IMG/VR virus record: IMGVR_UViG_3300000234_000005
Span: 1 to 61,910 of that record
Reading direction: 5' to 3' (one strand)
Source of the DNA: a virus
Length of the DNA: 61,910 bases
The translations under genes were made by a program, and so were the position numbers. The notes under the pieces were generated by a model, which saw nothing but the letters and a program-made list of their open reading frames with translations, made no database searches and was not told where the DNA came from. Positions 1-61,910 of this stretch are shown here, one piece after another (position 1 is the stretch's first letter; each line of letters begins with the position of its first letter).

Positions 1-705
1 GTTGGCAGTGGTTGCTTGCGTGAGGTGTAGCTTACCAATCGTGTGCCGGCTGATCGCATCCGCAGCATCGCTTGTGCGGGTGTATGGGTAGTATGAGACA
101 GTAGAGTCCGAGTTGGTGACTTCAATATCACCAATCCGCGCAGACTCCGATAACCCGGCTGGGTTGGTGTTCTGAATTTCCACTACTGCGGCTTTGACCG
201 GCGCAGGGAATGAGATGTTCACCCATTGTGGAACGGCAGCACCATTTGAGCTCCAGCTCTGCGTATCGCGGTCAGTCCCGCCGTCCATCAGCCTATTCGG
301 TGACCATGTACCATACTGGCTGGACGCGGTTAGCGTTGCACTGGCTAGGTTAATCATCACACCTGTATCGTCCCTGACACGCAGCTCGCCAATCCCTAAG
401 TAATTCGACCCAAATGTGCTTGTGACGTTGATGCGAATGTTTGTGACCGCAACATTATCAGCCGATCCCTTCACGCCGCCGACAGGAGTGTTTACCGTGG
501 ACGGTGTGACAAACGTTGACTCGATAAAGTTCAGTGCATCAATGCCGTTGACCTTGCCTACACCTGGGATGAACAGGTGCGCTTCTGTGCCGTATTTCGC
601 CAGCACGGCAAGTCCGTTGCTGATTGCTTTTGGTAATGCCCCAGAGTTACTATACAGTACTCCAAGCCAGTTATCCCAACTACACCATTTAGTATAGTCT
701 AACAT
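1..705 (-). CDS. Virion surface protein with discoidin-like domain, partial (C-terminus beyond left edge)
   Basis: Reading leftward from an ATG at 705, one frame stays open for 235 codons to the window edge, so the C-terminus is missing. It begins MLDYTKWCSWDNWLG. Around residues 120-180 there is an F5/8 type C (discoidin)-like stretch (LTASSQYGTWSPNRLMDGG, then QWVNISF and AAVVEIQNTN), a carbohydrate-binding fold common in phage fibres and tail-associated proteins. Most of the gene is clearly more GC-rich than its neighbours, like the fibre assembly gene at 6404, suggesting recent exchange of a host-range module. The ATG lies one base after the stop of the next gene, so the two are translationally coupled. 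The role in surface binding is inferred. Confidence 0.72.
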   Translation of the reverse strand, partial: MLDYTKWCSWDNWLGVLYSNSGALPKAISNGLAVLAKYGTEAHLFIPGVGKVNGIDALNFIESTFVTPSTVNTPVGGVKGSADNVAVTNIRINVTSTFGSNYLGIGELRVRDDTGVMINLASATLTASSQYGTWSPNRLMDGGTDRDTQSWSSNGAAVPQWVNISFPAPVKAAVVEIQNTNPAGLSESARIGDIEVTNSDSTVSYYPYTRTSDAADAISRHTIGKLHLTQATTAN

Positions 706-706
706 A

Positions 707-946
707 TTAAATAGCGTAAGTTACTAGTTGTTTACCGGAAGAACCCGTAACCCAAATAACACCCTTCAACATAGCACTAGTGACTACTCCTTCTGCTGGT
801 AGTTTGAACGCATTAGCTGTAGAAGTAGGGGATGACGCACTAGCAGTCACGTAGATATAACTATTACTATTATTTTGCAGCATATAATCTACATTATTAC
901 TAATCTGTACCCAAGCATCTGTAAGTACAATTGATGAATTAACCAT
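707..946 (-). CDS. Small virion-associated protein, unknown
   Basis: A 79-residue protein of Ser/Thr/Asn-rich beta character (KLPAEGVVTSAMLKGVIWV). This composition resembles small phage head-decoration or tail-associated proteins, but I do not recognise a family. It is placed between the portal-proximal small protein and the discoidin-like surface protein, in the late operon. A good sigma70-type promoter lies just upstream (976-1003), so it may head a short transcription unit with the gene at 1-705. Confidence 0.6.
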   Translation of the reverse strand: MVNSSIVLTDAWVQISNNVDYMLQNNSNSYIYVTASASSPTSTANAFKLPAEGVVTSAMLKGVIWVTGSSGKQLVTYAI

Positions 947-975
947 TATTTTAATCCTTATATATTTATTTAATT

Positions 976-1003
976 AGTATATACTTATTTAACATTTTGT
1001 CAA
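976..1003 (-). promoter_or_regulatory. sigma70-type promoter, leftward
   Basis: On the minus strand TTGACA and TATACT are separated by 16 bases, upstream of the gene starting at 946. The -35 is a perfect match and the -10 matches five of six bases. This would let host RNA polymerase transcribe the terminal virion genes independently of the upstream operon. Confidence 0.6.
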
Positions 1004-1008
1004 TTAGT

Positions 1009-1272
1009 TTACATGCCAGCTAGTGACTTAGCTAATCCCTGTCCACCACCTTGTCCCATGCCTTGTGGTTGCTGAGCTTTCATTTGCTCTTGAATAATCA
1101 TAATTGCTTGTTCAATCAGATCTACCGGTACACCAGCATCAACTAATTCTTGTGGTTGCACACCTTGCATCAGCAATTGTACTACTTCTTCTACCGTAAC
1201 TTCTTGAGCACCTGCTCCGGAATTACCTTGTGCTGCTTGTTGTACTTCACCCATCTGCATATCTTCATTCAT
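1009..1272 (-). CDS. Small acidic virion protein downstream of portal
   Basis: 87 residues. The centre (VEEVVQLLMQGVQPQELVDAG, then VPVDLIEQAIMII) forms two short amphipathic helices and is followed by a Gln/Gly-rich tail. Small proteins with this helical pattern often follow the portal gene in podophages and may act as scaffolding or internal head proteins; the role here is inferred only from that. It sits 11 bases after the portal stop, in the same operon. Confidence 0.65.
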   Translation of the reverse strand: MNEDMQMGEVQQAAQGNSGAGAQEVTVEEVVQLLMQGVQPQELVDAGVPVDLIEQAIMIIQEQMKAQQPQGMGQGGGQGLAKSLAGM

Positions 1273-1283
1273 ATTATTTACCT

Positions 1284-3836
1284 TTACTTAATTACATTTT
1301 GTGGTTTAACTTTCAGCAATCTCTCTTTAGCTATGGCATCAAACGCACTTTTATCTAATGAGGACTTATGCTTCAGTTCTTCGATTTCAAGCTTTCTTGC
1401 GTGCTCTTTATCCTTCCCCATATTCCCCATAGCTAACTTATCTAATGAAGCCATATGCTTCAATTCCTCTGCTCGCACTTTGCTACTCTCTTCTTCACCA
1501 TTCTCAATCCTTAAGAACGCTAAGTCATCCAAGTCCGTCTTACTATGAATACTTCTAGCAGTAGCTTCATCCTTAGCTGCCTTAGCCAATTTAACTTGCT
1601 TATCAATCTCATTCTCCGCAGCAATACTTTCATTGCGAGCAGTCTCACTTTGTAGTTTAGCATTTTCCAATTGCAATCTCTGAATTTCAAGTTGCTTTAA
1701 TTGCTCTTGTACTGGATCAGGTTCTGGCTTAAAGTCCCTAATCTTCTTAGCTTGCTCAGGCATCCGTGACAAATCTAATATCTGAGCCATCAACTCATTA
1801 GTTATTCCAGGGTCAACCGAATTACCAATAGTCTGTAGCAAGAAACTCAATTCTTGCGCCTTAGCTGATTGATCTTCTAGTGTGGCAATAGTCAAATCAA
1901 TATCTATTCTACCCTCCAAGTCATCTTTACGTACAGGTACAAATTCGTCATTAGTTACTCTAACAATTTCTTCTTCTTCCAAGAATTCGGAATTATACGA
2001 CATCCATTTACGCAATAACGGCTTAACCATGTTCTCAGCTATATTACGTACTATGTTCATATTGCGTACCGAAGTAGCATCTTGTACGCCTCTAGCTGCC
2101 GTGGCGGTATTATGAGTAAGGATAAATCTATCTGTTACTGCATACAGTCTATCATCACTATCCACAGTTAGACAGCGCATGAGTACCTTGTCTACTTTTT
2201 CCATAGCAGTTATTTTTACAGTCCTGCATCTTGGCGTCATACTACTTGTAACTTTTTCACCTGTGAGGATTTCTTGTATTTTCGGTATTGTTACTGTACG
2301 ACCTGCTTGTAGATGCTCGTATACAGTATCAGCATCTACTGTGTGCCATTTTCTCAATGAGTGTTTAGTACCTGCTACCTTAATTGTCCATAAGTGCTCA
2401 CCGCCAGATTTTACAAAACCACCATTATTGAAATACATATCATAAGCTTGCTTTGGGTACTGTATTTCATGGGCTTTTGTTACACTAGTAGATTTACCAT
2501 TTGAACCAATAAGCTCATCACCATCTTGAATGTCTCTTAGTTTTTTGAATGAGCCATCAATCATTGGTATATCAGTTTCAATGTCTAACATCGCGCCGAG
2601 GCTGCTACCTGTAATACCACCACTGAAGCTTTTAACCCCAGTTAAACTTTCCATTTCATTATTCATCAATCCAATAAGATCAAATGCAGAATTTGGAATT
2701 ACATTATAACCACCTTGCCAGAAATCTGCTGGCCCACCATTAAACTCGAAGTTTTTACCTTGTAACCACTTCTTCCTATTAATCGGATCTAGCGCACCTT
2801 TACGTACTCCAATTTGACCATTATTACTCTGTGCCATATTATCAATAACACCACGAATAACAGCAGTCTTAATCTTCTGATTATCACCAATTAGTTCAGC
2901 ATTAGCCTCACCATACATCTGAAATGGGATTGCATTAAACGGTACAATAATGAATGGTGGTTTGCCATCCGGATAAGGATTACCTTCTAATCTAATGATT
3001 GTATCACCTACCCATACGCATACAACTGGTTCAGTTACACCATCTTCATCTACGTCATAGTTACCCCAATACTCATACACAACTAACTTTTTTCTGGCTT
3101 CATCTTCAAATTGAAACCTTGTTGGGTCTTGTGGATAGTATGAAGGATCATTGAAATTTGATCCTAGTGACTTATTAACTCTATCTAAGTTCTTATATCT
3201 ACCATCTTTCTTTAGTGTACTAATATCACTCTCATATCTATAAATAACAAACTGACAAGCATCAATATTATCTTGACAAGTAGGGTCTATGAATATGTCT
3301 TCATTTCTACACACCTTAGCAGTAGGTTGGTTTTTATGAACTATTGTATGCTTAGCTTTTTTAGTACCAATGTATTCTTCACCATACTCATTACGCAATA
3401 CTACTTCAGCATCTACTTCAACTTCTTCGTCTTCATAATCCCAACCAGTCTGAATAACTACAGTACCTTCACGCTCTAATACTTTAGTTGCTTTGGACAT
3501 GAAATTAAATCTATCAAACTTTCTACAGAATTGAGTATTTAACAATAATTCATTTTGTTTAGCTGCAGGAGTATCTTCATAGGTAATAGGAAAGCACTTT
3601 ACAATATCATTACTGCTTACGAACGGATCAATAATCTTAGAATGCTGCCATTCCAGTTGCTTCTTAATATCCTTAGATACAATAGCTGATTTGCCTTCTA
3701 CTTCATTACCATAAGGAAGCCCTTCGGTAGCATTTACCCAAATTTTTCTTTTAGCATCCCATTGCAATTTCATATACTCAGAAGATTTTAAATCTGCTTT
3801 AAAACTTCTTAGTAATTTAGCTTTATCAACAGCCAT
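1284..3836 (-). CDS. Portal protein with mini-intein
   Basis: 850 codons; about 688 residues remain after removal of the intein at residues 415-576, a normal size for a podophage portal. The N-terminal half carries head-tail connector type sequence (for example DIFIDPTCQDN near 180 and the MYGEANAELIGDNQ stretch near 307-320). The extein around the intein reads GITGSSLG / TATAARGVQDATS, the conserved portal segment near the clip/stem region. The C-terminal 200 residues are a long charged coiled coil (QLEIQRLQLENAKLQSETAR). The protein would form the dodecameric DNA entry vertex, partner of the terminase at 11805-15356. Neighbouring late genes fit. Portal identity is judged by position, size and motif, without alignment. 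Confidence 0.82.
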   Translation of the reverse strand: MAVDKAKLLRSFKADLKSSEYMKLQWDAKRKIWVNATEGLPYGNEVEGKSAIVSKDIKKQLEWQHSKIIDPFVSSNDIVKCFPITYEDTPAAKQNELLLNTQFCRKFDRFNFMSKATKVLEREGTVVIQTGWDYEDEEVEVDAEVVLRNEYGEEYIGTKKAKHTIVHKNQPTAKVCRNEDIFIDPTCQDNIDACQFVIYRYESDISTLKKDGRYKNLDRVNKSLGSNFNDPSYYPQDPTRFQFEDEARKKLVVYEYWGNYDVDEDGVTEPVVCVWVGDTIIRLEGNPYPDGKPPFIIVPFNAIPFQMYGEANAELIGDNQKIKTAVIRGVIDNMAQSNNGQIGVRKGALDPINRKKWLQGKNFEFNGGPADFWQGGYNVIPNSAFDLIGLMNNEMESLTGVKSFSGGITGSSLGAMLDIETDIPMIDGSFKKLRDIQDGDELIGSNGKSTSVTKAHEIQYPKQAYDMYFNNGGFVKSGGEHLWTIKVAGTKHSLRKWHTVDADTVYEHLQAGRTVTIPKIQEILTGEKVTSSMTPRCRTVKITAMEKVDKVLMRCLTVDSDDRLYAVTDRFILTHNTATAARGVQDATSVRNMNIVRNIAENMVKPLLRKWMSYNSEFLEEEEIVRVTNDEFVPVRKDDLEGRIDIDLTIATLEDQSAKAQELSFLLQTIGNSVDPGITNELMAQILDLSRMPEQAKKIRDFKPEPDPVQEQLKQLEIQRLQLENAKLQSETARNESIAAENEIDKQVKLAKAAKDEATARSIHSKTDLDDLAFLRIENGEEESSKVRAEELKHMASLDKLAMGNMGKDKEHARKLEIEELKHKSSLDKSAFDAIAKERLLKVKPQNVIK
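2109..2594 (-). mobile_element. Mini-intein in portal protein
   Basis: About 162 residues with Hint-fold splicing blocks: N-terminal block near AMLDIETDIP, then LRDIQDGDELIG, a block B-like stretch around KSGGEHLWTI, and a C-terminal block ending FILTHN before extein Thr577. There is no LAGLIDADG or HNH endonuclease domain. The first intein residue appears to be Ala415 rather than Cys or Ser, parallel to the first terminase intein (ALALDELVYT). The +1 residue is Thr. Exact N-terminal border is uncertain by one or two residues. Confidence 0.8.
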
Positions 3837-3846
3837 TTAGTTATCC

Positions 3847-4206
3847 TTATTTTAAGTTTTCAAGTTTATAAATAGTTCTGTAATACACACCTAACAACAC
3901 ATCAGCTAGTGCTTGTAGTACATTATCTTCTTTATTACATAACTTGAATCTATTATCTTCAATCCACTTAGCGTGCATTTTCAGTGTTTCTAGCGACGTT
4001 GATTTAGCATCATTAGTCATTCTAGTAATTTCTTTCAACGGGCCATGCTTACCCTGATATACTTCTGCTAATTCATCAACAGCTTCCAGCACATCATCGT
4101 AGAAAGATTGAAGAATCATATGTTCTTCATAACTTTTACTGCGCAAATGAAATATATGAGCGTAGTCTCTACTTAAAAATACAAGTGCAATTAATTTTTC
4201 CATCAC
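3847..4206 (-). CDS. Ferritin-like helical protein (DUF5856-like)
   Basis: 119 residues, all helical, starting MMEKLIALVFLSRDYAHIFH, with SYEEHMILQSFYDDVLEAVDELAEVYQG following. The pattern of His/Glu-containing helices (HxxH, HMxLxxFYD, DELAE) matches the ferritin-like phage family DUF5856 as I remember it. Function in phages is unknown; a ferritin-like protein could bind metals or protect DNA. It has its own promoter just upstream (4231-4259) and lies between the spanin genes and the portal. Confidence 0.6.
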   Translation of the reverse strand: MMEKLIALVFLSRDYAHIFHLRSKSYEEHMILQSFYDDVLEAVDELAEVYQGKHGPLKEITRMTNDAKSTSLETLKMHAKWIEDNRFKLCNKEDNVLQALADVLLGVYYRTIYKLENLK

Positions 4207-4230
4207 CGAATCCTTTATTTAATACCAACT

Positions 4231-4259
4231 ATTATACGCTATATGAGGCAAGCTATCAA
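4231..4259 (-). promoter_or_regulatory. sigma70-type promoter, leftward
   Basis: Minus strand TTGATA, 17-base spacer, TATAAT, followed by AGTTGGTATTAAAT. The promoter at 6313-6341 has the same two hexamers, the same spacing and nearly the same bases downstream of the -10 (AGTTGCTATTAAT), so this looks like a reused phage promoter. It overlaps the 3' end of the Rz1 gene and should drive the gene at 3847 and the portal. Confidence 0.65.
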
Positions 4260-4510
4260 TTTTCTTTAACCCATTGTATTAATTTATCTAATTGACTTCT
4301 GGTGTCTTTCCAGATAACCCCATTCTCATTTGCATTATACAGCAAATCTTGTTCATTACCACCAGCAAACGGCACTGGCTCTTTAGCAGGTTGCAATAAC
4401 TCCGCAGGTGGATAACTTTTACTCTGAGGAGTTACTAAGGGAACTGTTGTAGATGCGCACCCAGTCAGTACTAAACTGGTGGACAGCAGGATTACTTTTA
4501 GCAAATTCAT
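4256..4510 (-). CDS. Rz1: Rz1-like outer-membrane lipoprotein (o-spanin)
   Basis: 84 residues beginning MNLLKVILLSTSLVLTGCAS: a short signal peptide with a lipobox (LTGC), then a proline-containing periplasmic segment. A longer upstream start exists in frame, but it only adds a basic extension, so the lipoprotein start at 4510 is preferred. Its 5' part overlaps the 3' part of the Rz gene in another frame, the classical nested spanin arrangement. Together with Rz it would fuse inner and outer membranes at the last step of lysis. This pair implies a Gram-negative host. Confidence 0.82.
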   Translation of the reverse strand: MNLLKVILLSTSLVLTGCASTTVPLVTPQSKSYPPAELLQPAKEPVPFAGGNEQDLLYNANENGVIWKDTRSQLDKLIQWVKEN

Positions 4511-4760
4511 CAATTTTACCTTTATTCTTAACCTTAATACTTTGATTTTTATTTTTAGCATCAATCAATTCTTGGGATAGCTTGAGACTTTTTTCTCTTT
4601 CAGCAATTAACTGCAAATTAGTTTCATTAACTAATGCTGTCTTCTCTTCCGCATAAGCAGCTTGCATCTTAGCGATTTTATTATCATATCGCCAATCTTG
4701 TACTATCCAAGTCCCTGCAACTAATACCAAAGCTAAAGCACCAATCACATAATTATTCAT
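4419..4760 (-). CDS. Rz: Rz-like inner-membrane spanin (i-spanin)
   Basis: 113 residues from the start at 4760 (MNNYVIGALALVLVAGTWIV), one N-terminal membrane anchor followed by a charged coiled-coil periplasmic domain (KMQAAYAEEKTALVNETN, EREKSLKLSQELIDAKNKN). A longer frame runs upstream to 4871, but it overlaps the lysozyme gene and would add a second hydrophobic stretch. Gene order holin, lysozyme, Rz, Rz1 supports the call. Confidence 0.8.
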   Translation of the reverse strand: MNNYVIGALALVLVAGTWIVQDWRYDNKIAKMQAAYAEEKTALVNETNLQLIAEREKSLKLSQELIDAKNKNQSIKVKNKGKIDEFAKSNPAVHQFSTDWVRIYNSSLSNSSE

Positions 4761-4761
4761 A

Positions 4762-5334
4762 TTACCAGTACCTATACTCTTTAGATAACCAATCACCATA
4801 TTTATTCCCATACTTATACACCCTAACAGAATAATCATAATTGATTTCACAGTTAGATATTTTGCTACCATTCTTAAAGGTAGTATAGCCTCTAGTACAT
4901 TGAGCTAATGCTGCTTCCCAATCAACCTCTCCAGCTTTTTTAATTTCTTTTAATACCCAATTACCACCATTATATATCTGGTAAGTAACCCATAATTTCT
5001 TATGCGGGTTTTGATTATGTGAATCTTTCATTATATAAGCTTGCTGTGTAGTCCAATGAGCACTAGTTAATCCTGCTCTAGTTAGTGGTTTTTGCCAAAG
5101 ACTATACGTTATCTGCGCAGGTGTAGACGACCCATGTGAATCCCTACTTATAATGTCTCTACAGCCACTCTCCTGCTTTAATTGTCCTACCCCATACTGA
5201 GATGGATAATCTAATCCAAAGTACAGGGCGTGAGCCTTACGTACTGGCTGTACATACTGCTCACATCTATCTACCGCATAAGCTTGAGACATAACTAATG
5301 AGAGCACTATAGCCTTCCACACATCAACCGCCAA
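4762..5334 (-). CDS. Endolysin, lysozyme/transglycosylase fold
   Basis: 190 residues. The N-terminus (VWKAIVLSLVMSQAYA) is a signal or signal-arrest sequence. The mature part has GVGQLKQESGCRDIIS, giving a Glu in a helix as expected for the catalytic acid of the SLT/GH lysozyme superfamily, then SRDSHGSSTPAQITYSLWQ. It would cut peptidoglycan glycan strands in the periplasm after export. It overlaps the holin stop by 11 bases and is followed directly by Rz. An alternative is a dedicated transglycosylase of the virion, but the lysis context argues for endolysin. Confidence 0.78.
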   Translation of the reverse strand: MAVDVWKAIVLSLVMSQAYAVDRCEQYVQPVRKAHALYFGLDYPSQYGVGQLKQESGCRDIISRDSHGSSTPAQITYSLWQKPLTRAGLTSAHWTTQQAYIMKDSHNQNPHKKLWVTYQIYNGGNWVLKEIKKAGEVDWEAALAQCTRGYTTFKNGSKISNCEINYDYSVRVYKYGNKYGDWLSKEYRYW

Positions 5335-5587
5335 ATGTATATGCGATAGGCACTATAATGTAAAACGCAATTCTGGCATACGTACCAGCAGGCATTACAG
5401 TAGAGTCCCAATTTACTTTAGGGAATATCAGCTTACCTGCTACGTGAGCATGTAAAATACCAGCACTAACCGTAATAGCCTTAAACAGTAGCAATTGTGC
5501 TGGACTAGTAACATCCAAGTAAGCTCCGGTAATTAACGCTAATATACCCACAACCAGTAAAACTAAATCAAACACATATCTTTTCAT
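5324..5587 (-). CDS. Holin
   Basis: 87 residues, predicted three membrane segments (residues 5-22 VFDLVLLVVGILALITG, 30-52, and 67-86), with short charged ends. Size, membrane topology and position immediately before the lysozyme fit a holin or pinholin, which sets lysis timing by opening the inner membrane. The start overlaps the stop of the GAF gene upstream (ATGA), so the two are co-translated. Confidence 0.72.
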   Translation of the reverse strand: MKRYVFDLVLLVVGILALITGAYLDVTSPAQLLLFKAITVSAGILHAHVAGKLIFPKVNWDSTVMPAGTYARIAFYIIVPIAYTFGG

Positions 5588-6285
5588 TTTATACGTCCCT
5601 TACCTGAACCTAATCCCGCTAACAAAGTACCAACATTAGCAAATGCCTCTTCAAGCCAGCCCATTTTTTGTTCATCAATATCACATTCTTCATTAGTATA
5701 TAGTATTAAACCAATACCAAATACTTTTCCTCTTGCGTCAGTAACAGGAAAACAATATAACGATTTTACTTCAAAATCTAATAGTTGTTGGTATACCCCG
5801 CGCAGGTCACTTATTTGTTGCAGATCATCTATTTTTGGTATTGCCATGTACTGCCTATTAAACATCTTGTCGTTGACAGTGCTTATGTAATTTGCAGGCC
5901 AATTCTGAACTTTATTCATTATAGAAGTAGCATCACCGCTCAACTTCTCATGTGTCATTGATAGTTTTAGTAAACTAGTATTAGTAATAGAGCGAGTACC
6001 ATTATGATATTGCACTACACAAACCCTATCTGCATTTACAGTATTTTTTATATCATTTAACAACGGACTAATATTAGTTTCATTTTTAATTTGCCCAGTG
6101 TAATCTGACTCTTTGCTTATCTTCAATTCTTTAGCCAGTTCTTTCGTGCTACTTACCAACTTAACTAAGAAGCTTGTGATAGTAGCTAGTGCTACGGTAC
6201 TAAGGGTAATTATGATTAACGTATAACCAATCCAAGCAGTTTCTGGATTATTTACTATAAACCCTAACGAATGTACAACTTCCAT
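5584..6285 (-). CDS. Membrane-anchored GAF-domain protein in lysis operon
   Basis: 233 residues. One N-terminal membrane segment (residues 16-42, AWIGYTLIIITLSTVALATI), a linker, then a GAF-like sensor fold: VNADRVCVVQYHNGT, the central region, SLYCFPVTDARGKVFGIGLIL, and a final helix. GAF domains bind small ligands or mediate signalling. Being first in the holin-lysozyme-spanin operon and overlapping the holin start, it may sense a cytoplasmic signal and influence lysis timing; this is inference. It has its own strong promoter at 6313-6341. Confidence 0.7.
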   Translation of the reverse strand: MEVVHSLGFIVNNPETAWIGYTLIIITLSTVALATITSFLVKLVSSTKELAKELKISKESDYTGQIKNETNISPLLNDIKNTVNADRVCVVQYHNGTRSITNTSLLKLSMTHEKLSGDATSIMNKVQNWPANYISTVNDKMFNRQYMAIPKIDDLQQISDLRGVYQQLLDFEVKSLYCFPVTDARGKVFGIGLILYTNEECDIDEQKMGWLEEAFANVGTLLAGLGSGKGRIK

Positions 6286-6312
6286 TTTTCTTTCTCGTAA
6301 TTAATAGCAACT

Positions 6313-6341
6313 ATTATACCTAATTTGCTGCTGTTTATCAA
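6313..6341 (-). promoter_or_regulatory. sigma70-type promoter of lysis operon
   Basis: Minus strand TTGATA, 17-base spacer, TATAAT. It lies about 30 bases upstream of the GAF-protein ATG and is almost a copy of the promoter at 4231-4259, including the bases after the -10. Confidence 0.68.
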
Positions 6342-6403
6342 ACTATTCGGGGCTTTAATACCCTTAATGAACCACCACGGTATAGACTATTAGGCCTACC
6401 TTT

Positions 6404-7000
6404 TTAATGTCCTGCAAGCATCGCAGTTCTAGCCGCGTCCATCTCAGCCCTAGCTACATCTAGTGCGGCTTGAGCTGCTTCACGGTCTTGCGCAATCTCA
6501 ATGGCTTTTTCAGCTCGTCTCTTGATACCCAAGTACGTTCCGATCAGTAAATGCACAAATGATGCCTTACCAGTGATCTTGGCAGATAGTGTATCCGGTG
6601 TCTCGTCATAACGGAGGATGGCGTCTAGCAGTGCGGTTTGCTCCAACGTTGCAGTACCAGCCTGATACGCCTCTGCCGCTGCGAGCTGTATTGCCCAAGT
6701 TTCACGCTCTGCCTGTGGAGCGTCACCCGTCAGGCTGATCATCGCCTTGTTGTACGTCGAGTTGATGGTGCTGATGGCAGACGCTTTGACGGATTCAAGC
6801 GGAGGCAATGGCGGTTCGACAAGAACCGGGCGACCATCGGAGCCAATATCAATGTGCTTGCCTGCTGCAAGTCCTGCCCGCAGTGCAGAGTGTTCATCCA
6901 CGGTCAATTCGACCGTGTCTGTAGGCCATGTGCCAGCGGCTTCATAATCGCCCCGCATGTCGGCAGGGTAAAATCCAGAGGTGGTGTGACTATAATACAT
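6404..7000 (-). CDS. Tail fibre assembly protein-like
   Basis: 198 residues beginning MYYSHTTSGFYPADMRGDYE, with VELTVDEHSALRAGLAAGKHI and GRPVLVEPP. This is the pattern of Caudovirales fibre assembly chaperones (Tfa-like, also seen with DUF4376), which bind fibre C-termini and aid trimerisation. It directly follows the long fibre gene. Base composition is much richer in GC than the genome average, as in the region at 1-700, suggesting horizontal exchange of the fibre/chaperone module. Confidence 0.72.
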   Translation of the reverse strand: MYYSHTTSGFYPADMRGDYEAAGTWPTDTVELTVDEHSALRAGLAAGKHIDIGSDGRPVLVEPPLPPLESVKASAISTINSTYNKAMISLTGDAPQAERETWAIQLAAAEAYQAGTATLEQTALLDAILRYDETPDTLSAKITGKASFVHLLIGTYLGIKRRAEKAIEIAQDREAAQAALDVARAEMDAARTAMLAGH

Positions 7001-7011
7001 AATTGATCTCC

Positions 7012-9564
7012 TTAATACCCAACGGCTAACATGAATACGTTATTCCCAGTTCTACCTCCATTGCTGTCCCACGCGGACACCAGAACGGATGTTAATGTTG
7101 TACTGCTAATATTTGAGAATTGCGGAGATGAGGCTAGAGTGCCTATGCTACCAACACTACCAACTGCTGAAGGGAAAGCGATTGGGTATGTCCACGTTAC
7201 AGACCCGCTACCTGAACACTGAACAATACCCCACTGGATAATTAACCCGCCCGGTAGCTTCTGATACCCGTTTTCCGCTCTGGACACAGCATATCTGGTA
7301 GCCTGTGATACGAGTACGCTACCTCCTATAACATTGAACTCCCCATTCCCTCGGGACGCTAATATTACACTATCGCCCCCAGGTAAATTGAGCACCGTGC
7401 CGTTAGCTGCTGAATACAACCCAATCGACGGAGCGAAAATAAATTGATTTGCGTTTGCAGAAATGGTATACGAAACACCATCACTGTTGAAGAAATAAAT
7501 CAAATCTCCAGAAACTCCACTGCCTACTGGAAGGGTGATCGTGGCTCCGTTGTGGACTTGAATGGCTTTTCCGTAAACAGAAGGTAGAAGGGTTTGAGTA
7601 GCTGCAGTTGGGATTACTCCGTTAAGACTACCAATACCTTGATACGCCGATATTCTGCCTCCAACAGTCAACGGTACATTAATATTAACAGCAGTATCAC
7701 TACTTGAAATGACGTTATTAGCCTTAACACGAAGATCTAATTGTCCATCATTAGGTGAAAACATACCGGTATTATGACCGACATTCTCGACAAAAGAATA
7801 CCCACCCGAAATACCAGCACTTTGAGGTGCGTTTACTTGGCCTGTGACACTCAAAACCCCAGTGATAGTTGCATCAGTATCACTTCTCAAAAATTGTGTG
7901 CTATTCAGCCCATCAAGCAGATCAGCATCTAAGCCACTACCTGCCCCATCGGTTGCTTCGTTCCAGGCTTTTACCCAAGCTTTCCATGTGCCTAGGTTCT
8001 TACGGCGAGTATAATTATTATCAGTTGATGAGTCATAAAATTGCTGTAAGGCAGTATCTACGTCGAAATACTGGTGCATAACCACATCACCAACACCTGC
8101 CCCGGGTGGGGTATTGGTTACAGTTGTCGATAACCGATACATACCGCTTACTGTTGCATCATTCAGGTCCCCTGAATAGTCAGGCGCAATAATTCGATAG
8201 AATGCAGAGCTATCCAAGCCATCAAGTAAATCAGCATCAAGACCAGATCCTGAGCCATCAACAGTTTTAATATCTATCAGCAACTGAGCTGGTGTGGTTG
8301 CTGCTTCAACAAACGCTGTAGAAGCTACCTGAGTGGTATTAGTGTTAGCTGCTGCGGTAGGTGTAGTAGGTGTTCCGGTAAACGCCGGAGAGGCTAGTGG
8401 AGCCTTAGTATCTAACTGTGTTTGAATAGCACTAGTCACACCATCTATATACCCAACCTCAGTCATAGTAACTGCAGTAGGCCAGTCACTAATCTGACTA
8501 ACGGTATGCGTATGTACAGTCGGCGCCTTACCATTTAATTGGGTTTGTATTGCACTAGTTACTCCGCTAACTAAGTTTAACTCACTAGCGGTAGCAGTAG
8601 TTACTCCTAAATCGGCTAGCGTACTAACCGAATTAGCTAACACAAATGCGGTTGTTGCTATCTGGTCAGTGTCAGTACCCAGAGCTGCTGTAGGTGCAGT
8701 TGGAGTGCCTGTAAGTACAGGACTAGCTAAACTTGCATATAAGCTATTAGCTCTAGCGGTATTTAGGTATTGTGCATGTGGATCACCAGTACTCAATCCT
8801 GATAGTGAACTATGATCAATTACTGGTTTAATTCTATTAGCCCATTCAGTACCGGTATAGTATAGTTCATGCGTAGTAGCAGGTGCTACAATACTAACAT
8901 CACTTAAATTATCTAATGTGTGAGTATGGGAAGTACTGGATTTTCCATTTAACTGTGTTTGAATATTACTGGTAGCACCATCTACATAATTAAGTTCAAC
9001 TGCAGTAATTGCAACTGGCCAATCACTAATATTACTAATTGTGTGTGTATGCCCGTCTGGAGTAACTGTAACTGCAATACTAGCATCAGCAGAACCATCA
9101 AATAATACTGAACCAGTAACTGGCCCGGTTAATGCAATTGTTCTACCAGTAGTCAATTTACCCGCAGAAGCAATTACAGGTATTTGAGTTGTTGTTAACT
9201 TACCAGTATTATCTAGGGTTGCAATCCCACTAACCGCACCAGCACTATTTTTAAATGCCTCAGTGGTATTCATATCCCCTGCAACAACTCTACCAGACAC
9301 ACCAGTACTATTTGCCCATCCTACTGGAACTGTACCATCTTGAGCACGTACTACTGTTATGCTAGTAGCAGTATGGGCTGTAACTTTTACAATTTCCCAT
9401 TGATTTTCAACACTGCCTTTTGGTGCTGTTAAAGTTACGTAAAACCAATCACCTACAGCCAGTACAGGAAATCCTGCATTACTATTAATTGAGATAGTAG
9501 TGGCTACTGAAGTAATATCTCCTACAGTAACTGTATACAGATTGTTAGCATATACCTGAGCCAT
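7012..9564 (-). CDS. Long tail fibre
   Basis: 850 residues. The N-terminal 100 residues form a virion attachment region. The shaft has repeated modules: three copies of an ELNYVDGATSNIQTQLNGK-like unit each followed by HTHT, two copies of LTGTPTAPTAALGTDTDQ-like units, and two copies of GSGLDADLLDGL (near 445 and 540). A pyocin-knob-like part follows (VMHQYFDVDTALQQFYD). The last 80 residues (KLPGGLIIQWGIVQCSGSGS, ending FMLAVGY) match the gp53-like C-terminal fibre tip domain. It would bind host surface glycans; the tip determines specificity. The fibre assembly gene follows it. Confidence 0.85.
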   Translation of the reverse strand: MAQVYANNLYTVTVGDITSVATTISINSNAGFPVLAVGDWFYVTLTAPKGSVENQWEIVKVTAHTATSITVVRAQDGTVPVGWANSTGVSGRVVAGDMNTTEAFKNSAGAVSGIATLDNTGKLTTTQIPVIASAGKLTTGRTIALTGPVTGSVLFDGSADASIAVTVTPDGHTHTISNISDWPVAITAVELNYVDGATSNIQTQLNGKSSTSHTHTLDNLSDVSIVAPATTHELYYTGTEWANRIKPVIDHSSLSGLSTGDPHAQYLNTARANSLYASLASPVLTGTPTAPTAALGTDTDQIATTAFVLANSVSTLADLGVTTATASELNLVSGVTSAIQTQLNGKAPTVHTHTVSQISDWPTAVTMTEVGYIDGVTSAIQTQLDTKAPLASPAFTGTPTTPTAAANTNTTQVASTAFVEAATTPAQLLIDIKTVDGSGSGLDADLLDGLDSSAFYRIIAPDYSGDLNDATVSGMYRLSTTVTNTPPGAGVGDVVMHQYFDVDTALQQFYDSSTDNNYTRRKNLGTWKAWVKAWNEATDGAGSGLDADLLDGLNSTQFLRSDTDATITGVLSVTGQVNAPQSAGISGGYSFVENVGHNTGMFSPNDGQLDLRVKANNVISSSDTAVNINVPLTVGGRISAYQGIGSLNGVIPTAATQTLLPSVYGKAIQVHNGATITLPVGSGVSGDLIYFFNSDGVSYTISANANQFIFAPSIGLYSAANGTVLNLPGGDSVILASRGNGEFNVIGGSVLVSQATRYAVSRAENGYQKLPGGLIIQWGIVQCSGSGSVTWTYPIAFPSAVGSVGSIGTLASSPQFSNISSTTLTSVLVSAWDSNGGRTGNNVFMLAVGY

Positions 9565-9565
9565 A

Positions 9566-10639
9566 TTATATATCCTTAACTTTTAGCTTAAATTCATTTT
9601 GCTTAATTCTATGTTCTTTAGTTGTAGCAGTCAGTGTAACTTTATAAGTAACCCCATTCTTGCCACCGCTAATCCATAGTTTTAATTCACCACCTTGTAA
9701 ATTGTGCATACTAACTTGTAACCCGTCTACATCAGTAGCATCATTCGGGAATGTCTGTATACTTACAGCCTCTACCCAATCCTGCCCCATCAACCATTCA
9801 TTATAAGTAAAATCATAATCATAACTATCTGCTGGTTGTTTTTTAAATACTTCCATAATTTTTATCTCTTCTGGTATTACGATATACCTATAATCCGCTG
9901 GAACGATATAAGCTCTTTCTGGAGGAGCTTTATCAAACAGTATACTTTTAATATCAAATAGCGCGTTAATTTGAATAGGTATAGTGTTTGGTTTTACTCC
10001 AAATGCACCACCCATCCTAGACCCACTATTGCCGTATGCAACATGTATATTAAATGGTAGTGTTTTTGCTCTTAGTATAGTTGGGTTATTAAAAATAACA
10101 TTTGTACTAATATCTATATTTAATTTTTTAATACTAGCAAGCGCAGTAGTACAAGTAATTCTACTAGCTACTGCGGTGCTTGTACTAACTTTACTAAATA
10201 ATATACTATTGCAATTATTTTTAATATAAAGAGAACTGCTTAAATTTTTTACAGCTGCTGCACTGGATAAAGCAGTAATTGCTACTGCACTACAGTAATG
10301 AAGTGGTTTATTAGCACCAATATAACTTAATACCCTATTATTTACAGGTACAGGTAATAAAATTACACCCGCTTCTATCGGAATAACTTTAACTAAGGCA
10401 GCAGTCATGCTAATTTTTGGGGAATTGATATTGAAATTAGTACTATCTTTTTTGATAAGTACTGCTGTACTTCTGATACCCCCAATAATTCCTGTAGGAA
10501 TTAAATATCTAATAGCTAGAAATTTACTAGTAGCGCACGCAATTCGTATATTTATTACATTAGGGTATAGACTAGTATTAGTCATACCTCCCAAACTATT
10601 TATACTACTAGTATTTATTCCTTGGCTGTTAACAGACAT
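9566..10639 (-). CDS. Fibre/tail adaptor-like protein
   Basis: 357 residues. Residues 1-240 are rich in Ile, Asn, Thr and Ser with a repetitive beta character. The last 110 residues (MEVFKKQPADSYDYDFTYNE, WLMGQDWVEAVSIQ, LWISGGKNGVTYKVTLTATT) resemble the fibre-tail adaptor domain found next to fibre genes in podophages. Its gene sits two bases from the long fibre gene, which supports a structural link. The N-terminal part is unrecognised. Confidence 0.6.
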   Translation of the reverse strand: MSVNSQGINTSSINSLGGMTNTSLYPNVINIRIACATSKFLAIRYLIPTGIIGGIRSTAVLIKKDSTNFNINSPKISMTAALVKVIPIEAGVILLPVPVNNRVLSYIGANKPLHYCSAVAITALSSAAAVKNLSSSLYIKNNCNSILFSKVSTSTAVASRITCTTALASIKKLNIDISTNVIFNNPTILRAKTLPFNIHVAYGNSGSRMGGAFGVKPNTIPIQINALFDIKSILFDKAPPERAYIVPADYRYIVIPEEIKIMEVFKKQPADSYDYDFTYNEWLMGQDWVEAVSIQTFPNDATDVDGLQVSMHNLQGGELKLWISGGKNGVTYKVTLTATTKEHRIKQNEFKLKVKDI

Positions 10640-10644
10640 TTATA

Positions 10645-11064
10645 TCAGTCTACAGAAATTACAATAGAGCCAATTGGAAATGATGCAATATCATTTACTT
10701 CATAAGTTTTTGGTTGCGATAAATCTGAATAAGCTATCATATTACCGCCAGTTGCCGCATCAAAGATACCGCAGTGAGTGATTGTTACTGAGCTGGTAGC
10801 TGCAGGAAAGTTTACTACTTTTAAATTGCTGGTAGTTCCTACAGTTGGAACTGCGAATGCCGTACCTACTGCACCGCCTTGCGCTAAATCCTGTCTAGCA
10901 TACCATGTATTAATAGTAGAGCTAACTTCGTTAACAATAACATCTTCGCCCGGAGGGCCTTGAAACAATGCTACATATAGCTGTGTCGGAACAACTACTG
11001 ACTGCCCTAGGAAAAATCCATTGATAATTCTATTTTCTACTACGTTACTTGCAGAACCTGCCAT
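10645..11064 (-). CDS. Virion protein (tail/fibre-associated), paralogue of C-terminal domain at 47874
   Basis: 139 residues: QLYVALFQGPPGEDVIVNEV, then NTWYARQDLAQGG, SVTITHCGIFDAATGGNMIA and a C-terminal block (SQPKTYEVNDIASFPIGSIV). It lies between the adaptor-like gene and the neck-type protein. A clearly related sequence forms the C-terminal half of the protein encoded at 47874-48446 (same TITHC.LF.SATSG and PKTYQVKDIPSFPIGSI blocks). Function is not known; position suggests a virion component. Confidence 0.68.
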   Translation of the reverse strand: MAGSASNVVENRIINGFFLGQSVVVPTQLYVALFQGPPGEDVIVNEVSSTINTWYARQDLAQGGAVGTAFAVPTVGTTSNLKVVNFPAATSSVTITHCGIFDAATGGNMIAYSDLSQPKTYEVNDIASFPIGSIVISVD

Positions 11065-11092
11065 TTATATGTCCTCTTAATTTATTCTTAAT

Positions 11093-11764
11093 TTACACAA
11101 AACATCTTTCATGTAATCTGTTTGGATTAGCCCATTCAAATAATGTATCTGTATGTTGTTCTATTTTAGCACAACTGTCTTCAAATTTCTTTCTATAAGC
11201 AAAACTTTCATCACCTGCCTCAGTAACACTTTTGACTGTACTATAGCCTCTATAAGCTATATACATTAATAATGCTTCCTGAAATATAACAGGTAATGGT
11301 ACTTCGCTGGTATATCTAATAATGTCTGGAGCTGTAGTATAATGAAATTGTAAAGTAACTCCTGTGCTAGGTATTTCTCCTAGAACTAAGTACTTGTTGA
11401 TAGCTAATGATTTTACATATACATCTTTATAAGCTTTTGTCTTATACAAATATTCAGTATTATAATCATCAGTCGGTACTTCCTCACCAATACTATTAGT
11501 AATTCTTATCAAAGCTAATGAGTTATCAGGTAATGCTACGGAGTCATCGCTAGTACTTGGTGATAACACAAATACATCATCAATATTAACTTGAATTGGG
11601 AATCTTTTGTATAATTCTAATACACCTTGATTAACAAATCCAAGTACTGCATCAATATTTTTTTGTTGTTCCGCAGTACGATCATTTTCAACACCAATAT
11701 CACTTAGCGCGGTTTGTCGTAAATCGCTAGTTACACTAAGTTCTATTAACGCAGAAGCTCTCAT
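11093..11764 (-). CDS. Head-tail (neck) adaptor-type protein
   Basis: 223 residues, starting MRASALIELSVTSDLRQTAL. The helical N-terminus, a middle beta part (LALIRITNSIGEEVPTDDYN) and a late helix (FQEALLMYIAYRGYSTVKS) resemble podophage head-to-tail connector/adaptor proteins that dock under the portal. It is encoded next to the terminase. A TATAAT box lies upstream within the terminase 3' end but no good -35 is visible. Confidence 0.55.
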   Translation of the reverse strand: MRASALIELSVTSDLRQTALSDIGVENDRTAEQQKNIDAVLGFVNQGVLELYKRFPIQVNIDDVFVLSPSTSDDSVALPDNSLALIRITNSIGEEVPTDDYNTEYLYKTKAYKDVYVKSLAINKYLVLGEIPSTGVTLQFHYTTAPDIIRYTSEVPLPVIFQEALLMYIAYRGYSTVKSVTEAGDESFAYRKKFEDSCAKIEQHTDTLFEWANPNRLHERCFV

Positions 11765-11804
11765 ATCAATACCTAAATTAATTTATACTCTATTATACCA
11801 CATG

Positions 11805-14800
11805 CTAGAATATAGTACTACCACCATACTTAACATTTTTATCCTCTTCCCATTCACTTTGCCACATAAAACCATCTTTATCAACTTTAGTAGCCCATTC
11901 TTCATCAGGAGATGTATCAGGAGAGAAGGTATCCATCTCACTTAATTGATTCATTGTGTCTATACAATTATGTACTACTATACCGTTGGCTATAAAATTA
12001 TGAGTATTAGCTACTTCTAGATTGAATGTCGGAATTAATCTTTTGTCCTTTTTTTCGCAGAGAGATATTAAGTTGGCATTCTTTGCAACAGCTTGATTTT
12101 TTTCTATGCCACAAAAATGTACCGCCACACCATTCACAAGTGAATTTTTTCTGTCTAGCAGGGTCTGCTTGTATTGCTTGAAATTCACATGCGCGGTCGC
12201 AATAGGAAGTCCTGTTAACGAATCTAGCTGTAATTGGTTTTTCACACCACCCACATTTTTTATCGTAGTATTGAAGTATTTTTTCCCTGCTTCGATATAA
12301 GTTTTGTCTTGCATGTTCTTTACCTGCTTCTGTTTTATGCCATTCGTTAGCCAATGACCTAATTTTTGCCAGATGCTCTTTTTGTTTTTCCATGTCTCCT
12401 TGAAATCCGTGATGGCTGCTATGTAAGCTTGCAGAAAGTAACTCCAAGTTAGATAAGTTGTTATTATCTTTATTTTCATCTTTATGATGGACATGAAATC
12501 CCTTAGGCTGCTGCCCGTTCGCTTGTTGCCAAACATACTGGTGCAGCCACTTTCTTTTTCCGTCAGGGAATAATGTTGTGCTTTGATAGTATCCTGACTT
12601 TTTACGTGTCCATTTTCTTTCTTCGTATTCTTGTTGTTCCATGATATAACCTCGTCCTCTGGTAGCAATAAGGCAGCAGGTATATACCCCGCTGTGGTCA
12701 ATACAGGATGTTTATCAGACATAGTTAATTCACTACCATCCGAAAATACATAAGTATTGACCTCTTTAACACCAGTCATCATAACTGCTTCAACAGGTTG
12801 TGTCAACATATCAATATCAAACGTCAGTATTTCATCTCCGATCTCCACATCAGATATTTTTTTGTACGTACCATTAGCCATAGAAACTAAGGTATCACCT
12901 GCTACGCAGTCATCGTGCTTAAGTGCTTTATGACCACCAGCTAACGTATATTTACTTAGCTCATTAACTAATTCTTCTAGCAATTCATTAAAAAATACTT
13001 TATGGCTTATTAATTCTGGCTTAGGAAACCATATCTTATTTTGCTTAAACTTAGGCTGCACCCCTGTAATAAATCTAGTAGTCTTATCACTAGCTGGTCT
13101 AATGCCTGCTTCTTTACTACCCTTCTTCTTAGCTAACTGAAACCATACATTCTTACTCATCATCATATCAGTAAGAATACTCAAGAATCCACCTTGCTGT
13201 CCACTAGTCTCAATACCAACACTTAATGGCTTCCACTTATGCACATATCTAAACAAGTCCTCAAGGTTGTCTTGCATACCTTGTCGCTTGCATTGTCCAT
13301 CAACTAGGAACCAACTCTCATCACTACCAATAGCCCATACACTGATAACACTAAAGTCAGCACTTTTCTTTGTACTAGTAGCAAAATCCGTACTTATGTA
13401 AAAGTTATAATGATCCTTATGTTTTAGCAGTACATCAGGTTCATACCATCTAATATCATCTTCATCAACTAACAACGTAGTTAAATCGGTAACTTCTAAC
13501 ATATATTCTGTATAGAAGTTTTGTGCCATGCCTGCTGACTTATATTGGTTATACATCTTAGAGGTATAATCAAAACTAAATCTATCAGGCCACACACTAT
13601 CATATTCTATTTCTGTACAAGGAAATTTAGAGCATAATGGAAATTTTTCAATTCTATATTCCCCACTATTTTTTAATTTATGAAGCAGATCAGCTTCACT
13701 TAATGGAGTACCAATATAAATAATTTTGTGCTTCATTGGATTTAGTGCTGGAAGAGCAGAACTAAACCAATTCATTTCAATAGTGCTTCTTAGTGCTTCT
13801 GATGTCATTACTTCAGATGGCAGAATATCATCCGCTACCAGTATACTAGGACGATGCCCTCTCTTACTACGAATACCACGCCAGTTAGTTGACATACCGC
13901 GACCAGTAATAATAGTTTCAACATTATTTTTATTTACCAGCTCAATTTCATTATCTACACATCTCTGAATGGTAAGTAAGTTTTTCAAAAAGTTGCTATT
14001 TTCAATTTTAGATTGCACATTCTTAAAAAATGCTTTTACGTTACCTTCTAAGCTAGCTCCTAAAAATACTATAAATGGAACCATACCAAAATTTGGCCAG
14101 TGCCCGATAACACTTATATATATTATCGCGTACTCTAGCAGGGTACTGTTGTGGGTAATTTGATACCCTGTTGTAAGGAACAGGTGCTCTTCATTATCAA
14201 CAGTAATACACTGAGTTGGTACAGTTGCAACTTTACGTACTTCTTTTATTTTTTGATAATCTCTAATATGCTCAGCTTTAAATTCAACTTTATTTGCTTT
14301 TCTTTTAAGCTTAAACACATTGAAGTTTCTGTGCTTTATGTACACTCTATAATGCCCAGCATGGCCATTATCTCTGTAAGATAGCTTAGCAGACATTCCT
14401 AATGACCTAACTAGCTCAACCACATCTTTAGCCAGTACTTCATTACAACTGGAAAAACTAGAAGCTAACCCACTTTCTACAGTACCATCTGTATCCATTA
14501 AACCTCTTAATAACTCTAGCCTTTGCGTGATAGAGCCTAATTTATACATAGCAGGTATAAACTTGTTATGTGTATTAACATTCAACCCTAATGCTTTTAT
14601 TTTTGAACCAATACCCAGTATACTTCTAAATTGACTGGTACGTGCAGGTGTGGAATTTACGCCTTTATCATATGGGATATAACTAAATAATTCATCGGCA
14701 TCATCATTGTGTGAAGTTACTCTTGAAGCCCCACTCAATTTATCAACGTTACCATCACCAATTATTACCCCTAGAGTGTATGGATCTATAGGTAAATCTT

Positions 14801-15356
14801 TCTCTGGGTATTTTACCGGTTCTGGTAAACGCACATAATATTTTTGTTCTTTACCGTTTGGGTTATGGTAACTTACTTTACGAGTGTACCACTGAGTATT
14901 ATTAATATATTCTGTGCCTAATATACTTTTTACTTTTTTATCTCTGTTACTAGTAAACACTTCCCATAAGTGGTCCTTGCAAGCAGTAATTACGTTACCA
15001 TCTGCAAATTCAATCTCGTAAGTATCATCATTAAATACATCGCTTTTGTTTATTACACTAGTTAGCTCTCCTGAATGATCATATATTTTATCCCCTATTT
15101 GAATATCTTTAATAGTGACAGGACCATTAATCGTGTACACCAGCTCATCTAATGCTAAAGCTTTTCCAAGTCCACGTGTGCATTCAATAATTATATTCCA
15201 ATCTTTTTTCTTACTACTGAATAGTCCATCTGCAACCTTATAATGAACTTCAGGAGATGTGTTTTCTTCTAACCCAGCAGCTCTAATAAATGCAATAAAT
15301 TTTAGCGCTTCTTCACTAGGTACATAAATAGCTGTTTGTGTAATATCTGTAATCAT
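11805..15356 (-). CDS. terL: Terminase large subunit with two inteins
   Basis: 1183 codons; removal of inteins at residues 66-403 and 817-1130 leaves 531 residues, the usual TerL size. The ATPase Walker A is TRGLGK joined to STLLEYA after splicing of intein 1; Walker B is RPSILVADDILPSE near 502-515. The nuclease domain has STDFATSTKKSADFSV near 655-670, VGIETSGQ near 713, and HDD816, whose Asp precedes intein 2. The enzyme packages DNA through the portal and cuts it. Both inteins sit in catalytic motifs, so an unspliced protein should be inactive. Start overlaps the small-subunit stop (ATGA). Confidence 0.9.
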   Translation of the reverse strand: MITDITQTAIYVPSEEALKFIAFIRAAGLEENTSPEVHYKVADGLFSSKKKDWNIIIECTRGLGKALALDELVYTINGPVTIKDIQIGDKIYDHSGELTSVINKSDVFNDDTYEIEFADGNVITACKDHLWEVFTSNRDKKVKSILGTEYINNTQWYTRKVSYHNPNGKEQKYYVRLPEPVKYPEKDLPIDPYTLGVIIGDGNVDKLSGASRVTSHNDDADELFSYIPYDKGVNSTPARTSQFRSILGIGSKIKALGLNVNTHNKFIPAMYKLGSITQRLELLRGLMDTDGTVESGLASSFSSCNEVLAKDVVELVRSLGMSAKLSYRDNGHAGHYRVYIKHRNFNVFKLKRKANKVEFKAEHIRDYQKIKEVRKVATVPTQCITVDNEEHLFLTTGYQITHNSTLLEYAIIYISVIGHWPNFGMVPFIVFLGASLEGNVKAFFKNVQSKIENSNFLKNLLTIQRCVDNEIELVNKNNVETIITGRGMSTNWRGIRSKRGHRPSILVADDILPSEVMTSEALRSTIEMNWFSSALPALNPMKHKIIYIGTPLSEADLLHKLKNSGEYRIEKFPLCSKFPCTEIEYDSVWPDRFSFDYTSKMYNQYKSAGMAQNFYTEYMLEVTDLTTLLVDEDDIRWYEPDVLLKHKDHYNFYISTDFATSTKKSADFSVISVWAIGSDESWFLVDGQCKRQGMQDNLEDLFRYVHKWKPLSVGIETSGQQGGFLSILTDMMMSKNVWFQLAKKKGSKEAGIRPASDKTTRFITGVQPKFKQNKIWFPKPELISHKVFFNELLEELVNELSKYTLAGGHKALKHDDCVAGDTLVSMANGTYKKISDVEIGDEILTFDIDMLTQPVEAVMMTGVKEVNTYVFSDGSELTMSDKHPVLTTAGYIPAALLLPEDEVISWNNKNTKKENGHVKSQDTIKAQHYSLTEKESGCTSMFGNKRTGSSLRDFMSIIKMKIKIITTYLTWSYFLQAYIAAITDFKETWKNKKSIWQKLGHWLTNGIKQKQVKNMQDKTYIEAGKKYFNTTIKNVGGVKNQLQLDSLTGLPIATAHVNFKQYKQTLLDRKNSLVNGVAVHFCGIEKNQAVAKNANLISLCEKKDKRLIPTFNLEVANTHNFIANGIVVHNCIDTMNQLSEMDTFSPDTSPDEEWATKVDKDGFMWQSEWEEDKNVKYGGSTIF
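11967..12908 (-). mobile_element. Terminase intein 2 (C817-N1130) hosting an out-of-frame HNH gene
   Basis: 314 residues. N-terminal splicing blocks are plain: CVAGDTLVSMANGTYKKIS, VEIGDEILTFD, and block B LTMSDKHPVLTTAGYIPA. C-terminal blocks are FNLEVANTHNFIANG and IVVHN before Cys1131. Between them (about residues 905-1117) the intein frame encodes a Lys/Gln-rich stretch without any intein endonuclease motif. That stretch is the alternate-frame reading of an HNH endonuclease gene (12007-12642). The insertion site is the conserved terminase nuclease HDD. The intein frame stays open through all 636 bases of the nested gene. Confidence 0.9.
12007..12642 (-). CDS. HNH homing endonuclease nested in intein, different frame
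   Basis: 211 residues, same strand as the terminase but offset by two bases. It begins MEQQEYEERKWTRKKSGYYQ, has the HNH core GFHVHHKDENKDNNNLSNLE followed by HSSHH, a basic helical region, and two Cys4 zinc-finger-like pairs (CGWCEKP...YCDRACE and CEWCGGT...CCKECQ). A purine-rich RBS (GAGGACGAGG) precedes the ATG at 12642, so it can be translated independently. It should cut intein-less terminase alleles and drive spread of the whole intein. The gene fits exactly between intein blocks B and F. Confidence 0.88.
   Translation of the reverse strand: MEQQEYEERKWTRKKSGYYQSTTLFPDGKRKWLHQYVWQQANGQQPKGFHVHHKDENKDNNNLSNLELLSASLHSSHHGFQGDMEKQKEHLAKIRSLANEWHKTEAGKEHARQNLYRSREKILQYYDKKCGWCEKPITARFVNRTSYCDRACEFQAIQADPARQKKFTCEWCGGTFLWHRKKSSCCKECQLNISLRKKGQKINSDIQSRSS
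14148..15161 (-). mobile_element. Terminase intein 1 (A66-N403) with LAGLIDADG endonuclease
   Basis: 338 residues inserted inside Walker A between TRGLGK and STLLEY. N-terminal block ALALDELVYTINGPVTIKD with IQIGDKIYDHSG; two LAGLIDADG motifs, LGVIIGDGNV (195-204) and LLRGLMDTDGTV (283-294); C-terminal blocks CITVDNEEHLFLTTG and YQITHN. The first residue appears to be Ala rather than Cys/Ser, so it may splice by the Ala1 pathway in which the +1 Ser is attacked directly. Known families of terminase inteins use this same site. Confidence 0.88.
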
Positions 15357-16069
15357 GTTTCTTCAAATTCTCCGTTAATTACTTTCATAGCCCCAAAGTC
15401 TTTAGTGCTATAAGCCCCAGACTCAATGAGTCTTGCCTGTTTTGCAGCCAGCATTGATAATTGCTCCATTAAGTTAGTGACACTACTATCTTCTTTAACC
15501 CCAATATCTAATTCAATCTTCATAGCTCCTTCACTCTTAGTAGCCGCTAACAATTCTTTAGCAGCATTAATCTTATCCCTATCAAGCTTTGATGTTTCCA
15601 TCAGTTCTGCTAACACACCAATAGCTTTATACCTATGACCGACGAACATCAAATCTAACGGTACTTGAGACAAAGTTAGTATGTCAGTAACTAATTTGCT
15701 TTTTCTGTACCTAGAAGCGGCGCTAGTGAGTTCTTTATACCCGTTAGTGTCAGAAGTTAAACTAAAGCGCTCAATGACAAATTCCCTATTACAAAATGTT
15801 CTCTTGTATGCTTCAGTATAATTATCTTCTTGAGCAATTAAGTACGCACAAAATCTAATGGCATTAATATAGTCTGAGATACTGGTCTTATGTTTAACCA
15901 TTACTCCTTCATAAGTAATCATAGTAGTCAACAATGGTTCACCTTGAAACTCTGGCTCACTATTAGTTAAATTAATTAAATCTACTATTTCATCCGTTAC
16001 CGTATTCTTCCTACTAGGAATTATATTTTGTAGCTGCTCCAGCGTAACTAGTTTATTATTCATATTCAT
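15353..16069 (-). CDS. terS: Terminase small subunit, probable
   Basis: 238 residues directly upstream of terL with a 4-base overlap. It is largely helical: an N-terminal region with LEQLQNIIPSRKNTVTDEIV, a central FCAYLIAQEDNYTEAYKRTF (typical of the small terminase DNA-binding/oligomerisation part), and a C-terminal helix NLMEQLSMLAAKQARLIES. Small terminase identity rests on position, size and helical pattern. It would recognise packaging sites and regulate TerL. Confidence 0.65.
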   Translation of the reverse strand: MNMNNKLVTLEQLQNIIPSRKNTVTDEIVDLINLTNSEPEFQGEPLLTTMITYEGVMVKHKTSISDYINAIRFCAYLIAQEDNYTEAYKRTFCNREFVIERFSLTSDTNGYKELTSAASRYRKSKLVTDILTLSQVPLDLMFVGHRYKAIGVLAELMETSKLDRDKINAAKELLAATKSEGAMKIELDIGVKEDSSVTNLMEQLSMLAAKQARLIESGAYSTKDFGAMKVINGEFEET

Positions 16070-16274
16070 TACTCATACTTAATTTCTTTTTCATACTATT
16101 AATTTTATTTGTTAACACGATAGCTTGTGTTATTTTTTTATTCTTTAATTTTTCAAATACCCAGTACCACATTGGCATACCTAACTCAAAATTAAGTTCC
16201 CATAATTCTGTTTCCATATCTAACAACTTATCTTCATCACTCCGTAGATTTTTTGTGCTTACAGCAAAAATCAT
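16056..16274 (-). CDS. Small unknown late protein
   Basis: 72 residues: acidic N-terminal half (DEDKLLDMETELWELNFELG), then MPMWYWVFEKLKNKKITQAI and a basic end. It overlaps the small terminase start by 14 bases, so it is probably translationally coupled to terminase genes. No family recognised. Confidence 0.55.
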   Translation of the reverse strand: MIFAVSTKNLRSDEDKLLDMETELWELNFELGMPMWYWVFEKLKNKKITQAIVLTNKINSMKKKLSMSNEYE

Positions 16275-16377
16275 TTTTTATTTCATCATACTTGTTTTTA
16301 ACTTCTTCCATATCTAACAGTCTATCATACTTATGTACTATTTCATTTCTTTTTATACCCACTACCAGTTTTGTCAT
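16237..16377 (-). CDS. Small unknown protein, 46 residues
   Basis: Starts MTKLVVGIKRNEIVHKYDRL and ends with a Cys/Lys-rich tail (DFCCKHKKSTE). It overlaps the next gene by 38 bases and starts nine bases after the upstream endonuclease stop, filling what would otherwise be a gap. Highly charged and helical; no function seen. Confidence 0.5.
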   Translation of the reverse strand: MTKLVVGIKRNEIVHKYDRLLDMEEVKNKYDEIKNDFCCKHKKSTE

Positions 16378-16385
16378 ATTTATTT

Positions 16386-17444
16386 TTAACTACTTTCAAA
16401 TTTAGCTTGGGGTGTATACTTATTTCCTTTGTACCTAAATTCATCTTTTATACTTTCATTATCTGTAAACCTATTTAAGTTATTTACGCTTACTAGTTGG
16501 TATCCTTTATGTGTTCTTAAATATCCTTGTTTTACTACTGTATCAACTATTTTATAGATACTTTTACCATTTAAGTTTAATATTCTAGCTGCTGTATTTT
16601 GTGAAACAAAAGATCCTGCCAGTCGCCCACTATCAGCAAAATAGGCATTTATTTTTATACCCTGAGTTTCTTTTATAGCTTCGGCATTTCTTGTCATATT
16701 TTCTTTAAAAGTTATAACTTGAATATTAGAAAATAGATAAGGTTTTTTAGGGTCTATCCTGTCAATGGAAGGCACTAAATTTTTATCATATCCACTGTTT
16801 TTGTATTTTTCATATAACTGGGCGTAGTTATTATTAGAGATAATCCATTTTTTAAACTCCTCGTAAGTGTACGCCGGTGCTGGATGACCTCTAGTTTTTG
16901 AGTGTTCTATTTGATTACTATATATTCTGTATGGCAGTTGACTAAAAGAGTTGGCCGTTTCCTTGGTGCATATTTTACATTTATGGTTTAGTTTATCTTT
17001 TTTACTACTATTACAAGTAAATTCATTACTTGGTTTTAATTCTTTGCATGAATAGCATTCCTTATATATTATTTCATTTTTACTATTTACTATGGAGTCA
17101 AAAGCGGTTATAGCCTCATCTACATCTAATGAGAATAATTCGGTATACCCAGAAAAGGAATGTTTAGGATAATGTCTTTTATCTTTAAATTTGTTATGAA
17201 AAGCAGTCTCTTTTATAAACACGTCGTCCACTTCCACATCCCTTAGTAATTTAGCATACGCGCAATTGCCTTTGTGCGCTATTATATAACTTTCCATTAT
17301 ACTAATAAAACGTTTATGACTACTATCCCCACTACTTTTACCACATTTTACATAACTTCCTGTAGAATCCTCAAACAAAATGAGGTATAAGCGTTCTTTT
17401 TGTTTTTTAGTGCTTATTGAATTGGTGCTAATCTTGAACTTCAT
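16386..17444 (-). CDS. Free-standing homing endonuclease: GIY-YIG-like, zinc ribbon, HNH-like, NUMOD1
   Basis: 352 residues. Residues 18-110 look like a T5orf172/GIY-YIG domain (RLYLILFEDSTGSYVKCGKS). Residues 128-162 form a Cys4 ribbon (YKECYSCKELKPSNEF, then CKICTK), as in phage HNH enzymes. Residues 225-255 have SIDRIDPKKPYLFSNIQVIT, an HNH-type active region. Residues 265-320 resemble a NUMOD1 DNA-binding repeat (FVSQNTAARILNLNGKSIYK). It lies between the small-terminase region and a second GIY-YIG gene, a typical location for endonucleases that move neighbouring intergenic DNA. Confidence 0.75.
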   Translation of the reverse strand: MKFKISTNSISTKKQKERLYLILFEDSTGSYVKCGKSSGDSSHKRFISIMESYIIAHKGNCAYAKLLRDVEVDDVFIKETAFHNKFKDKRHYPKHSFSGYTELFSLDVDEAITAFDSIVNSKNEIIYKECYSCKELKPSNEFTCNSSKKDKLNHKCKICTKETANSFSQLPYRIYSNQIEHSKTRGHPAPAYTYEEFKKWIISNNNYAQLYEKYKNSGYDKNLVPSIDRIDPKKPYLFSNIQVITFKENMTRNAEAIKETQGIKINAYFADSGRLAGSFVSQNTAARILNLNGKSIYKIVDTVVKQGYLRTHKGYQLVSVNNLNRFTDNESIKDEFRYKGNKYTPQAKFESS

Positions 17445-17713
17445 TAGTGTAATACCGAATATTTTCTACAATTAGCTACAATAGCTAAGTCATTATTATC
17501 TAATATAAACCATTCTCCGCGTAATCTTTTATCTAAGAATAACTCATGGAAGTAAGTTTCCATATACAAATAATTAGCACACCTTTTTACAAACTGTACT
17601 TTAATATCAAATGGATTACCCGTCTGTAAATCCGATAATCTTTTTTTCATTGGCTGACAAGTAACTCCTATTTTATACAATCCATTAGATTCAAGTACAT
17701 ATAATTTACCCAT
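17444..17713 (-). CDS. GIY-YIG endonuclease-like protein (T5orf172/MUG113 type)
   Basis: 89 residues: LYVLESNGLYKIGVTCQPMK carries the YVLE...YKIG variant of GIY-YIG; a basic helix (KKRLSDLQTGNPFDIKVQF) and a catalytic-type MET/HELF segment follow (YMETYFHELFLDKRLRGEWF). It stops at the ATG of the larger endonuclease downstream. Likely a homing nuclease or a small DNA repair nuclease. Confidence 0.72.
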   Translation of the reverse strand: MGKLYVLESNGLYKIGVTCQPMKKRLSDLQTGNPFDIKVQFVKRCANYLYMETYFHELFLDKRLRGEWFILDNNDLAIVANCRKYSVLH

Positions 17714-17716
17714 TAA

Positions 17717-18415
17717 CTAATCCTTTATATTGTAAATATTTGCTGCTACAACCATTCGCATTTGCTTCGGTAGCGCTCTAACACTAGCGAGTACGGCATC
17801 AAGTATTAGCTGTTGTTCTTTAGTATAGCTAACTGGAACTATTTCCTCAGCATAATCACCAGCATTAGTTATCATATCTAACACTACATTCTTATTTTTA
17901 AGCCACGTTATAATACCTAACAAGCTATCGCTTGGTTTTGGAAAATTACCTTCACCAATATCAATTTTACCGCCTGCTTCAAGGGTAGCTATAATATCTA
18001 ACCTTCCTGCCTTCAATATATTTCTAACATGAGCTAAATTACTCTTAGAAGCCCCAGTCTTTTTCAGCGCATCACTCTGTAGACTTCCTTTCTCACAATA
18101 CCTCTGCGCTTTAATAGCTAATTGAGTAGGTGTTTGATGTCTACGCACTTCGGACGACAGCATTTCTTTTTCTACTTCCTCTAAAGTCAAATTATTAGAT
18201 AACTTATTAGCAAGTATCGTATCAATAGCTAACTCTGTCAGCGCTCTAAACCTATGGCGACCATCTACTATTTTCCCTCTATATAAAGTAACAGGAACTT
18301 TCTGACCATTGAGATTAATATCCTCTTTCAGTGCGCAGAACTGGTCTTCCGTCATCAATGGATGCGTCTTAGACAATTCATGCAGCGATACATCTTCAGT
18401 TCTTAAAATATCCAT
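17717..18415 (-). CDS. ParB-like nuclease/DNA-binding protein
   Basis: 232 residues, the first gene of the leftward operon. The ParB/Srx N-terminal fold is visible: LHELSKTHPLMTEDQFCALK, then IVDGRHRFRAL, matching the GRHRxRA box. A helix-turn-helix-type middle part follows (QLAIKAQRYCEKGSLQSDAL, KKTGASKSNLAHVRNIL). Phage ParB-like proteins can act as CTP-dependent DNA clamps or nucleases; here it could regulate or segregate. A near-consensus sigma70 promoter lies 30 bases upstream. Confidence 0.8.
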   Translation of the reverse strand: MDILRTEDVSLHELSKTHPLMTEDQFCALKEDINLNGQKVPVTLYRGKIVDGRHRFRALTELAIDTILANKLSNNLTLEEVEKEMLSSEVRRHQTPTQLAIKAQRYCEKGSLQSDALKKTGASKSNLAHVRNILKAGRLDIIATLEAGGKIDIGEGNFPKPSDSLLGIITWLKNKNVVLDMITNAGDYAEEIVPVSYTKEQQLILDAVLASVRALPKQMRMVVAANIYNIKD

Positions 18416-18444
18416 TACACCTTATTTAATTTAACATACCAACA

Positions 18445-18473
18445 AGTATAGACTTTTCTTACACTTTAGTCAA
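18445..18473 (-). promoter_or_regulatory. Strong sigma70-type promoter for leftward operon
   Basis: Minus strand TTGACT, 17-base spacer, TATACT, placed about 30 bases before the ParB-like ATG. It would give early host-polymerase transcription of the ParB and homing-endonuclease genes, and possibly read through into the terminase genes. Confidence 0.72.
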
Positions 18474-18920
18474 CAGCACTTATACCTCATAGCTAAAAAG
18501 AGCAATTTCTTACTAGAACGCTGTAATGAGCTTCTAGCAGAGTTTAAACCTGAAAAAAAGTTTAAGCTTACACTTTTTGGCTAGCTCCTCTTTTTACTTC
18601 TTTTATGTATTTATATATATATATAGTAAAAAATTCAGGTAGGTACAAACAGCTTCTACGCAGATAATGTTGTCGTAGGGTGGTTTTCGCTCTTTTCATT
18701 TTAGGACATTTTCAAGTAGGTGTAAGGTAAAGTGTAAGGTCAATGTAGGTATGAGTAAAACTAATGAAGGCATGTATGAAAATTATTATATTTAATACAG
18801 ATGGCATACAAAAAAATTATTATATTTGATACGGGTGTATACAAAAAAATTATTATATTTAATACGGGTGTATTCTCTCTCCCGCAGAAATCCAACAGCC
18901 GGGGTACCCCCCCCTAGGTA
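18474..18920. other. Divergent intergenic control region
   Basis: About 450 bases without a gene between the leftward and rightward arms. It holds an alternating TA run near 18611-18624, a GTGTAAGGT duplication near 18719-18743, three 33-base tandem repeats (18775-18873), and a GGGGTACCCC palindrome followed by more C residues near 18901-18914. No good rightward sigma70 promoter was found. The region is a candidate for phage-polymerase or accessory-factor promoters, or for an origin. Confidence 0.6.
18775..18873 (+). repeat. Three tandem 33-bp AT-rich repeats
   Basis: Copies at 18775-18807, 18808-18840 and 18841-18873. The core is AAATTATTATATTTAATAC followed by RGRTG; copies two and three differ by one base, copy one by more. 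The regular 33-base period, about three helical turns, suggests repeated protein-binding sites or promoters on one face of the DNA rather than slippage. Confidence 0.85.
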
Positions 18921-18948
18921 GTGCCAATTGAGGGATCTTTAAAGCCAG

Positions 18949-18974
18949 CTCACTTCGTTCGCATTAACTTGGAC
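18949..18974 (+). repeat. Leader repeat, copy 1
   Basis: CTCACTTCGTTCGCATTAAC followed by TTGGAC; nearly the same 26 bases occur at 19599-19624, each about 30-40 bases before an early small gene with a strong RBS. Two mismatches separate the copies. It may be a shared 5' leader or operator for early genes. Confidence 0.7.
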
Positions 18975-19010
18975 AACTTCGTCCATCACAACGTATCGGA
19001 GGATACAACC

Positions 19011-19295
19011 ATGACCACAGCTACTACTACCGCACTTGCCACAGCAGCATCAGCACGCCGTCCTCGTGAGGGCATGTTTGCAGCACTCTCGACAACTGTG
19101 AAGGCCTTAGCAGCAGTCACCACAAACGTCGCATTGGCTGGCAGCGAGTCTGCAGCAGGCCTCACCCTGTCTGCGTCTGCGTTCAAAGTTGCAGCCTTTG
19201 ATGACTTGATTGATAAGTACGGCAGCATTGAGGCGTTGGAGGCATTGGAATCCCAAACCAATGCCTATCTGGCGAGGATGAAGGCCAACCTCTAA
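19011..19295 (+). CDS. First rightward early protein, Ala/Thr-rich
   Basis: 94 residues from the ATG at 19011, which follows a perfect GGAGG-type RBS (CGGAGGATACAACC); a longer in-frame start at 18921 lacks one. The sequence is rich in Ala and Thr (TATTTALATAASARR) with a C-terminal helix DDLIDKYGSIEALEALESQT. GC content is higher than the genome average. Strong translation signals and first position suggest an abundant early protein; function unknown. Confidence 0.7.
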   Translation: MTTATTTALATAASARRPREGMFAALSTTVKALAAVTTNVALAGSESAAGLTLSASAFKVAAFDDLIDKYGSIEALEALESQTNAYLARMKANL

Positions 19296-19359
19296 CCGTC
19301 CTCTGACCTAAGCAAGTCATTAAACTGCTAAACCATCCCTCAACCAAGGAGATAGTGCC

Positions 19360-19410
19360 ATGCGCATCTATATCATTGCCGATGACGGTACAGTGGAATT
19401 CCTCCGCTGA
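19360..19410 (+). CDS. Possible 16-residue peptide
   Basis: MRIYIIADDGTVEFLR, preceded by AAGGAG at suitable spacing and followed within 15 bases by an intrinsic terminator. The start, RBS and location between a gene and terminator make it credible, but so short a frame can arise by chance. Confidence 0.4.
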   Translation: MRIYIIADDGTVEFLR

Positions 19411-19422
19411 TGCACCCTAAAT

Positions 19423-19463
19423 AAGTTCTCATAACCTACGGGTTGTGGGGACTTTATTTTTTT
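19423..19463 (+). terminator. Intrinsic terminator
   Basis: A 14-pair stem with several G-U pairs (AAGTTCTCATAACC / GGTTGTGGGGACTT) around a TACG loop, followed by a TTTATTTTTTTC tract. It ends the first early transcript. Confidence 0.8.
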
Positions 19464-19598
19464 CACTCCGAACCTAAAGCAAACCAAAAGCAACACATCG
19501 CTTCGCTCTAAATCCAACACCAAACACCAACACCTCGCATGAGAGAGAGCCTTGAGAGAGAGCATCGCACTTTGTTACCTCGCAATAAATCAAATCCG

Positions 19599-19624
19599 CT
19601 CACTACGTTCGCATTAGCTTGGAC
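19599..19624 (+). repeat. Leader repeat, copy 2
   Basis: CTCACTACGTTCGCATTAGC followed by TTGGAC; matches 18949-18974 apart from two bases. It precedes the small membrane peptide gene at 19651 with its CGGAG RBS. Confidence 0.7.
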
Positions 19625-19650
19625 ATTTCATCATCCCTTCGGAGATTATC

Positions 19651-19728
19651 ATGAGCATCATGTACACCACATTAGCCTTCCTTGCAGTATGGTCATCAGT
19701 ATTTGTTATGGCAGTTAATTCAATTTAA
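19651..19728 (+). CDS. Small membrane peptide
   Basis: 25 residues: a single membrane helix (MYTTLAFLAVWSSVFVMAV). A CGGAG RBS lies at good spacing and the leader repeat copy 2 is upstream. Early phage peptides of this kind often act on the host envelope, but there is no direct evidence here. Confidence 0.5.
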   Translation: MSIMYTTLAFLAVWSSVFVMAVNSI

Positions 19729-19742
19729 TCAGGAGATTTACC

Positions 19743-19994
19743 ATGAACTTCAACGCACTCACCAAGGCCCAGCTTATTGCCATTTGCCAAGAGCAGCAAG
19801 CAGAAATCTTTGAGCTCCGTGCTCAATCCAAGTCTGATGTACCTCGTCCTAAAGACAGAACTTCAAGTTCAAGTGAAGTGCTCAAGGAAATGAAGGAACT
19901 TGCTCTGAAACATAAGGCAGTTGTCCGTAAAGGAGAGCATGGTTTTGAGATTTATGTAAGTAAATCAAAGACTTGGGAGGTCATTTTAAAGTAA
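19743..19994 (+). CDS. Small early protein with coiled-coil start
   Basis: 83 residues: MNFNALTKAQLIAICQEQQA then EIFELRAQ, a short coiled coil; a Ser/Lys linker; and a C-terminal part (AVVRKGEHGFEIYVSKSKTW). RBS AGGAG precedes the ATG. Might be a small DNA-binding or regulatory protein; not recognised. Confidence 0.62.
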   Translation: MNFNALTKAQLIAICQEQQAEIFELRAQSKSDVPRPKDRTSSSSEVLKEMKELALKHKAVVRKGEHGFEIYVSKSKTWEVILK

Positions 19995-20030
19995 TTTCTC
20001 AATTTTCTCAATTTTCTCAATTTTCTCAAT
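19995..20030 (+). repeat. Four 9-bp direct repeats
   Basis: Four exact copies of TTTCTCAAT directly after the preceding stop codon. Possibly slippage-generated; could also be binding sites. Confidence 0.8.
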
Positions 20031-20141
20031 TTCCACCATACACAACCATACAGGAGTACCTTGTGAAATAACCCTCGCATTTAATCCATCAACCCATCCT
20101 CATTAACCAACCAAACCCTTTTCATTCTTCGGAGATTTACC

Positions 20142-20783
20142 ATGACTACTATGACCATCGAACAAGCTGTACAGTCAGCAAAAGACAAAATTGCAGCAAT
20201 CAAAGCAAACGCTGCTGTTCAACGTCAGCTTAAAACCTTGACCAATGAAAAATTCCTTGAAGCAAAAGCTTCATTGGAAATCAAGCAGGACGAAATCAAT
20301 ACCCTGAACTCATCCATCGACGTCTGCAAGGGCGTAGTTGAGCAGATTCCTGTGTACGATAATCGTACAAAGCAGAACAGAAAATGGAACGGATCGAGTA
20401 ACTTCAACTTCGACATTCCTGTTCAACTCCTCACCAACCTATGTAGCAACGTACAGTACGCGAACTCTGCCCACAAGCAACTCATGCTTGCATCCATCAA
20501 CCTCCCAGAGTTGTTAGTTATTGAAATCAATCGCCTGTTCTCTCAGAACTCACGCTACAGTTCTGTACAGGAGACAATCCTATCCGGTACAGCAGGTACT
20601 ACCGAAGAATACGTGAAAATCGTATCTCTTGCAGGTGACTACCTTGGCATTGAATTCGATACCACGCAATTTGCCCAAGCCAACCTCGATCGTATCGAGA
20701 CTAAGGCTTTGGTAATTGCTGAACGTATGGAAGCTCAACATGACGAGGCGAAGCTCCTCTATCAGAAGGCACTGAGCCTGTAA
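20142..20783 (+). CDS. Early protein immediately before the RNA polymerase, unknown
   Basis: 213 residues. N-terminal coiled coil (EQAVQSAKDKIAAIKANAAV), a central NRKWNGSSNFNFDIPVQLLT motif, and a helical C-terminus (TKALVIAERMEAQHDEAKLL). It precedes the RNA polymerase gene by 60 bases on the same strand with an RBS CGGAG. In N4, accessory proteins near the RNAPII genes help promoter use, which is a possible but untested role. Confidence 0.7.
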   Translation: MTTMTIEQAVQSAKDKIAAIKANAAVQRQLKTLTNEKFLEAKASLEIKQDEINTLNSSIDVCKGVVEQIPVYDNRTKQNRKWNGSSNFNFDIPVQLLTNLCSNVQYANSAHKQLMLASINLPELLVIEINRLFSQNSRYSSVQETILSGTAGTTEEYVKIVSLAGDYLGIEFDTTQFAQANLDRIETKALVIAERMEAQHDEAKLLYQKALSL

Positions 20784-20843
20784 TCCGAAGTCCTAAGCAA
20801 GACTATAAACTGCTTACCTTTTTTTATCCTTGGAGAGACTACC

Positions 20844-23300
20844 ATGCGTGCTAACATCTTAAACGGCCAACTTCCTTTCCCTTCACTAGCTAAAGTTGAA
20901 GACCTATTTGGTAAAGAAATCGCTACCTTTGCTAACTCCATGTGGGGAGCCATTTGGCATAACTACTTAGTCAGCAAAGGCTCAATCTCCTCCGCTTACT
21001 GGCATGACAAACTGAACAACTCCGAGGTATTCAACATCCTCGTAGTCTCTCTATCGAACGCTGGATGGATTGTATCTCACGCAATCCCCGAACGTAACTG
21101 GCTTGAAATTCACCTCAATGAATCAAAGCTTTACGAATTCGTATCAGCCAAAGAAATTGAAGAAGTACGTGCCAACTTCAAGTTTGCAAAGTACCGTCTG
21201 CGCAATACTGAAGCGCAAGCACCTGACCTAGTCCGTGCCAACGGTAAAACCAAAGTCACCGGCCTATACCGTGAAGGGTTTCAGAAAGCTGCCAATACCG
21301 AATTTAGTTTCGATATTGAAGCTCTACAAGCCAACAAGGAAGTCATTGGGAAGAACCTCACCAAGTCTATGACCAAAGTACGGGAATTCTATCCTGAAAT
21401 GGGAGCATCCATTGCAGACTACGATGCTATTAGCGTTGACATCCTTGACTGGCTCACTCACACCAAGGAAACCTTCACTCGCGGTAATACCTTCCTTGAT
21501 TCCCGAGGTCGTGCCATTAGTTCTTCTCTTTCCAAAGTAGCAAACCCAATATCTTCTAAAGATTTTCGAGCACTACTCATCATTCCCAAGAAGTATCGAG
21601 TCAAAGCTACCCAAGCTGGTGCAGATGCCATCTTCCTCTTCGTTGCAGAACTTGCTGGCTATAAAGCTGGCCCTTCAGTAGACGATAAGACAGCATATGG
21701 TATCGAATGCTGGTTGAGTAACTTCAACCATACATTAGATGTAACTAACGAGTCTGACCGAGCTGATGTGTACGAAAACATCTGGCTAACCCGTCTATAT
21801 GAAGACCTCAATAAGTTCTTCCAGCTCAAAGGTGTCGAGGGTGAACTGATCAAGCAATTCGCCTTATTCACTGGCGTATTTGATATGGATAGCACTCCAG
21901 ACTATGAGTGGACAGTACCTGTAGAAATCGACCAAGGTGCGTTGCCTAACATTGGCGCACTGTAAACCTTGTGAACTCAGGGAAAGCTAAGTCCGAAAGG
22001 ATATGCTAATCCTGATCTAAGCCTAGTAATAGGAAAGAGCAGAGACTATCGAACGACACAGTAATGTGAATCTAGTAGAGTAGGTACCAAGTGGTATCGA
22101 AGCGCAAGGCACTAGAAATAGTGATGATATAGTCCAATCCTTATAGAAATATAAGGCTGTACCATTAGTTTTGGTACGAGCAAGAATTAACGATTCTTGT
22201 TGAATAAAAGCAATGCTCCAGTACATCGCCATGCTCCTCAATGATGCTACCTTAGCTTCGTTAACAAACATGGTAGAAGGTACATTAACTGACCCTTGGA
22301 AAATTGAAGGACTACCACGCAAAATGGTAAAGGAAGCAGCAACTCCTATGCTGTATGGCTCTACGAAGAACGCTGCTGCACTTTGGGAGCAAAACAATAC
22401 TACCTATACCCTCCAACATATTGAAGTCTACAACAAGGCTCTCAGTACCGGAGGATTAGGTATTGCAAACTCCTTCAAAGACTTCGTTCTGAACTACTGC
22501 AAACCACAGGAGAAAATGCAAATCACCATCTGGAATGATACCTTTGATATCGAGTGTAATCGTTACCGCAATATTGGTGATAAAACCAATCTGTACAGGG
22601 TATACGACACTGAGTCAAAAGCTGTCAAATCAGTGTTCCATACCACCACTAAAGAAATAGCTGACTTGGGGCAATTCAAGCGTTACTTCCAGACACTGCT
22701 CGTTTTCTAACTGTGGGCGAGCAGTATAATATAAACAGGGTTAATTGCTGGAACGCTAATGGCTAACGCCTATGCCAATCAGCAGCCAAGCTTAGGTAGG
22801 AATACCTTTGAAGGTTCAGAGACTAGGATAAACAATCTAGAACAGATTATGAAATCCGTAAGCGAGTCAAGTGACCGCTGAAACGCCCTGCTCTACAGTA
22901 ATGTAGATGAAGATATAGTCCAGCACTCCATTGAAAAACGGAGACTAATTGACATACTTGTTAGGTAATTCAATTAGGTTCAGAGTAACGCCTGAATTAA
23001 TATCTGCACAACCTTGACTCACAAGTAGCTGATGAGGTTAGTTATGCTATTGCCTCGCAAGGTGGTTTCGTAATTGACATTCATGACGCATTTATTCTCA
23101 ATCCAGAGGATGCACCAACAGCTCGATCTGTGTATTCTCAACTAATGGAGGAAATCAGAAGCAACCGTAAGGATATTCTTACTGCTTTCTTCCAGTCCAT
23201 TGGAATCACCGCAGAAGCCTCAGAAGCATGGGAACAACTTCAGTCTAAGGTAACCCCATTGCCTGATGACTTTAAGTGCTTTATGATGGCTATGAAGTAA
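20844..23300 (+). CDS. T7-family single-subunit RNA polymerase, split by two group I introns
   Basis: Exons 20844-21942, 22211-22704 and 23007-23300 join to 628 codons. Spliced motifs match T7 RNAP: DSRGR at 219-223 (DxxGR); motif A D363-Q-G-A-S-M-L-Q-Y, re-created only by splicing and aligning with DGSCSGIQH; motif B R403...K407...Y415-G-S with the same spacing as T7 R627/K631/Y639; motif C IHDA at 556-559. It is much shorter than T7 RNAP (883), lacking most of the N-terminal promoter-recognition domain, like the two-subunit N4 RNAPII, here as one chain. It should transcribe middle genes. Family A DNA polymerase is excluded because YGS and HDA replace DNA polymerase motifs. Confidence 0.9.
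21943..22210 (+). mobile_element. Group I intron 1 in RNA polymerase gene (no ORF)
   Basis: 268 bases. Core elements are visible: AACTCAGGGAAAG (P-like), CCTGATCTAAGCC (Q-like), GCAGAGACTATC (R-like) and GATATAGTCC (S-like), with GACTA/TAGTC for P7. The 5' exon ends in T and the intron in G, as group I splicing requires, and these borders restore motif A in frame. Without splicing the frame stops at 21965. No endonuclease gene. Confidence 0.85.
22705..23006 (+). mobile_element. Group I intron 2 in RNA polymerase gene (no ORF)
   Basis: 302 bases. Classical core: TTAATTGCTGGAA (P), CAATCAGCAGCC (Q), GGTTCAGAGACTA (R), AAGATATAGTCC (S). Inferred joint GTT/CAC gives LLV-HNLDSQ, as expected before motif C. 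Without splicing the frame stops at 22710, so motif C would be lost. Confidence 0.9.
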
Positions 23301-23307
23301 ATAATGA

Positions 23308-23355
23308 TAGTCTATTAGCTTCGGCTAGTAGGCTACTTTATTTTTTTTTTTCTTT
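23308..23355 (+). terminator. Intrinsic terminator after RNA polymerase
   Basis: Twelve-pair stem TAGTCTATTAGC / GCTAGTAGGCTA with a TTCG tetraloop, two G-U pairs, then CTTTA and a long T tract. Ends the RNA polymerase transcript. Confidence 0.88.
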
Positions 23356-23429
23356 ATTTTTTACTAGTACGAGAAAGGCGGTTCTTTATTTTTTGAAGAA
23401 CATATTTTAACAATTGAAGGAGACCTATA

Positions 23430-23675
23430 ATGATTGAATTTGCATTTGCTATTCTTATTCTTGCTGTACTTGTATGGTTCAAGAACAGTATTAAAGTAGC
23501 TGCTGAAGCACTTGAAGATACCTCTGAATCGTATTTTGAAGATGTCATCGTAGACAATGCTATTGATAGGCAGGAGAGATTCAAAGAGCTGACGGAGTAC
23601 AAAACCAGAAATAGTATTGATACATTTGTATCCCATGATGATATTTTGAAAGAAGTATCAATGAAACGACGCTAA
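23430..23675 (+). CDS. Small membrane protein
   Basis: 81 residues: an N-terminal membrane helix (FAFAILILAVLVWFKNSIK), then an acidic and helical cytoplasmic tail. RBS AAGGAG. It begins an accessory segment of small genes after the polymerase terminator. Function unknown. Confidence 0.65.
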   Translation: MIEFAFAILILAVLVWFKNSIKVAAEALEDTSESYFEDVIVDNAIDRQERFKELTEYKTRNSIDTFVSHDDILKEVSMKRR

Positions 23676-23695
23676 CTACAAACCGGAGAATAATC

Positions 23696-23860
23696 ATGAC
23701 CCCTAACAAACAAATCATAATTCGTGAAGATCCAAACTCCAATGCTTGGGTACTTCATGTAGAAAAAGTACCCACCAAACCCAAAGTAACCATTGTAGAT
23801 AAGCCTTTGCAATGGGGTCACCATATGCGAACTGCTAGAAGCACAAAAATGTCATCATGA
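23696..23860 (+). CDS. Small protein, 54 residues
   Basis: MTPNKQIIIREDPNSNAWVL followed by HVEKVPTKP and a basic end (MRTARSTKMSS). RBS CCGGAG at good spacing. Its stop overlaps the next start (ATGA). No family recognised. Confidence 0.55.
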   Translation: MTPNKQIIIREDPNSNAWVLHVEKVPTKPKVTIVDKPLQWGHHMRTARSTKMSS

Positions 23861-23955
23861 ATCTGCCAGACCCAACACCTCAGATAGGATTACTAACCTT
23901 AATCCTAATTACCATCCTTGTTTACGTCTACCAAACCTTCATCATAGGAAACTAA
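23857..23955 (+). CDS. Small membrane peptide, 32 residues
   Basis: Single hydrophobic helix (GLLTLILITILVYVYQTFII). Start overlaps the previous stop, so it is co-translated. Function unknown. Confidence 0.5.
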   Translation: MNLPDPTPQIGLLTLILITILVYVYQTFIIGN

Positions 23956-24015
23956 TAATACAAGGTAAAAATTTCAAACCTTAACCTTTAAATTTACCTA
24001 GTAGGAATCATTATT

Positions 24016-24252
24016 ATGGCACTTATTGAAACAATTGAATCAACTAAATGTAACCCAAGCCCAACTGACTGGTCTAATGCACCTGATTGGGCTAATTGGA
24101 AAGCTACTGACGAGAATTGCGAAGTATGGTGGTTTGCGTATAAACCCTATTCACTATTCTCTGGCTGGACAAACAACATTGGTAAATGCCAAGTAGCTGG
24201 CAAAGAAGTAACCGCTGATTGGAAATCATCTCTTCAACAACGACCTAGATAA
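24016..24252 (+). CDS. Trp-rich small protein, paralogue of 24469 N-terminus
   Basis: 78 residues with eight Trp residues: DWSNAPDWANWKATDENCEV, WWFAYKP, and a C-terminal ADWKSSLQQRP. The same order (WANY, D.D.EWWEYEEKP, NWEDTLMERP) begins the protein at 24469, so the two are duplicates. Small phage proteins of this type are accessory; role unknown. Confidence 0.65.
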   Translation: MALIETIESTKCNPSPTDWSNAPDWANWKATDENCEVWWFAYKPYSLFSGWTNNIGKCQVAGKEVTADWKSSLQQRPR

Positions 24253-24293
24253 TCAATATCAAAATTGTTGAATTTATGCCTTAGGAGATTATT

Positions 24294-24434
24294 ATGACTG
24301 ACAAAGAGTTTTTGCAATGGCTGTATGAACGCCTTGTTTATGTACATAAAGAAAATTCTGCGTATGATTATATGTGGAAACTTCGTGACATTATTAATGC
24401 CACACCACCTGATAAAGTAACACCAAATACTTAA
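24294..24434 (+). CDS. Small helical protein, 46 residues
   Basis: MTDKEFLQWLYERLVYVHKE followed by NSAYDYMWKLRDIINATP. RBS TAGGAG. Lies between the two Trp-rich paralogues. Unknown. Confidence 0.55.
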   Translation: MTDKEFLQWLYERLVYVHKENSAYDYMWKLRDIINATPPDKVTPNT

Positions 24435-24468
24435 CTAAAATACAATAACCTTAAACGAGAAATTAACT

Positions 24469-31533: not shown

Positions 31534-31815
31534 ATGTTTGCTGTTTTAAACGCTATGCCCGACGATTATCTTTATGAAAAACATGTCTGCTTTTACACAG
31601 AGCCTTTAAATTCTTTTAAAAGCCAAGACTGTCTTCAGTTAATAGAAATTGTATTGGTAGGGTATCGTCACCCTGAAGCTCCTGATGTCGCCATCATCGA
31701 ATGTCTCGAAAGAAGATACTGTCATGAACAACCAAGAACCAATCTAAAAGCGGCTCCATTAGTTTTATTAGAAGCAGCTCAAAAACTTAAATTTAGTACA
31801 AACGAAGATAGCTAA
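31534..31815 (+). CDS. Unknown protein, 93 residues
   Basis: MFAVLNAMPDDYLYEKHVCF followed by LQLIEIVLVGYRHPEAPDVA and a C-terminal helix. No family recognised. Lies between broken tRNAs and an intact tRNA pair. Confidence 0.5.
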   Translation: MFAVLNAMPDDYLYEKHVCFYTEPLNSFKSQDCLQLIEIVLVGYRHPEAPDVAIIECLERRYCHEQPRTNLKAAPLVLLEAAQKLKFSTNEDS

Positions 31816-31818
31816 TTA

Positions 31819-31847
31819 TTGACAAATAATTTTTTTAGCTGCACAAT
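31819..31847 (+). promoter_or_regulatory. Possible promoter for tRNA pair and structured RNA
   Basis: TTGACA, 17-base spacer, CACAAT, about 20 bases before the tRNA at 31867. The -35 is perfect, the -10 is weak. A transcript from here would run through two tRNAs and the structured region to the terminator at 32441. Confidence 0.42.
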
Positions 31848-31866
31848 GTACATATAAACGTTTTAC

Positions 31867-31945
31867 CTGTGTGTACGTCAATTGGGAGACTACCCCCTTC
31901 TTTGGAAGCGGGAAGCTGCTGGTTCAAGTCCAGTCGCACAGACCA
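31867..31945 (+). tRNA. tRNA-like gene with oversized anticodon arm (Pro-TGG or other)
   Basis: Acceptor CTGTGTG/CGCACAG, D-loop AATTGGGA, T-arm GCTGG-TTCAAGT-CCAGT and encoded ACCA are all good. Between the D- and T-arms there are three extra bases: the region CCCCCTTC-TTTG-GAAGCGGG folds as an eight-pair stem with a tetraloop, or as CCCCC/GCGGG with a ten-base loop. Fixing 3' positions gives loop TTTGGAA (anticodon TGG, Pro) with poor pairing. Decoding identity is uncertain. Confidence 0.6.
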
Positions 31946-31950
31946 ATTTT

Positions 31951-32027
31951 GCGGATATAGCCCAATAGGCAGAGGCATGAGACTTAAAATCTCACAAGTG
32001 TGGGTTCGAATCCCACTATCCGTACCA
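31951..32027 (+). tRNA. tRNA with TAA anticodon (Leu) and short variable arm
   Basis: GCGGATA/TATCCGT acceptor (one G-U), D-arm GCCC/GGGC-type, anticodon arm TGAGA-CTTAAAA-TCTCA, variable CAAGT, T-arm GTGGG-TTCGAAT-CCCAC, encoded ACCA. The anticodon reads UUA (Leu), but the variable arm has only five bases while bacterial leucine tRNAs normally carry a long one. Confidence 0.9.
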
Positions 32028-32035
32028 CTAAAAGA

Positions 32036-32440
32036 CATGAAGGCGAACTAGCTAGCATAACTAAGTAGTGCTACAAGGCTTCATTCACTGCAAATTTTGC
32101 TACTTACTTAACTGTAGGGGCAAATCGCCAGTTGTATCCAATACCACGTATCGTGTAATCGTGGGGCGTCAACACACGCACGAAACGTTTCTTGGACAAC
32201 GTAAACCAAGACCTTGCTAGATAAGGTACATGAATAAGTGAAGATTCTAGCCTAACTTTACATAATATAGAACCCGCCCTGCTGAACATTCCTTATCCCC
32301 TTGGAATGAATGCACACTGCGGCGTAAAGTGGAAAAAATGTTTTGCTGTTTGGATTTTTTTCTGGTCATATAAAACGCCCTATACCGTCAGGTGATGGTC
32401 ATGTTCGTACAGTTGAGGGGCTGTTTCTAACATGTTATTT
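32036..32440 (+). ncRNA. Long structured RNA candidate after tRNAs
   Basis: About 400 bases between tRNA-Leu and a strong terminator, no credible gene. Many local stems: ATGAAG/CTTCAT enclosing TAGCA/TGCTA, CCACG/CGTGG, CTTGG/CCAAG, ACCTT/AAGGT, CATTCC/GGAATG. It is richer in GC than nearby spacers. Phages carry large ornate RNAs (GOLLD, ROOL) beside tRNA genes, and this is a candidate for a similar role, but I recognise no known consensus. It is not tmRNA or RNase P RNA by signature. Confidence 0.5.
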
Positions 32441-32471
32441 AAAGACTCAGAAATGAGTCTTTTTATTTTTA
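32441..32471 (+). terminator. Intrinsic terminator
   Basis: AAAGACTCA/TGAGTCTTT stem with a GAAA loop followed by a T-rich tract (TTTTTATTTTT). Ends the tRNA and structured RNA transcript. Confidence 0.9.
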
Positions 32472-32553
32472 TGACAATTGAAATATGCTCATTGATTTCA
32501 AGAGTTCATCTCAATTATTAACAAAAGTATCAAACATTTACTTATAAACTAAC

Positions 32554-32925
32554 ATGAATCAATACTTCAACTTTTTTAACTTAACCACTTTCTTCTTTGG
32601 TATGCTATGGCTATTTATCGGTGCATACAACCAAGTAGCCCCTGACTGGGATTACAGTATCAGTATCATTATGGGCTTATGGGCATACATCACAGCACCA
32701 TTAGCTATTAATTGGCTAAAAACTAAAGAACCCAAATTAGTTATCAGTGCTTTACTACTTACTTATTTAGGTGTTGATGGTTGGTATTTTTTGTACTGGA
32801 GCTATGTAAACCCTTCAGCACTATTCATGAGAGAAGTACAGTGGTTTCCTTCTCTACTGCTTTATACCCTAGCAGGAATTATCTGGGGAGCTTCTTCACT
32901 TTTTACCAAAGAGGTGAGAAGCTAA
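32554..32925 (+). CDS. Membrane protein with four predicted helices
   Basis: 123 residues with hydrophobic segments near 10-24, 36-54, 62-82 and 98-114 (for example FFGMLWLFIGAYNQVAPDW). No signal peptide or recognised domain. Convergent overlap of 30 bases with the leftward gene that follows. Confidence 0.68.
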   Translation: MNQYFNFFNLTTFFFGMLWLFIGAYNQVAPDWDYSISIIMGLWAYITAPLAINWLKTKEPKLVISALLLTYLGVDGWYFLYWSYVNPSALFMREVQWFPSLLLYTLAGIIWGASSLFTKEVRS

Positions 32926-33261
32926 TCCTTCCCCCAATCCCATAAATCCTTGTGCAGCTTGTGCTAAAGAAGGCTGTGATCTACTTTTAGTAGTACCAGC
33001 AACTTTAGCTGCTTGATAGCCCGGAATCAGTGCTACTAATCCTAAACTAGCCAAAGGATCTTCTTTTGCCAATTCTCTTGCAAAAGCTCTATGCTCGTAT
33101 TTAGCAATTGTATCTTGCGAAGCTTGATCCTTGGTATGTTCTCTCATTTCATACAGACTAGCATGGGGCATAGTTGCTAATTCATCGCCACTATATGCTT
33201 TATTCCCGTCTTGCACAGAATCTCTACCATTTATCTTACCTGCATATCTTATATTATCCAT
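32896..33261 (-). CDS. Virion-type small protein, isolated leftward gene
   Basis: 121 residues from the ATG at 33261 with an AGGA RBS. DNIRYAGKINGRDSVQDGNK, then ELATMPHASLYEMREHTKDQ, YEHRAFARELAKEDPLASLG, LIPGYQAAKVAG and SRSQPSLAQAAQG. This order resembles a small conserved virion-associated protein of podophages, so a late gene seems stranded among early ones, still in late orientation. Identity is from memory of the pattern. Confidence 0.65.
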   Translation of the reverse strand: MDNIRYAGKINGRDSVQDGNKAYSGDELATMPHASLYEMREHTKDQASQDTIAKYEHRAFARELAKEDPLASLGLVALIPGYQAAKVAGTTKSRSQPSLAQAAQGFMGLGEGLASHLFGKK

Positions 33262-33358
33262 TATCAATTCCTACTTCAACTATTACCAATAATACATTAT
33301 TTTACCTGTATATTAATAATTTAACAAGAGCATATTGAACCTACATGAGTACCTAATT

Positions 33359-33529
33359 ATGAAATACACTCCCGAACAGCTCAAAGAAATGGCTTTAGCT
33401 TTTTTATTTGAGTATAATTCAAATAGCCCAAAAGCAGACATAATGTTAATGATTTTATCTCAAGCAACAGGAATGCACCCACAACAAATTATTGCTAACA
33501 TTCAATTCTTAGCTCGTCAGGAAGTTTAA
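33359..33529 (+). CDS. Small helical protein
   Basis: 56 residues from the ATG at 33359 (MKYTPEQLKEMALAFLFEYN); an upstream TTG is less likely. The next start follows one base after the stop. Unknown. Confidence 0.5.
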   Translation: MKYTPEQLKEMALAFLFEYNSNSPKADIMLMILSQATGMHPQQIIANIQFLARQEV

Positions 33530-33530
33530 T

Positions 33531-33743
33531 ATGAAATTAAAACCAGAAGTACCAACTACTTTTACTGTAGAACTTACTAAAGATGAAATTACACTTATTC
33601 GTGAAATTACACAAAATGCGTTAAATATTAATGAAGATGAAAATCAAAGTAAGACTAGGCTTTCATTATTTATTGGTGCATCCAAAATCTTAGGATTTGA
33701 CATGAATGATGATGGAAGTATTAATAGGACTTCAAAATTATGA
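33531..33743 (+). CDS. Small unknown protein
   Basis: 70 residues: PTTFTVELTKDEITLIREIT, a helix and a short C-terminal strand. Stop overlaps the following start. Unknown. Confidence 0.5.
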   Translation: MKLKPEVPTTFTVELTKDEITLIREITQNALNINEDENQSKTRLSLFIGASKILGFDMNDDGSINRTSKL

Positions 33744-33853
33744 TTAAACTTTTTTTCAATAATGTTCAAGTACCGCATGAAAGTAATGGAATTAGTAATA
33801 TTATAACTATTAAATGTATTCAAGCTAAATTAAATGAAAATCAAAACTTCTGA
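33740..33853 (+). CDS. Small unknown protein, 37 residues
   Basis: MIKLFFNNVQVPHESNGISN then IITIKCIQAKLNENQNF. ATGA overlap with the previous stop and 20-base overlap with the next gene suggest translational coupling. Confidence 0.4.
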   Translation: MIKLFFNNVQVPHESNGISNIITIKCIQAKLNENQNF

Positions 33854-34166
33854 ACTATCTGGGATAGCCCTTGATTGGGCTGTGGCTAAATGCGAAGGAC
33901 TTGAAAAAGTTTTTTATCAAGAGGATGAATCATGCCTTGTAAAGTTCCAACCATCAACTAATTGGTCGCAAGGAGGGTCAATTATTGAACGTGAACAAAT
34001 CAATATTACTACTTTACACACATATAAATTCCAATGGCAGGCTTATTCAGACACCCCAAACTCGCATATGCTAAATGCTGCTCCTCTTATCGCAGCTATG
34101 CGTTGCTATGTTCAATTAAAACTTGGTGATGAAATAGATGTTCCTGACGAGTTTATTAGCAAATAA
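33834..34166 (+). CDS. DUF2591-like protein
   Basis: 110 residues: MKIKTSELSGIALDWAVAKC, then PSTNWSQGGSIIEREQINI and NAAPLIAAMRCYVQLKLGDE, ending VDVPDEF. This is the full signature of the phage/prophage family DUF2591, whose function is unknown. Length matches. Confidence 0.88.
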   Translation: MKIKTSELSGIALDWAVAKCEGLEKVFYQEDESCLVKFQPSTNWSQGGSIIEREQINITTLHTYKFQWQAYSDTPNSHMLNAAPLIAAMRCYVQLKLGDEIDVPDEFISK

Positions 34167-34171
34167 TTATT

Positions 34172-34678
34172 ATGCTAAATCATCTAAAATCAAGATTCTT
34201 TTTTCATAATATTCCATTTGATAAAGAATCAGCCATATTTTATTTATATGATTTCGGTGGAAATCTATCAGGCTACCAAAAATACACCCCTTCAGCGCCT
34301 AAAAGCAGATCAAATAATGGTAGATATTTTACTTATGTATCCCCAAACAGGATTGCTGTATGGGGATTGCAGTATGCCTATCCTACCAAACTAATGATAA
34401 TTACTGAAGGGGTATTTAAATCTTGTAGATTCAATAACTACAACATTAATTCTATTGCTGTATTGGGTAATAACCCATTACAACTACGTGAGCAACTTAA
34501 ACTACTATCTCTTCAATACAAAATAGTAATTATTCCTGATCCAGATAAGGCAGGAACTAAACTTTTACAATTTAGTGACAATTTTATTATTCCTACAAAA
34601 CCAGTAGATGATATGAATGAATCTGAATTTGAATCACTACTTCAACAAATTTATAACTTAACCGAGGCTAAACCATGA
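34172..34678 (+). CDS. TOPRIM-domain protein (short primase-like)
   Basis: 168 residues. RYFTYVSPNRIAVWGLQYAY, TEGVFKSCRFNNYNINSIAV, then KIVIIPDPDKAGTKLLQF: a TOPRIM core with the acidic EG motif and DPDxAG. There is no zinc-binding domain, so it is shorter than a DnaG-type primase. It may be a primase fragment or a stand-alone TOPRIM protein; the main primase is likely the protein at 51870-55139. Confidence 0.68.
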   Translation: MLNHLKSRFFFHNIPFDKESAIFYLYDFGGNLSGYQKYTPSAPKSRSNNGRYFTYVSPNRIAVWGLQYAYPTKLMIITEGVFKSCRFNNYNINSIAVLGNNPLQLREQLKLLSLQYKIVIIPDPDKAGTKLLQFSDNFIIPTKPVDDMNESEFESLLQQIYNLTEAKP

Positions 34679-34836
34679 ACGCTAAAACTGTAACTTGCAC
34701 CTGCCAACACCCACAACAAGATGCTATCCACGGCAAAAATCACCGTGTAGCTAACCTTACTACTAAAGCAGCCCCTATTGACAAAGTAGTAGTTCGTTGC
34801 ACAGTATGCAACAAAGAAACAACTATTAACAAATAA
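34675..34836 (+). CDS. Small Cys4 zinc-binding protein
   Basis: 53 residues with CTCQH near the start and CTVCN near the end, likely a zinc ribbon. ATGA overlap with the TOPRIM gene and a two-base gap to the RNA ligase gene place it in the RNA-repair operon. Confidence 0.55.
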   Translation: MNAKTVTCTCQHPQQDAIHGKNHRVANLTTKAAPIDKVVVRCTVCNKETTINK

Positions 34837-34838
34837 CT

Positions 34839-35927
34839 ATGAACATATCCGAACTATCAGAAGCTATTGCCCGTGACGAAATTCGTGTTAAAACCGAAAT
34901 CGTCGACGGTCAAGAATTCCGTATTGTCTGCTATATGATCGCTTCTCCCGACCTTTGGGACGTTCCAAATGCACTTGAGTGTCGTGGTATCACTTTTGAC
35001 TCTGAAGGCAACTGCGTCTGTCGTACGATGGAGAAATTCTTTAACATCAACGAAAATAAACATAGCCAACTAAGTGATCTTGATTTCAATCATGCTTTAG
35101 CATTTGACAAACTTGATGGTTCTATGATTTCCATCGTGCGAGTAAATAACAAACTCTATTGCAAAACTAAGAAATCATTCTATTCTTCAGTAGCACTATC
35201 AGCCCAAAAATATTTTGATACCCAACCTAATCTTCAAGCACTATCCAATTATATGATTGATAGGGGTTGGACTCCAACATTTGAATATGAGTCACCAGAA
35301 ACTCAAATTGTTATTCAGCAAACTGAACAAAAAATGAGTTTACTATTAGCTAGAAATATTGTTTCAGGTACATACCTGCCAAATGATGACTTAGTTATTT
35401 TAGCTAATTGGCAGCATACTCCAATTCCTGGATGGTCAAACGTAACTAACATCCTCAATCTAATTGCATTAGCTAAGGAAGCAGTTGGTGTTGAAGGTTG
35501 GGTCATACAGTTACAATCTGGAGTTCGTGTCAAACTCAAGACTGATTGGTATCTCAAACTTCATCGTTTAACGGATTATACTGAACGCAGTATTTTCGAT
35601 TTAATTATTGCCGAAGAAATTGATGATCTCATGCCTTTACTCGAAACTCGTGAAGGTGCAGTAGATAAAATAAACTCAATTTCACATCGTATCGCATATC
35701 TAATGAAACAAGCTGCAATTGATACTGCGCACCTAATCCAACTTTGGCATAGAGATAATTTATCTTTACCAGATATTGGTAAATGCTATTCACAGCACTC
35801 AGCATTTTCGTTAGCTATTATGGTATACAAAAATAGAGAACCTGATTTCAAAACTTTCATAATTAAAAACTATCGTAACCAATTCACCACCACTCCTTTA
35901 TTTTGGGGATTTGAAGTTGAAGCATGA
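34839..35927 (+). CDS. RNA ligase, T4 Rnl1-like
   Basis: 362 residues (T4 Rnl1 is 374). Nucleotidyltransferase motif I is FDKLDGSM with lysine 91; preceding ECRGITF and EKFFNINEN are typical; motif III PTFEYESP, motif IV EGWVIQLQSG and motif V RVKLKTDWY follow; the C-terminus is helical as in Rnl1. It joins 3'-OH and 5'-phosphate RNA ends, repairing tRNAs cut by host anticodon nucleases, usually after Pnkp prepares the ends (36563). It may also ligate RNAs handled by the Ro-like protein. Confidence 0.88.
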   Translation: MNISELSEAIARDEIRVKTEIVDGQEFRIVCYMIASPDLWDVPNALECRGITFDSEGNCVCRTMEKFFNINENKHSQLSDLDFNHALAFDKLDGSMISIVRVNNKLYCKTKKSFYSSVALSAQKYFDTQPNLQALSNYMIDRGWTPTFEYESPETQIVIQQTEQKMSLLLARNIVSGTYLPNDDLVILANWQHTPIPGWSNVTNILNLIALAKEAVGVEGWVIQLQSGVRVKLKTDWYLKLHRLTDYTERSIFDLIIAEEIDDLMPLLETREGAVDKINSISHRIAYLMKQAAIDTAHLIQLWHRDNLSLPDIGKCYSQHSAFSLAIMVYKNREPDFKTFIIKNYRNQFTTTPLFWGFEVEA

Positions 35928-35937
35928 GGAACAACTA

Positions 35938-36561
35938 ATGAATAACTGGCTTGACACCTCTTGGAGTAGTACCAAATTTGCTTATTGGTTACGTAATGTA
36001 CCATTTAACCATCCTGACCCAAAAGTGTACGTAGAAGCCAATAACAATTCAATGCTGCGCTACCCTTTTCGTTATTGGCTTAGTACTATTGCAATTGATA
36101 CGTTGCAAGATATTTTATCTATGCCAATTGATTTTTTCAATAACATTAAGTATTATATCAATAACCGATGGATCACTAAAACACATACTTTATCATCACC
36201 ACAGCTTAAAGTCGGTCAATGGCACGAATTAGATGATCGTATTCTTTACACTGTCATGGATTCTTTTGTAGAATTTTGTCTTAATGAATTATTGTATAGT
36301 ACGGACACTAGTTATAAAACTAAAGAAGAAAAGTTACTTGAATTTTTCAATACCACTAGATTACAATCAAATTCAGGTGATAAATACGCAGAAGTTATTC
36401 AAGAATTTGAAACAATTTACTCTTGGTGGACTGCTATTCGACCACTTCGAGAATACATTTACATAAATTCTTCTTACTACGAAACTATTGAACAGTATAA
36501 TAAAGAAGACGATGAAATGTTACTTCGCCTTATCAAAATTCGTTCAAACTTATGGAGTTAA
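35938..36561 (+). CDS. Unknown protein between RNA repair enzymes
   Basis: 207 residues from ATG 35938 (RBS GAGGA); an upstream start overlaps the ligase. Rich in Trp, Tyr and acidic residues: FAYWLRNVPFNHPDPKVYV, HELDDRILYTVMDSFVEFC and YSWWTAIRPLREYIY. Located between Rnl1 and Pnkp, so it may belong to RNA repair, but no family is recognised. Confidence 0.6.
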   Translation: MNNWLDTSWSSTKFAYWLRNVPFNHPDPKVYVEANNNSMLRYPFRYWLSTIAIDTLQDILSMPIDFFNNIKYYINNRWITKTHTLSSPQLKVGQWHELDDRILYTVMDSFVEFCLNELLYSTDTSYKTKEEKLLEFFNTTRLQSNSGDKYAEVIQEFETIYSWWTAIRPLREYIYINSSYYETIEQYNKEDDEMLLRLIKIRSNLWS

Positions 36562-36562
36562 A

Positions 36563-37504
36563 ATGCAAGCTTTAGTAGCTATTGGAATCAGTGCATCTGG
36601 TAAATCTTATTATGCCCAATTTATTTCTGATTACCATGAAATCAATCGTGATAACATCCGTAAAGACATTCTTAAATCTAAAGGTATTACCTTTAGTTGG
36701 TCAGCATGGAATTGGAAATGGGAAAAAGAAGTAACTACCATTCAACATCAGTTAATTGAAGAATGTGCCAAAAAAAATATCCCCATCTATATTTCTGATA
36801 CCAATCTTAATCCAGAACGTCTTCATGAACTATACAAATATCTTACCAAACTTGATTTTAACGTCAAGTTTAAGATTTTTGAATCTGACTTAGCCACAGC
36901 CATTGAACGTGATAACGCTAGAATTAATGGTGTTGGAATCTACGTTATTGAACAACAACGAGTTAAATACCAGCAACTGATGGAACGACTTTCCAATGAA
37001 AATTGGTTTAAGGCTAATTTAATTACCCCTGCTCCTGTACTTCTGCAACAACACAAACATGAACACCACAAAATCAACACCTTATTAGTTGATATTGATG
37101 GTACTATTGCTCATATGAACAATCGAAGCCCATTTGATTGGTCTAAGGTTGGTGAAGATACCCCTGACGTTCTTTTGTGTAACTTTCTTAACTATTACCT
37201 ATCTGATAGCCATAATCATATCATTTTCTTAAGTGGCCGTGATCGTATTTGTGAAACAGATACTCGTGATTGGATTAGTAAATATATTCCACATACTTCT
37301 TTCAATCAAAATTGTAAACTATTTATGCGAGCTAATAATGATACTCGCAAAGATTACATTATCAAGCATGAACTCTTTTTTGAACATGTTGATTCTAACT
37401 ACAATGTAATTGCAGTATTTGACGACAGGCCCCAATGCTGCAGGTTATGGAATGACATCGGACTAAAGCTTTGGAGTACTGGTAATCAGTTGTTAAACTG
37501 GTAA
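36563..37504 (+). CDS. Polynucleotide kinase-3'-phosphatase (T4 Pnkp-like)
   Basis: 313 residues from ATG 36563 with GGAG RBS (T4 enzyme 301). N-terminal P-loop kinase GISASGKS at 8-15 with EINRDNIRK and lid arginines; C-terminal HAD phosphatase LLVDIDGTIA with D177 and D179, then FLSGRDR and AVFDDRPQCCRLW. It phosphorylates 5'-OH and removes 2',3'-cyclic or 3'-phosphate from RNA ends, preparing them for the ligase at 34839. The pair matches the T4 tRNA-repair pathway. Confidence 0.92.
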   Translation: MQALVAIGISASGKSYYAQFISDYHEINRDNIRKDILKSKGITFSWSAWNWKWEKEVTTIQHQLIEECAKKNIPIYISDTNLNPERLHELYKYLTKLDFNVKFKIFESDLATAIERDNARINGVGIYVIEQQRVKYQQLMERLSNENWFKANLITPAPVLLQQHKHEHHKINTLLVDIDGTIAHMNNRSPFDWSKVGEDTPDVLLCNFLNYYLSDSHNHIIFLSGRDRICETDTRDWISKYIPHTSFNQNCKLFMRANNDTRKDYIIKHELFFEHVDSNYNVIAVFDDRPQCCRLWNDIGLKLWSTGNQLLNW

Positions 37505-37650
37505 CTAATCCAATAAGTAAATTACAAATCTTCTGCATTTTATTCTCCAAACGAATAAGGTGTAGCGCTAGCAGAGCCTCCTCCACTCGTGGCTAGCAAC
37601 TATTCCTTTTAAAAATAAAATTTTAAATAATCTAAAATGAAGAATCAATA

Positions 37651-37875
37651 ATGGGCATGTATAGCACTATAACTAATAAATATTCTCCACAACCTTGCAC
37701 AAATTGCAATAAAATCAATGTCGCTGGTCAATGGTGGTACTTAGGTAACTACTTCGGGATTAGTGGTTATTTTTGCCCAAAATGCAATAATTTAGTAAGC
37801 CATAATAGCTATGGCATACCTAATTACCCTGAACAATATGAACTAATTAAAAATAAACAAAGTAAACAACCATGA
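37651..37875 (+). CDS. Small zinc-ribbon protein
   Basis: 74 residues with CTNCN and CPKCN pairs about 30 residues apart, Tyr-rich. Its stop overlaps the next start (ATGA). Likely a nucleic-acid-binding ribbon. Confidence 0.55.
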   Translation: MGMYSTITNKYSPQPCTNCNKINVAGQWWYLGNYFGISGYFCPKCNNLVSHNSYGIPNYPEQYELIKNKQSKQP

Positions 37876-38198
37876 AACCTTTTAATTTAGATGAAGCCTT
37901 AGCCGGTAAGCAAGTAGTAGATAAACATAATAACAAAGTAGAACAACTAAAACTTTATGATACCGGCAATGGATTCAAGTTAGTATATACAATAAAGGCA
38001 GAATTATACGCCTGCACTATTGATCTTGCTTTAACTACCTTATTCATGGCTACGGTTTTAACAAACTATTGTGTATCATTACTTAAACAAGACAATGTAT
38101 ACTTCTTAGGGTGTCCATATCTAGCTCATGAATACCCATTAGATGAAGCTTTTACTGCTGGCTTTGTTAAAGCAATTCAGTTTACCGTTGATGAATAA
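37872..38198 (+). CDS. Unknown protein, 108 residues
   Basis: MKPFNLDEALAGKQVVDKHN, a beta-rich middle (YDTGNGFKLVYTIKAEL) and acidic end. The first 20 residues resemble small phage proteins with an FNLEEALAGKPVV opening. Unknown function; precedes the second RNA ligase. Confidence 0.58.
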   Translation: MKPFNLDEALAGKQVVDKHNNKVEQLKLYDTGNGFKLVYTIKAELYACTIDLALTTLFMATVLTNYCVSLLKQDNVYFLGCPYLAHEYPLDEAFTAGFVKAIQFTVDE

Positions 38199-38255
38199 AA
38201 TTGAAGTAAAATCTTGTTTTAAATCTTTCTATCCACGATATTTATAGAGGCTACC

Positions 38256-39311
38256 ATGCGCAAACTTGCACGTATTGTACAAATTGATTCCATTCTCCCC
38301 CACACCAATGCAGATGCTCTTGAACTAGCAATTATTGGCGGATGGCAAGTCATTGTCAAAAAAGACCAATTTAACTCTGGTGATATGGCTATCTATTGTG
38401 AAATTGACAGCTTTATACCAACCAAGGTAGCTCCATTTCTAACTCGTGATGGCCATGAACCTAAACTATTTAAGGGTGTTCAAGGTGAACGTCTACGCAG
38501 TGTCAAATTACGCGGCGAACTTTCTCAAGGACTTCTTATCTCATTAGATAGCTTACTTCATTTTATTAATCCACATACGACAAACTTAGTGGTTGATGAT
38601 GATGATGTAACCGAACTTCTTGGAATTCAGAAGTGGGAAATTCCTGAAAATCCACAATTAACTGGACAAGCTAAAGGATCATTTCCATCATTTATTCCTA
38701 AAACTGACCAAGAACGGTGTCAAAACCTCATTAAAGAAATTCAGCAATCGTTTGAAACCGAAGAAGTATTTGAGCAAACAATTAAACTTGACGGTTCAAG
38801 TATGACCGTTTACTGTAATAATGGAGAAGTGGGTGTATGCTCACGTAACCAAGACTTGAAAATCAATGATGAAAATGCAGAAAACTCGTTCATCAAAACC
38901 TCATTTACGACAGGTATTGGTACTGCACTATTGTCACTTTATGCTCACTTAGGGCGCAATCTTGCAGTACAAGGCGAACTTATGGGGCCGGGTATCCAAG
39001 GTAATAAAGAAAACTTCACCAACCACCTATTTTTTATCTTTGATATTTTTGATATTGACACACAACGTTATTTACTACCTGAAGAACGTTATAAATGTCT
39101 CAATGACTTAGAAGTATTTGGCTACACAAGTAATCATGTTCCTACACTTGGAGCATGTAAACTAGAAACATCAAAAATTGATGAAATTTTACTAGCTGCA
39201 GAAGGTCCTTCCTTATTCGCTAATCAACGCGAAGGTATTGTATATAAAAGTACTACACGGGATTTTTCATTTAAAGCAATTTCAAATAAATGGCTGCTAA
39301 AAAATGAGTAA
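38256..39311 (+). CDS. RNA ligase, DRB0094/Rnl5-like
   Basis: 351 residues. N-terminal OB-like module (RKLARIVQIDSILPHTNADA, GGWQVIVKKDQFNSGDMAIY) precedes a nucleotidyltransferase domain with motif I TIKLDGSSM (lysine 177), VCSRNQDLK, AVQGELMGPGIQGNKENF, and EGIVYKST. This domain order matches Deinococcus DraRnl, which seals 5'-phosphate/3'-OH RNA breaks. Deinococcus also has a Ro protein with Y RNA. A second ligase of another family beside Rnl1 suggests more than one RNA substrate. Confidence 0.9.
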   Translation: MRKLARIVQIDSILPHTNADALELAIIGGWQVIVKKDQFNSGDMAIYCEIDSFIPTKVAPFLTRDGHEPKLFKGVQGERLRSVKLRGELSQGLLISLDSLLHFINPHTTNLVVDDDDVTELLGIQKWEIPENPQLTGQAKGSFPSFIPKTDQERCQNLIKEIQQSFETEEVFEQTIKLDGSSMTVYCNNGEVGVCSRNQDLKINDENAENSFIKTSFTTGIGTALLSLYAHLGRNLAVQGELMGPGIQGNKENFTNHLFFIFDIFDIDTQRYLLPEERYKCLNDLEVFGYTSNHVPTLGACKLETSKIDEILLAAEGPSLFANQREGIVYKSTTRDFSFKAISNKWLLKNE

Positions 39312-39339
39312 CCTCTACAAAATCTATTGGTAACATACT

Positions 39340-39561
39340 ATGATTAACTCACAACTACTCCGCAACATGCCTTCTAATGACCAAATAGGAAGTCTTCTTT
39401 ACTCTTTGGCATACCGTTGCAAACAAACTACTCCCTACCTACAACGCGAACTGCACTACCTCCGTAATCAAGGCTTAGTTACACAAGACTGTCTTGGTAT
39501 GTTGTGGCGACGCACGATTTCAGCGGATCAACTCCTAGCGCATGAACATTCTATGGATTAA
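39340..39561 (+). CDS. Small unknown protein
   Basis: 73 residues: NMPSNDQIGSLLYSLAYRCK, YLQRELHYLRNQGLVTQDCL, possibly a small helix-turn-helix or winged helix. It lies between Rnl5 and TilS genes. Confidence 0.5.
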   Translation: MINSQLLRNMPSNDQIGSLLYSLAYRCKQTTPYLQRELHYLRNQGLVTQDCLGMLWRRTISADQLLAHEHSMD

Positions 39562-39575
39562 TCATACATCTAACT

Positions 39576-40178
39576 ATGAAACTCCTCGGAAACCTCCCCA
39601 GTCAGACTTACCTAGCCTTTAGCGGTGGTTCTGATAGTACGGCAGTACTCAAGTTTTTACTTCGCTCTCGTGACGTTACCTTAGTTCACTACGTACATAA
39701 TTCAGATTTTGCCGAAACCGAATATAATTTTACTTTAGATATTGCATCCAAATATAACTGTAAACTAATTGTCGGCAAACAAGTATCTCAACGTCTACCT
39801 AAACAATCCCTAGAAGAATACTGGCGAATCGGACGTAACGCTTTTTTACACAGTATCAATAACTCGGTTATGACTGCTCACAATCTAAATGACAATGCTG
39901 AATCTTGGCTGATGGGGGCAATTACAGGAGTGCCTAAACTCATTCCTTATTGTAATAATAACATCATCCGCCCCTTCATGCTATTTACGAAGGAGGAGCT
40001 TGCTAAGCACTTAAATGGACAAACCTATCTAACTGATCCATCTAATACTGATAACTCTTTAACGAGGGCCTACGTTCGAAATGTATTACTTCCAAACGTA
40101 TTGCAAATCAACCCAGGATTCCTTACAATGACTAAACGAATGGTTACCAAAAAGTACAACAATGATTATTCCAAATAA
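39576..40178 (+). CDS. tilS: TilS-like tRNA(Ile)-lysidine synthase
   Basis: 200 residues. PP-loop ATP pyrophosphatase motif FSGGSDSTAVL at 15-25; MTAHNLNDNAESWLMG; and the TilS signature DPSNTDNSLTRAYVRN near 170-185. Only the catalytic N-terminal region is present (E. coli TilS has 432 residues). It would convert C34 of a CAU-anticodon tRNA to lysidine so that it reads AUA. The phage tRNA at 30907 has a CAT anticodon, a likely substrate. Confidence 0.86.
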   Translation: MKLLGNLPSQTYLAFSGGSDSTAVLKFLLRSRDVTLVHYVHNSDFAETEYNFTLDIASKYNCKLIVGKQVSQRLPKQSLEEYWRIGRNAFLHSINNSVMTAHNLNDNAESWLMGAITGVPKLIPYCNNNIIRPFMLFTKEELAKHLNGQTYLTDPSNTDNSLTRAYVRNVLLPNVLQINPGFLTMTKRMVTKKYNNDYSK

Positions 40179-40353
40179 AAACTATGACAAAAAAGAACCC
40201 ACCTCTCGTTTTGAAGATGGTTTAAATAAACGACCTAAGGAAGATTATCGTCGTAAGCCTAAGAATATTAAGCAACTCAATTCTTGGCTTTATGAAGAGG
40301 AAGAACAGGAAGAAGAATATGAGCAATTTGAATACTACTCCGACAATAACTAA
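40162..40353 (+). CDS. Small charged protein
   Basis: 63 residues: basic N-terminal half (FEDGLNKRPKEDYRRKPKNI) and acidic Glu-rich C-terminal half. It overlaps the TilS 3' end by 17 bases. Unknown. Confidence 0.45.
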   Translation: MIIPNKNYDKKEPTSRFEDGLNKRPKEDYRRKPKNIKQLNSWLYEEEEQEEEYEQFEYYSDNN

Positions 40354-40462
40354 TAACTTATCTATAATCGAATTATTACTAGCTATATTTGCTTTATGGG
40401 CTATATTACCAGCATTTATTATTTATTTTTATATCTTAATTACAATAGCAACAAATCTATGA
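40319..40462 (+). CDS. Small membrane protein, 47 residues
   Basis: MSNLNTTPTITNNLSIIELL followed by a long hydrophobic helix (LAIFALWAILPAFIIYFYIL). Overlaps the preceding gene and ends with ATGA at the next start. Function unknown. Confidence 0.5.
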   Translation: MSNLNTTPTITNNLSIIELLLAIFALWAILPAFIIYFYILITIATNL

Positions 40463-40710
40463 AACTACCTAACAAGCATTTCTCCGACTACACCGAAATT
40501 GAAGCTACTTTAATTGATTCTGGTTTACCAATTACTTTAAAAGTACACTACTCCTACGAACCTGCATTTCCCGGCAGTATCAGAAATGGTGAGCAACTTA
40601 GTGAACCTGAACCCGCCGGGGTAGTTATTAGCGACATTACTATTAAGCTATCTGAAGCAGTAACTACCGCATTGTCAGAAGAAATCTATAATTACTTAAC
40701 TAATCTGTAA
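40459..40710 (+). CDS. Small unknown protein
   Basis: 83 residues from ATG 40459 (MKLPNKHFSDYTEIEATLID); an earlier in-frame start would read through the membrane peptide. Beta-strand character (LPITLKVHYSYEPAFPGS) with SDITIKLS near the end. Unknown. Confidence 0.55.
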   Translation: MKLPNKHFSDYTEIEATLIDSGLPITLKVHYSYEPAFPGSIRNGEQLSEPEPAGVVISDITIKLSEAVTTALSEEIYNYLTNL

Positions 40711-40791
40711 CCAGCGCAGCAAACCATCCTTAATTGACTTTTAGTACATTACCATTTACTATTTAGCCTTCTTAATTTTATGGATAACTAA

Positions 40792-40935
40792 ATGTCTAAC
40801 CCAACTATTGATGAAATTCTCGACGGAGAATGGTATAAAGAACCCGCCTTTGATTACTTAGACGACGATACAGAATGGGATTTCCTTGATGAATATCCAA
40901 TTCTTGATGATGATGATGATGATTTAGACGACTAA
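40792..40935 (+). CDS. Very acidic small protein
   Basis: 47 residues: MSNPTIDEILDGEWYKEPAF followed by an Asp-rich tail of six consecutive Asp. Net charge is strongly negative. Small acidic phage proteins may mimic DNA and block host enzymes, but a tail like this also fits an SSB-like interaction peptide. Immediately upstream of phoH. Confidence 0.5.
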   Translation: MSNPTIDEILDGEWYKEPAFDYLDDDTEWDFLDEYPILDDDDDDLDD

Positions 40936-40953
40936 TAATCAAAGGTACACTAC

Positions 40954-41679
40954 ATGGCAGTTCGTAAAAGACAAAAAGCAGGACAAACCAAACAAGCTTC
41001 AAATGTATTTGAACATCTTAATCTCGAATTAAAAGAAATTAAACCTTTAACACATAATCAAGAATTAGCCTTTAGCGGCTTTGAAAATGACAATTGCATG
41101 TTATTGCTAGGTAAACAAGGTACAGGCAAATCTTTTATTGCTATATACAAAGCATTATTAGATGTGGTTCAAGGCAGATCAAATAAAGTAATTATTATTC
41201 GTAGCCCAGTAGCCTCGGCTAATATCGGCTTTTTACCGGGTACTGAAGAACAAAAGGCGGAAGTTTATTTTGCTCCTTATATTGATATAATTAACAATTT
41301 ATTTGGTAGAGGGGATGCGTGGGCTATTTTAACTAAGCATGACCTCATCGAATGCAAATTAACTGCATTTATTAGGGGATTAACTATTGATAATGCCACT
41401 ATAGTATTTGATGAAATTCAAAATGCAACTTTGAACGAGGCTATTACTATTGTTACTAGGGCAGGTAAAAATACCAAAATTCATTTTTGTGGTGACATTG
41501 CCCAATGTGATATTACTAAAAAACATGAAAGAGTAATAAATAAATTTTTAGCTATCTTAAATATAATGCCAGAATTTCGTTCTGTGTATTTTACTATTGA
41601 TGATGTTGTTAGATCAGGACTAGTAAAATCTTTTTTACTAGCCCAACATAAACTATATAAAGACGAAGTAATTATTTAA
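40954..41679 (+). CDS. phoH: PhoH-like ATPase
   Basis: 241 residues. LTHNQELAFSGFEND, Walker A LLGKQGTGKSFIA near 51-62, RSPVASANIGFLPGTEEQK, Walker B TIVFDEIQNAT near 149-159, and FCGDIAQCD. The PhoH core of the P-loop helic-like ATPases; common in phages, connected with RNA metabolism or stress. Position near RNA repair genes is consistent with RNA work. Confidence 0.9.
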   Translation: MAVRKRQKAGQTKQASNVFEHLNLELKEIKPLTHNQELAFSGFENDNCMLLLGKQGTGKSFIAIYKALLDVVQGRSNKVIIIRSPVASANIGFLPGTEEQKAEVYFAPYIDIINNLFGRGDAWAILTKHDLIECKLTAFIRGLTIDNATIVFDEIQNATLNEAITIVTRAGKNTKIHFCGDIAQCDITKKHERVINKFLAILNIMPEFRSVYFTIDDVVRSGLVKSFLLAQHKLYKDEVII

Positions 41680-41747
41680 TTACTTTTTTATTTAATTAAG
41701 TATTCCAAGAAATTGGATACTTATCATCTTTCTTCCTTATTTTTAAT

Positions 41748-41770
41748 ATCCCCTTAATTGGGGATTTTTT
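41748..41770 (+). terminator. Hairpin with T tract touching the next start codon
   Basis: ATCCCC-TTAATT-GGGGAT followed by TTTTT and then directly ATG. Works as an intrinsic terminator after phoH; the GGGG strand is also the only SD-like sequence for the gene at 41771, so the hairpin would hide that RBS. Confidence 0.68.
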
Positions 41771-43132
41771 ATGGATATTTCAATGACTTCTGAAAAAACT
41801 ACTCTCGACAATTTCATGACTGCCTTATGGGAACGCCATCCTTCGTCATACTCCGAAAAGGAAAATAGTATTTTTGCCCTTTTCCGTAACTCACTAAACT
41901 TTTGTCGTAAATTTAACCTACCTCTTGAATTGTCCAAAGAGTACTTGGTTGACATCTCAGTAAAAACCCCAACTTCAATTAAGATGTATAAATCACTTGA
42001 TAATCTTTTAGAAATTACCAATGACGGCGAAGGTAAAGCCTCTGTAATGAGACTCAGCAAATTTCTAATTTATACTGGACGATTTACTGAAATAGAAATT
42101 AAAAAACACGTTGAAGTATTTAATTCGCTGATAGGCAATTTTAACTACTATGAGCTTACCATAGCTGACCCGGATGGTTGGGTGGACGTATATGAAAATG
42201 GAATTAATTTTACTTCTTGCATGGTATGCAATCGAGAAGATAGGTACTTGGATAAAAGACTATCTAATCATAATCACCCTGTTAGAGCTTACTGCCATCC
42301 AGATAACACCATTAGATTAGCTTACTTAGCTAATAAGCAATGGCAACCGGGAGTTGTTGACTTTAAAGTAACCGCTAGAGCAATTGTTAATTACGCTGAA
42401 GATGTTAAGGGTAACTTATCTAAATCTTATTGCAGTACATACGGAGATGAAGCATTACAAACAATGCTCCAAAAAGCAAAATTTGAAGTAGATTGTGATA
42501 TGTTTTTGGGCCAATATTTAATTAAACTGCCTTTTAATGATACTTATATAGTTCCTTACTTAGATGGAAGTAATACAGCTCTTGAAGAGCACCATAATAA
42601 ATGGGTAATTGCTGACGGCGGTGCTCACTACGCCAATTCATCTAAAGGTTTTGTTAAGCTGTTGAAAATTTGTCCAACTTGCGGCTATGAGCATGAAGAG
42701 GAGGAAACATACGGCCCTAATGATGAATTTTGCGGTAATTGTGTTGAAGACTACATGGTATATGGGTATATAGGCAAATATATGCAAGATTATATTTTAA
42801 TAGATTCAGAACATTACGAGTATAAATATAATTATTATACAACAGACGCTCTTGAGGCTTACGGTTTAGTTTTAATTGACGGCGAGGTTTACCTCGTAGA
42901 TGAAACAGAATTAACATCTCGTGGGTATGTGCATAATGATGACTGCGTTGAACTTGATATTTCATTCAACGATAACAATTATGCTCATACTGATGATATT
43001 ATTTACGTATGGGATATTGAAGGCAACAAATTAACTGTTCATGAAGATATGGATCTTACTAACATGATATTATTCGCATCCAAAGAAGAATACTTGCTCA
43101 ATAGCCAAATTAAAGAAACTGAAAATGAATAA
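41771..43132 (+). CDS. Unknown large protein with zinc ribbon
   Basis: 453 residues; the start may be the second Met (41783). Residues 1-135 are helical; NFTSCMVCNREDRYLDKRLS and HPVRAYCHPDNTIRLAYL form a Cys/His-containing core; near 300 a ribbon CPTCGYEHEEEE...CGNC; the C-terminal 130 residues are very acidic. Large proteins with this C-x-x-x-R pattern occur in many phages with unknown function. Confidence 0.68.
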   Translation: MDISMTSEKTTLDNFMTALWERHPSSYSEKENSIFALFRNSLNFCRKFNLPLELSKEYLVDISVKTPTSIKMYKSLDNLLEITNDGEGKASVMRLSKFLIYTGRFTEIEIKKHVEVFNSLIGNFNYYELTIADPDGWVDVYENGINFTSCMVCNREDRYLDKRLSNHNHPVRAYCHPDNTIRLAYLANKQWQPGVVDFKVTARAIVNYAEDVKGNLSKSYCSTYGDEALQTMLQKAKFEVDCDMFLGQYLIKLPFNDTYIVPYLDGSNTALEEHHNKWVIADGGAHYANSSKGFVKLLKICPTCGYEHEEEETYGPNDEFCGNCVEDYMVYGYIGKYMQDYILIDSEHYEYKYNYYTTDALEAYGLVLIDGEVYLVDETELTSRGYVHNDDCVELDISFNDNNYAHTDDIIYVWDIEGNKLTVHEDMDLTNMILFASKEEYLLNSQIKETENE

Positions 43133-44060
43133 ACTATTTAACATCTTATCATACAATAGGCGGCACAACTCTCCGGGCGAGCAATTTATTATCAATAAAT
43201 ACATCACTCCCCTTAATCCTATTGTATTCTCTAATGATAATAATGAACCTATGGCTTATGCAGTAGTTGTAGGACATTTTACTGGTATTCTATGGTCTTG
43301 CCATACAGATACTGTTCACACAGCTACCGCCCCGCTTGCCCACATAATCAGTAAAAACATTATAGCACCCACTTCAATAACTAGCAGTAATTCAAAATAT
43401 AAATCAGAATCATTATCACTAAACTATAAAAAAGACACTAACTGTCTCGGTGCAGATGATGGAGCCGGTATATGGCTACTACTTGAAATGATCGAAGCAG
43501 GCGTACATGGCACATACATCTTTCATCGTGGCGAAGAGTGTGGTGGTATTGGATCAAGCTATATGGCAAAATATGAAACCGAATTTCTATCCCAATTCAC
43601 TCATGCTATTGCATTTGACCGTAAGGGAACTAATTCTATCATCACACATCAGCTAGGTAGATGCTGTTCTGACGGATTTGCTAAAGAATTTGGTGATTAC
43701 TTATATAATTTATCTGACACTCTAATTAATTTAAAATTAGACGATACAGGCTTATTTACCGATACAGCAAATTACATCGGAATTATTCCTGAATGCACAA
43801 ACATCAGTATCGGATATTATAACGAGCATACGTCTGTAGAATGGCTTGATATTAATTATCTCCAAACCCTTCGTGATACAATGATCAAATTTGAAAATAT
43901 TGCATTATCCGTATATCAATTTCCTATTGAACCATTTGACCCATACGACTATTATAAAATTGATTCAGTACCTATTCTTCAAACTGAAGCAGATATTCGA
44001 GATCTAGTTTACAATAACCCAGAAGACGCTATTAAACTAATTAGCTATTACACTATTTAA
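43125..44060 (+). CDS. Zinc aminopeptidase-like (M20/M28 fold)
   Basis: 311 residues. Metal ligands in family order: SCHTDTVHT, CLGADDGAGIW, FHRGEECGGIGSSY, AIAFDRKGTNS and a final NEHTSVEWLD. This is the catalytic set of M20/M28/M42 metallopeptidases. The substrate is unknown; similar enzymes in phages are rare. It overlaps the previous gene by eight bases. Confidence 0.83.
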   Translation: MNKLFNILSYNRRHNSPGEQFIINKYITPLNPIVFSNDNNEPMAYAVVVGHFTGILWSCHTDTVHTATAPLAHIISKNIIAPTSITSSNSKYKSESLSLNYKKDTNCLGADDGAGIWLLLEMIEAGVHGTYIFHRGEECGGIGSSYMAKYETEFLSQFTHAIAFDRKGTNSIITHQLGRCCSDGFAKEFGDYLYNLSDTLINLKLDDTGLFTDTANYIGIIPECTNISIGYYNEHTSVEWLDINYLQTLRDTMIKFENIALSVYQFPIEPFDPYDYYKIDSVPILQTEADIRDLVYNNPEDAIKLISYYTI

Positions 44061-44069
44061 GGTATTTCC

Positions 44070-44507
44070 ATGAGCACTGTATTTTACGCCCCTAAAGAAA
44101 CAAATGCTGGAGTATGTTTTGCTAAATATACTCCAGAATTGTTGCAAAAATATCCAAATCGTATTTGGGTGTTTGGCGATAATCTTTTAAAAGTTGGTAA
44201 TGGTGGTCAGGCTATTGTCCGCAATGAACCTAACACTATCGGCCTAGTAACTAAACGATTACCTTCCCATGCCCAAGAAGCTTACATGACAGGATCCGAA
44301 TCTGACTATGAGGCTGTTGATAAAGATTTTCTTAATATCCAATCTCTCTTAGACTCTGGTAATACAGTTATCTTTCCAGCAGGCGGTCTTGGTACTGGTT
44401 TATCCAGACTTCAAACTCACGCACCTAAACTACTAGCCTATATTGATTCACAAGTATCAAATATGATTAAAACGAATTATGAAATGGTTCGTAAATTTAT
44501 TCGGTAA
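44070..44507 (+). CDS. Macro-like DUF7831-type protein
   Basis: 145 residues: YPNRIWVFGDNLLKVGNGGQ followed by IVRNEPNTIGLVTKRLP, and FPAGGLGTGLSRL with APKLL. The GDNxxxxGxGGQA pattern and GGLGTGL loop suggest a nucleotide/ADP-ribose-binding fold related to macrodomains. A role with NAD-linked defence is possible but not shown. Confidence 0.68.
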   Translation: MSTVFYAPKETNAGVCFAKYTPELLQKYPNRIWVFGDNLLKVGNGGQAIVRNEPNTIGLVTKRLPSHAQEAYMTGSESDYEAVDKDFLNIQSLLDSGNTVIFPAGGLGTGLSRLQTHAPKLLAYIDSQVSNMIKTNYEMVRKFIR

Positions 44508-44529
44508 TTAAACTACAAAGGTAATTATT

Positions 44530-44895
44530 ATGACTATTCTAGCCTCTAAAATTTTTGATTCTCGTGACGTTATCGCACGAATTGAAGAACTCCAAGAAGA
44601 TACTAAGCTAATTAATTCTGAAGAAGAAGAAGAATTATTTGATCTTCTTAACCTGCAAGATGAATGCCAACATTCCCCAGACTGGAATTATGGTGAAACC
44701 ATTATTCGAGAAGATTATTTTACTGAATATATCAAAGAATTAATTGATGATTGTTACTCAATTCCCCCAGAACTAACTTCTGGAGATTGGCCTTGGAGAC
44801 ATTTCCAACTAGACTACGAAGCTGCTGCCGAAGAAGCTAAATTAGACTATATTGAATGTGGAGTGGCTGATTATAACTATTTTATACGCGGGTAA
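44530..44895 (+). CDS. Conserved mobile-element protein (antirestriction-like pattern)
   Basis: 121 residues, acidic: ELQEDTKLINSEEEEELFDL, YGETIIREDYFTEYIKELID, WPWRHFQLDYEAAAEEAKLD, then YIECGVADYNYFIRG. This pattern is widespread in phages and plasmids; function is unclear. Strong negative charge. Confidence 0.65.
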   Translation: MTILASKIFDSRDVIARIEELQEDTKLINSEEEEELFDLLNLQDECQHSPDWNYGETIIREDYFTEYIKELIDDCYSIPPELTSGDWPWRHFQLDYEAAAEEAKLDYIECGVADYNYFIRG

Positions 44896-44910
44896 TTACT
44901 ATTAAGCACA

Positions 44911-45327
44911 ATGAAAACTAGCCTAACACACTACTACATGGATATTGCCAAACGCACAGCGCAACTATCGCATTGCAAACGTCGACAAGTTGGAGCAATC
45001 TTAGTATCTGCTGATGAATCAAGTATTATTTCGTATGGTTACAATGGCACTCCTTTTGGCTACGATAACTGCTGTGAAGATTCTCATAATAATACCTTAC
45101 CAATAGTAATTCACGCAGAAATTAATGCCATCACTAAAGCAGCTCGTCTTGGCCATATTACTGAAGATGCTTTTTTATTCGTAACCCTATCCCCTTGCAT
45201 AAATTGTGCATTAGCTATTGCTCAATCTGGCATCAAACAAGTGTATTATCACGAAAAATATAAATGCACCGAAGGTATTCTTCTCTTAGCTAACTCAAAT
45301 GTACAAATAACTCAAACAAACTACTAG
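44911..45327 (+). CDS. dCMP/deoxycytidylate deaminase
   Basis: 138 residues. Zinc motifs VIHAEINAI (His, Glu) and LSPCINCALAI (two Cys), plus YNGTPFGYDNCCED typical for ComE/dCMP deaminases. Makes dUMP for the adjacent thymidylate synthase ThyX at 45381. Confidence 0.9.
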   Translation: MKTSLTHYYMDIAKRTAQLSHCKRRQVGAILVSADESSIISYGYNGTPFGYDNCCEDSHNNTLPIVIHAEINAITKAARLGHITEDAFLFVTLSPCINCALAIAQSGIKQVYYHEKYKCTEGILLLANSNVQITQTNY

Positions 45328-45380
45328 TAAAAATACCTTATATGAAAGGCATTATATTAATTCCCCAAAGGCCATAACTG

Positions 45381-47294
45381 ATGAACAACCAAATTAGCGC
45401 TACAATTATCGCAGATTCCGTAAACAATAATAACAACAGAATTACTACTTTTGAAATCGAATTCCACAGATTTATATTACCAGAACTGCTTACTCACAGA
45501 CTATTCTCACGTAATACATCAAGCTCTCGTGCTATTCCTGTACTAACTCAAATTAAACAAGTATGGAGTAACCCTGCAACACCTATTTATTGGGGACGTA
45601 ATCAAGCAGGTATGCAAGCTAATTCCGAACTTACCGGTATTAGCAAATGGTTTGCTTGTACCTTATGGAATACCGCATCTAAATTCGCAGCTACTCTAGC
45701 CTATTTAACAGCAAAAGCTAAACTACATAAACAAATCACTAATCGCATTCTTGAACCTTTTGTATTAGTTAAAATGGTACTGACTGCAACAGAATTTGAT
45801 AATTTCTTTCACCTACGTTGTCACAAAGATGCACAACCAGAAATTAAAGAATTAGCAGACAAAATGTATTCAGCTATGCAAAACTCCACTCCAACTAAAT
45901 TACGAGCTAATGAATGGCACTTGCCTTATGTTAGTATAATGGATAATTTCTTATCTAATCAGCTAGAGTATTACACCAATAACTATGAACTTCAGCTTTC
46001 ACTAGAAGATGCTAAACTAATCAGTGCATCAGCTTGTGCTCAAGTTAGCTATCGTGCATTAGATATGACATTAGATAAAGCTAAACTTATTTATGACCGT
46101 CTTGTAGGAAATCAACCACTACATTGCTTTGACGAAAAAACTGAAGTATACACAGAAGAAGGATTTAAGTTATTTAAAGACCTACACGATACTGACAAAG
46201 TACTAAGTGTTGATAAGCATACTTTAAAACCAATAGGTTTTGAAATTCCTTCAGCTATACAAAAAGGGTTTCATACAGGCACAATGTTTTCAGTAGATAA
46301 TAATTCAATATCTATGAATATTACTGATAAGCATAACATTATTGCCTCTACTGTGCGTACAGCTAGTGATAGAAAAAACCCTGTATTTACAGACTTTTTA
46401 GCAGATACACCCGCAACGGAAAAATCTACTAAACAATTGCGTATTTTGCAAGAAGCTATATTGCCTACAGTATTATCATTAGATATTAATACTGACCCAG
46501 AAATTACCGCAAAAGGAAACTTAATAGGTATGTATATTGGAGATGGCTATAAAATTGATAACACTATTGGATTTCACTTTAAAAAGCAAAGAAAAATAGA
46601 TTATGTAGTACATAAGCTAATCACATTAAATTTGCCTTACAGTGTTTGTAAAAATGCTGATGAAACTACTACAATCAGAGTATTTAAATCCGACCTATGT
46701 ACTACTATATTAAATACTTGTGGAACTTCTACTCACAATAAAGCTATAGGCAAATGGCCTGTAGAAATGTACCCACACATTTTCGATGGTCTTAAAAACT
46801 CTGATGGAAGTGTAAAAAGAAATACTTGGGTGTACAGCACTATGAGCGAAACTTTATTTAAAGATTTCTTAAACTACTCAGTACTAGCAGGTATTAACGT
46901 AAACGCTAATAATCCTTATAAAGAGCTTTATAAACTACACGTTCGAACTAAAACAACCGTCAGAGTTAATGATTCTCGTACTCCGAATAGTGCTATTAAT
47001 GCCGTAAACGTAGTTAATATGCCTGTTTTTTGCTGTACAGTATCTGGTGGAGCCTTGGTAGTACGCAGAAATGGGTATACCCTAATTAGTGGGAACTCAT
47101 CCCCATTTGAACATCAAGCTACTCCTATGGAACAACCAACCCAAAATATCTACGAAGGAAAAGTACATATTGTAGACGGTATTACTCATATTGATACTAA
47201 CGCAAACGCTTGGTCAGGCAACCTAAAAGGCTGGATTCAACTTCGTCACTTAATTCCTAATAATACTTGTCACACATATATTCAAAATGATTAA
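45381..47294 (+). CDS. thyX: Thymidylate synthase ThyX with intein
   Basis: 637 codons; 313 residues after removal of the intein (249-572). The flavin-dependent motif is THRLFSRNTSSSRA at 38-51; the extein around the intein reads GNQPLH/SSPFEHQATP, the SPFEH region of ThyX. Converts dUMP to dTMP using methylenetetrahydrofolate and FAD. It follows the deaminase gene. Confidence 0.92.
   Translation: MNNQISATIIADSVNNNNNRITTFEIEFHRFILPELLTHRLFSRNTSSSRAIPVLTQIKQVWSNPATPIYWGRNQAGMQANSELTGISKWFACTLWNTASKFAATLAYLTAKAKLHKQITNRILEPFVLVKMVLTATEFDNFFHLRCHKDAQPEIKELADKMYSAMQNSTPTKLRANEWHLPYVSIMDNFLSNQLEYYTNNYELQLSLEDAKLISASACAQVSYRALDMTLDKAKLIYDRLVGNQPLHCFDEKTEVYTEEGFKLFKDLHDTDKVLSVDKHTLKPIGFEIPSAIQKGFHTGTMFSVDNNSISMNITDKHNIIASTVRTASDRKNPVFTDFLADTPATEKSTKQLRILQEAILPTVLSLDINTDPEITAKGNLIGMYIGDGYKIDNTIGFHFKKQRKIDYVVHKLITLNLPYSVCKNADETTTIRVFKSDLCTTILNTCGTSTHNKAIGKWPVEMYPHIFDGLKNSDGSVKRNTWVYSTMSETLFKDFLNYSVLAGINVNANNPYKELYKLHVRTKTTVRVNDSRTPNSAINAVNVVNMPVFCCTVSGGALVVRRNGYTLISGNSSPFEHQATPMEQPTQNIYEGKVHIVDGITHIDTNANAWSGNLKGWIQLRHLIPNNTCHTYIQND
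46125..47096 (+). mobile_element. ThyX intein (C249-N572) with LAGLIDADG endonuclease
   Basis: 324 residues. CFDEKTEVYTEEGFKLFKD, block B SMNITDKHNIIAST, dodecapeptide motifs LIGMYIGDGYK (381-391) and IFDGLKNSDGSV (467-478), end VFCCTVSGGALVVRRNGYTL then ISGN before Ser573. The penultimate residue is Gly, not the usual His. Confidence 0.9.
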
Positions 47295-47448
47295 CTTTTT
47301 TGACCCTAAATTATTCAATTATTTAATCATGATTCTTTATGTTCTCAATGCTTTATCTTGGGCTTTATGTAAGCAGTATGGCGACATGTGGTATTGGCTC
47401 AGCGCATTATCAATCACAGCAGCAGTAACTTGGGGCTATTCCCGTTAA
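47287..47448 (+). CDS. Small membrane protein
   Basis: 53 residues with two membrane helices (FNYLIMILYVLNALSWAL and MWYWLSALSITAAVTW). Overlaps the thyX stop in another frame. Unknown. Confidence 0.5.
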   Translation: MINFFDPKLFNYLIMILYVLNALSWALCKQYGDMWYWLSALSITAAVTWGYSR

Positions 47449-47469
47449 CTTAACTAACAGAGGTCTATC

Positions 47470-47865
47470 ATGGCACGTTTTAATGCCTACACTCTTCTAA
47501 CTACTAACCCAGAACTAATGAGTCCCTCAGCGACCTTCTCCGTTAGTTCTATGGCCAATCTCCTATCAATGTACGAACCTGAAGTTCATTCTTCACAATT
47601 CTACGATAGAATTACTTACCGAATCCGCAAACTTAATCAACTATTAATGACTCGTAGTTTGCGATTAGTAACCCATACTACTAACCCACCAACTTATTCA
47701 GTAGTTCAACTAACTAATGAACATCCTTATTTGAAATCTCAAATTACTATGGCGCATAGATCCGTTATTAGAAATTCAACTGCTGTTAGCGGTATTGTTA
47801 ATTATACCATTAGCAAACCTCCGATTACAGAACTCGAATATAAGTTAATTAAGTACATGTACTGA
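47470..47865 (+). CDS. Unknown protein, 131 residues
   Basis: MARFNAYTLLTTNPELMSPS then MANLLSMYEPEVHSSQFYDR and YRIRKLNQLLMTRSLRLV: possibly a winged-helix-like DNA-binding fold. RBS CAGAGG. No family recognised. Confidence 0.55.
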   Translation: MARFNAYTLLTTNPELMSPSATFSVSSMANLLSMYEPEVHSSQFYDRITYRIRKLNQLLMTRSLRLVTHTTNPPTYSVVQLTNEHPYLKSQITMAHRSVIRNSTAVSGIVNYTISKPPITELEYKLIKYMY

Positions 47866-47873
47866 GATTCATT

Positions 47874-48446
47874 ATGCAAACATCCCCTGATAAAAATGTT
47901 GAAGCTATTCGTACTATGCTCCTACAACGCTCTGAAATTGGTTTAGCCAAGTACGGAACTACTACTGCTGATGACACTACTACCACCTTAGAGCAATGGC
48001 TACAGCACTTATTAGAAGAAACTCTTGACAGCGCTGTGTATATTGTAACTGCAATAAACAAACTTAATGCTGCTAAAAATATTCAAACATCTGCCAAGGA
48101 ACTAGCTGTCCACGAATTTGATTATTCTACACTTTCCGAAGCAGATCCTCCACAAATGTATGCAGCCTTATTCCAAAGTTCTTCTGAAGAAATTAATTCC
48201 TCTATTAATCCGTGGTACTCTAGGCAACCAGTAACATTAGTAATTAATAGCAATAAAGCTATTAATACAGCCCCTATTACTTTTCTTCCTGTCACTAGTG
48301 CAATAACAATTACCCATTGTGCTCTTTTTAATTCTGCGACAAGTGGTGAGATTATTGAACTTACAGAATTAGTTACGCCAAAAACTTATCAAGTAAAGGA
48401 TATTCCATCATTTCCGATTGGTTCAATAGCAATTTACTCTGATTAG
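47874..48446 (+). CDS. MazG-like/phage DUF fused to a virion-type domain
   Basis: 190 residues. Residues 1-75 (LQRSEIGLAKYGTTTADDTT, LEQWLQHLLEETLDSAVYIV) match small phage all-alpha NTP-pyrophosphatase-like proteins (KYGTT...EWLQHL.EE..D.AVY). Residues 100-190 are a paralogue of the late virion protein at 10645-11064 (TITHCALFNSATSGE, PKTYQVKDIPSFPIGSIA). The fusion joins a house-cleaning enzyme with a structural domain in an early operon. Confidence 0.68.
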   Translation: MQTSPDKNVEAIRTMLLQRSEIGLAKYGTTTADDTTTTLEQWLQHLLEETLDSAVYIVTAINKLNAAKNIQTSAKELAVHEFDYSTLSEADPPQMYAALFQSSSEEINSSINPWYSRQPVTLVINSNKAINTAPITFLPVTSAITITHCALFNSATSGEIIELTELVTPKTYQVKDIPSFPIGSIAIYSD

Positions 48447-48486
48447 TGTATTTCCTAATTAACATATTTTAACCGAGCATAAACAG

Positions 48487-50832
48487 ATGATTCTCGAACA
48501 AACAAACACTACTACAAATAACACAAATTTAGCTTCTACAACATTCTCTATTAATGAAAGTCCTATTTTTTTCCAAGTACTTTCTCAAAGCTTGTATCAA
48601 TATAAAGAACGCGCAGTATTACGAGAATTGGCAGCTAATGCGTGGGATTCCCATGTAGTAGCTTCATGTACTGATACCCCAATCAGAGTTCAACTACCAA
48701 CCGCATTAGAACCAGAATTAGTTATTACTGACTGTGGTATTGGTATGAGTAAGGAAGATTTAGAAACTTATTACTTCTCTTACTTTAGTTCTTCTAAACG
48801 TCACAGTAATGACCTGATCGGAGCTTTTGGATTAGGATGCAAAACACCATTCATCTTCTCCGAAACCTACACAGTTACAACAACTAAAGATGGTATTACT
48901 ACCGTAGCATTAGCTTTGTTAGATACTGGCATTCCAAAAGCCATGTACCTATCCAGTACTCAAACTAATGAGCCTAACGGTACATCTATCACTATTCCTG
49001 TATCTGATGCAAGCGTACAAGCTAATCTTCAAAAAGAAGCTATTACACTATTTAATGCTTGGCCAACCAAACCAATTATTACTAAAGGTAGTTCACATTC
49101 TTTTACTATTCCGATCATAACACCCAATTTGATTAACGATTTTGTTAAAATCACTCTTGAAGGATATTCTTATTTAGAACAATTTAAAATCCGTACAATA
49201 TCAATTGGACTATTTGAATATGAAATATCCCCTGCTATTTACCACGCATTAGAAAGTAAATACCATTATGAATTAGCAAGTATTAATAGCAAATTTAAAG
49301 GTATTTATGGATCTAGCTTAGCGTATTTAACATTTATTTCAGCTCCCGGCGAGCTTGTATTATCGCCATCTAGGGAAGTAATTGAAAATACTCCTAAAAA
49401 TATTGATATTCTATTTAATTATATATCAAGAACAGTTGAAACAATAACTAAAGAAATTGATGATAATATTGAAAATTACTACGATGACATTTATGAATTT
49501 TATAGTAATATGCCTACCACATATACAGAATATGCTAAAGCTAAAAAAATCTTTTATACTAAATATCCAGAAAGTCTATCCAGTACGCTAAATTCATACT
49601 TTAGAAATGTTACTTCACCAATAACCCATAATATCAATGTAAAATTCAAATTAGCACAATTTATTGTATTTTTTCCAGACGACGCAAATTTTATTTCAAA
49701 CTATGTAAAAAATATTCCTGCCTATGGTTTAAATCATAATAAAAATAGAGTATATACATCCATACGATATAATGGCTATTTAAATATACCGGCAGCTTCC
49801 TTACTAGGGACTTTTGAAGAACTTGATAACTTATATATAGTAAACGCAACTGCCACTAAAATAGCCCGCTGGATTAACTATAACACATCGACGTTATATA
49901 CTTTGCCAGATAATACTGTAATAGATTTGACTAGCGTTATATTTATAAAGGATGCCGATGCTTTTGCGGCTGTTTGCAAATTACTGGAAGGATACCATAC
50001 AGTATTAGATGAAAATTTATTTACTGTACCAAAAGCTGATAAGACAACCAATTCTACCAAAACAATCGCAGATTTAACTGTTGTATTCGAAGAACTCTAT
50101 AACTCATCAGATACTGTATATTCTACTAAGAATATATCAGCTAAAGAATTTTACTCAACAAATATTCCTGATGATACATATACCATTATTATTAATGGCG
50201 AGGATATACAAGACAGCTGGGTAGAATTTGTTTCAAAAACCTTAATTGGTAATAAAGTAATTGTGTTTAAAAAATTACATCAGCCAGAACTTAAATCAAA
50301 GCGATTTGAGAAATATTCTGCTAGCAAATCAACTAAGCATATGGTTACTTCACATCACTTTAATCCAAATCATTTAACTGATGAATATACTAAAGCAATA
50401 ACCGAGGCATACCAATCTCATATTAGCTTACTTGAAAAAGTCTATAAAATTTCAAATTTGGTAAATTTATGCTATAACTACAAACATTCTACTGGTTCAA
50501 GTATTAATGTTAAGTCTTTACTAGCTGATCCTTCTATTCGATTAGCTAATAAACTAATCAGCAAAACTGAACGCGCAACATTGATAAATTTGCTTAAAAG
50601 ACATCATATTGTTATTAGTAATCTTCTTATTGATCAGTTATTTAGCACATACTCATACCAATTTGAAAGTCTTTTCCCTGGAATAGTTTATCTTAAACCA
50701 AAATGGAACGCACATATCAACAACTCTATTATTAATATGTGGAAACACTCTAATAATAATCAACGCTTATGGCTATTGCAAAATTCAACTATTCTCGCTA
50801 CTATGCAAACTATCCTTTCTCAATCATCCTAA
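48487..50832 (+). CDS. rIIA: rIIA-like GHKL ATPase
   Basis: 781 residues. Bergerat ATP-binding fold: LRELAANAWDSHV (N box), TDCGIGMSKEDL (G1), GAFGLGCKTPFIFS (G2), and a transducer-like region GELVLSPSREVIENTP. Architecture and partner gene match T4 rIIA, membrane-associated and concerned with exclusion and lysis. Next gene is rIIB-like. Confidence 0.85.
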   Translation: MILEQTNTTTNNTNLASTTFSINESPIFFQVLSQSLYQYKERAVLRELAANAWDSHVVASCTDTPIRVQLPTALEPELVITDCGIGMSKEDLETYYFSYFSSSKRHSNDLIGAFGLGCKTPFIFSETYTVTTTKDGITTVALALLDTGIPKAMYLSSTQTNEPNGTSITIPVSDASVQANLQKEAITLFNAWPTKPIITKGSSHSFTIPIITPNLINDFVKITLEGYSYLEQFKIRTISIGLFEYEISPAIYHALESKYHYELASINSKFKGIYGSSLAYLTFISAPGELVLSPSREVIENTPKNIDILFNYISRTVETITKEIDDNIENYYDDIYEFYSNMPTTYTEYAKAKKIFYTKYPESLSSTLNSYFRNVTSPITHNINVKFKLAQFIVFFPDDANFISNYVKNIPAYGLNHNKNRVYTSIRYNGYLNIPAASLLGTFEELDNLYIVNATATKIARWINYNTSTLYTLPDNTVIDLTSVIFIKDADAFAAVCKLLEGYHTVLDENLFTVPKADKTTNSTKTIADLTVVFEELYNSSDTVYSTKNISAKEFYSTNIPDDTYTIIINGEDIQDSWVEFVSKTLIGNKVIVFKKLHQPELKSKRFEKYSASKSTKHMVTSHHFNPNHLTDEYTKAITEAYQSHISLLEKVYKISNLVNLCYNYKHSTGSSINVKSLLADPSIRLANKLISKTERATLINLLKRHHIVISNLLIDQLFSTYSYQFESLFPGIVYLKPKWNAHINNSIINMWKHSNNNQRLWLLQNSTILATMQTILSQSS

Positions 50833-50843
50833 GAGGACTTCCC

Positions 50844-51794
50844 ATGACCTATGTTCCCCATATTATCACTCCTAAAGCTATCACCGTAATTATTGATGGA
50901 ACCCCTAATTCTATCACTTCTGATCATGCCAATTTTCAACAAGTTGGTGACATGCTTACAACTGGTGACTTTAACACGCTACGTATTATTGAACTAATGA
51001 AACCCATCGTTGAATTCAATCAAGCTATTACAAATTCTAGCTTCTACCGAGATCCAGATGGATTTATCTATCTAACTGTCGCAGGTTATCCTTTCCGACT
51101 ACCTGAACAACTCGAAGCTGAAGTCTTACGAGTCAACAAAGCAGCAGGCAATCTTCAACCATTAGCTAATTTTGTTACTAAACTAGCAGCTAACCCTTAC
51201 AAAGATGTTCATGAACAACTATTCGGTTTTTTGCAAGTTTGTGGACTAGCGCTTACCGTTGATGGTGATTTCCTTGCTTATAAAAATGTAAACGAGAACT
51301 TTACAGATATTTATACCGGCACAATCGACAACTCTCCCGGACAAACTCCTGAAATGCCTCGTCACGCAGTTGAAAAAAATCCCGACAGGACTTGTTCTGC
51401 AGGACTTCATTTTGCAGCATGGGGCTATCTAAAGAATTATCACTACGGTAAAAAAACCGTCGTCCTCAAAATTAACCCTGCTGATGTCGTATCAATTCCA
51501 ACTGACTACAACAACATGAAAGGCCGTGCTTGTAAATACTACGTCCTAAAAGAAGTAGAACAACCAGAAGAATTGAAAAATATCACTGTATTTAACTCTT
51601 CTGAATTTCCTCAAGAATACATCATTGACGAAGATGATTATGACGAAGAGGATTACGACTATGAAGATGACTACGATGATTATTACGACTTTAGAGACGA
51701 CGAATATGAAGATGACTTCGACGAAAAAGAACTTCTTCTTCGAGAAGCTTTGGATCTAGTAGCTGATTATTTCGCAAACAGCAATAATAAATAA
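50844..51794 (+). CDS. rIIB: rIIB-like protein
   Basis: 316 residues from ATG 50844 (GAGG RBS); an earlier in-frame start overlaps rIIA. ITVIIDGTPNSITSDHANFQ, then FRLPEQLEAEVLRVN and FLQVCGLALTVDGDFLAYKN, DRTCSAGLHFAAWGYLKNYH: the RIIB core. The C-terminal 60 residues are extremely acidic (Asp/Glu/Tyr repeats). Confidence 0.85.
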   Translation: MTYVPHIITPKAITVIIDGTPNSITSDHANFQQVGDMLTTGDFNTLRIIELMKPIVEFNQAITNSSFYRDPDGFIYLTVAGYPFRLPEQLEAEVLRVNKAAGNLQPLANFVTKLAANPYKDVHEQLFGFLQVCGLALTVDGDFLAYKNVNENFTDIYTGTIDNSPGQTPEMPRHAVEKNPDRTCSAGLHFAAWGYLKNYHYGKKTVVLKINPADVVSIPTDYNNMKGRACKYYVLKEVEQPEELKNITVFNSSEFPQEYIIDEDDYDEEDYDYEDDYDDYYDFRDDEYEDDFDEKELLLREALDLVADYFANSNNK

Positions 51795-51869
51795 TACGCC
51801 ATTATCAATATTCAATAGCCATACTTCAATTTATTGTTTTAATGGCTACAACAACTTAAGGAATATATA

Positions 51870-54800
51870 ATGGCAACAATGCTAGAATTAACCAAAGCTA
51901 AACTTGACCAACATCAAGCTTTAGCACCAAAACTAAATGCTATTACTGCCAGTGTAGTAGAAGCTATTCCTTATCCAACCGTTAATTATCGCATGAAAGC
52001 TACTATTGCTATCTCTCACATCATGCAATTTGCATCACAATTTCGTCGCAATATTGTATTATGGGATGATACTTCAGTACCAATCAATTCAATTGGCGTA
52101 ATTCTCTGCGATAGTGGAGCGGGTTAATTTTAGCCCCCTTAAGCAGTGATGCTTATTGAATAATTCTCTTAATTGCTGGAAACCCCTTAGAGCCTTTCTA
52201 TAGCCTTATGGTGATAAACAAGGAAAGGATTGGGCAATCAGCAGCGAAAACTCGAAAAAATTAATAGAACTTTAAGTAGTCGTATGCTATAATGTGTACA
52301 TAAATACTTAAAGGAGACTATTATGTCAAGAATAAACAATACAATTAAAACTGAAGGGAATACTACTACTATCCTTATTACAAAGAATGATGATGTAACC
52401 TATTTAAGAGAAGTAATAATTGATACGGAAGAATTACCAAAACTAAAAGGAAAGATGTACATATCAGTTTATGGCAAAACTCATGAATATCCGGTAATTC
52501 AGAAAATCAACATTGCACATATTATAATGCAACACGTATCTAATAAAGAGTACGTAGTTGATCATATAAATGGAAATACCTTAGATAACAGAAAAGAGAA
52601 TCTAAGGGTACTGTCTCAAGCAGATAATGCCAACAATAGGACATCAAATAGTAGATGCAACACAAGCATAGCAGGAATCGCCAGACGTTCTAACGGTAAC
52701 TATGAATACTTTAGAGCTACTGTAAGTGATAGGATCACTCCCGTAGACTCAAAGGCCAAAAGCCAAACTAAAAGGTATTCAAAGCAGTTTAATATAAACA
52801 AACTTGGAGAAGAAGAAGCTCTTAGACAGGCCAAAGAATGGCTTGAAGAAAAAAGAAAAGAGTTCAATTACGTTCCAAGGTCTTGATACGTTTGACGTTC
52901 AACGACTATCCCTAACGGGAGTAGACTCAAGTGAGTCGAAATAGAGAAATTCTTATCTTTTCTAGGATTACAAGTCGATATTCTTGTTGTAAAAACGTCA
53001 AAGACGAAAACTTGCAACAATGGTTAACTGATAAGAATAAGATATAGTCTGGTCTTACATGAAAGTGTAAGCAGTATTAATTTACGGGGAGAGCCTAACA
53101 AACTCTCCTGAACACAAACGAAGGATTCTTCCCACAGAGCCGCTAAGCGTTGTTTCTCTTCAGGCTACGATATTCTCCATAAGGAAATGGAATCGCGTGC
53201 TCGTAAATTAGCTATTGAGCGTGCAGCAGCAGCAGATGAAGAACTTCCTGACGAATATGAAATCTATCGCAAGTACCTAGATCCAATCCCACCAGTAGAA
53301 ACCTCTGTAACTACCGGTCCAGGCTTAATCAAGCTACTAAACGATACTGATGCACACTCTCTTGGAGCTAACTCCCTCTACTCTGGTGAATTTGGTGACG
53401 AGCTATCCTATAACCAAGATATGGTTGAGAACATTAAAATTCTTTCTGAACTATATGATCTCGGTTTTAAAGAAGCCACCTACACAAAAAATATTGAGTT
53501 CCGTAGCAAAGCTATCAACGGTCAAGCTGTCAGCGCACTATTAATCGGTTCACCAACTTACATCCTCTATGATGAGCAAACTAAGCGCAAATTTCAAATT
53601 GCCTTCATGTCCAAACTCGCTCGTAGATCATGGTTTTGTTACGCACCAGAGCGCATCCCAGACACTGATTTCACTACCTCTAATGATCCTATCACTGCTA
53701 TGATTGCAGAGCGTGAATCCATCGAGACTCGCTCCAAACAAGCTCGTGTAATGATTGATGACCAAATCAAATCTGTCACTAAATTTAATTTATCACACAC
53801 AAGCGAAATCTCAGTAACTGATGAAGTATTTTCCCTATTTGAAATATACAAGCGCTATAACTCCGAATTAGCTGATTCAATTCCTAACAAAGAATCTACT
53901 TCAGCCCTAATCCGTAGACACTTGCAATGGAAAGCTCTCAAATTAGCTGGCGCATTTGCTATCATGGATTGTTCTAATTCCATCAAAACATCCCACTATA
54001 TTGAAGCAATTCAATTTAGCGAGTTGCTCAGCAATGATATGGAAAATTTCGAGCAAAGCCTAAACAAATCTTACTACGAACGATTCTCAGATTATGCCAA
54101 AACTCTTGTAACTACAGATGGTACTGCAACCATCAGCGCACACGACATTAAACGTCATGGTTTTCTGTCTACTGTCTCTAAAACCAAGCTTTTCGAAATG
54201 ATTAGTTTATGCGCTGGCTATGATAAAGAAGGTATTTATTCAATTATCGAACAAGGTAACGCAGTGGAGTACAAACCCATCGTCAAAACCGATATTTTAC
54301 AAGTATCGTTTAAGCCGATAGATAATACTACCTTAAACAAAGCTATTGCTTATGGCGACCCTAAGCTAATTACCGAAGCTAAGACCTTCATCGCATCTAC
54401 TGCAGTACACAACTTTGAAACTGCTGAAGTTACCTTTGCAGACTTATCTCAATTACTATCGGACGACTACGCTTATTCTCCCTTTAAATTCCTGAACGGA
54501 ACTCGTGATCGTAACGGAATTATCGGCGGAACTAAGTGGATTACCTACGATATTGATAATTCTCTAATCAGCGCATCCGAAGCCCATTTCATGTTATCTG
54601 ATGTTAATCATCATATCGCATTATCAAGTGACCCCGATAACGAATTTAAGTTTCGTGTACTAATTGAACTTGATTCCGTAGTCACATTAGATGCAATAAC
54701 TTGGAAGCAATTCTTTCTATTAATTGCCAATGATTTAGCTTTAGTAGTAGATCCACTACCACAATCACAAATCTTCTTTTCCTACGCTAATCGCACCATA

Positions 54801-55139
54801 TACTCAAATACCGATGCAGAGCCTCTTACAGTTCGTGATTACGTTATGAAAGCTACTGCTATCGTATCTAACAAAGAATCCTTTACAAAGCCTACTACGG
54901 CCCAATCAAAGACTTTATTAGCTGATCCGGTAACTACTTTTTCTTATGCTTATCAATCTGAAAATGGTGCTGGTTCTCGAAATATGATTCGTGCAGCTTA
55001 CCACGCTCGTGATCTTGGTACTTCCCTAGATGAAACTATTGAACTTATGTACGACATAAACCAATATTGGGAGAATCCCTTAAATAAAGACAGGTTTGAG
55101 AAAACTATTATTGCACAAGTAAACCGGATGTTTAACTAA
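51870..55139 (+). CDS. ATPase-primase fusion with intron in the Walker A codon run
   Basis: Exons 51870-52124 and 53121-55139 give 757 residues. Splicing makes Walker A CDSGAG-K86-DSSHRAAK, then SGEFGDELSY near 173-181 as a Walker B-like site (DUF3987-type helicase ATPase). In the C-terminal third, TYDIDNS near 561-566 (DxD), LSDVNHHIALSSDPDNEFKF then RVLIELD, and VDPLPQSQIFFS resemble an archaeo-eukaryotic primase (AEP). The order ATPase then primase is unusual. Likely priming and unwinding for replication. Confidence 0.75.
52285..52293 (+). promoter_or_regulatory. Extended -10 promoter for intron HNH gene
   Basis: TGCTATAAT inside the intron about 30 bases before the endonuclease ATG, which also has its own AAAGGAG RBS. 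It suggests the endonuclease is expressed separately from the primase. Confidence 0.5.
52323..52886 (+). CDS. Intron-encoded HNH endonuclease with AP2-like domain
   Basis: 187 residues. HNH core YVVDHINGNTLDNRKENLRV, then NNRTSNSRCNTSIAGIARRS (AP2 start), ATVSDRITP, QFNINKLGEEEALRQAKEWL. The HNH-AP2 order matches a common phage intron homing endonuclease. It should cut intron-less primase genes at the P-loop. Confidence 0.9.
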   Translation: MSRINNTIKTEGNTTTILITKNDDVTYLREVIIDTEELPKLKGKMYISVYGKTHEYPVIQKINIAHIIMQHVSNKEYVVDHINGNTLDNRKENLRVLSQADNANNRTSNSRCNTSIAGIARRSNGNYEYFRATVSDRITPVDSKAKSQTKRYSKQFNINKLGEEEALRQAKEWLEEKRKEFNYVPRS

Positions 55140-55930
55140 TGAATTTATCTACCAACACCATTCATTACCGCACAATCAACCCGGACGGTACTGCTTTTGT
55201 AGTAGGAGATATACATGGATGCTATGATGAATTATTTTTAGCTTTAAAAGCCATCGGTTTCGATTTTACTACTGATACACTATTTAGTTTAGGGGACATA
55301 GTAGATCGAGGCACAAATGACCTTAAATCTATGTCTTTACAACTAGAGCCTTGGTTTAAGCAAGTGTTGGGCAATCACGAAGCTTTACACCTAGAAGATT
55401 ATCGTATTCATCCTTCTAATGGTACTCTTTGGTCTTATTCTGTTGAGCAAAATTCACCAGAACTATATCAACAATTTCTTACTCGTTGTAGTCAATTGCC
55501 AAATGTAATTATTATAGATAATAAGTATGCACTTATCCATGCTGCACTGCCCATGATCTCATACTCAGGATTAGATGAAATAACAGATATTAAGCAAATT
55601 CTTCATGAATATGAGTTTACTACTAACTTATATCGACCAGACCCTACTTTATGGGATATTTCCATATTTCATTCTTCATACATACCACCATTACCTGGAA
55701 TTGATCAAGTATTTCATGGGCATTATATACAACCTAATATTACCGTAAAAGGCAAATCTGTTTATTTAGATACTGGTTTTATGTCTCCTGAATATTCTAA
55801 TTCAGATATAAACAGTATCTCATTTGCTATTTTAAACAAGGGCAGAAAACCAATTTATTTAACTGTAGTTATAGATTTTGCTATTCAAAGGGTAATAGAC
55901 ATACATGAAGATATAATTTATATTAATTAA
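55139..55930 (+). CDS. Serine/threonine-type metallophosphatase
   Basis: 263 residues. VVGDIHGCYDEL, SLGDIVDRG, VLGNHEALH, HAALPM, FHGHYIQP: the full metallophosphoesterase motif set of PP1/lambda phosphatases. The start overlaps the primase stop (TAATG). Confidence 0.9.
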   Translation: MNLSTNTIHYRTINPDGTAFVVGDIHGCYDELFLALKAIGFDFTTDTLFSLGDIVDRGTNDLKSMSLQLEPWFKQVLGNHEALHLEDYRIHPSNGTLWSYSVEQNSPELYQQFLTRCSQLPNVIIIDNKYALIHAALPMISYSGLDEITDIKQILHEYEFTTNLYRPDPTLWDISIFHSSYIPPLPGIDQVFHGHYIQPNITVKGKSVYLDTGFMSPEYSNSDINSISFAILNKGRKPIYLTVVIDFAIQRVIDIHEDIIYIN

Positions 55931-55989
55931 CTAATTTATGTACAAATAATAACAATTAGCCCGACTAACTGTGAATAAAGGAAACAACT

Positions 55990-56793
55990 ATGATAGATTC
56001 ATATTATGATGGATCAGATTTATTATCTGCAGACAATGGCTCTACAGATTATTTTCGCATTTCGCCTTCATCTATATCAAATTTTTTCTCTTATCCTCGT
56101 TCTTGGTGGGGAGAAAATTTCTTACAGGAACAAGGATTTCAAGGATCAACTTCAACGACTTTGGGTACAATCGTCCATTATTTTGCAGAATTAGCAGCTA
56201 ATAATGTACAATCTTCTAATCCCGAACAAGAAGTAGAGAACTATTTAAGCACTATTCACCATGAATGTGATAAGGACGAAATTAGGGCTTACTGGGCAGA
56301 AATGTCTAATACTCTTATTAATGGATGTGTAACCCATACTAAATACCATTCTACAGAACAGTTTATTTTTCATAAACTACTTTCAGGAATTTACGTAGGA
56401 GGTACATATGACGCTTTAGTATATAATGAGTTGGGAGAATTAGTCTTAAGAGACTACAAAACAGCAAGTACTAAACCTTCTGCATTCCCCCATAATTATC
56501 GTATGCAATTACATACTTACGCATATATATTACGAAGTAAAGGTATAGATGTAAAATATGTTGAATTATGCTATGTAACTCGCGCTACAAAAACATTACC
56601 CCCTAGATATTTTAACTTTACAGAATTTATTACTGGCGATGATATGCTAAAAATTGAAGGTCAATTATCTGTTATCAGTAACTCCGTTCAACTATGGAAC
56701 AACCAACCTGAACTTCGTTGGGCACTAGCACAAGATTGGCGACTAAAATCTCAATTCTCACCTCAACCTAAACTATTCAAACTTAAGGATTAA
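55990..56793 (+). CDS. PD-(D/E)XK (RecB/Cas4-like) nuclease
   Basis: 267 residues. ISPSSISNFFSYPRSWWGEN, LGTIVHYFAELAA, GGTYDALVYNELGELVLRDY followed by KTAS, then RMQLHTYAYILRSKGIDVKY (QxxxY). The catalytic DYK and QLxxYA are those of the RecB exonuclease family. It probably processes replication or recombination intermediates with the Sak4-like ATPase and the SSB that follow. Confidence 0.85.
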   Translation: MIDSYYDGSDLLSADNGSTDYFRISPSSISNFFSYPRSWWGENFLQEQGFQGSTSTTLGTIVHYFAELAANNVQSSNPEQEVENYLSTIHHECDKDEIRAYWAEMSNTLINGCVTHTKYHSTEQFIFHKLLSGIYVGGTYDALVYNELGELVLRDYKTASTKPSAFPHNYRMQLHTYAYILRSKGIDVKYVELCYVTRATKTLPPRYFNFTEFITGDDMLKIEGQLSVISNSVQLWNNQPELRWALAQDWRLKSQFSPQPKLFKLKD

Positions 56794-56797
56794 CCTA

Positions 56798-57127
56798 ATG
56801 GGATACTACACAGATTTTAATTTAGCTATTATTGAAGGTCCAGACGTACTAACTATTAACCCTAACCAAACTAATTTTGATGAAGATTTTAGGAACATTA
56901 CAGGCTACCACCTTGATGAGCTTATTAATGCCAAATGGTATGACTATAATAATAACATGATAAAGCTAAGTCAAATGTATCCGACCTCACTATTTTTACT
57001 GGAAGGTATTGGAGAAGAGGGAGGTGATTATTGGAGAACATATTACTATAATGGTAATTATCAACGAATTGAAGCTAAAATAATTTTTGATTCCCCCGAC
57101 TTACAAAAACTAAAAGGTATAACATGA
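56798..57127 (+). CDS. Unknown protein, 109 residues
   Basis: MGYYTDFNLAIIEGPDVLTI, LDELINAKWYDYNNNMIKLS, EEGGDYWRTYYYNGNYQR: similar to small phage proteins with a single beta-alpha domain found near replication genes. Function unknown. Confidence 0.6.
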   Translation: MGYYTDFNLAIIEGPDVLTINPNQTNFDEDFRNITGYHLDELINAKWYDYNNNMIKLSQMYPTSLFLLEGIGEEGGDYWRTYYYNGNYQRIEAKIIFDSPDLQKLKGIT

Positions 57128-57504
57128 AACTAATCCTAGATTCAGAATCTGATCAAATCACATACATTAACTATTTATTTGAAGCCAACAAATTATTCAA
57201 ACTATTTAAAGAAATTACTTTAGAAGATGAAGAAATCACTGAATTCTTGCAGTATGTTAATGACAAAAGTAATACCGAAGAAGAAGAAGACTACTGCGAA
57301 CCAATTGATGAAAGTCGAGCACGCAAGCGTTGGTCTTCGGCTGAAAAATCCGAGCTTCTTCAATATGTTAACGCAAATATTTCTCTTCCAGAAATTGCAA
57401 ATCGTATGCAACGAACTATTGAAAGTGTTCGAAAAATGGCGCGTTCAGACCTAGACGCTGCATACAACAGCAAAACTCAATCTTGGGAAGATATTCCTTT
57501 CTAA
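57124..57504 (+). CDS. Helix-turn-helix protein
   Basis: 126 residues. Acidic first half; residues 65-115 (RKRWSSAEKSELLQYVNANI, SLPEIANRMQRTIESVRKMA) form a Myb/sigma-like helix-turn-helix. A regulator in the replication operon is likely; overlaps the previous gene (ATGA). Confidence 0.62.
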   Translation: MKLILDSESDQITYINYLFEANKLFKLFKEITLEDEEITEFLQYVNDKSNTEEEEDYCEPIDESRARKRWSSAEKSELLQYVNANISLPEIANRMQRTIESVRKMARSDLDAAYNSKTQSWEDIPF

Positions 57505-57518
57505 CTTATAGGTATATT

Positions 57519-58181
57519 ATGGCTATTAAACTCTTAATTTCTGGATTAACAAATTCTGGAAAAACCACCTTAACTAAAAATCTTCGTGATTCATTAGTTA
57601 TTTCTCATGACGGAAAAAAATACCCTTTTTCCACACCTCACGCCTCAATTTCAACATTTTCAACTACTGATGATTTAGTTACATTTGTAACATCCAAAAT
57701 TGAAGCATATAATGACAAGTATGGTAGCTACCCACAAACTATTGTATTTGATTCTGTCAGCAGAATTTTTGATACTCTAAGCGACGCGTGCAATACTAAA
57801 TTTAGTGGGTTCACTATTTATAGCGAGCTTGATAAAAATATCAAAAAATTTACTTCATTTATTGAAGATTCTCTAATCGCCAGTGGTATAAATGTAGTTA
57901 TTCTTTCACATGCTACGTATGATTCAGAAGAATCAAAATACTACTTAGTAGGTAAAGGCTCATTCAACAAAATCGGAGGATTTTTATCTGTAGTAGATTA
58001 TGCTCTATTTATTGAACTAAAAGCCAATAAACGCATCATCCATTTCCGCAGTACTAAATTCCCAGCGCGAACTCTCCAAGAAACCGACCCTGATTCTATG
58101 GATGTAGCAGACTTCATCTTAAGTGATTACATTAATTACTTATCTGAAGTCTCCACAGACGTAGATGAATACTCTCTTTAA
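57519..58181 (+). CDS. Sak4-like RecA-fold ATPase
   Basis: 220 residues from ATG 57519. Walker A SGLTNSGKTTL near 8-18, Walker B TIVFDSVSRIFD near 74-85, HAT loop near 126 and RSTKFPARTLQ. This matches Sak4/AAA_24 single-strand annealing or recombination ATPases, normally paired with an SSB as here. Confidence 0.82.
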   Translation: MAIKLLISGLTNSGKTTLTKNLRDSLVISHDGKKYPFSTPHASISTFSTTDDLVTFVTSKIEAYNDKYGSYPQTIVFDSVSRIFDTLSDACNTKFSGFTIYSELDKNIKKFTSFIEDSLIASGINVVILSHATYDSEESKYYLVGKGSFNKIGGFLSVVDYALFIELKANKRIIHFRSTKFPARTLQETDPDSMDVADFILSDYINYLSEVSTDVDEYSL

Positions 58182-58208
58182 TTTAATAAACAACCAAAGG
58201 AACTAACC

Positions 58209-58862
58209 ATGAATTTTAAAATCTCAACCAAAAAACAAGACATTGCCGAAGCATCTAGCTCTTACATGAACAAATCTGGCATTTATGACTGTATTATTAA
58301 CTTCGCTTCTCTTGCAGTAAGCAAAGGCGGAGCAGAGTCTGTAAATTTCAACGTAGAATATAACAGTAACCCTGCTACCATCTACGGCCCATACATCACC
58401 GATAAATCCGATCAACCTCTCGAAATTGGTAGAAAACTAATTCACAAACTCGGTGTAATCGCCGGACTTACTGACGGTGATGAACTCGAAGTTGAAGAAG
58501 AAGAACATGCAGTTGGCAAAGATAACAAAGAGCAGACTTTCTCTGTTATCCAACAATTTTCTGGTCTCCCTGTCAAAATTCATCTTCAAGAAGAATATTC
58601 AAAATATGAAGGTGAAATTCGCAAAGCTATGGTTATCAAAGCTTTCTTCCGTGAAGATGGTGCATCAGCCGAAGAGATTAATAACGAATCTGAAATTGGC
58701 AAGCGTCTAACCCAAGTAACTGAAAAATATGCTAACAATATCACCTACAAGGATGGACTAACTCCCGAGGATATTGAGGATTGGGCAGCCAATAGAAGCT
58801 CTGCAAAGAAAACTACCCCGGTAGCTACAGCACCTAAAAAGCCACTGTTTGGCCGCAAGTAA
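58209..58862 (+). CDS. Single-stranded DNA-binding protein (DUF669-like)
   Basis: 217 residues. NFKISTKKQDIAEASSSYMN, GIYDCIINFASLAVSKGGAE and IYGPYITDKSDQPLEIGRK; C-terminal EDIEDWAANRSSAKKTT tail with Pro/Lys residues. This pattern occurs in DUF669-type phage SSBs next to Sak4. RBS CAAAGGA. Confidence 0.72.
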   Translation: MNFKISTKKQDIAEASSSYMNKSGIYDCIINFASLAVSKGGAESVNFNVEYNSNPATIYGPYITDKSDQPLEIGRKLIHKLGVIAGLTDGDELEVEEEEHAVGKDNKEQTFSVIQQFSGLPVKIHLQEEYSKYEGEIRKAMVIKAFFREDGASAEEINNESEIGKRLTQVTEKYANNITYKDGLTPEDIEDWAANRSSAKKTTPVATAPKKPLFGRK

Positions 58863-58917
58863 CTTTTAGTAACTACGTAGGGTGTATTTATTGCACCCTT
58901 CTAATAATTACTAAAAG
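58863..58917 (+). promoter_or_regulatory. Long hairpin over the helicase RBS
   Basis: CTTTTAGTAA (58863-58872) pairs fully with TTACTAAAAG (58908-58917); inside, AGGGTG/CACCCT forms a second stem. The 3' arm covers the start of the AAAAGGA RBS of the helicase gene (ATG 58926). No T tract follows, so it is more likely translational control than termination. Confidence 0.6.
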
Positions 58918-58925
58918 GAATTACT

Positions 58926-61910: not shown

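What the first reader, a model, noticed from the sequence alone, without database searches (positions are those of the whole stretch)
20844..23300. Minimal single-chain RNA polymerase with introns at motif A and before motif C
Seen: spliced polymerase of 628 residues with T7-exact spacing of motif B. Intron 1 splits the motif A codons (D363...Q370) and intron 2 falls 25 residues before motif C. Known: N4 RNAPII is a two-subunit T7-family enzyme that lacks the T7 N-terminal promoter domain. Inference: here the same type of short enzyme is a single gene product dependent on two RNA splicing events, which makes intron splicing a possible control point for middle transcription.
Basis: partly seen in the sequence, partly recalled or inferred. 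Interest (0 to 1): 0.74.

Follow-up and report, generated by a model that had tools for sequence, protein, structure and literature searches.

The report
Single-chain phage RNA polymerase with introns
A metagenomic N4-like phage makes, as one protein, an RNA polymerase that its studied relatives build from two proteins, and its gene carries two self-splicing introns, one in and one near the catalytic-site codons; close relatives show the gene being split or joined at one hinge, which bears on how two-part polymerases arise.

Summary
Window 20844-23300 encodes a 628-residue T7-family RNA polymerase in three exons, interrupted by two full-length group I introns: 21943-22210 (268 nt, splits codon 367 in motif A) and 22705-23006 (302 nt, before residue 532). 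The enzyme is not N4 RNAPII but belongs to a sister lineage (Alteromonas phage AD45 type). The N4 subunit boundary does not meet intron 1; it maps about 110 codons upstream, to a linker at residues about 250-257. Of 16 polymerase loci read, 3 are single-chain (window, L029, L055), 12 two-chain and 1 cut off; all splits are at this linker. L011's two halves add up exactly to the single-chain linker, so fission or fusion has recurred there. Introns interrupt only 3 of 14 readable genes and similar interruptions of N4-like RNAP2 are published, so splicing as a control point is unsupported; mobile introns are likelier. New: single-chain enzymes in vRNAP-bearing N4-like records. Open: whether one chain is ancestral or re-fused, and actual splicing.

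The parts
20844..21942 (+). Exon 1: residues 1-366 plus one base of codon 367; small N-terminal domain, DxRGR motif (219-223), first part of motif A
   Evidence: ORF to stop 21965; alignments; PHROG 27203/22493 match
21591..21614 (+). Linker (residues about 250-257) that corresponds to the RNAP1/RNAP2 boundary of N4 and to the gene break in 12 relatives; no in-frame ATG/GTG/TTG in codons 241-275
21943..22210 (+). Group I intron 1, 268 nt, no endonuclease ORF, in motif A
   Evidence: RF00028 82.3 bits; P1/P10; same-site intron in L018 with 18 of 71 pairs changed on both sides and none broken
22211..22704 (+). Exon 2: rest of codon 367 to codon 531; motif B (R403, K407, YGS 415-417)
22705..23006 (+). 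Group I intron 2, 302 nt, no endonuclease ORF, just before the HNLDSQV block
   Evidence: RF00028 74.8 bits; P1/P10; same-site intron with a GIY-YIG gene in AD45, 74% identical over 219 nt
23007..23300 (+). Exon 3: residues 532-628 and stop; motif C HDAF (557-560)
   Evidence: PHROG 22720 match
20142..20783 (+). Upstream neighbour (213 aa), family phrog_22535, also directly upstream of the polymerase in L011

Best explanation
The gene encodes a small single-chain T7-family RNA polymerase of the lineage sister to N4 RNAPII, in an N4-like phage of the Alteromonas AD45 type. Shown from sequence: two intact group I introns, splice joints supported by pairing and by intronless relatives, and a continuous frame across the place where the polymerase of N4 and of 12 relatives is broken into two genes. 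Inferred: the phage makes this mRNA early, both introns excise themselves by guanosine-initiated transesterification, and the single 628-residue product transcribes the middle genes as N4 RNAPII does. Unspliced RNA would give only a 373-residue fragment without motifs B and C. The introns are most likely homing elements that lost their endonuclease genes and sit in or near conserved catalytic-site codons, not regulators. The linker is a place where this polymerase tolerates one chain or two, and lineages have changed between the two states there.
For: Introns; in intron 2 and its AD45 counterpart, P1 shows two exon-IGS pairs changed on both sides (G-C to A-T; read). Empty sites. Polymerase family; the fold of single-chain relative L029 (pLDDT 82.8) matches T7 RNAP (1h38_A, Z 25.5, 438 aligned, rmsd 4.2) and N4 RNAP2 (6dt7_B, Z 19.4, 301 aligned, rmsd 4.2). 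Single chain. Sister placement to N4 RNAPII: 97.2/99 and 99.5/99 support. N4-like context: AD45 vRNAP phrog_2206 E 1.5e-57; vRNAP in the records of single-chain L029 and L055.
Against: No transcript data: splicing, early expression and middle transcription are not shown. Similarity to known RNA polymerases by sequence alone is weak (phrog_2051 E 1.7e-7; PDB profile hit to N4 RNAP2 E 0.018; N4 RNAP1 profile match not significant). The window itself holds no vRNAP, being a fragment. The spliced window protein was not folded; the exon 1 model is poor (pLDDT 69.1).
Confidence: 0.85

Rival explanations
1. The introns act as a control point: splicing efficiency delays or gates production of the polymerase and so of middle transcription.
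For: Without splicing no motif B or C is made (stops at 21965 and 22710); both introns are in one gene.
Against: 11 of 14 polymerase genes readable over both sites lack them; introns at the same or nearby sites in relatives carry GIY-YIG or HNH-like genes, as mobile elements do; intron content differs between close relatives.
Confidence: 0.08
2. The polymerase is functionally two-chain: the single precursor is cut or re-initiated at the linker, so the fusion has no consequence.
For: 12 relatives encode two chains broken at this linker; N4 works as a heterodimer (PMC4496689, passages).
Against: No in-frame start codon in codons 241-275; the linker has the same length in three single-chain enzymes, with no added cleavage segment.
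Confidence: 0.07
3. The introns are decayed and the gene is a pseudogene or a set of broken fragments.
For: Introns have no endonuclease gene; exons lie in different reading frames.
Against: Full-length covariance matches, P1/P10 at both sites, 18 compensated pairs with L018 and none broken; conserved catalytic residues in all exons.
Confidence: 0.04

Closest known systems
N4 RNA polymerase II (gp15/gp16, Escherichia phage N4; PDB 6DT7)
   Same: Small T7-family enzyme with reduced N-terminal domain; DxRGR motif plus motifs A, B, C; its subunit boundary falls at the same linker by sequence and by fold; sister in the trees
   Different: Two chains; about 85 extra residues between the HSID block and motif C; no introns in N4
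Polymerase of Alteromonas phage vB_AmaP_AD45-P1 (gp044, gp046, gp048)
   Same: About 45% identical over the length; a group I intron at exactly the site of window intron 2
   Different: Two genes with an 84-aa ORF between; intron carries a GIY-YIG gene; no intron at motif A
Interrupted RNAP2 genes of Achromobacter phage JWAlpha, Vibrio phage phi 1 (motif B), Pseudomonas phage ZC08 and Pseudoalteromonas phage pYD6-A (motif C)
   Same: N4-like RNAP2 genes interrupted at catalytic-site codons; group I introns by Rfam in ZC08 and pYD6-A; published for JWAlpha as an interruption and for ZC08 as a homing endonuclease insertion (PMC3915230, PMC5418858)
   Different: Other insertion sites, two-chain enzymes, endonuclease genes nearby; no Rfam intron match in the JWAlpha and phi 1 loci
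T7 RNA polymerase
   Same: Single chain, same fold and motif B spacing, no insert before motif C
   Different: 883 residues with an N-terminal domain of about 265 residues; no introns

Membership tests
Group I introns (RF00028) | Covariance-model match over the whole core | tested here: met
   82.3 and 74.8 bits, model 1-253 of 253, gathering 50
Group I introns (RF00028) | U at the 5' site in a U-G pair with the guide sequence, G as last intron base, P1 and P10 | tested here: met
   both introns
Group I introns (RF00028) | Self-splicing | not testable with these tools
   needs in vitro transcription with GTP or RNA from infected cells
T7-like single-subunit RNA polymerases | DxRGR motif and motifs A, B, C with catalytic D, R/K/Y and HD | tested here: met
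   alignment with T7, Syn5, phiAB6, PQ5104 and six N4-like enzymes
T7-like single-subunit RNA polymerases | Right-hand polymerase fold of the family | tested here: met
   Met on the single-chain relative L029; the spliced window protein itself was not folded
N4 RNA polymerase II | Two chains (RNAP1 + RNAP2) | tested here: not met
   One frame across the boundary, no in-frame start codon there
N4 RNA polymerase II | Falls in one clade with the Schitoviridae RNAPII enzymes | tested here: not met
   The AD45-type lineage is sister to the six Schitoviridae enzymes, not inside them
N4 RNA polymerase II | Needs cofactors gp1 and gp2 on single-stranded promoter DNA | not tested
   gp1/gp2 homologues were not searched
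N4-like phages | Virion RNA polymerase | tested here: inconclusive
   No match in the window, a 61.9 kb fragment; present in 5 of the 9 records of this lineage that were searched

The most novel reading that the evidence does not exclude
Single-chain was the state of the common ancestor of at least the window, L011, L029 and L055 enzymes, and two-chain N4-type polymerases arose more than once by gene fission at one linker. L011 would be a recent fission: its halves keep every linker position (29 of 29 including the new start Met), a 177-nt spacer with a 54-aa ORF sits between them, and a 10-bp direct repeat (reached by 6 of 5,000 shuffles) flanks it. N4's heterodimer would then be an independent fission at the same place.
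Probability: 0.45. Interest if true: 0.75.

Novelty: new variant of a known kind. Interest (0 to 1): 0.62.

Why it matters
A review by the N4 polymerase laboratory states that the origin and advantage of the heterodimeric enzyme remain unclear and that all vRNAP-bearing species but two had a heterodimer (PMC4496689, passages). A 2017 paper proposed that a homing endonuclease split an ancestral single chain (PMC5418858, section read). The window and two relatives give single-chain enzymes in the sister lineage, and L011 a matched two-gene version, so the question can be tested by making, splitting and joining natural proteins. The spacer ORFs examined here did not look like homing endonucleases, which does not favour the endonuclease-split idea in this lineage.

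Tried and rejected
Rejected: intron 1 as the N4 subunit boundary. Rejected by topology test: all two-chain enzymes forming one clade with the single chains outside (AU p 1e-52 and 4e-9). Not decided: single chain ancestral against re-fused; neither is rejected (AU p 0.14 and 0.21), and the key nodes are weak (50.9/43 and 56.2/32). With L029 alone, before L055 was found, the tree nested the single chains among split ones, so the rooting is sensitive to sampling. Of 1,000 bootstrap trees, 984 need at least two changes of state inside the lineage and 16 need one; costs are equal for either ancestral state in 876.

Led nowhere: relatives sought with the window exons alone in viral contigs and with a two-row alignment in genome contigs, none found; N4 mini-vRNAP as a single-protein query, 0 of 7 records including AD45, later replaced by the PHROG profile; Rfam intron search of the JWAlpha and Vibrio phi 1 loci gave no match. 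The exon 1 model suggests a winged-helix-like fold for residues 1-100 (TFIIE, MarR and similar chains, Z 6-7.3; no Foldseek match with E under 0.001), too weak to claim. 6dt7_A (N4 RNAP1) did not appear among the rows shown.

Full report
Setting. The window is a 61,910-base linear IMG/VR virus record. Its closest named relative for this gene is Alteromonas phage vB_AmaP_AD45-P1, a phage with many N4-like annotations and no family assigned in its record. AD45 encodes a virion RNA polymerase by profile (phrog_2206, E 1.5e-57). The window has none, but it is a fragment.

Introns. Rfam finds two full-length group I introns. Shuffles of the guide region reach these scores in 1 and 0 of 10,000 cases. 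Intron 1 is 21943-22210 and splits codon 367; intron 2 is 22705-23006 and lies between codons 531 and 532. Neither holds an open frame above 48 codons.

Same-site introns. L018 has an intron at exactly the site of intron 1: 74.7% identical over 194 nt, with 18 of 71 predicted pairs changed on both sides and none broken. AD45 has one at exactly the site of intron 2, with a GIY-YIG gene inside. Two exon-guide pairs of P1 differ there by changes on both sides (G-C in the window, A-T in AD45; read). pYD6-A has an intron three codons further upstream. Intron 2 and that intron show 21 of 61 predicted pairs changed on both sides.

Empty sites. Of 14 polymerase genes readable over both sites (window, AD45, L011-L016, L018, L020-L022, L029, L055), 3 are interrupted (window, AD45, L018) and 11 are not. 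L014 and L015 lie on one contig. Uninterrupted relatives read DxSASMLQ (DMSASVLG in L029 and L055) and, mostly, LL[VI]HNLDSQV across the joints, as the spliced window does; L011, L021, L022, L029 and L055 vary slightly at the second.

The enzyme. Sequence profiles tie it weakly to RNA polymerases (phrog_2051 E 1.7e-7, phrog_414 E 2.2e-5; no Pfam match; N4 RNAP2 hhalign E 1.1e-5; N4 RNAP1 not significant). The alignment shows DxRGR, motif A (D363), motif B (R403, K407, Y415) and motif C (H557, D558) in register with T7. The model of the uninterrupted relative L029 matches T7 RNAP from residue 130 on (Z 25.5, 438 aligned, rmsd 4.2) and N4 RNAP2 from residue 271 on (Z 19.4, 301 aligned, rmsd 4.2). 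About 115 residues precede the T7-like core in the window enzyme (by alignment), against about 265 in T7. The whole lineage lacks the insert of up to about 85 residues that the six Schitoviridae enzymes carry before motif C. The names of the T7 motifs and their residues are recalled, not from a call.

One chain or two. Sixteen polymerase loci were read, the window included. Three are single-chain (window; L029, 660 aa; L055, 641 aa). Twelve are two-chain (AD45, L011-L016, L018, L020-L023; L023 shows only the first gene, and L015 starts inside it). L024 is cut off at the linker, open for a few residues past where the others stop. The break lies at one linker in all twelve, and the N4 boundary maps there by sequence and by fold. 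From the conserved R to AEL the single chains have 29 residues each; the L011 halves together have 29, the other split pairs measured 23-32 (13 loci measured, L015, L023 and L024 not). L011's spacer is 177 nt, holds a 54-aa ORF (DUF1737) and is flanked by the 10-bp repeat TACCTAAAGG (6 of 5,000 shuffles), part of which may serve as ribosome-binding site.

History. The lineage is sister to the Schitoviridae enzymes (97.2/99; 99.5/99). A single clade of all two-chain enzymes is rejected. So either the split is old and the single chains re-fused, or fission at the same place happened more than once; the tests do not choose. Because three single chains share the linker without an indel and L011 keeps it whole, I think the ancestor of window, L011, L029 and L055 had one chain. 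Spacer ORFs were scanned: 10 with Pfam and 3 of these also with PHROGs; none looked like a homing endonuclease. Two small spacer ORFs of L021 and one of L023 were not scanned.

N4-like context of single chains. vRNAP matches are present in the records of L029 (E 4.3e-80) and L055 (E 4.7e-72), so single-chain polymerases of this type occur beside vRNAP.

Literature. Interruption of N4-like RNAP2 is in print: JWAlpha and JWDelta (PMC3915230, passages) and ZC08, with a hypothesis that an endonuclease split an ancestral single chain (PMC5418858, section 10 read). That the origin of the heterodimer is unclear is stated in PMC4496689 (passages). PMC5746245, PMC3670811, PMC11654794 and PMC10654107 were seen in passages. 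Six full-text searches listed no title or abstract reporting a single-chain N4-type polymerase in a vRNAP phage; the library lacks most subscription journals.

Judgement. The splicing joints and the single chain are well supported from sequence; the function in middle transcription is by analogy with N4; regulation by splicing is speculation with evidence against it.

Noticed in passing
L047 (AD45), L051 (L029 record), L052 (L011 record), L053 (L014 record); L055 record C1:41845-61013: The virion RNA polymerase of this lineage matches in two separate open frames in all 5 records that hold it; in the 4 whose joint was read, the second frame has an ATG near the stop of the first. GenBank calls this a potential frameshift in AD45. 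In the L055 record the first part lies in a 6,654-codon open frame.
   Followed up: partly
window 11805-15356 (-) and 58926-61706 (+): The large terminase (intein splicing, Hint and LAGLIDADG matches) and a helicase (LAGLIDADG endonuclease match) look intein-bearing, so this phage appears rich in mobile splicing elements.
   Followed up: no
L018:6509-7487: A second group I intron with an ORF resembling homing endonucleases sits at the motif C codons (HDA|F), where the ZC08 and pYD6-A frames are also interrupted.
   Followed up: partly
L014 and L015 (contig IMGVR_UViG_3300045135_002242): The two ends of one 95.8 kb contig carry two different copies of the polymerase, possibly a chimeric assembly.
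   Followed up: no
window 26075-26575 (+), 16386-17444 (-), 17444-17713 (-): Free-standing HNH or endonuclease VII-like genes near the polymerase; a trans-acting homing role for the two ORF-less introns is possible but untested.
   Followed up: no
window 20844-21140: Residues 1-100 are predicted as a winged-helix-like fold with high confidence, but fold matches are weak; possibly a substitute promoter-contacting domain.
   Followed up: partly
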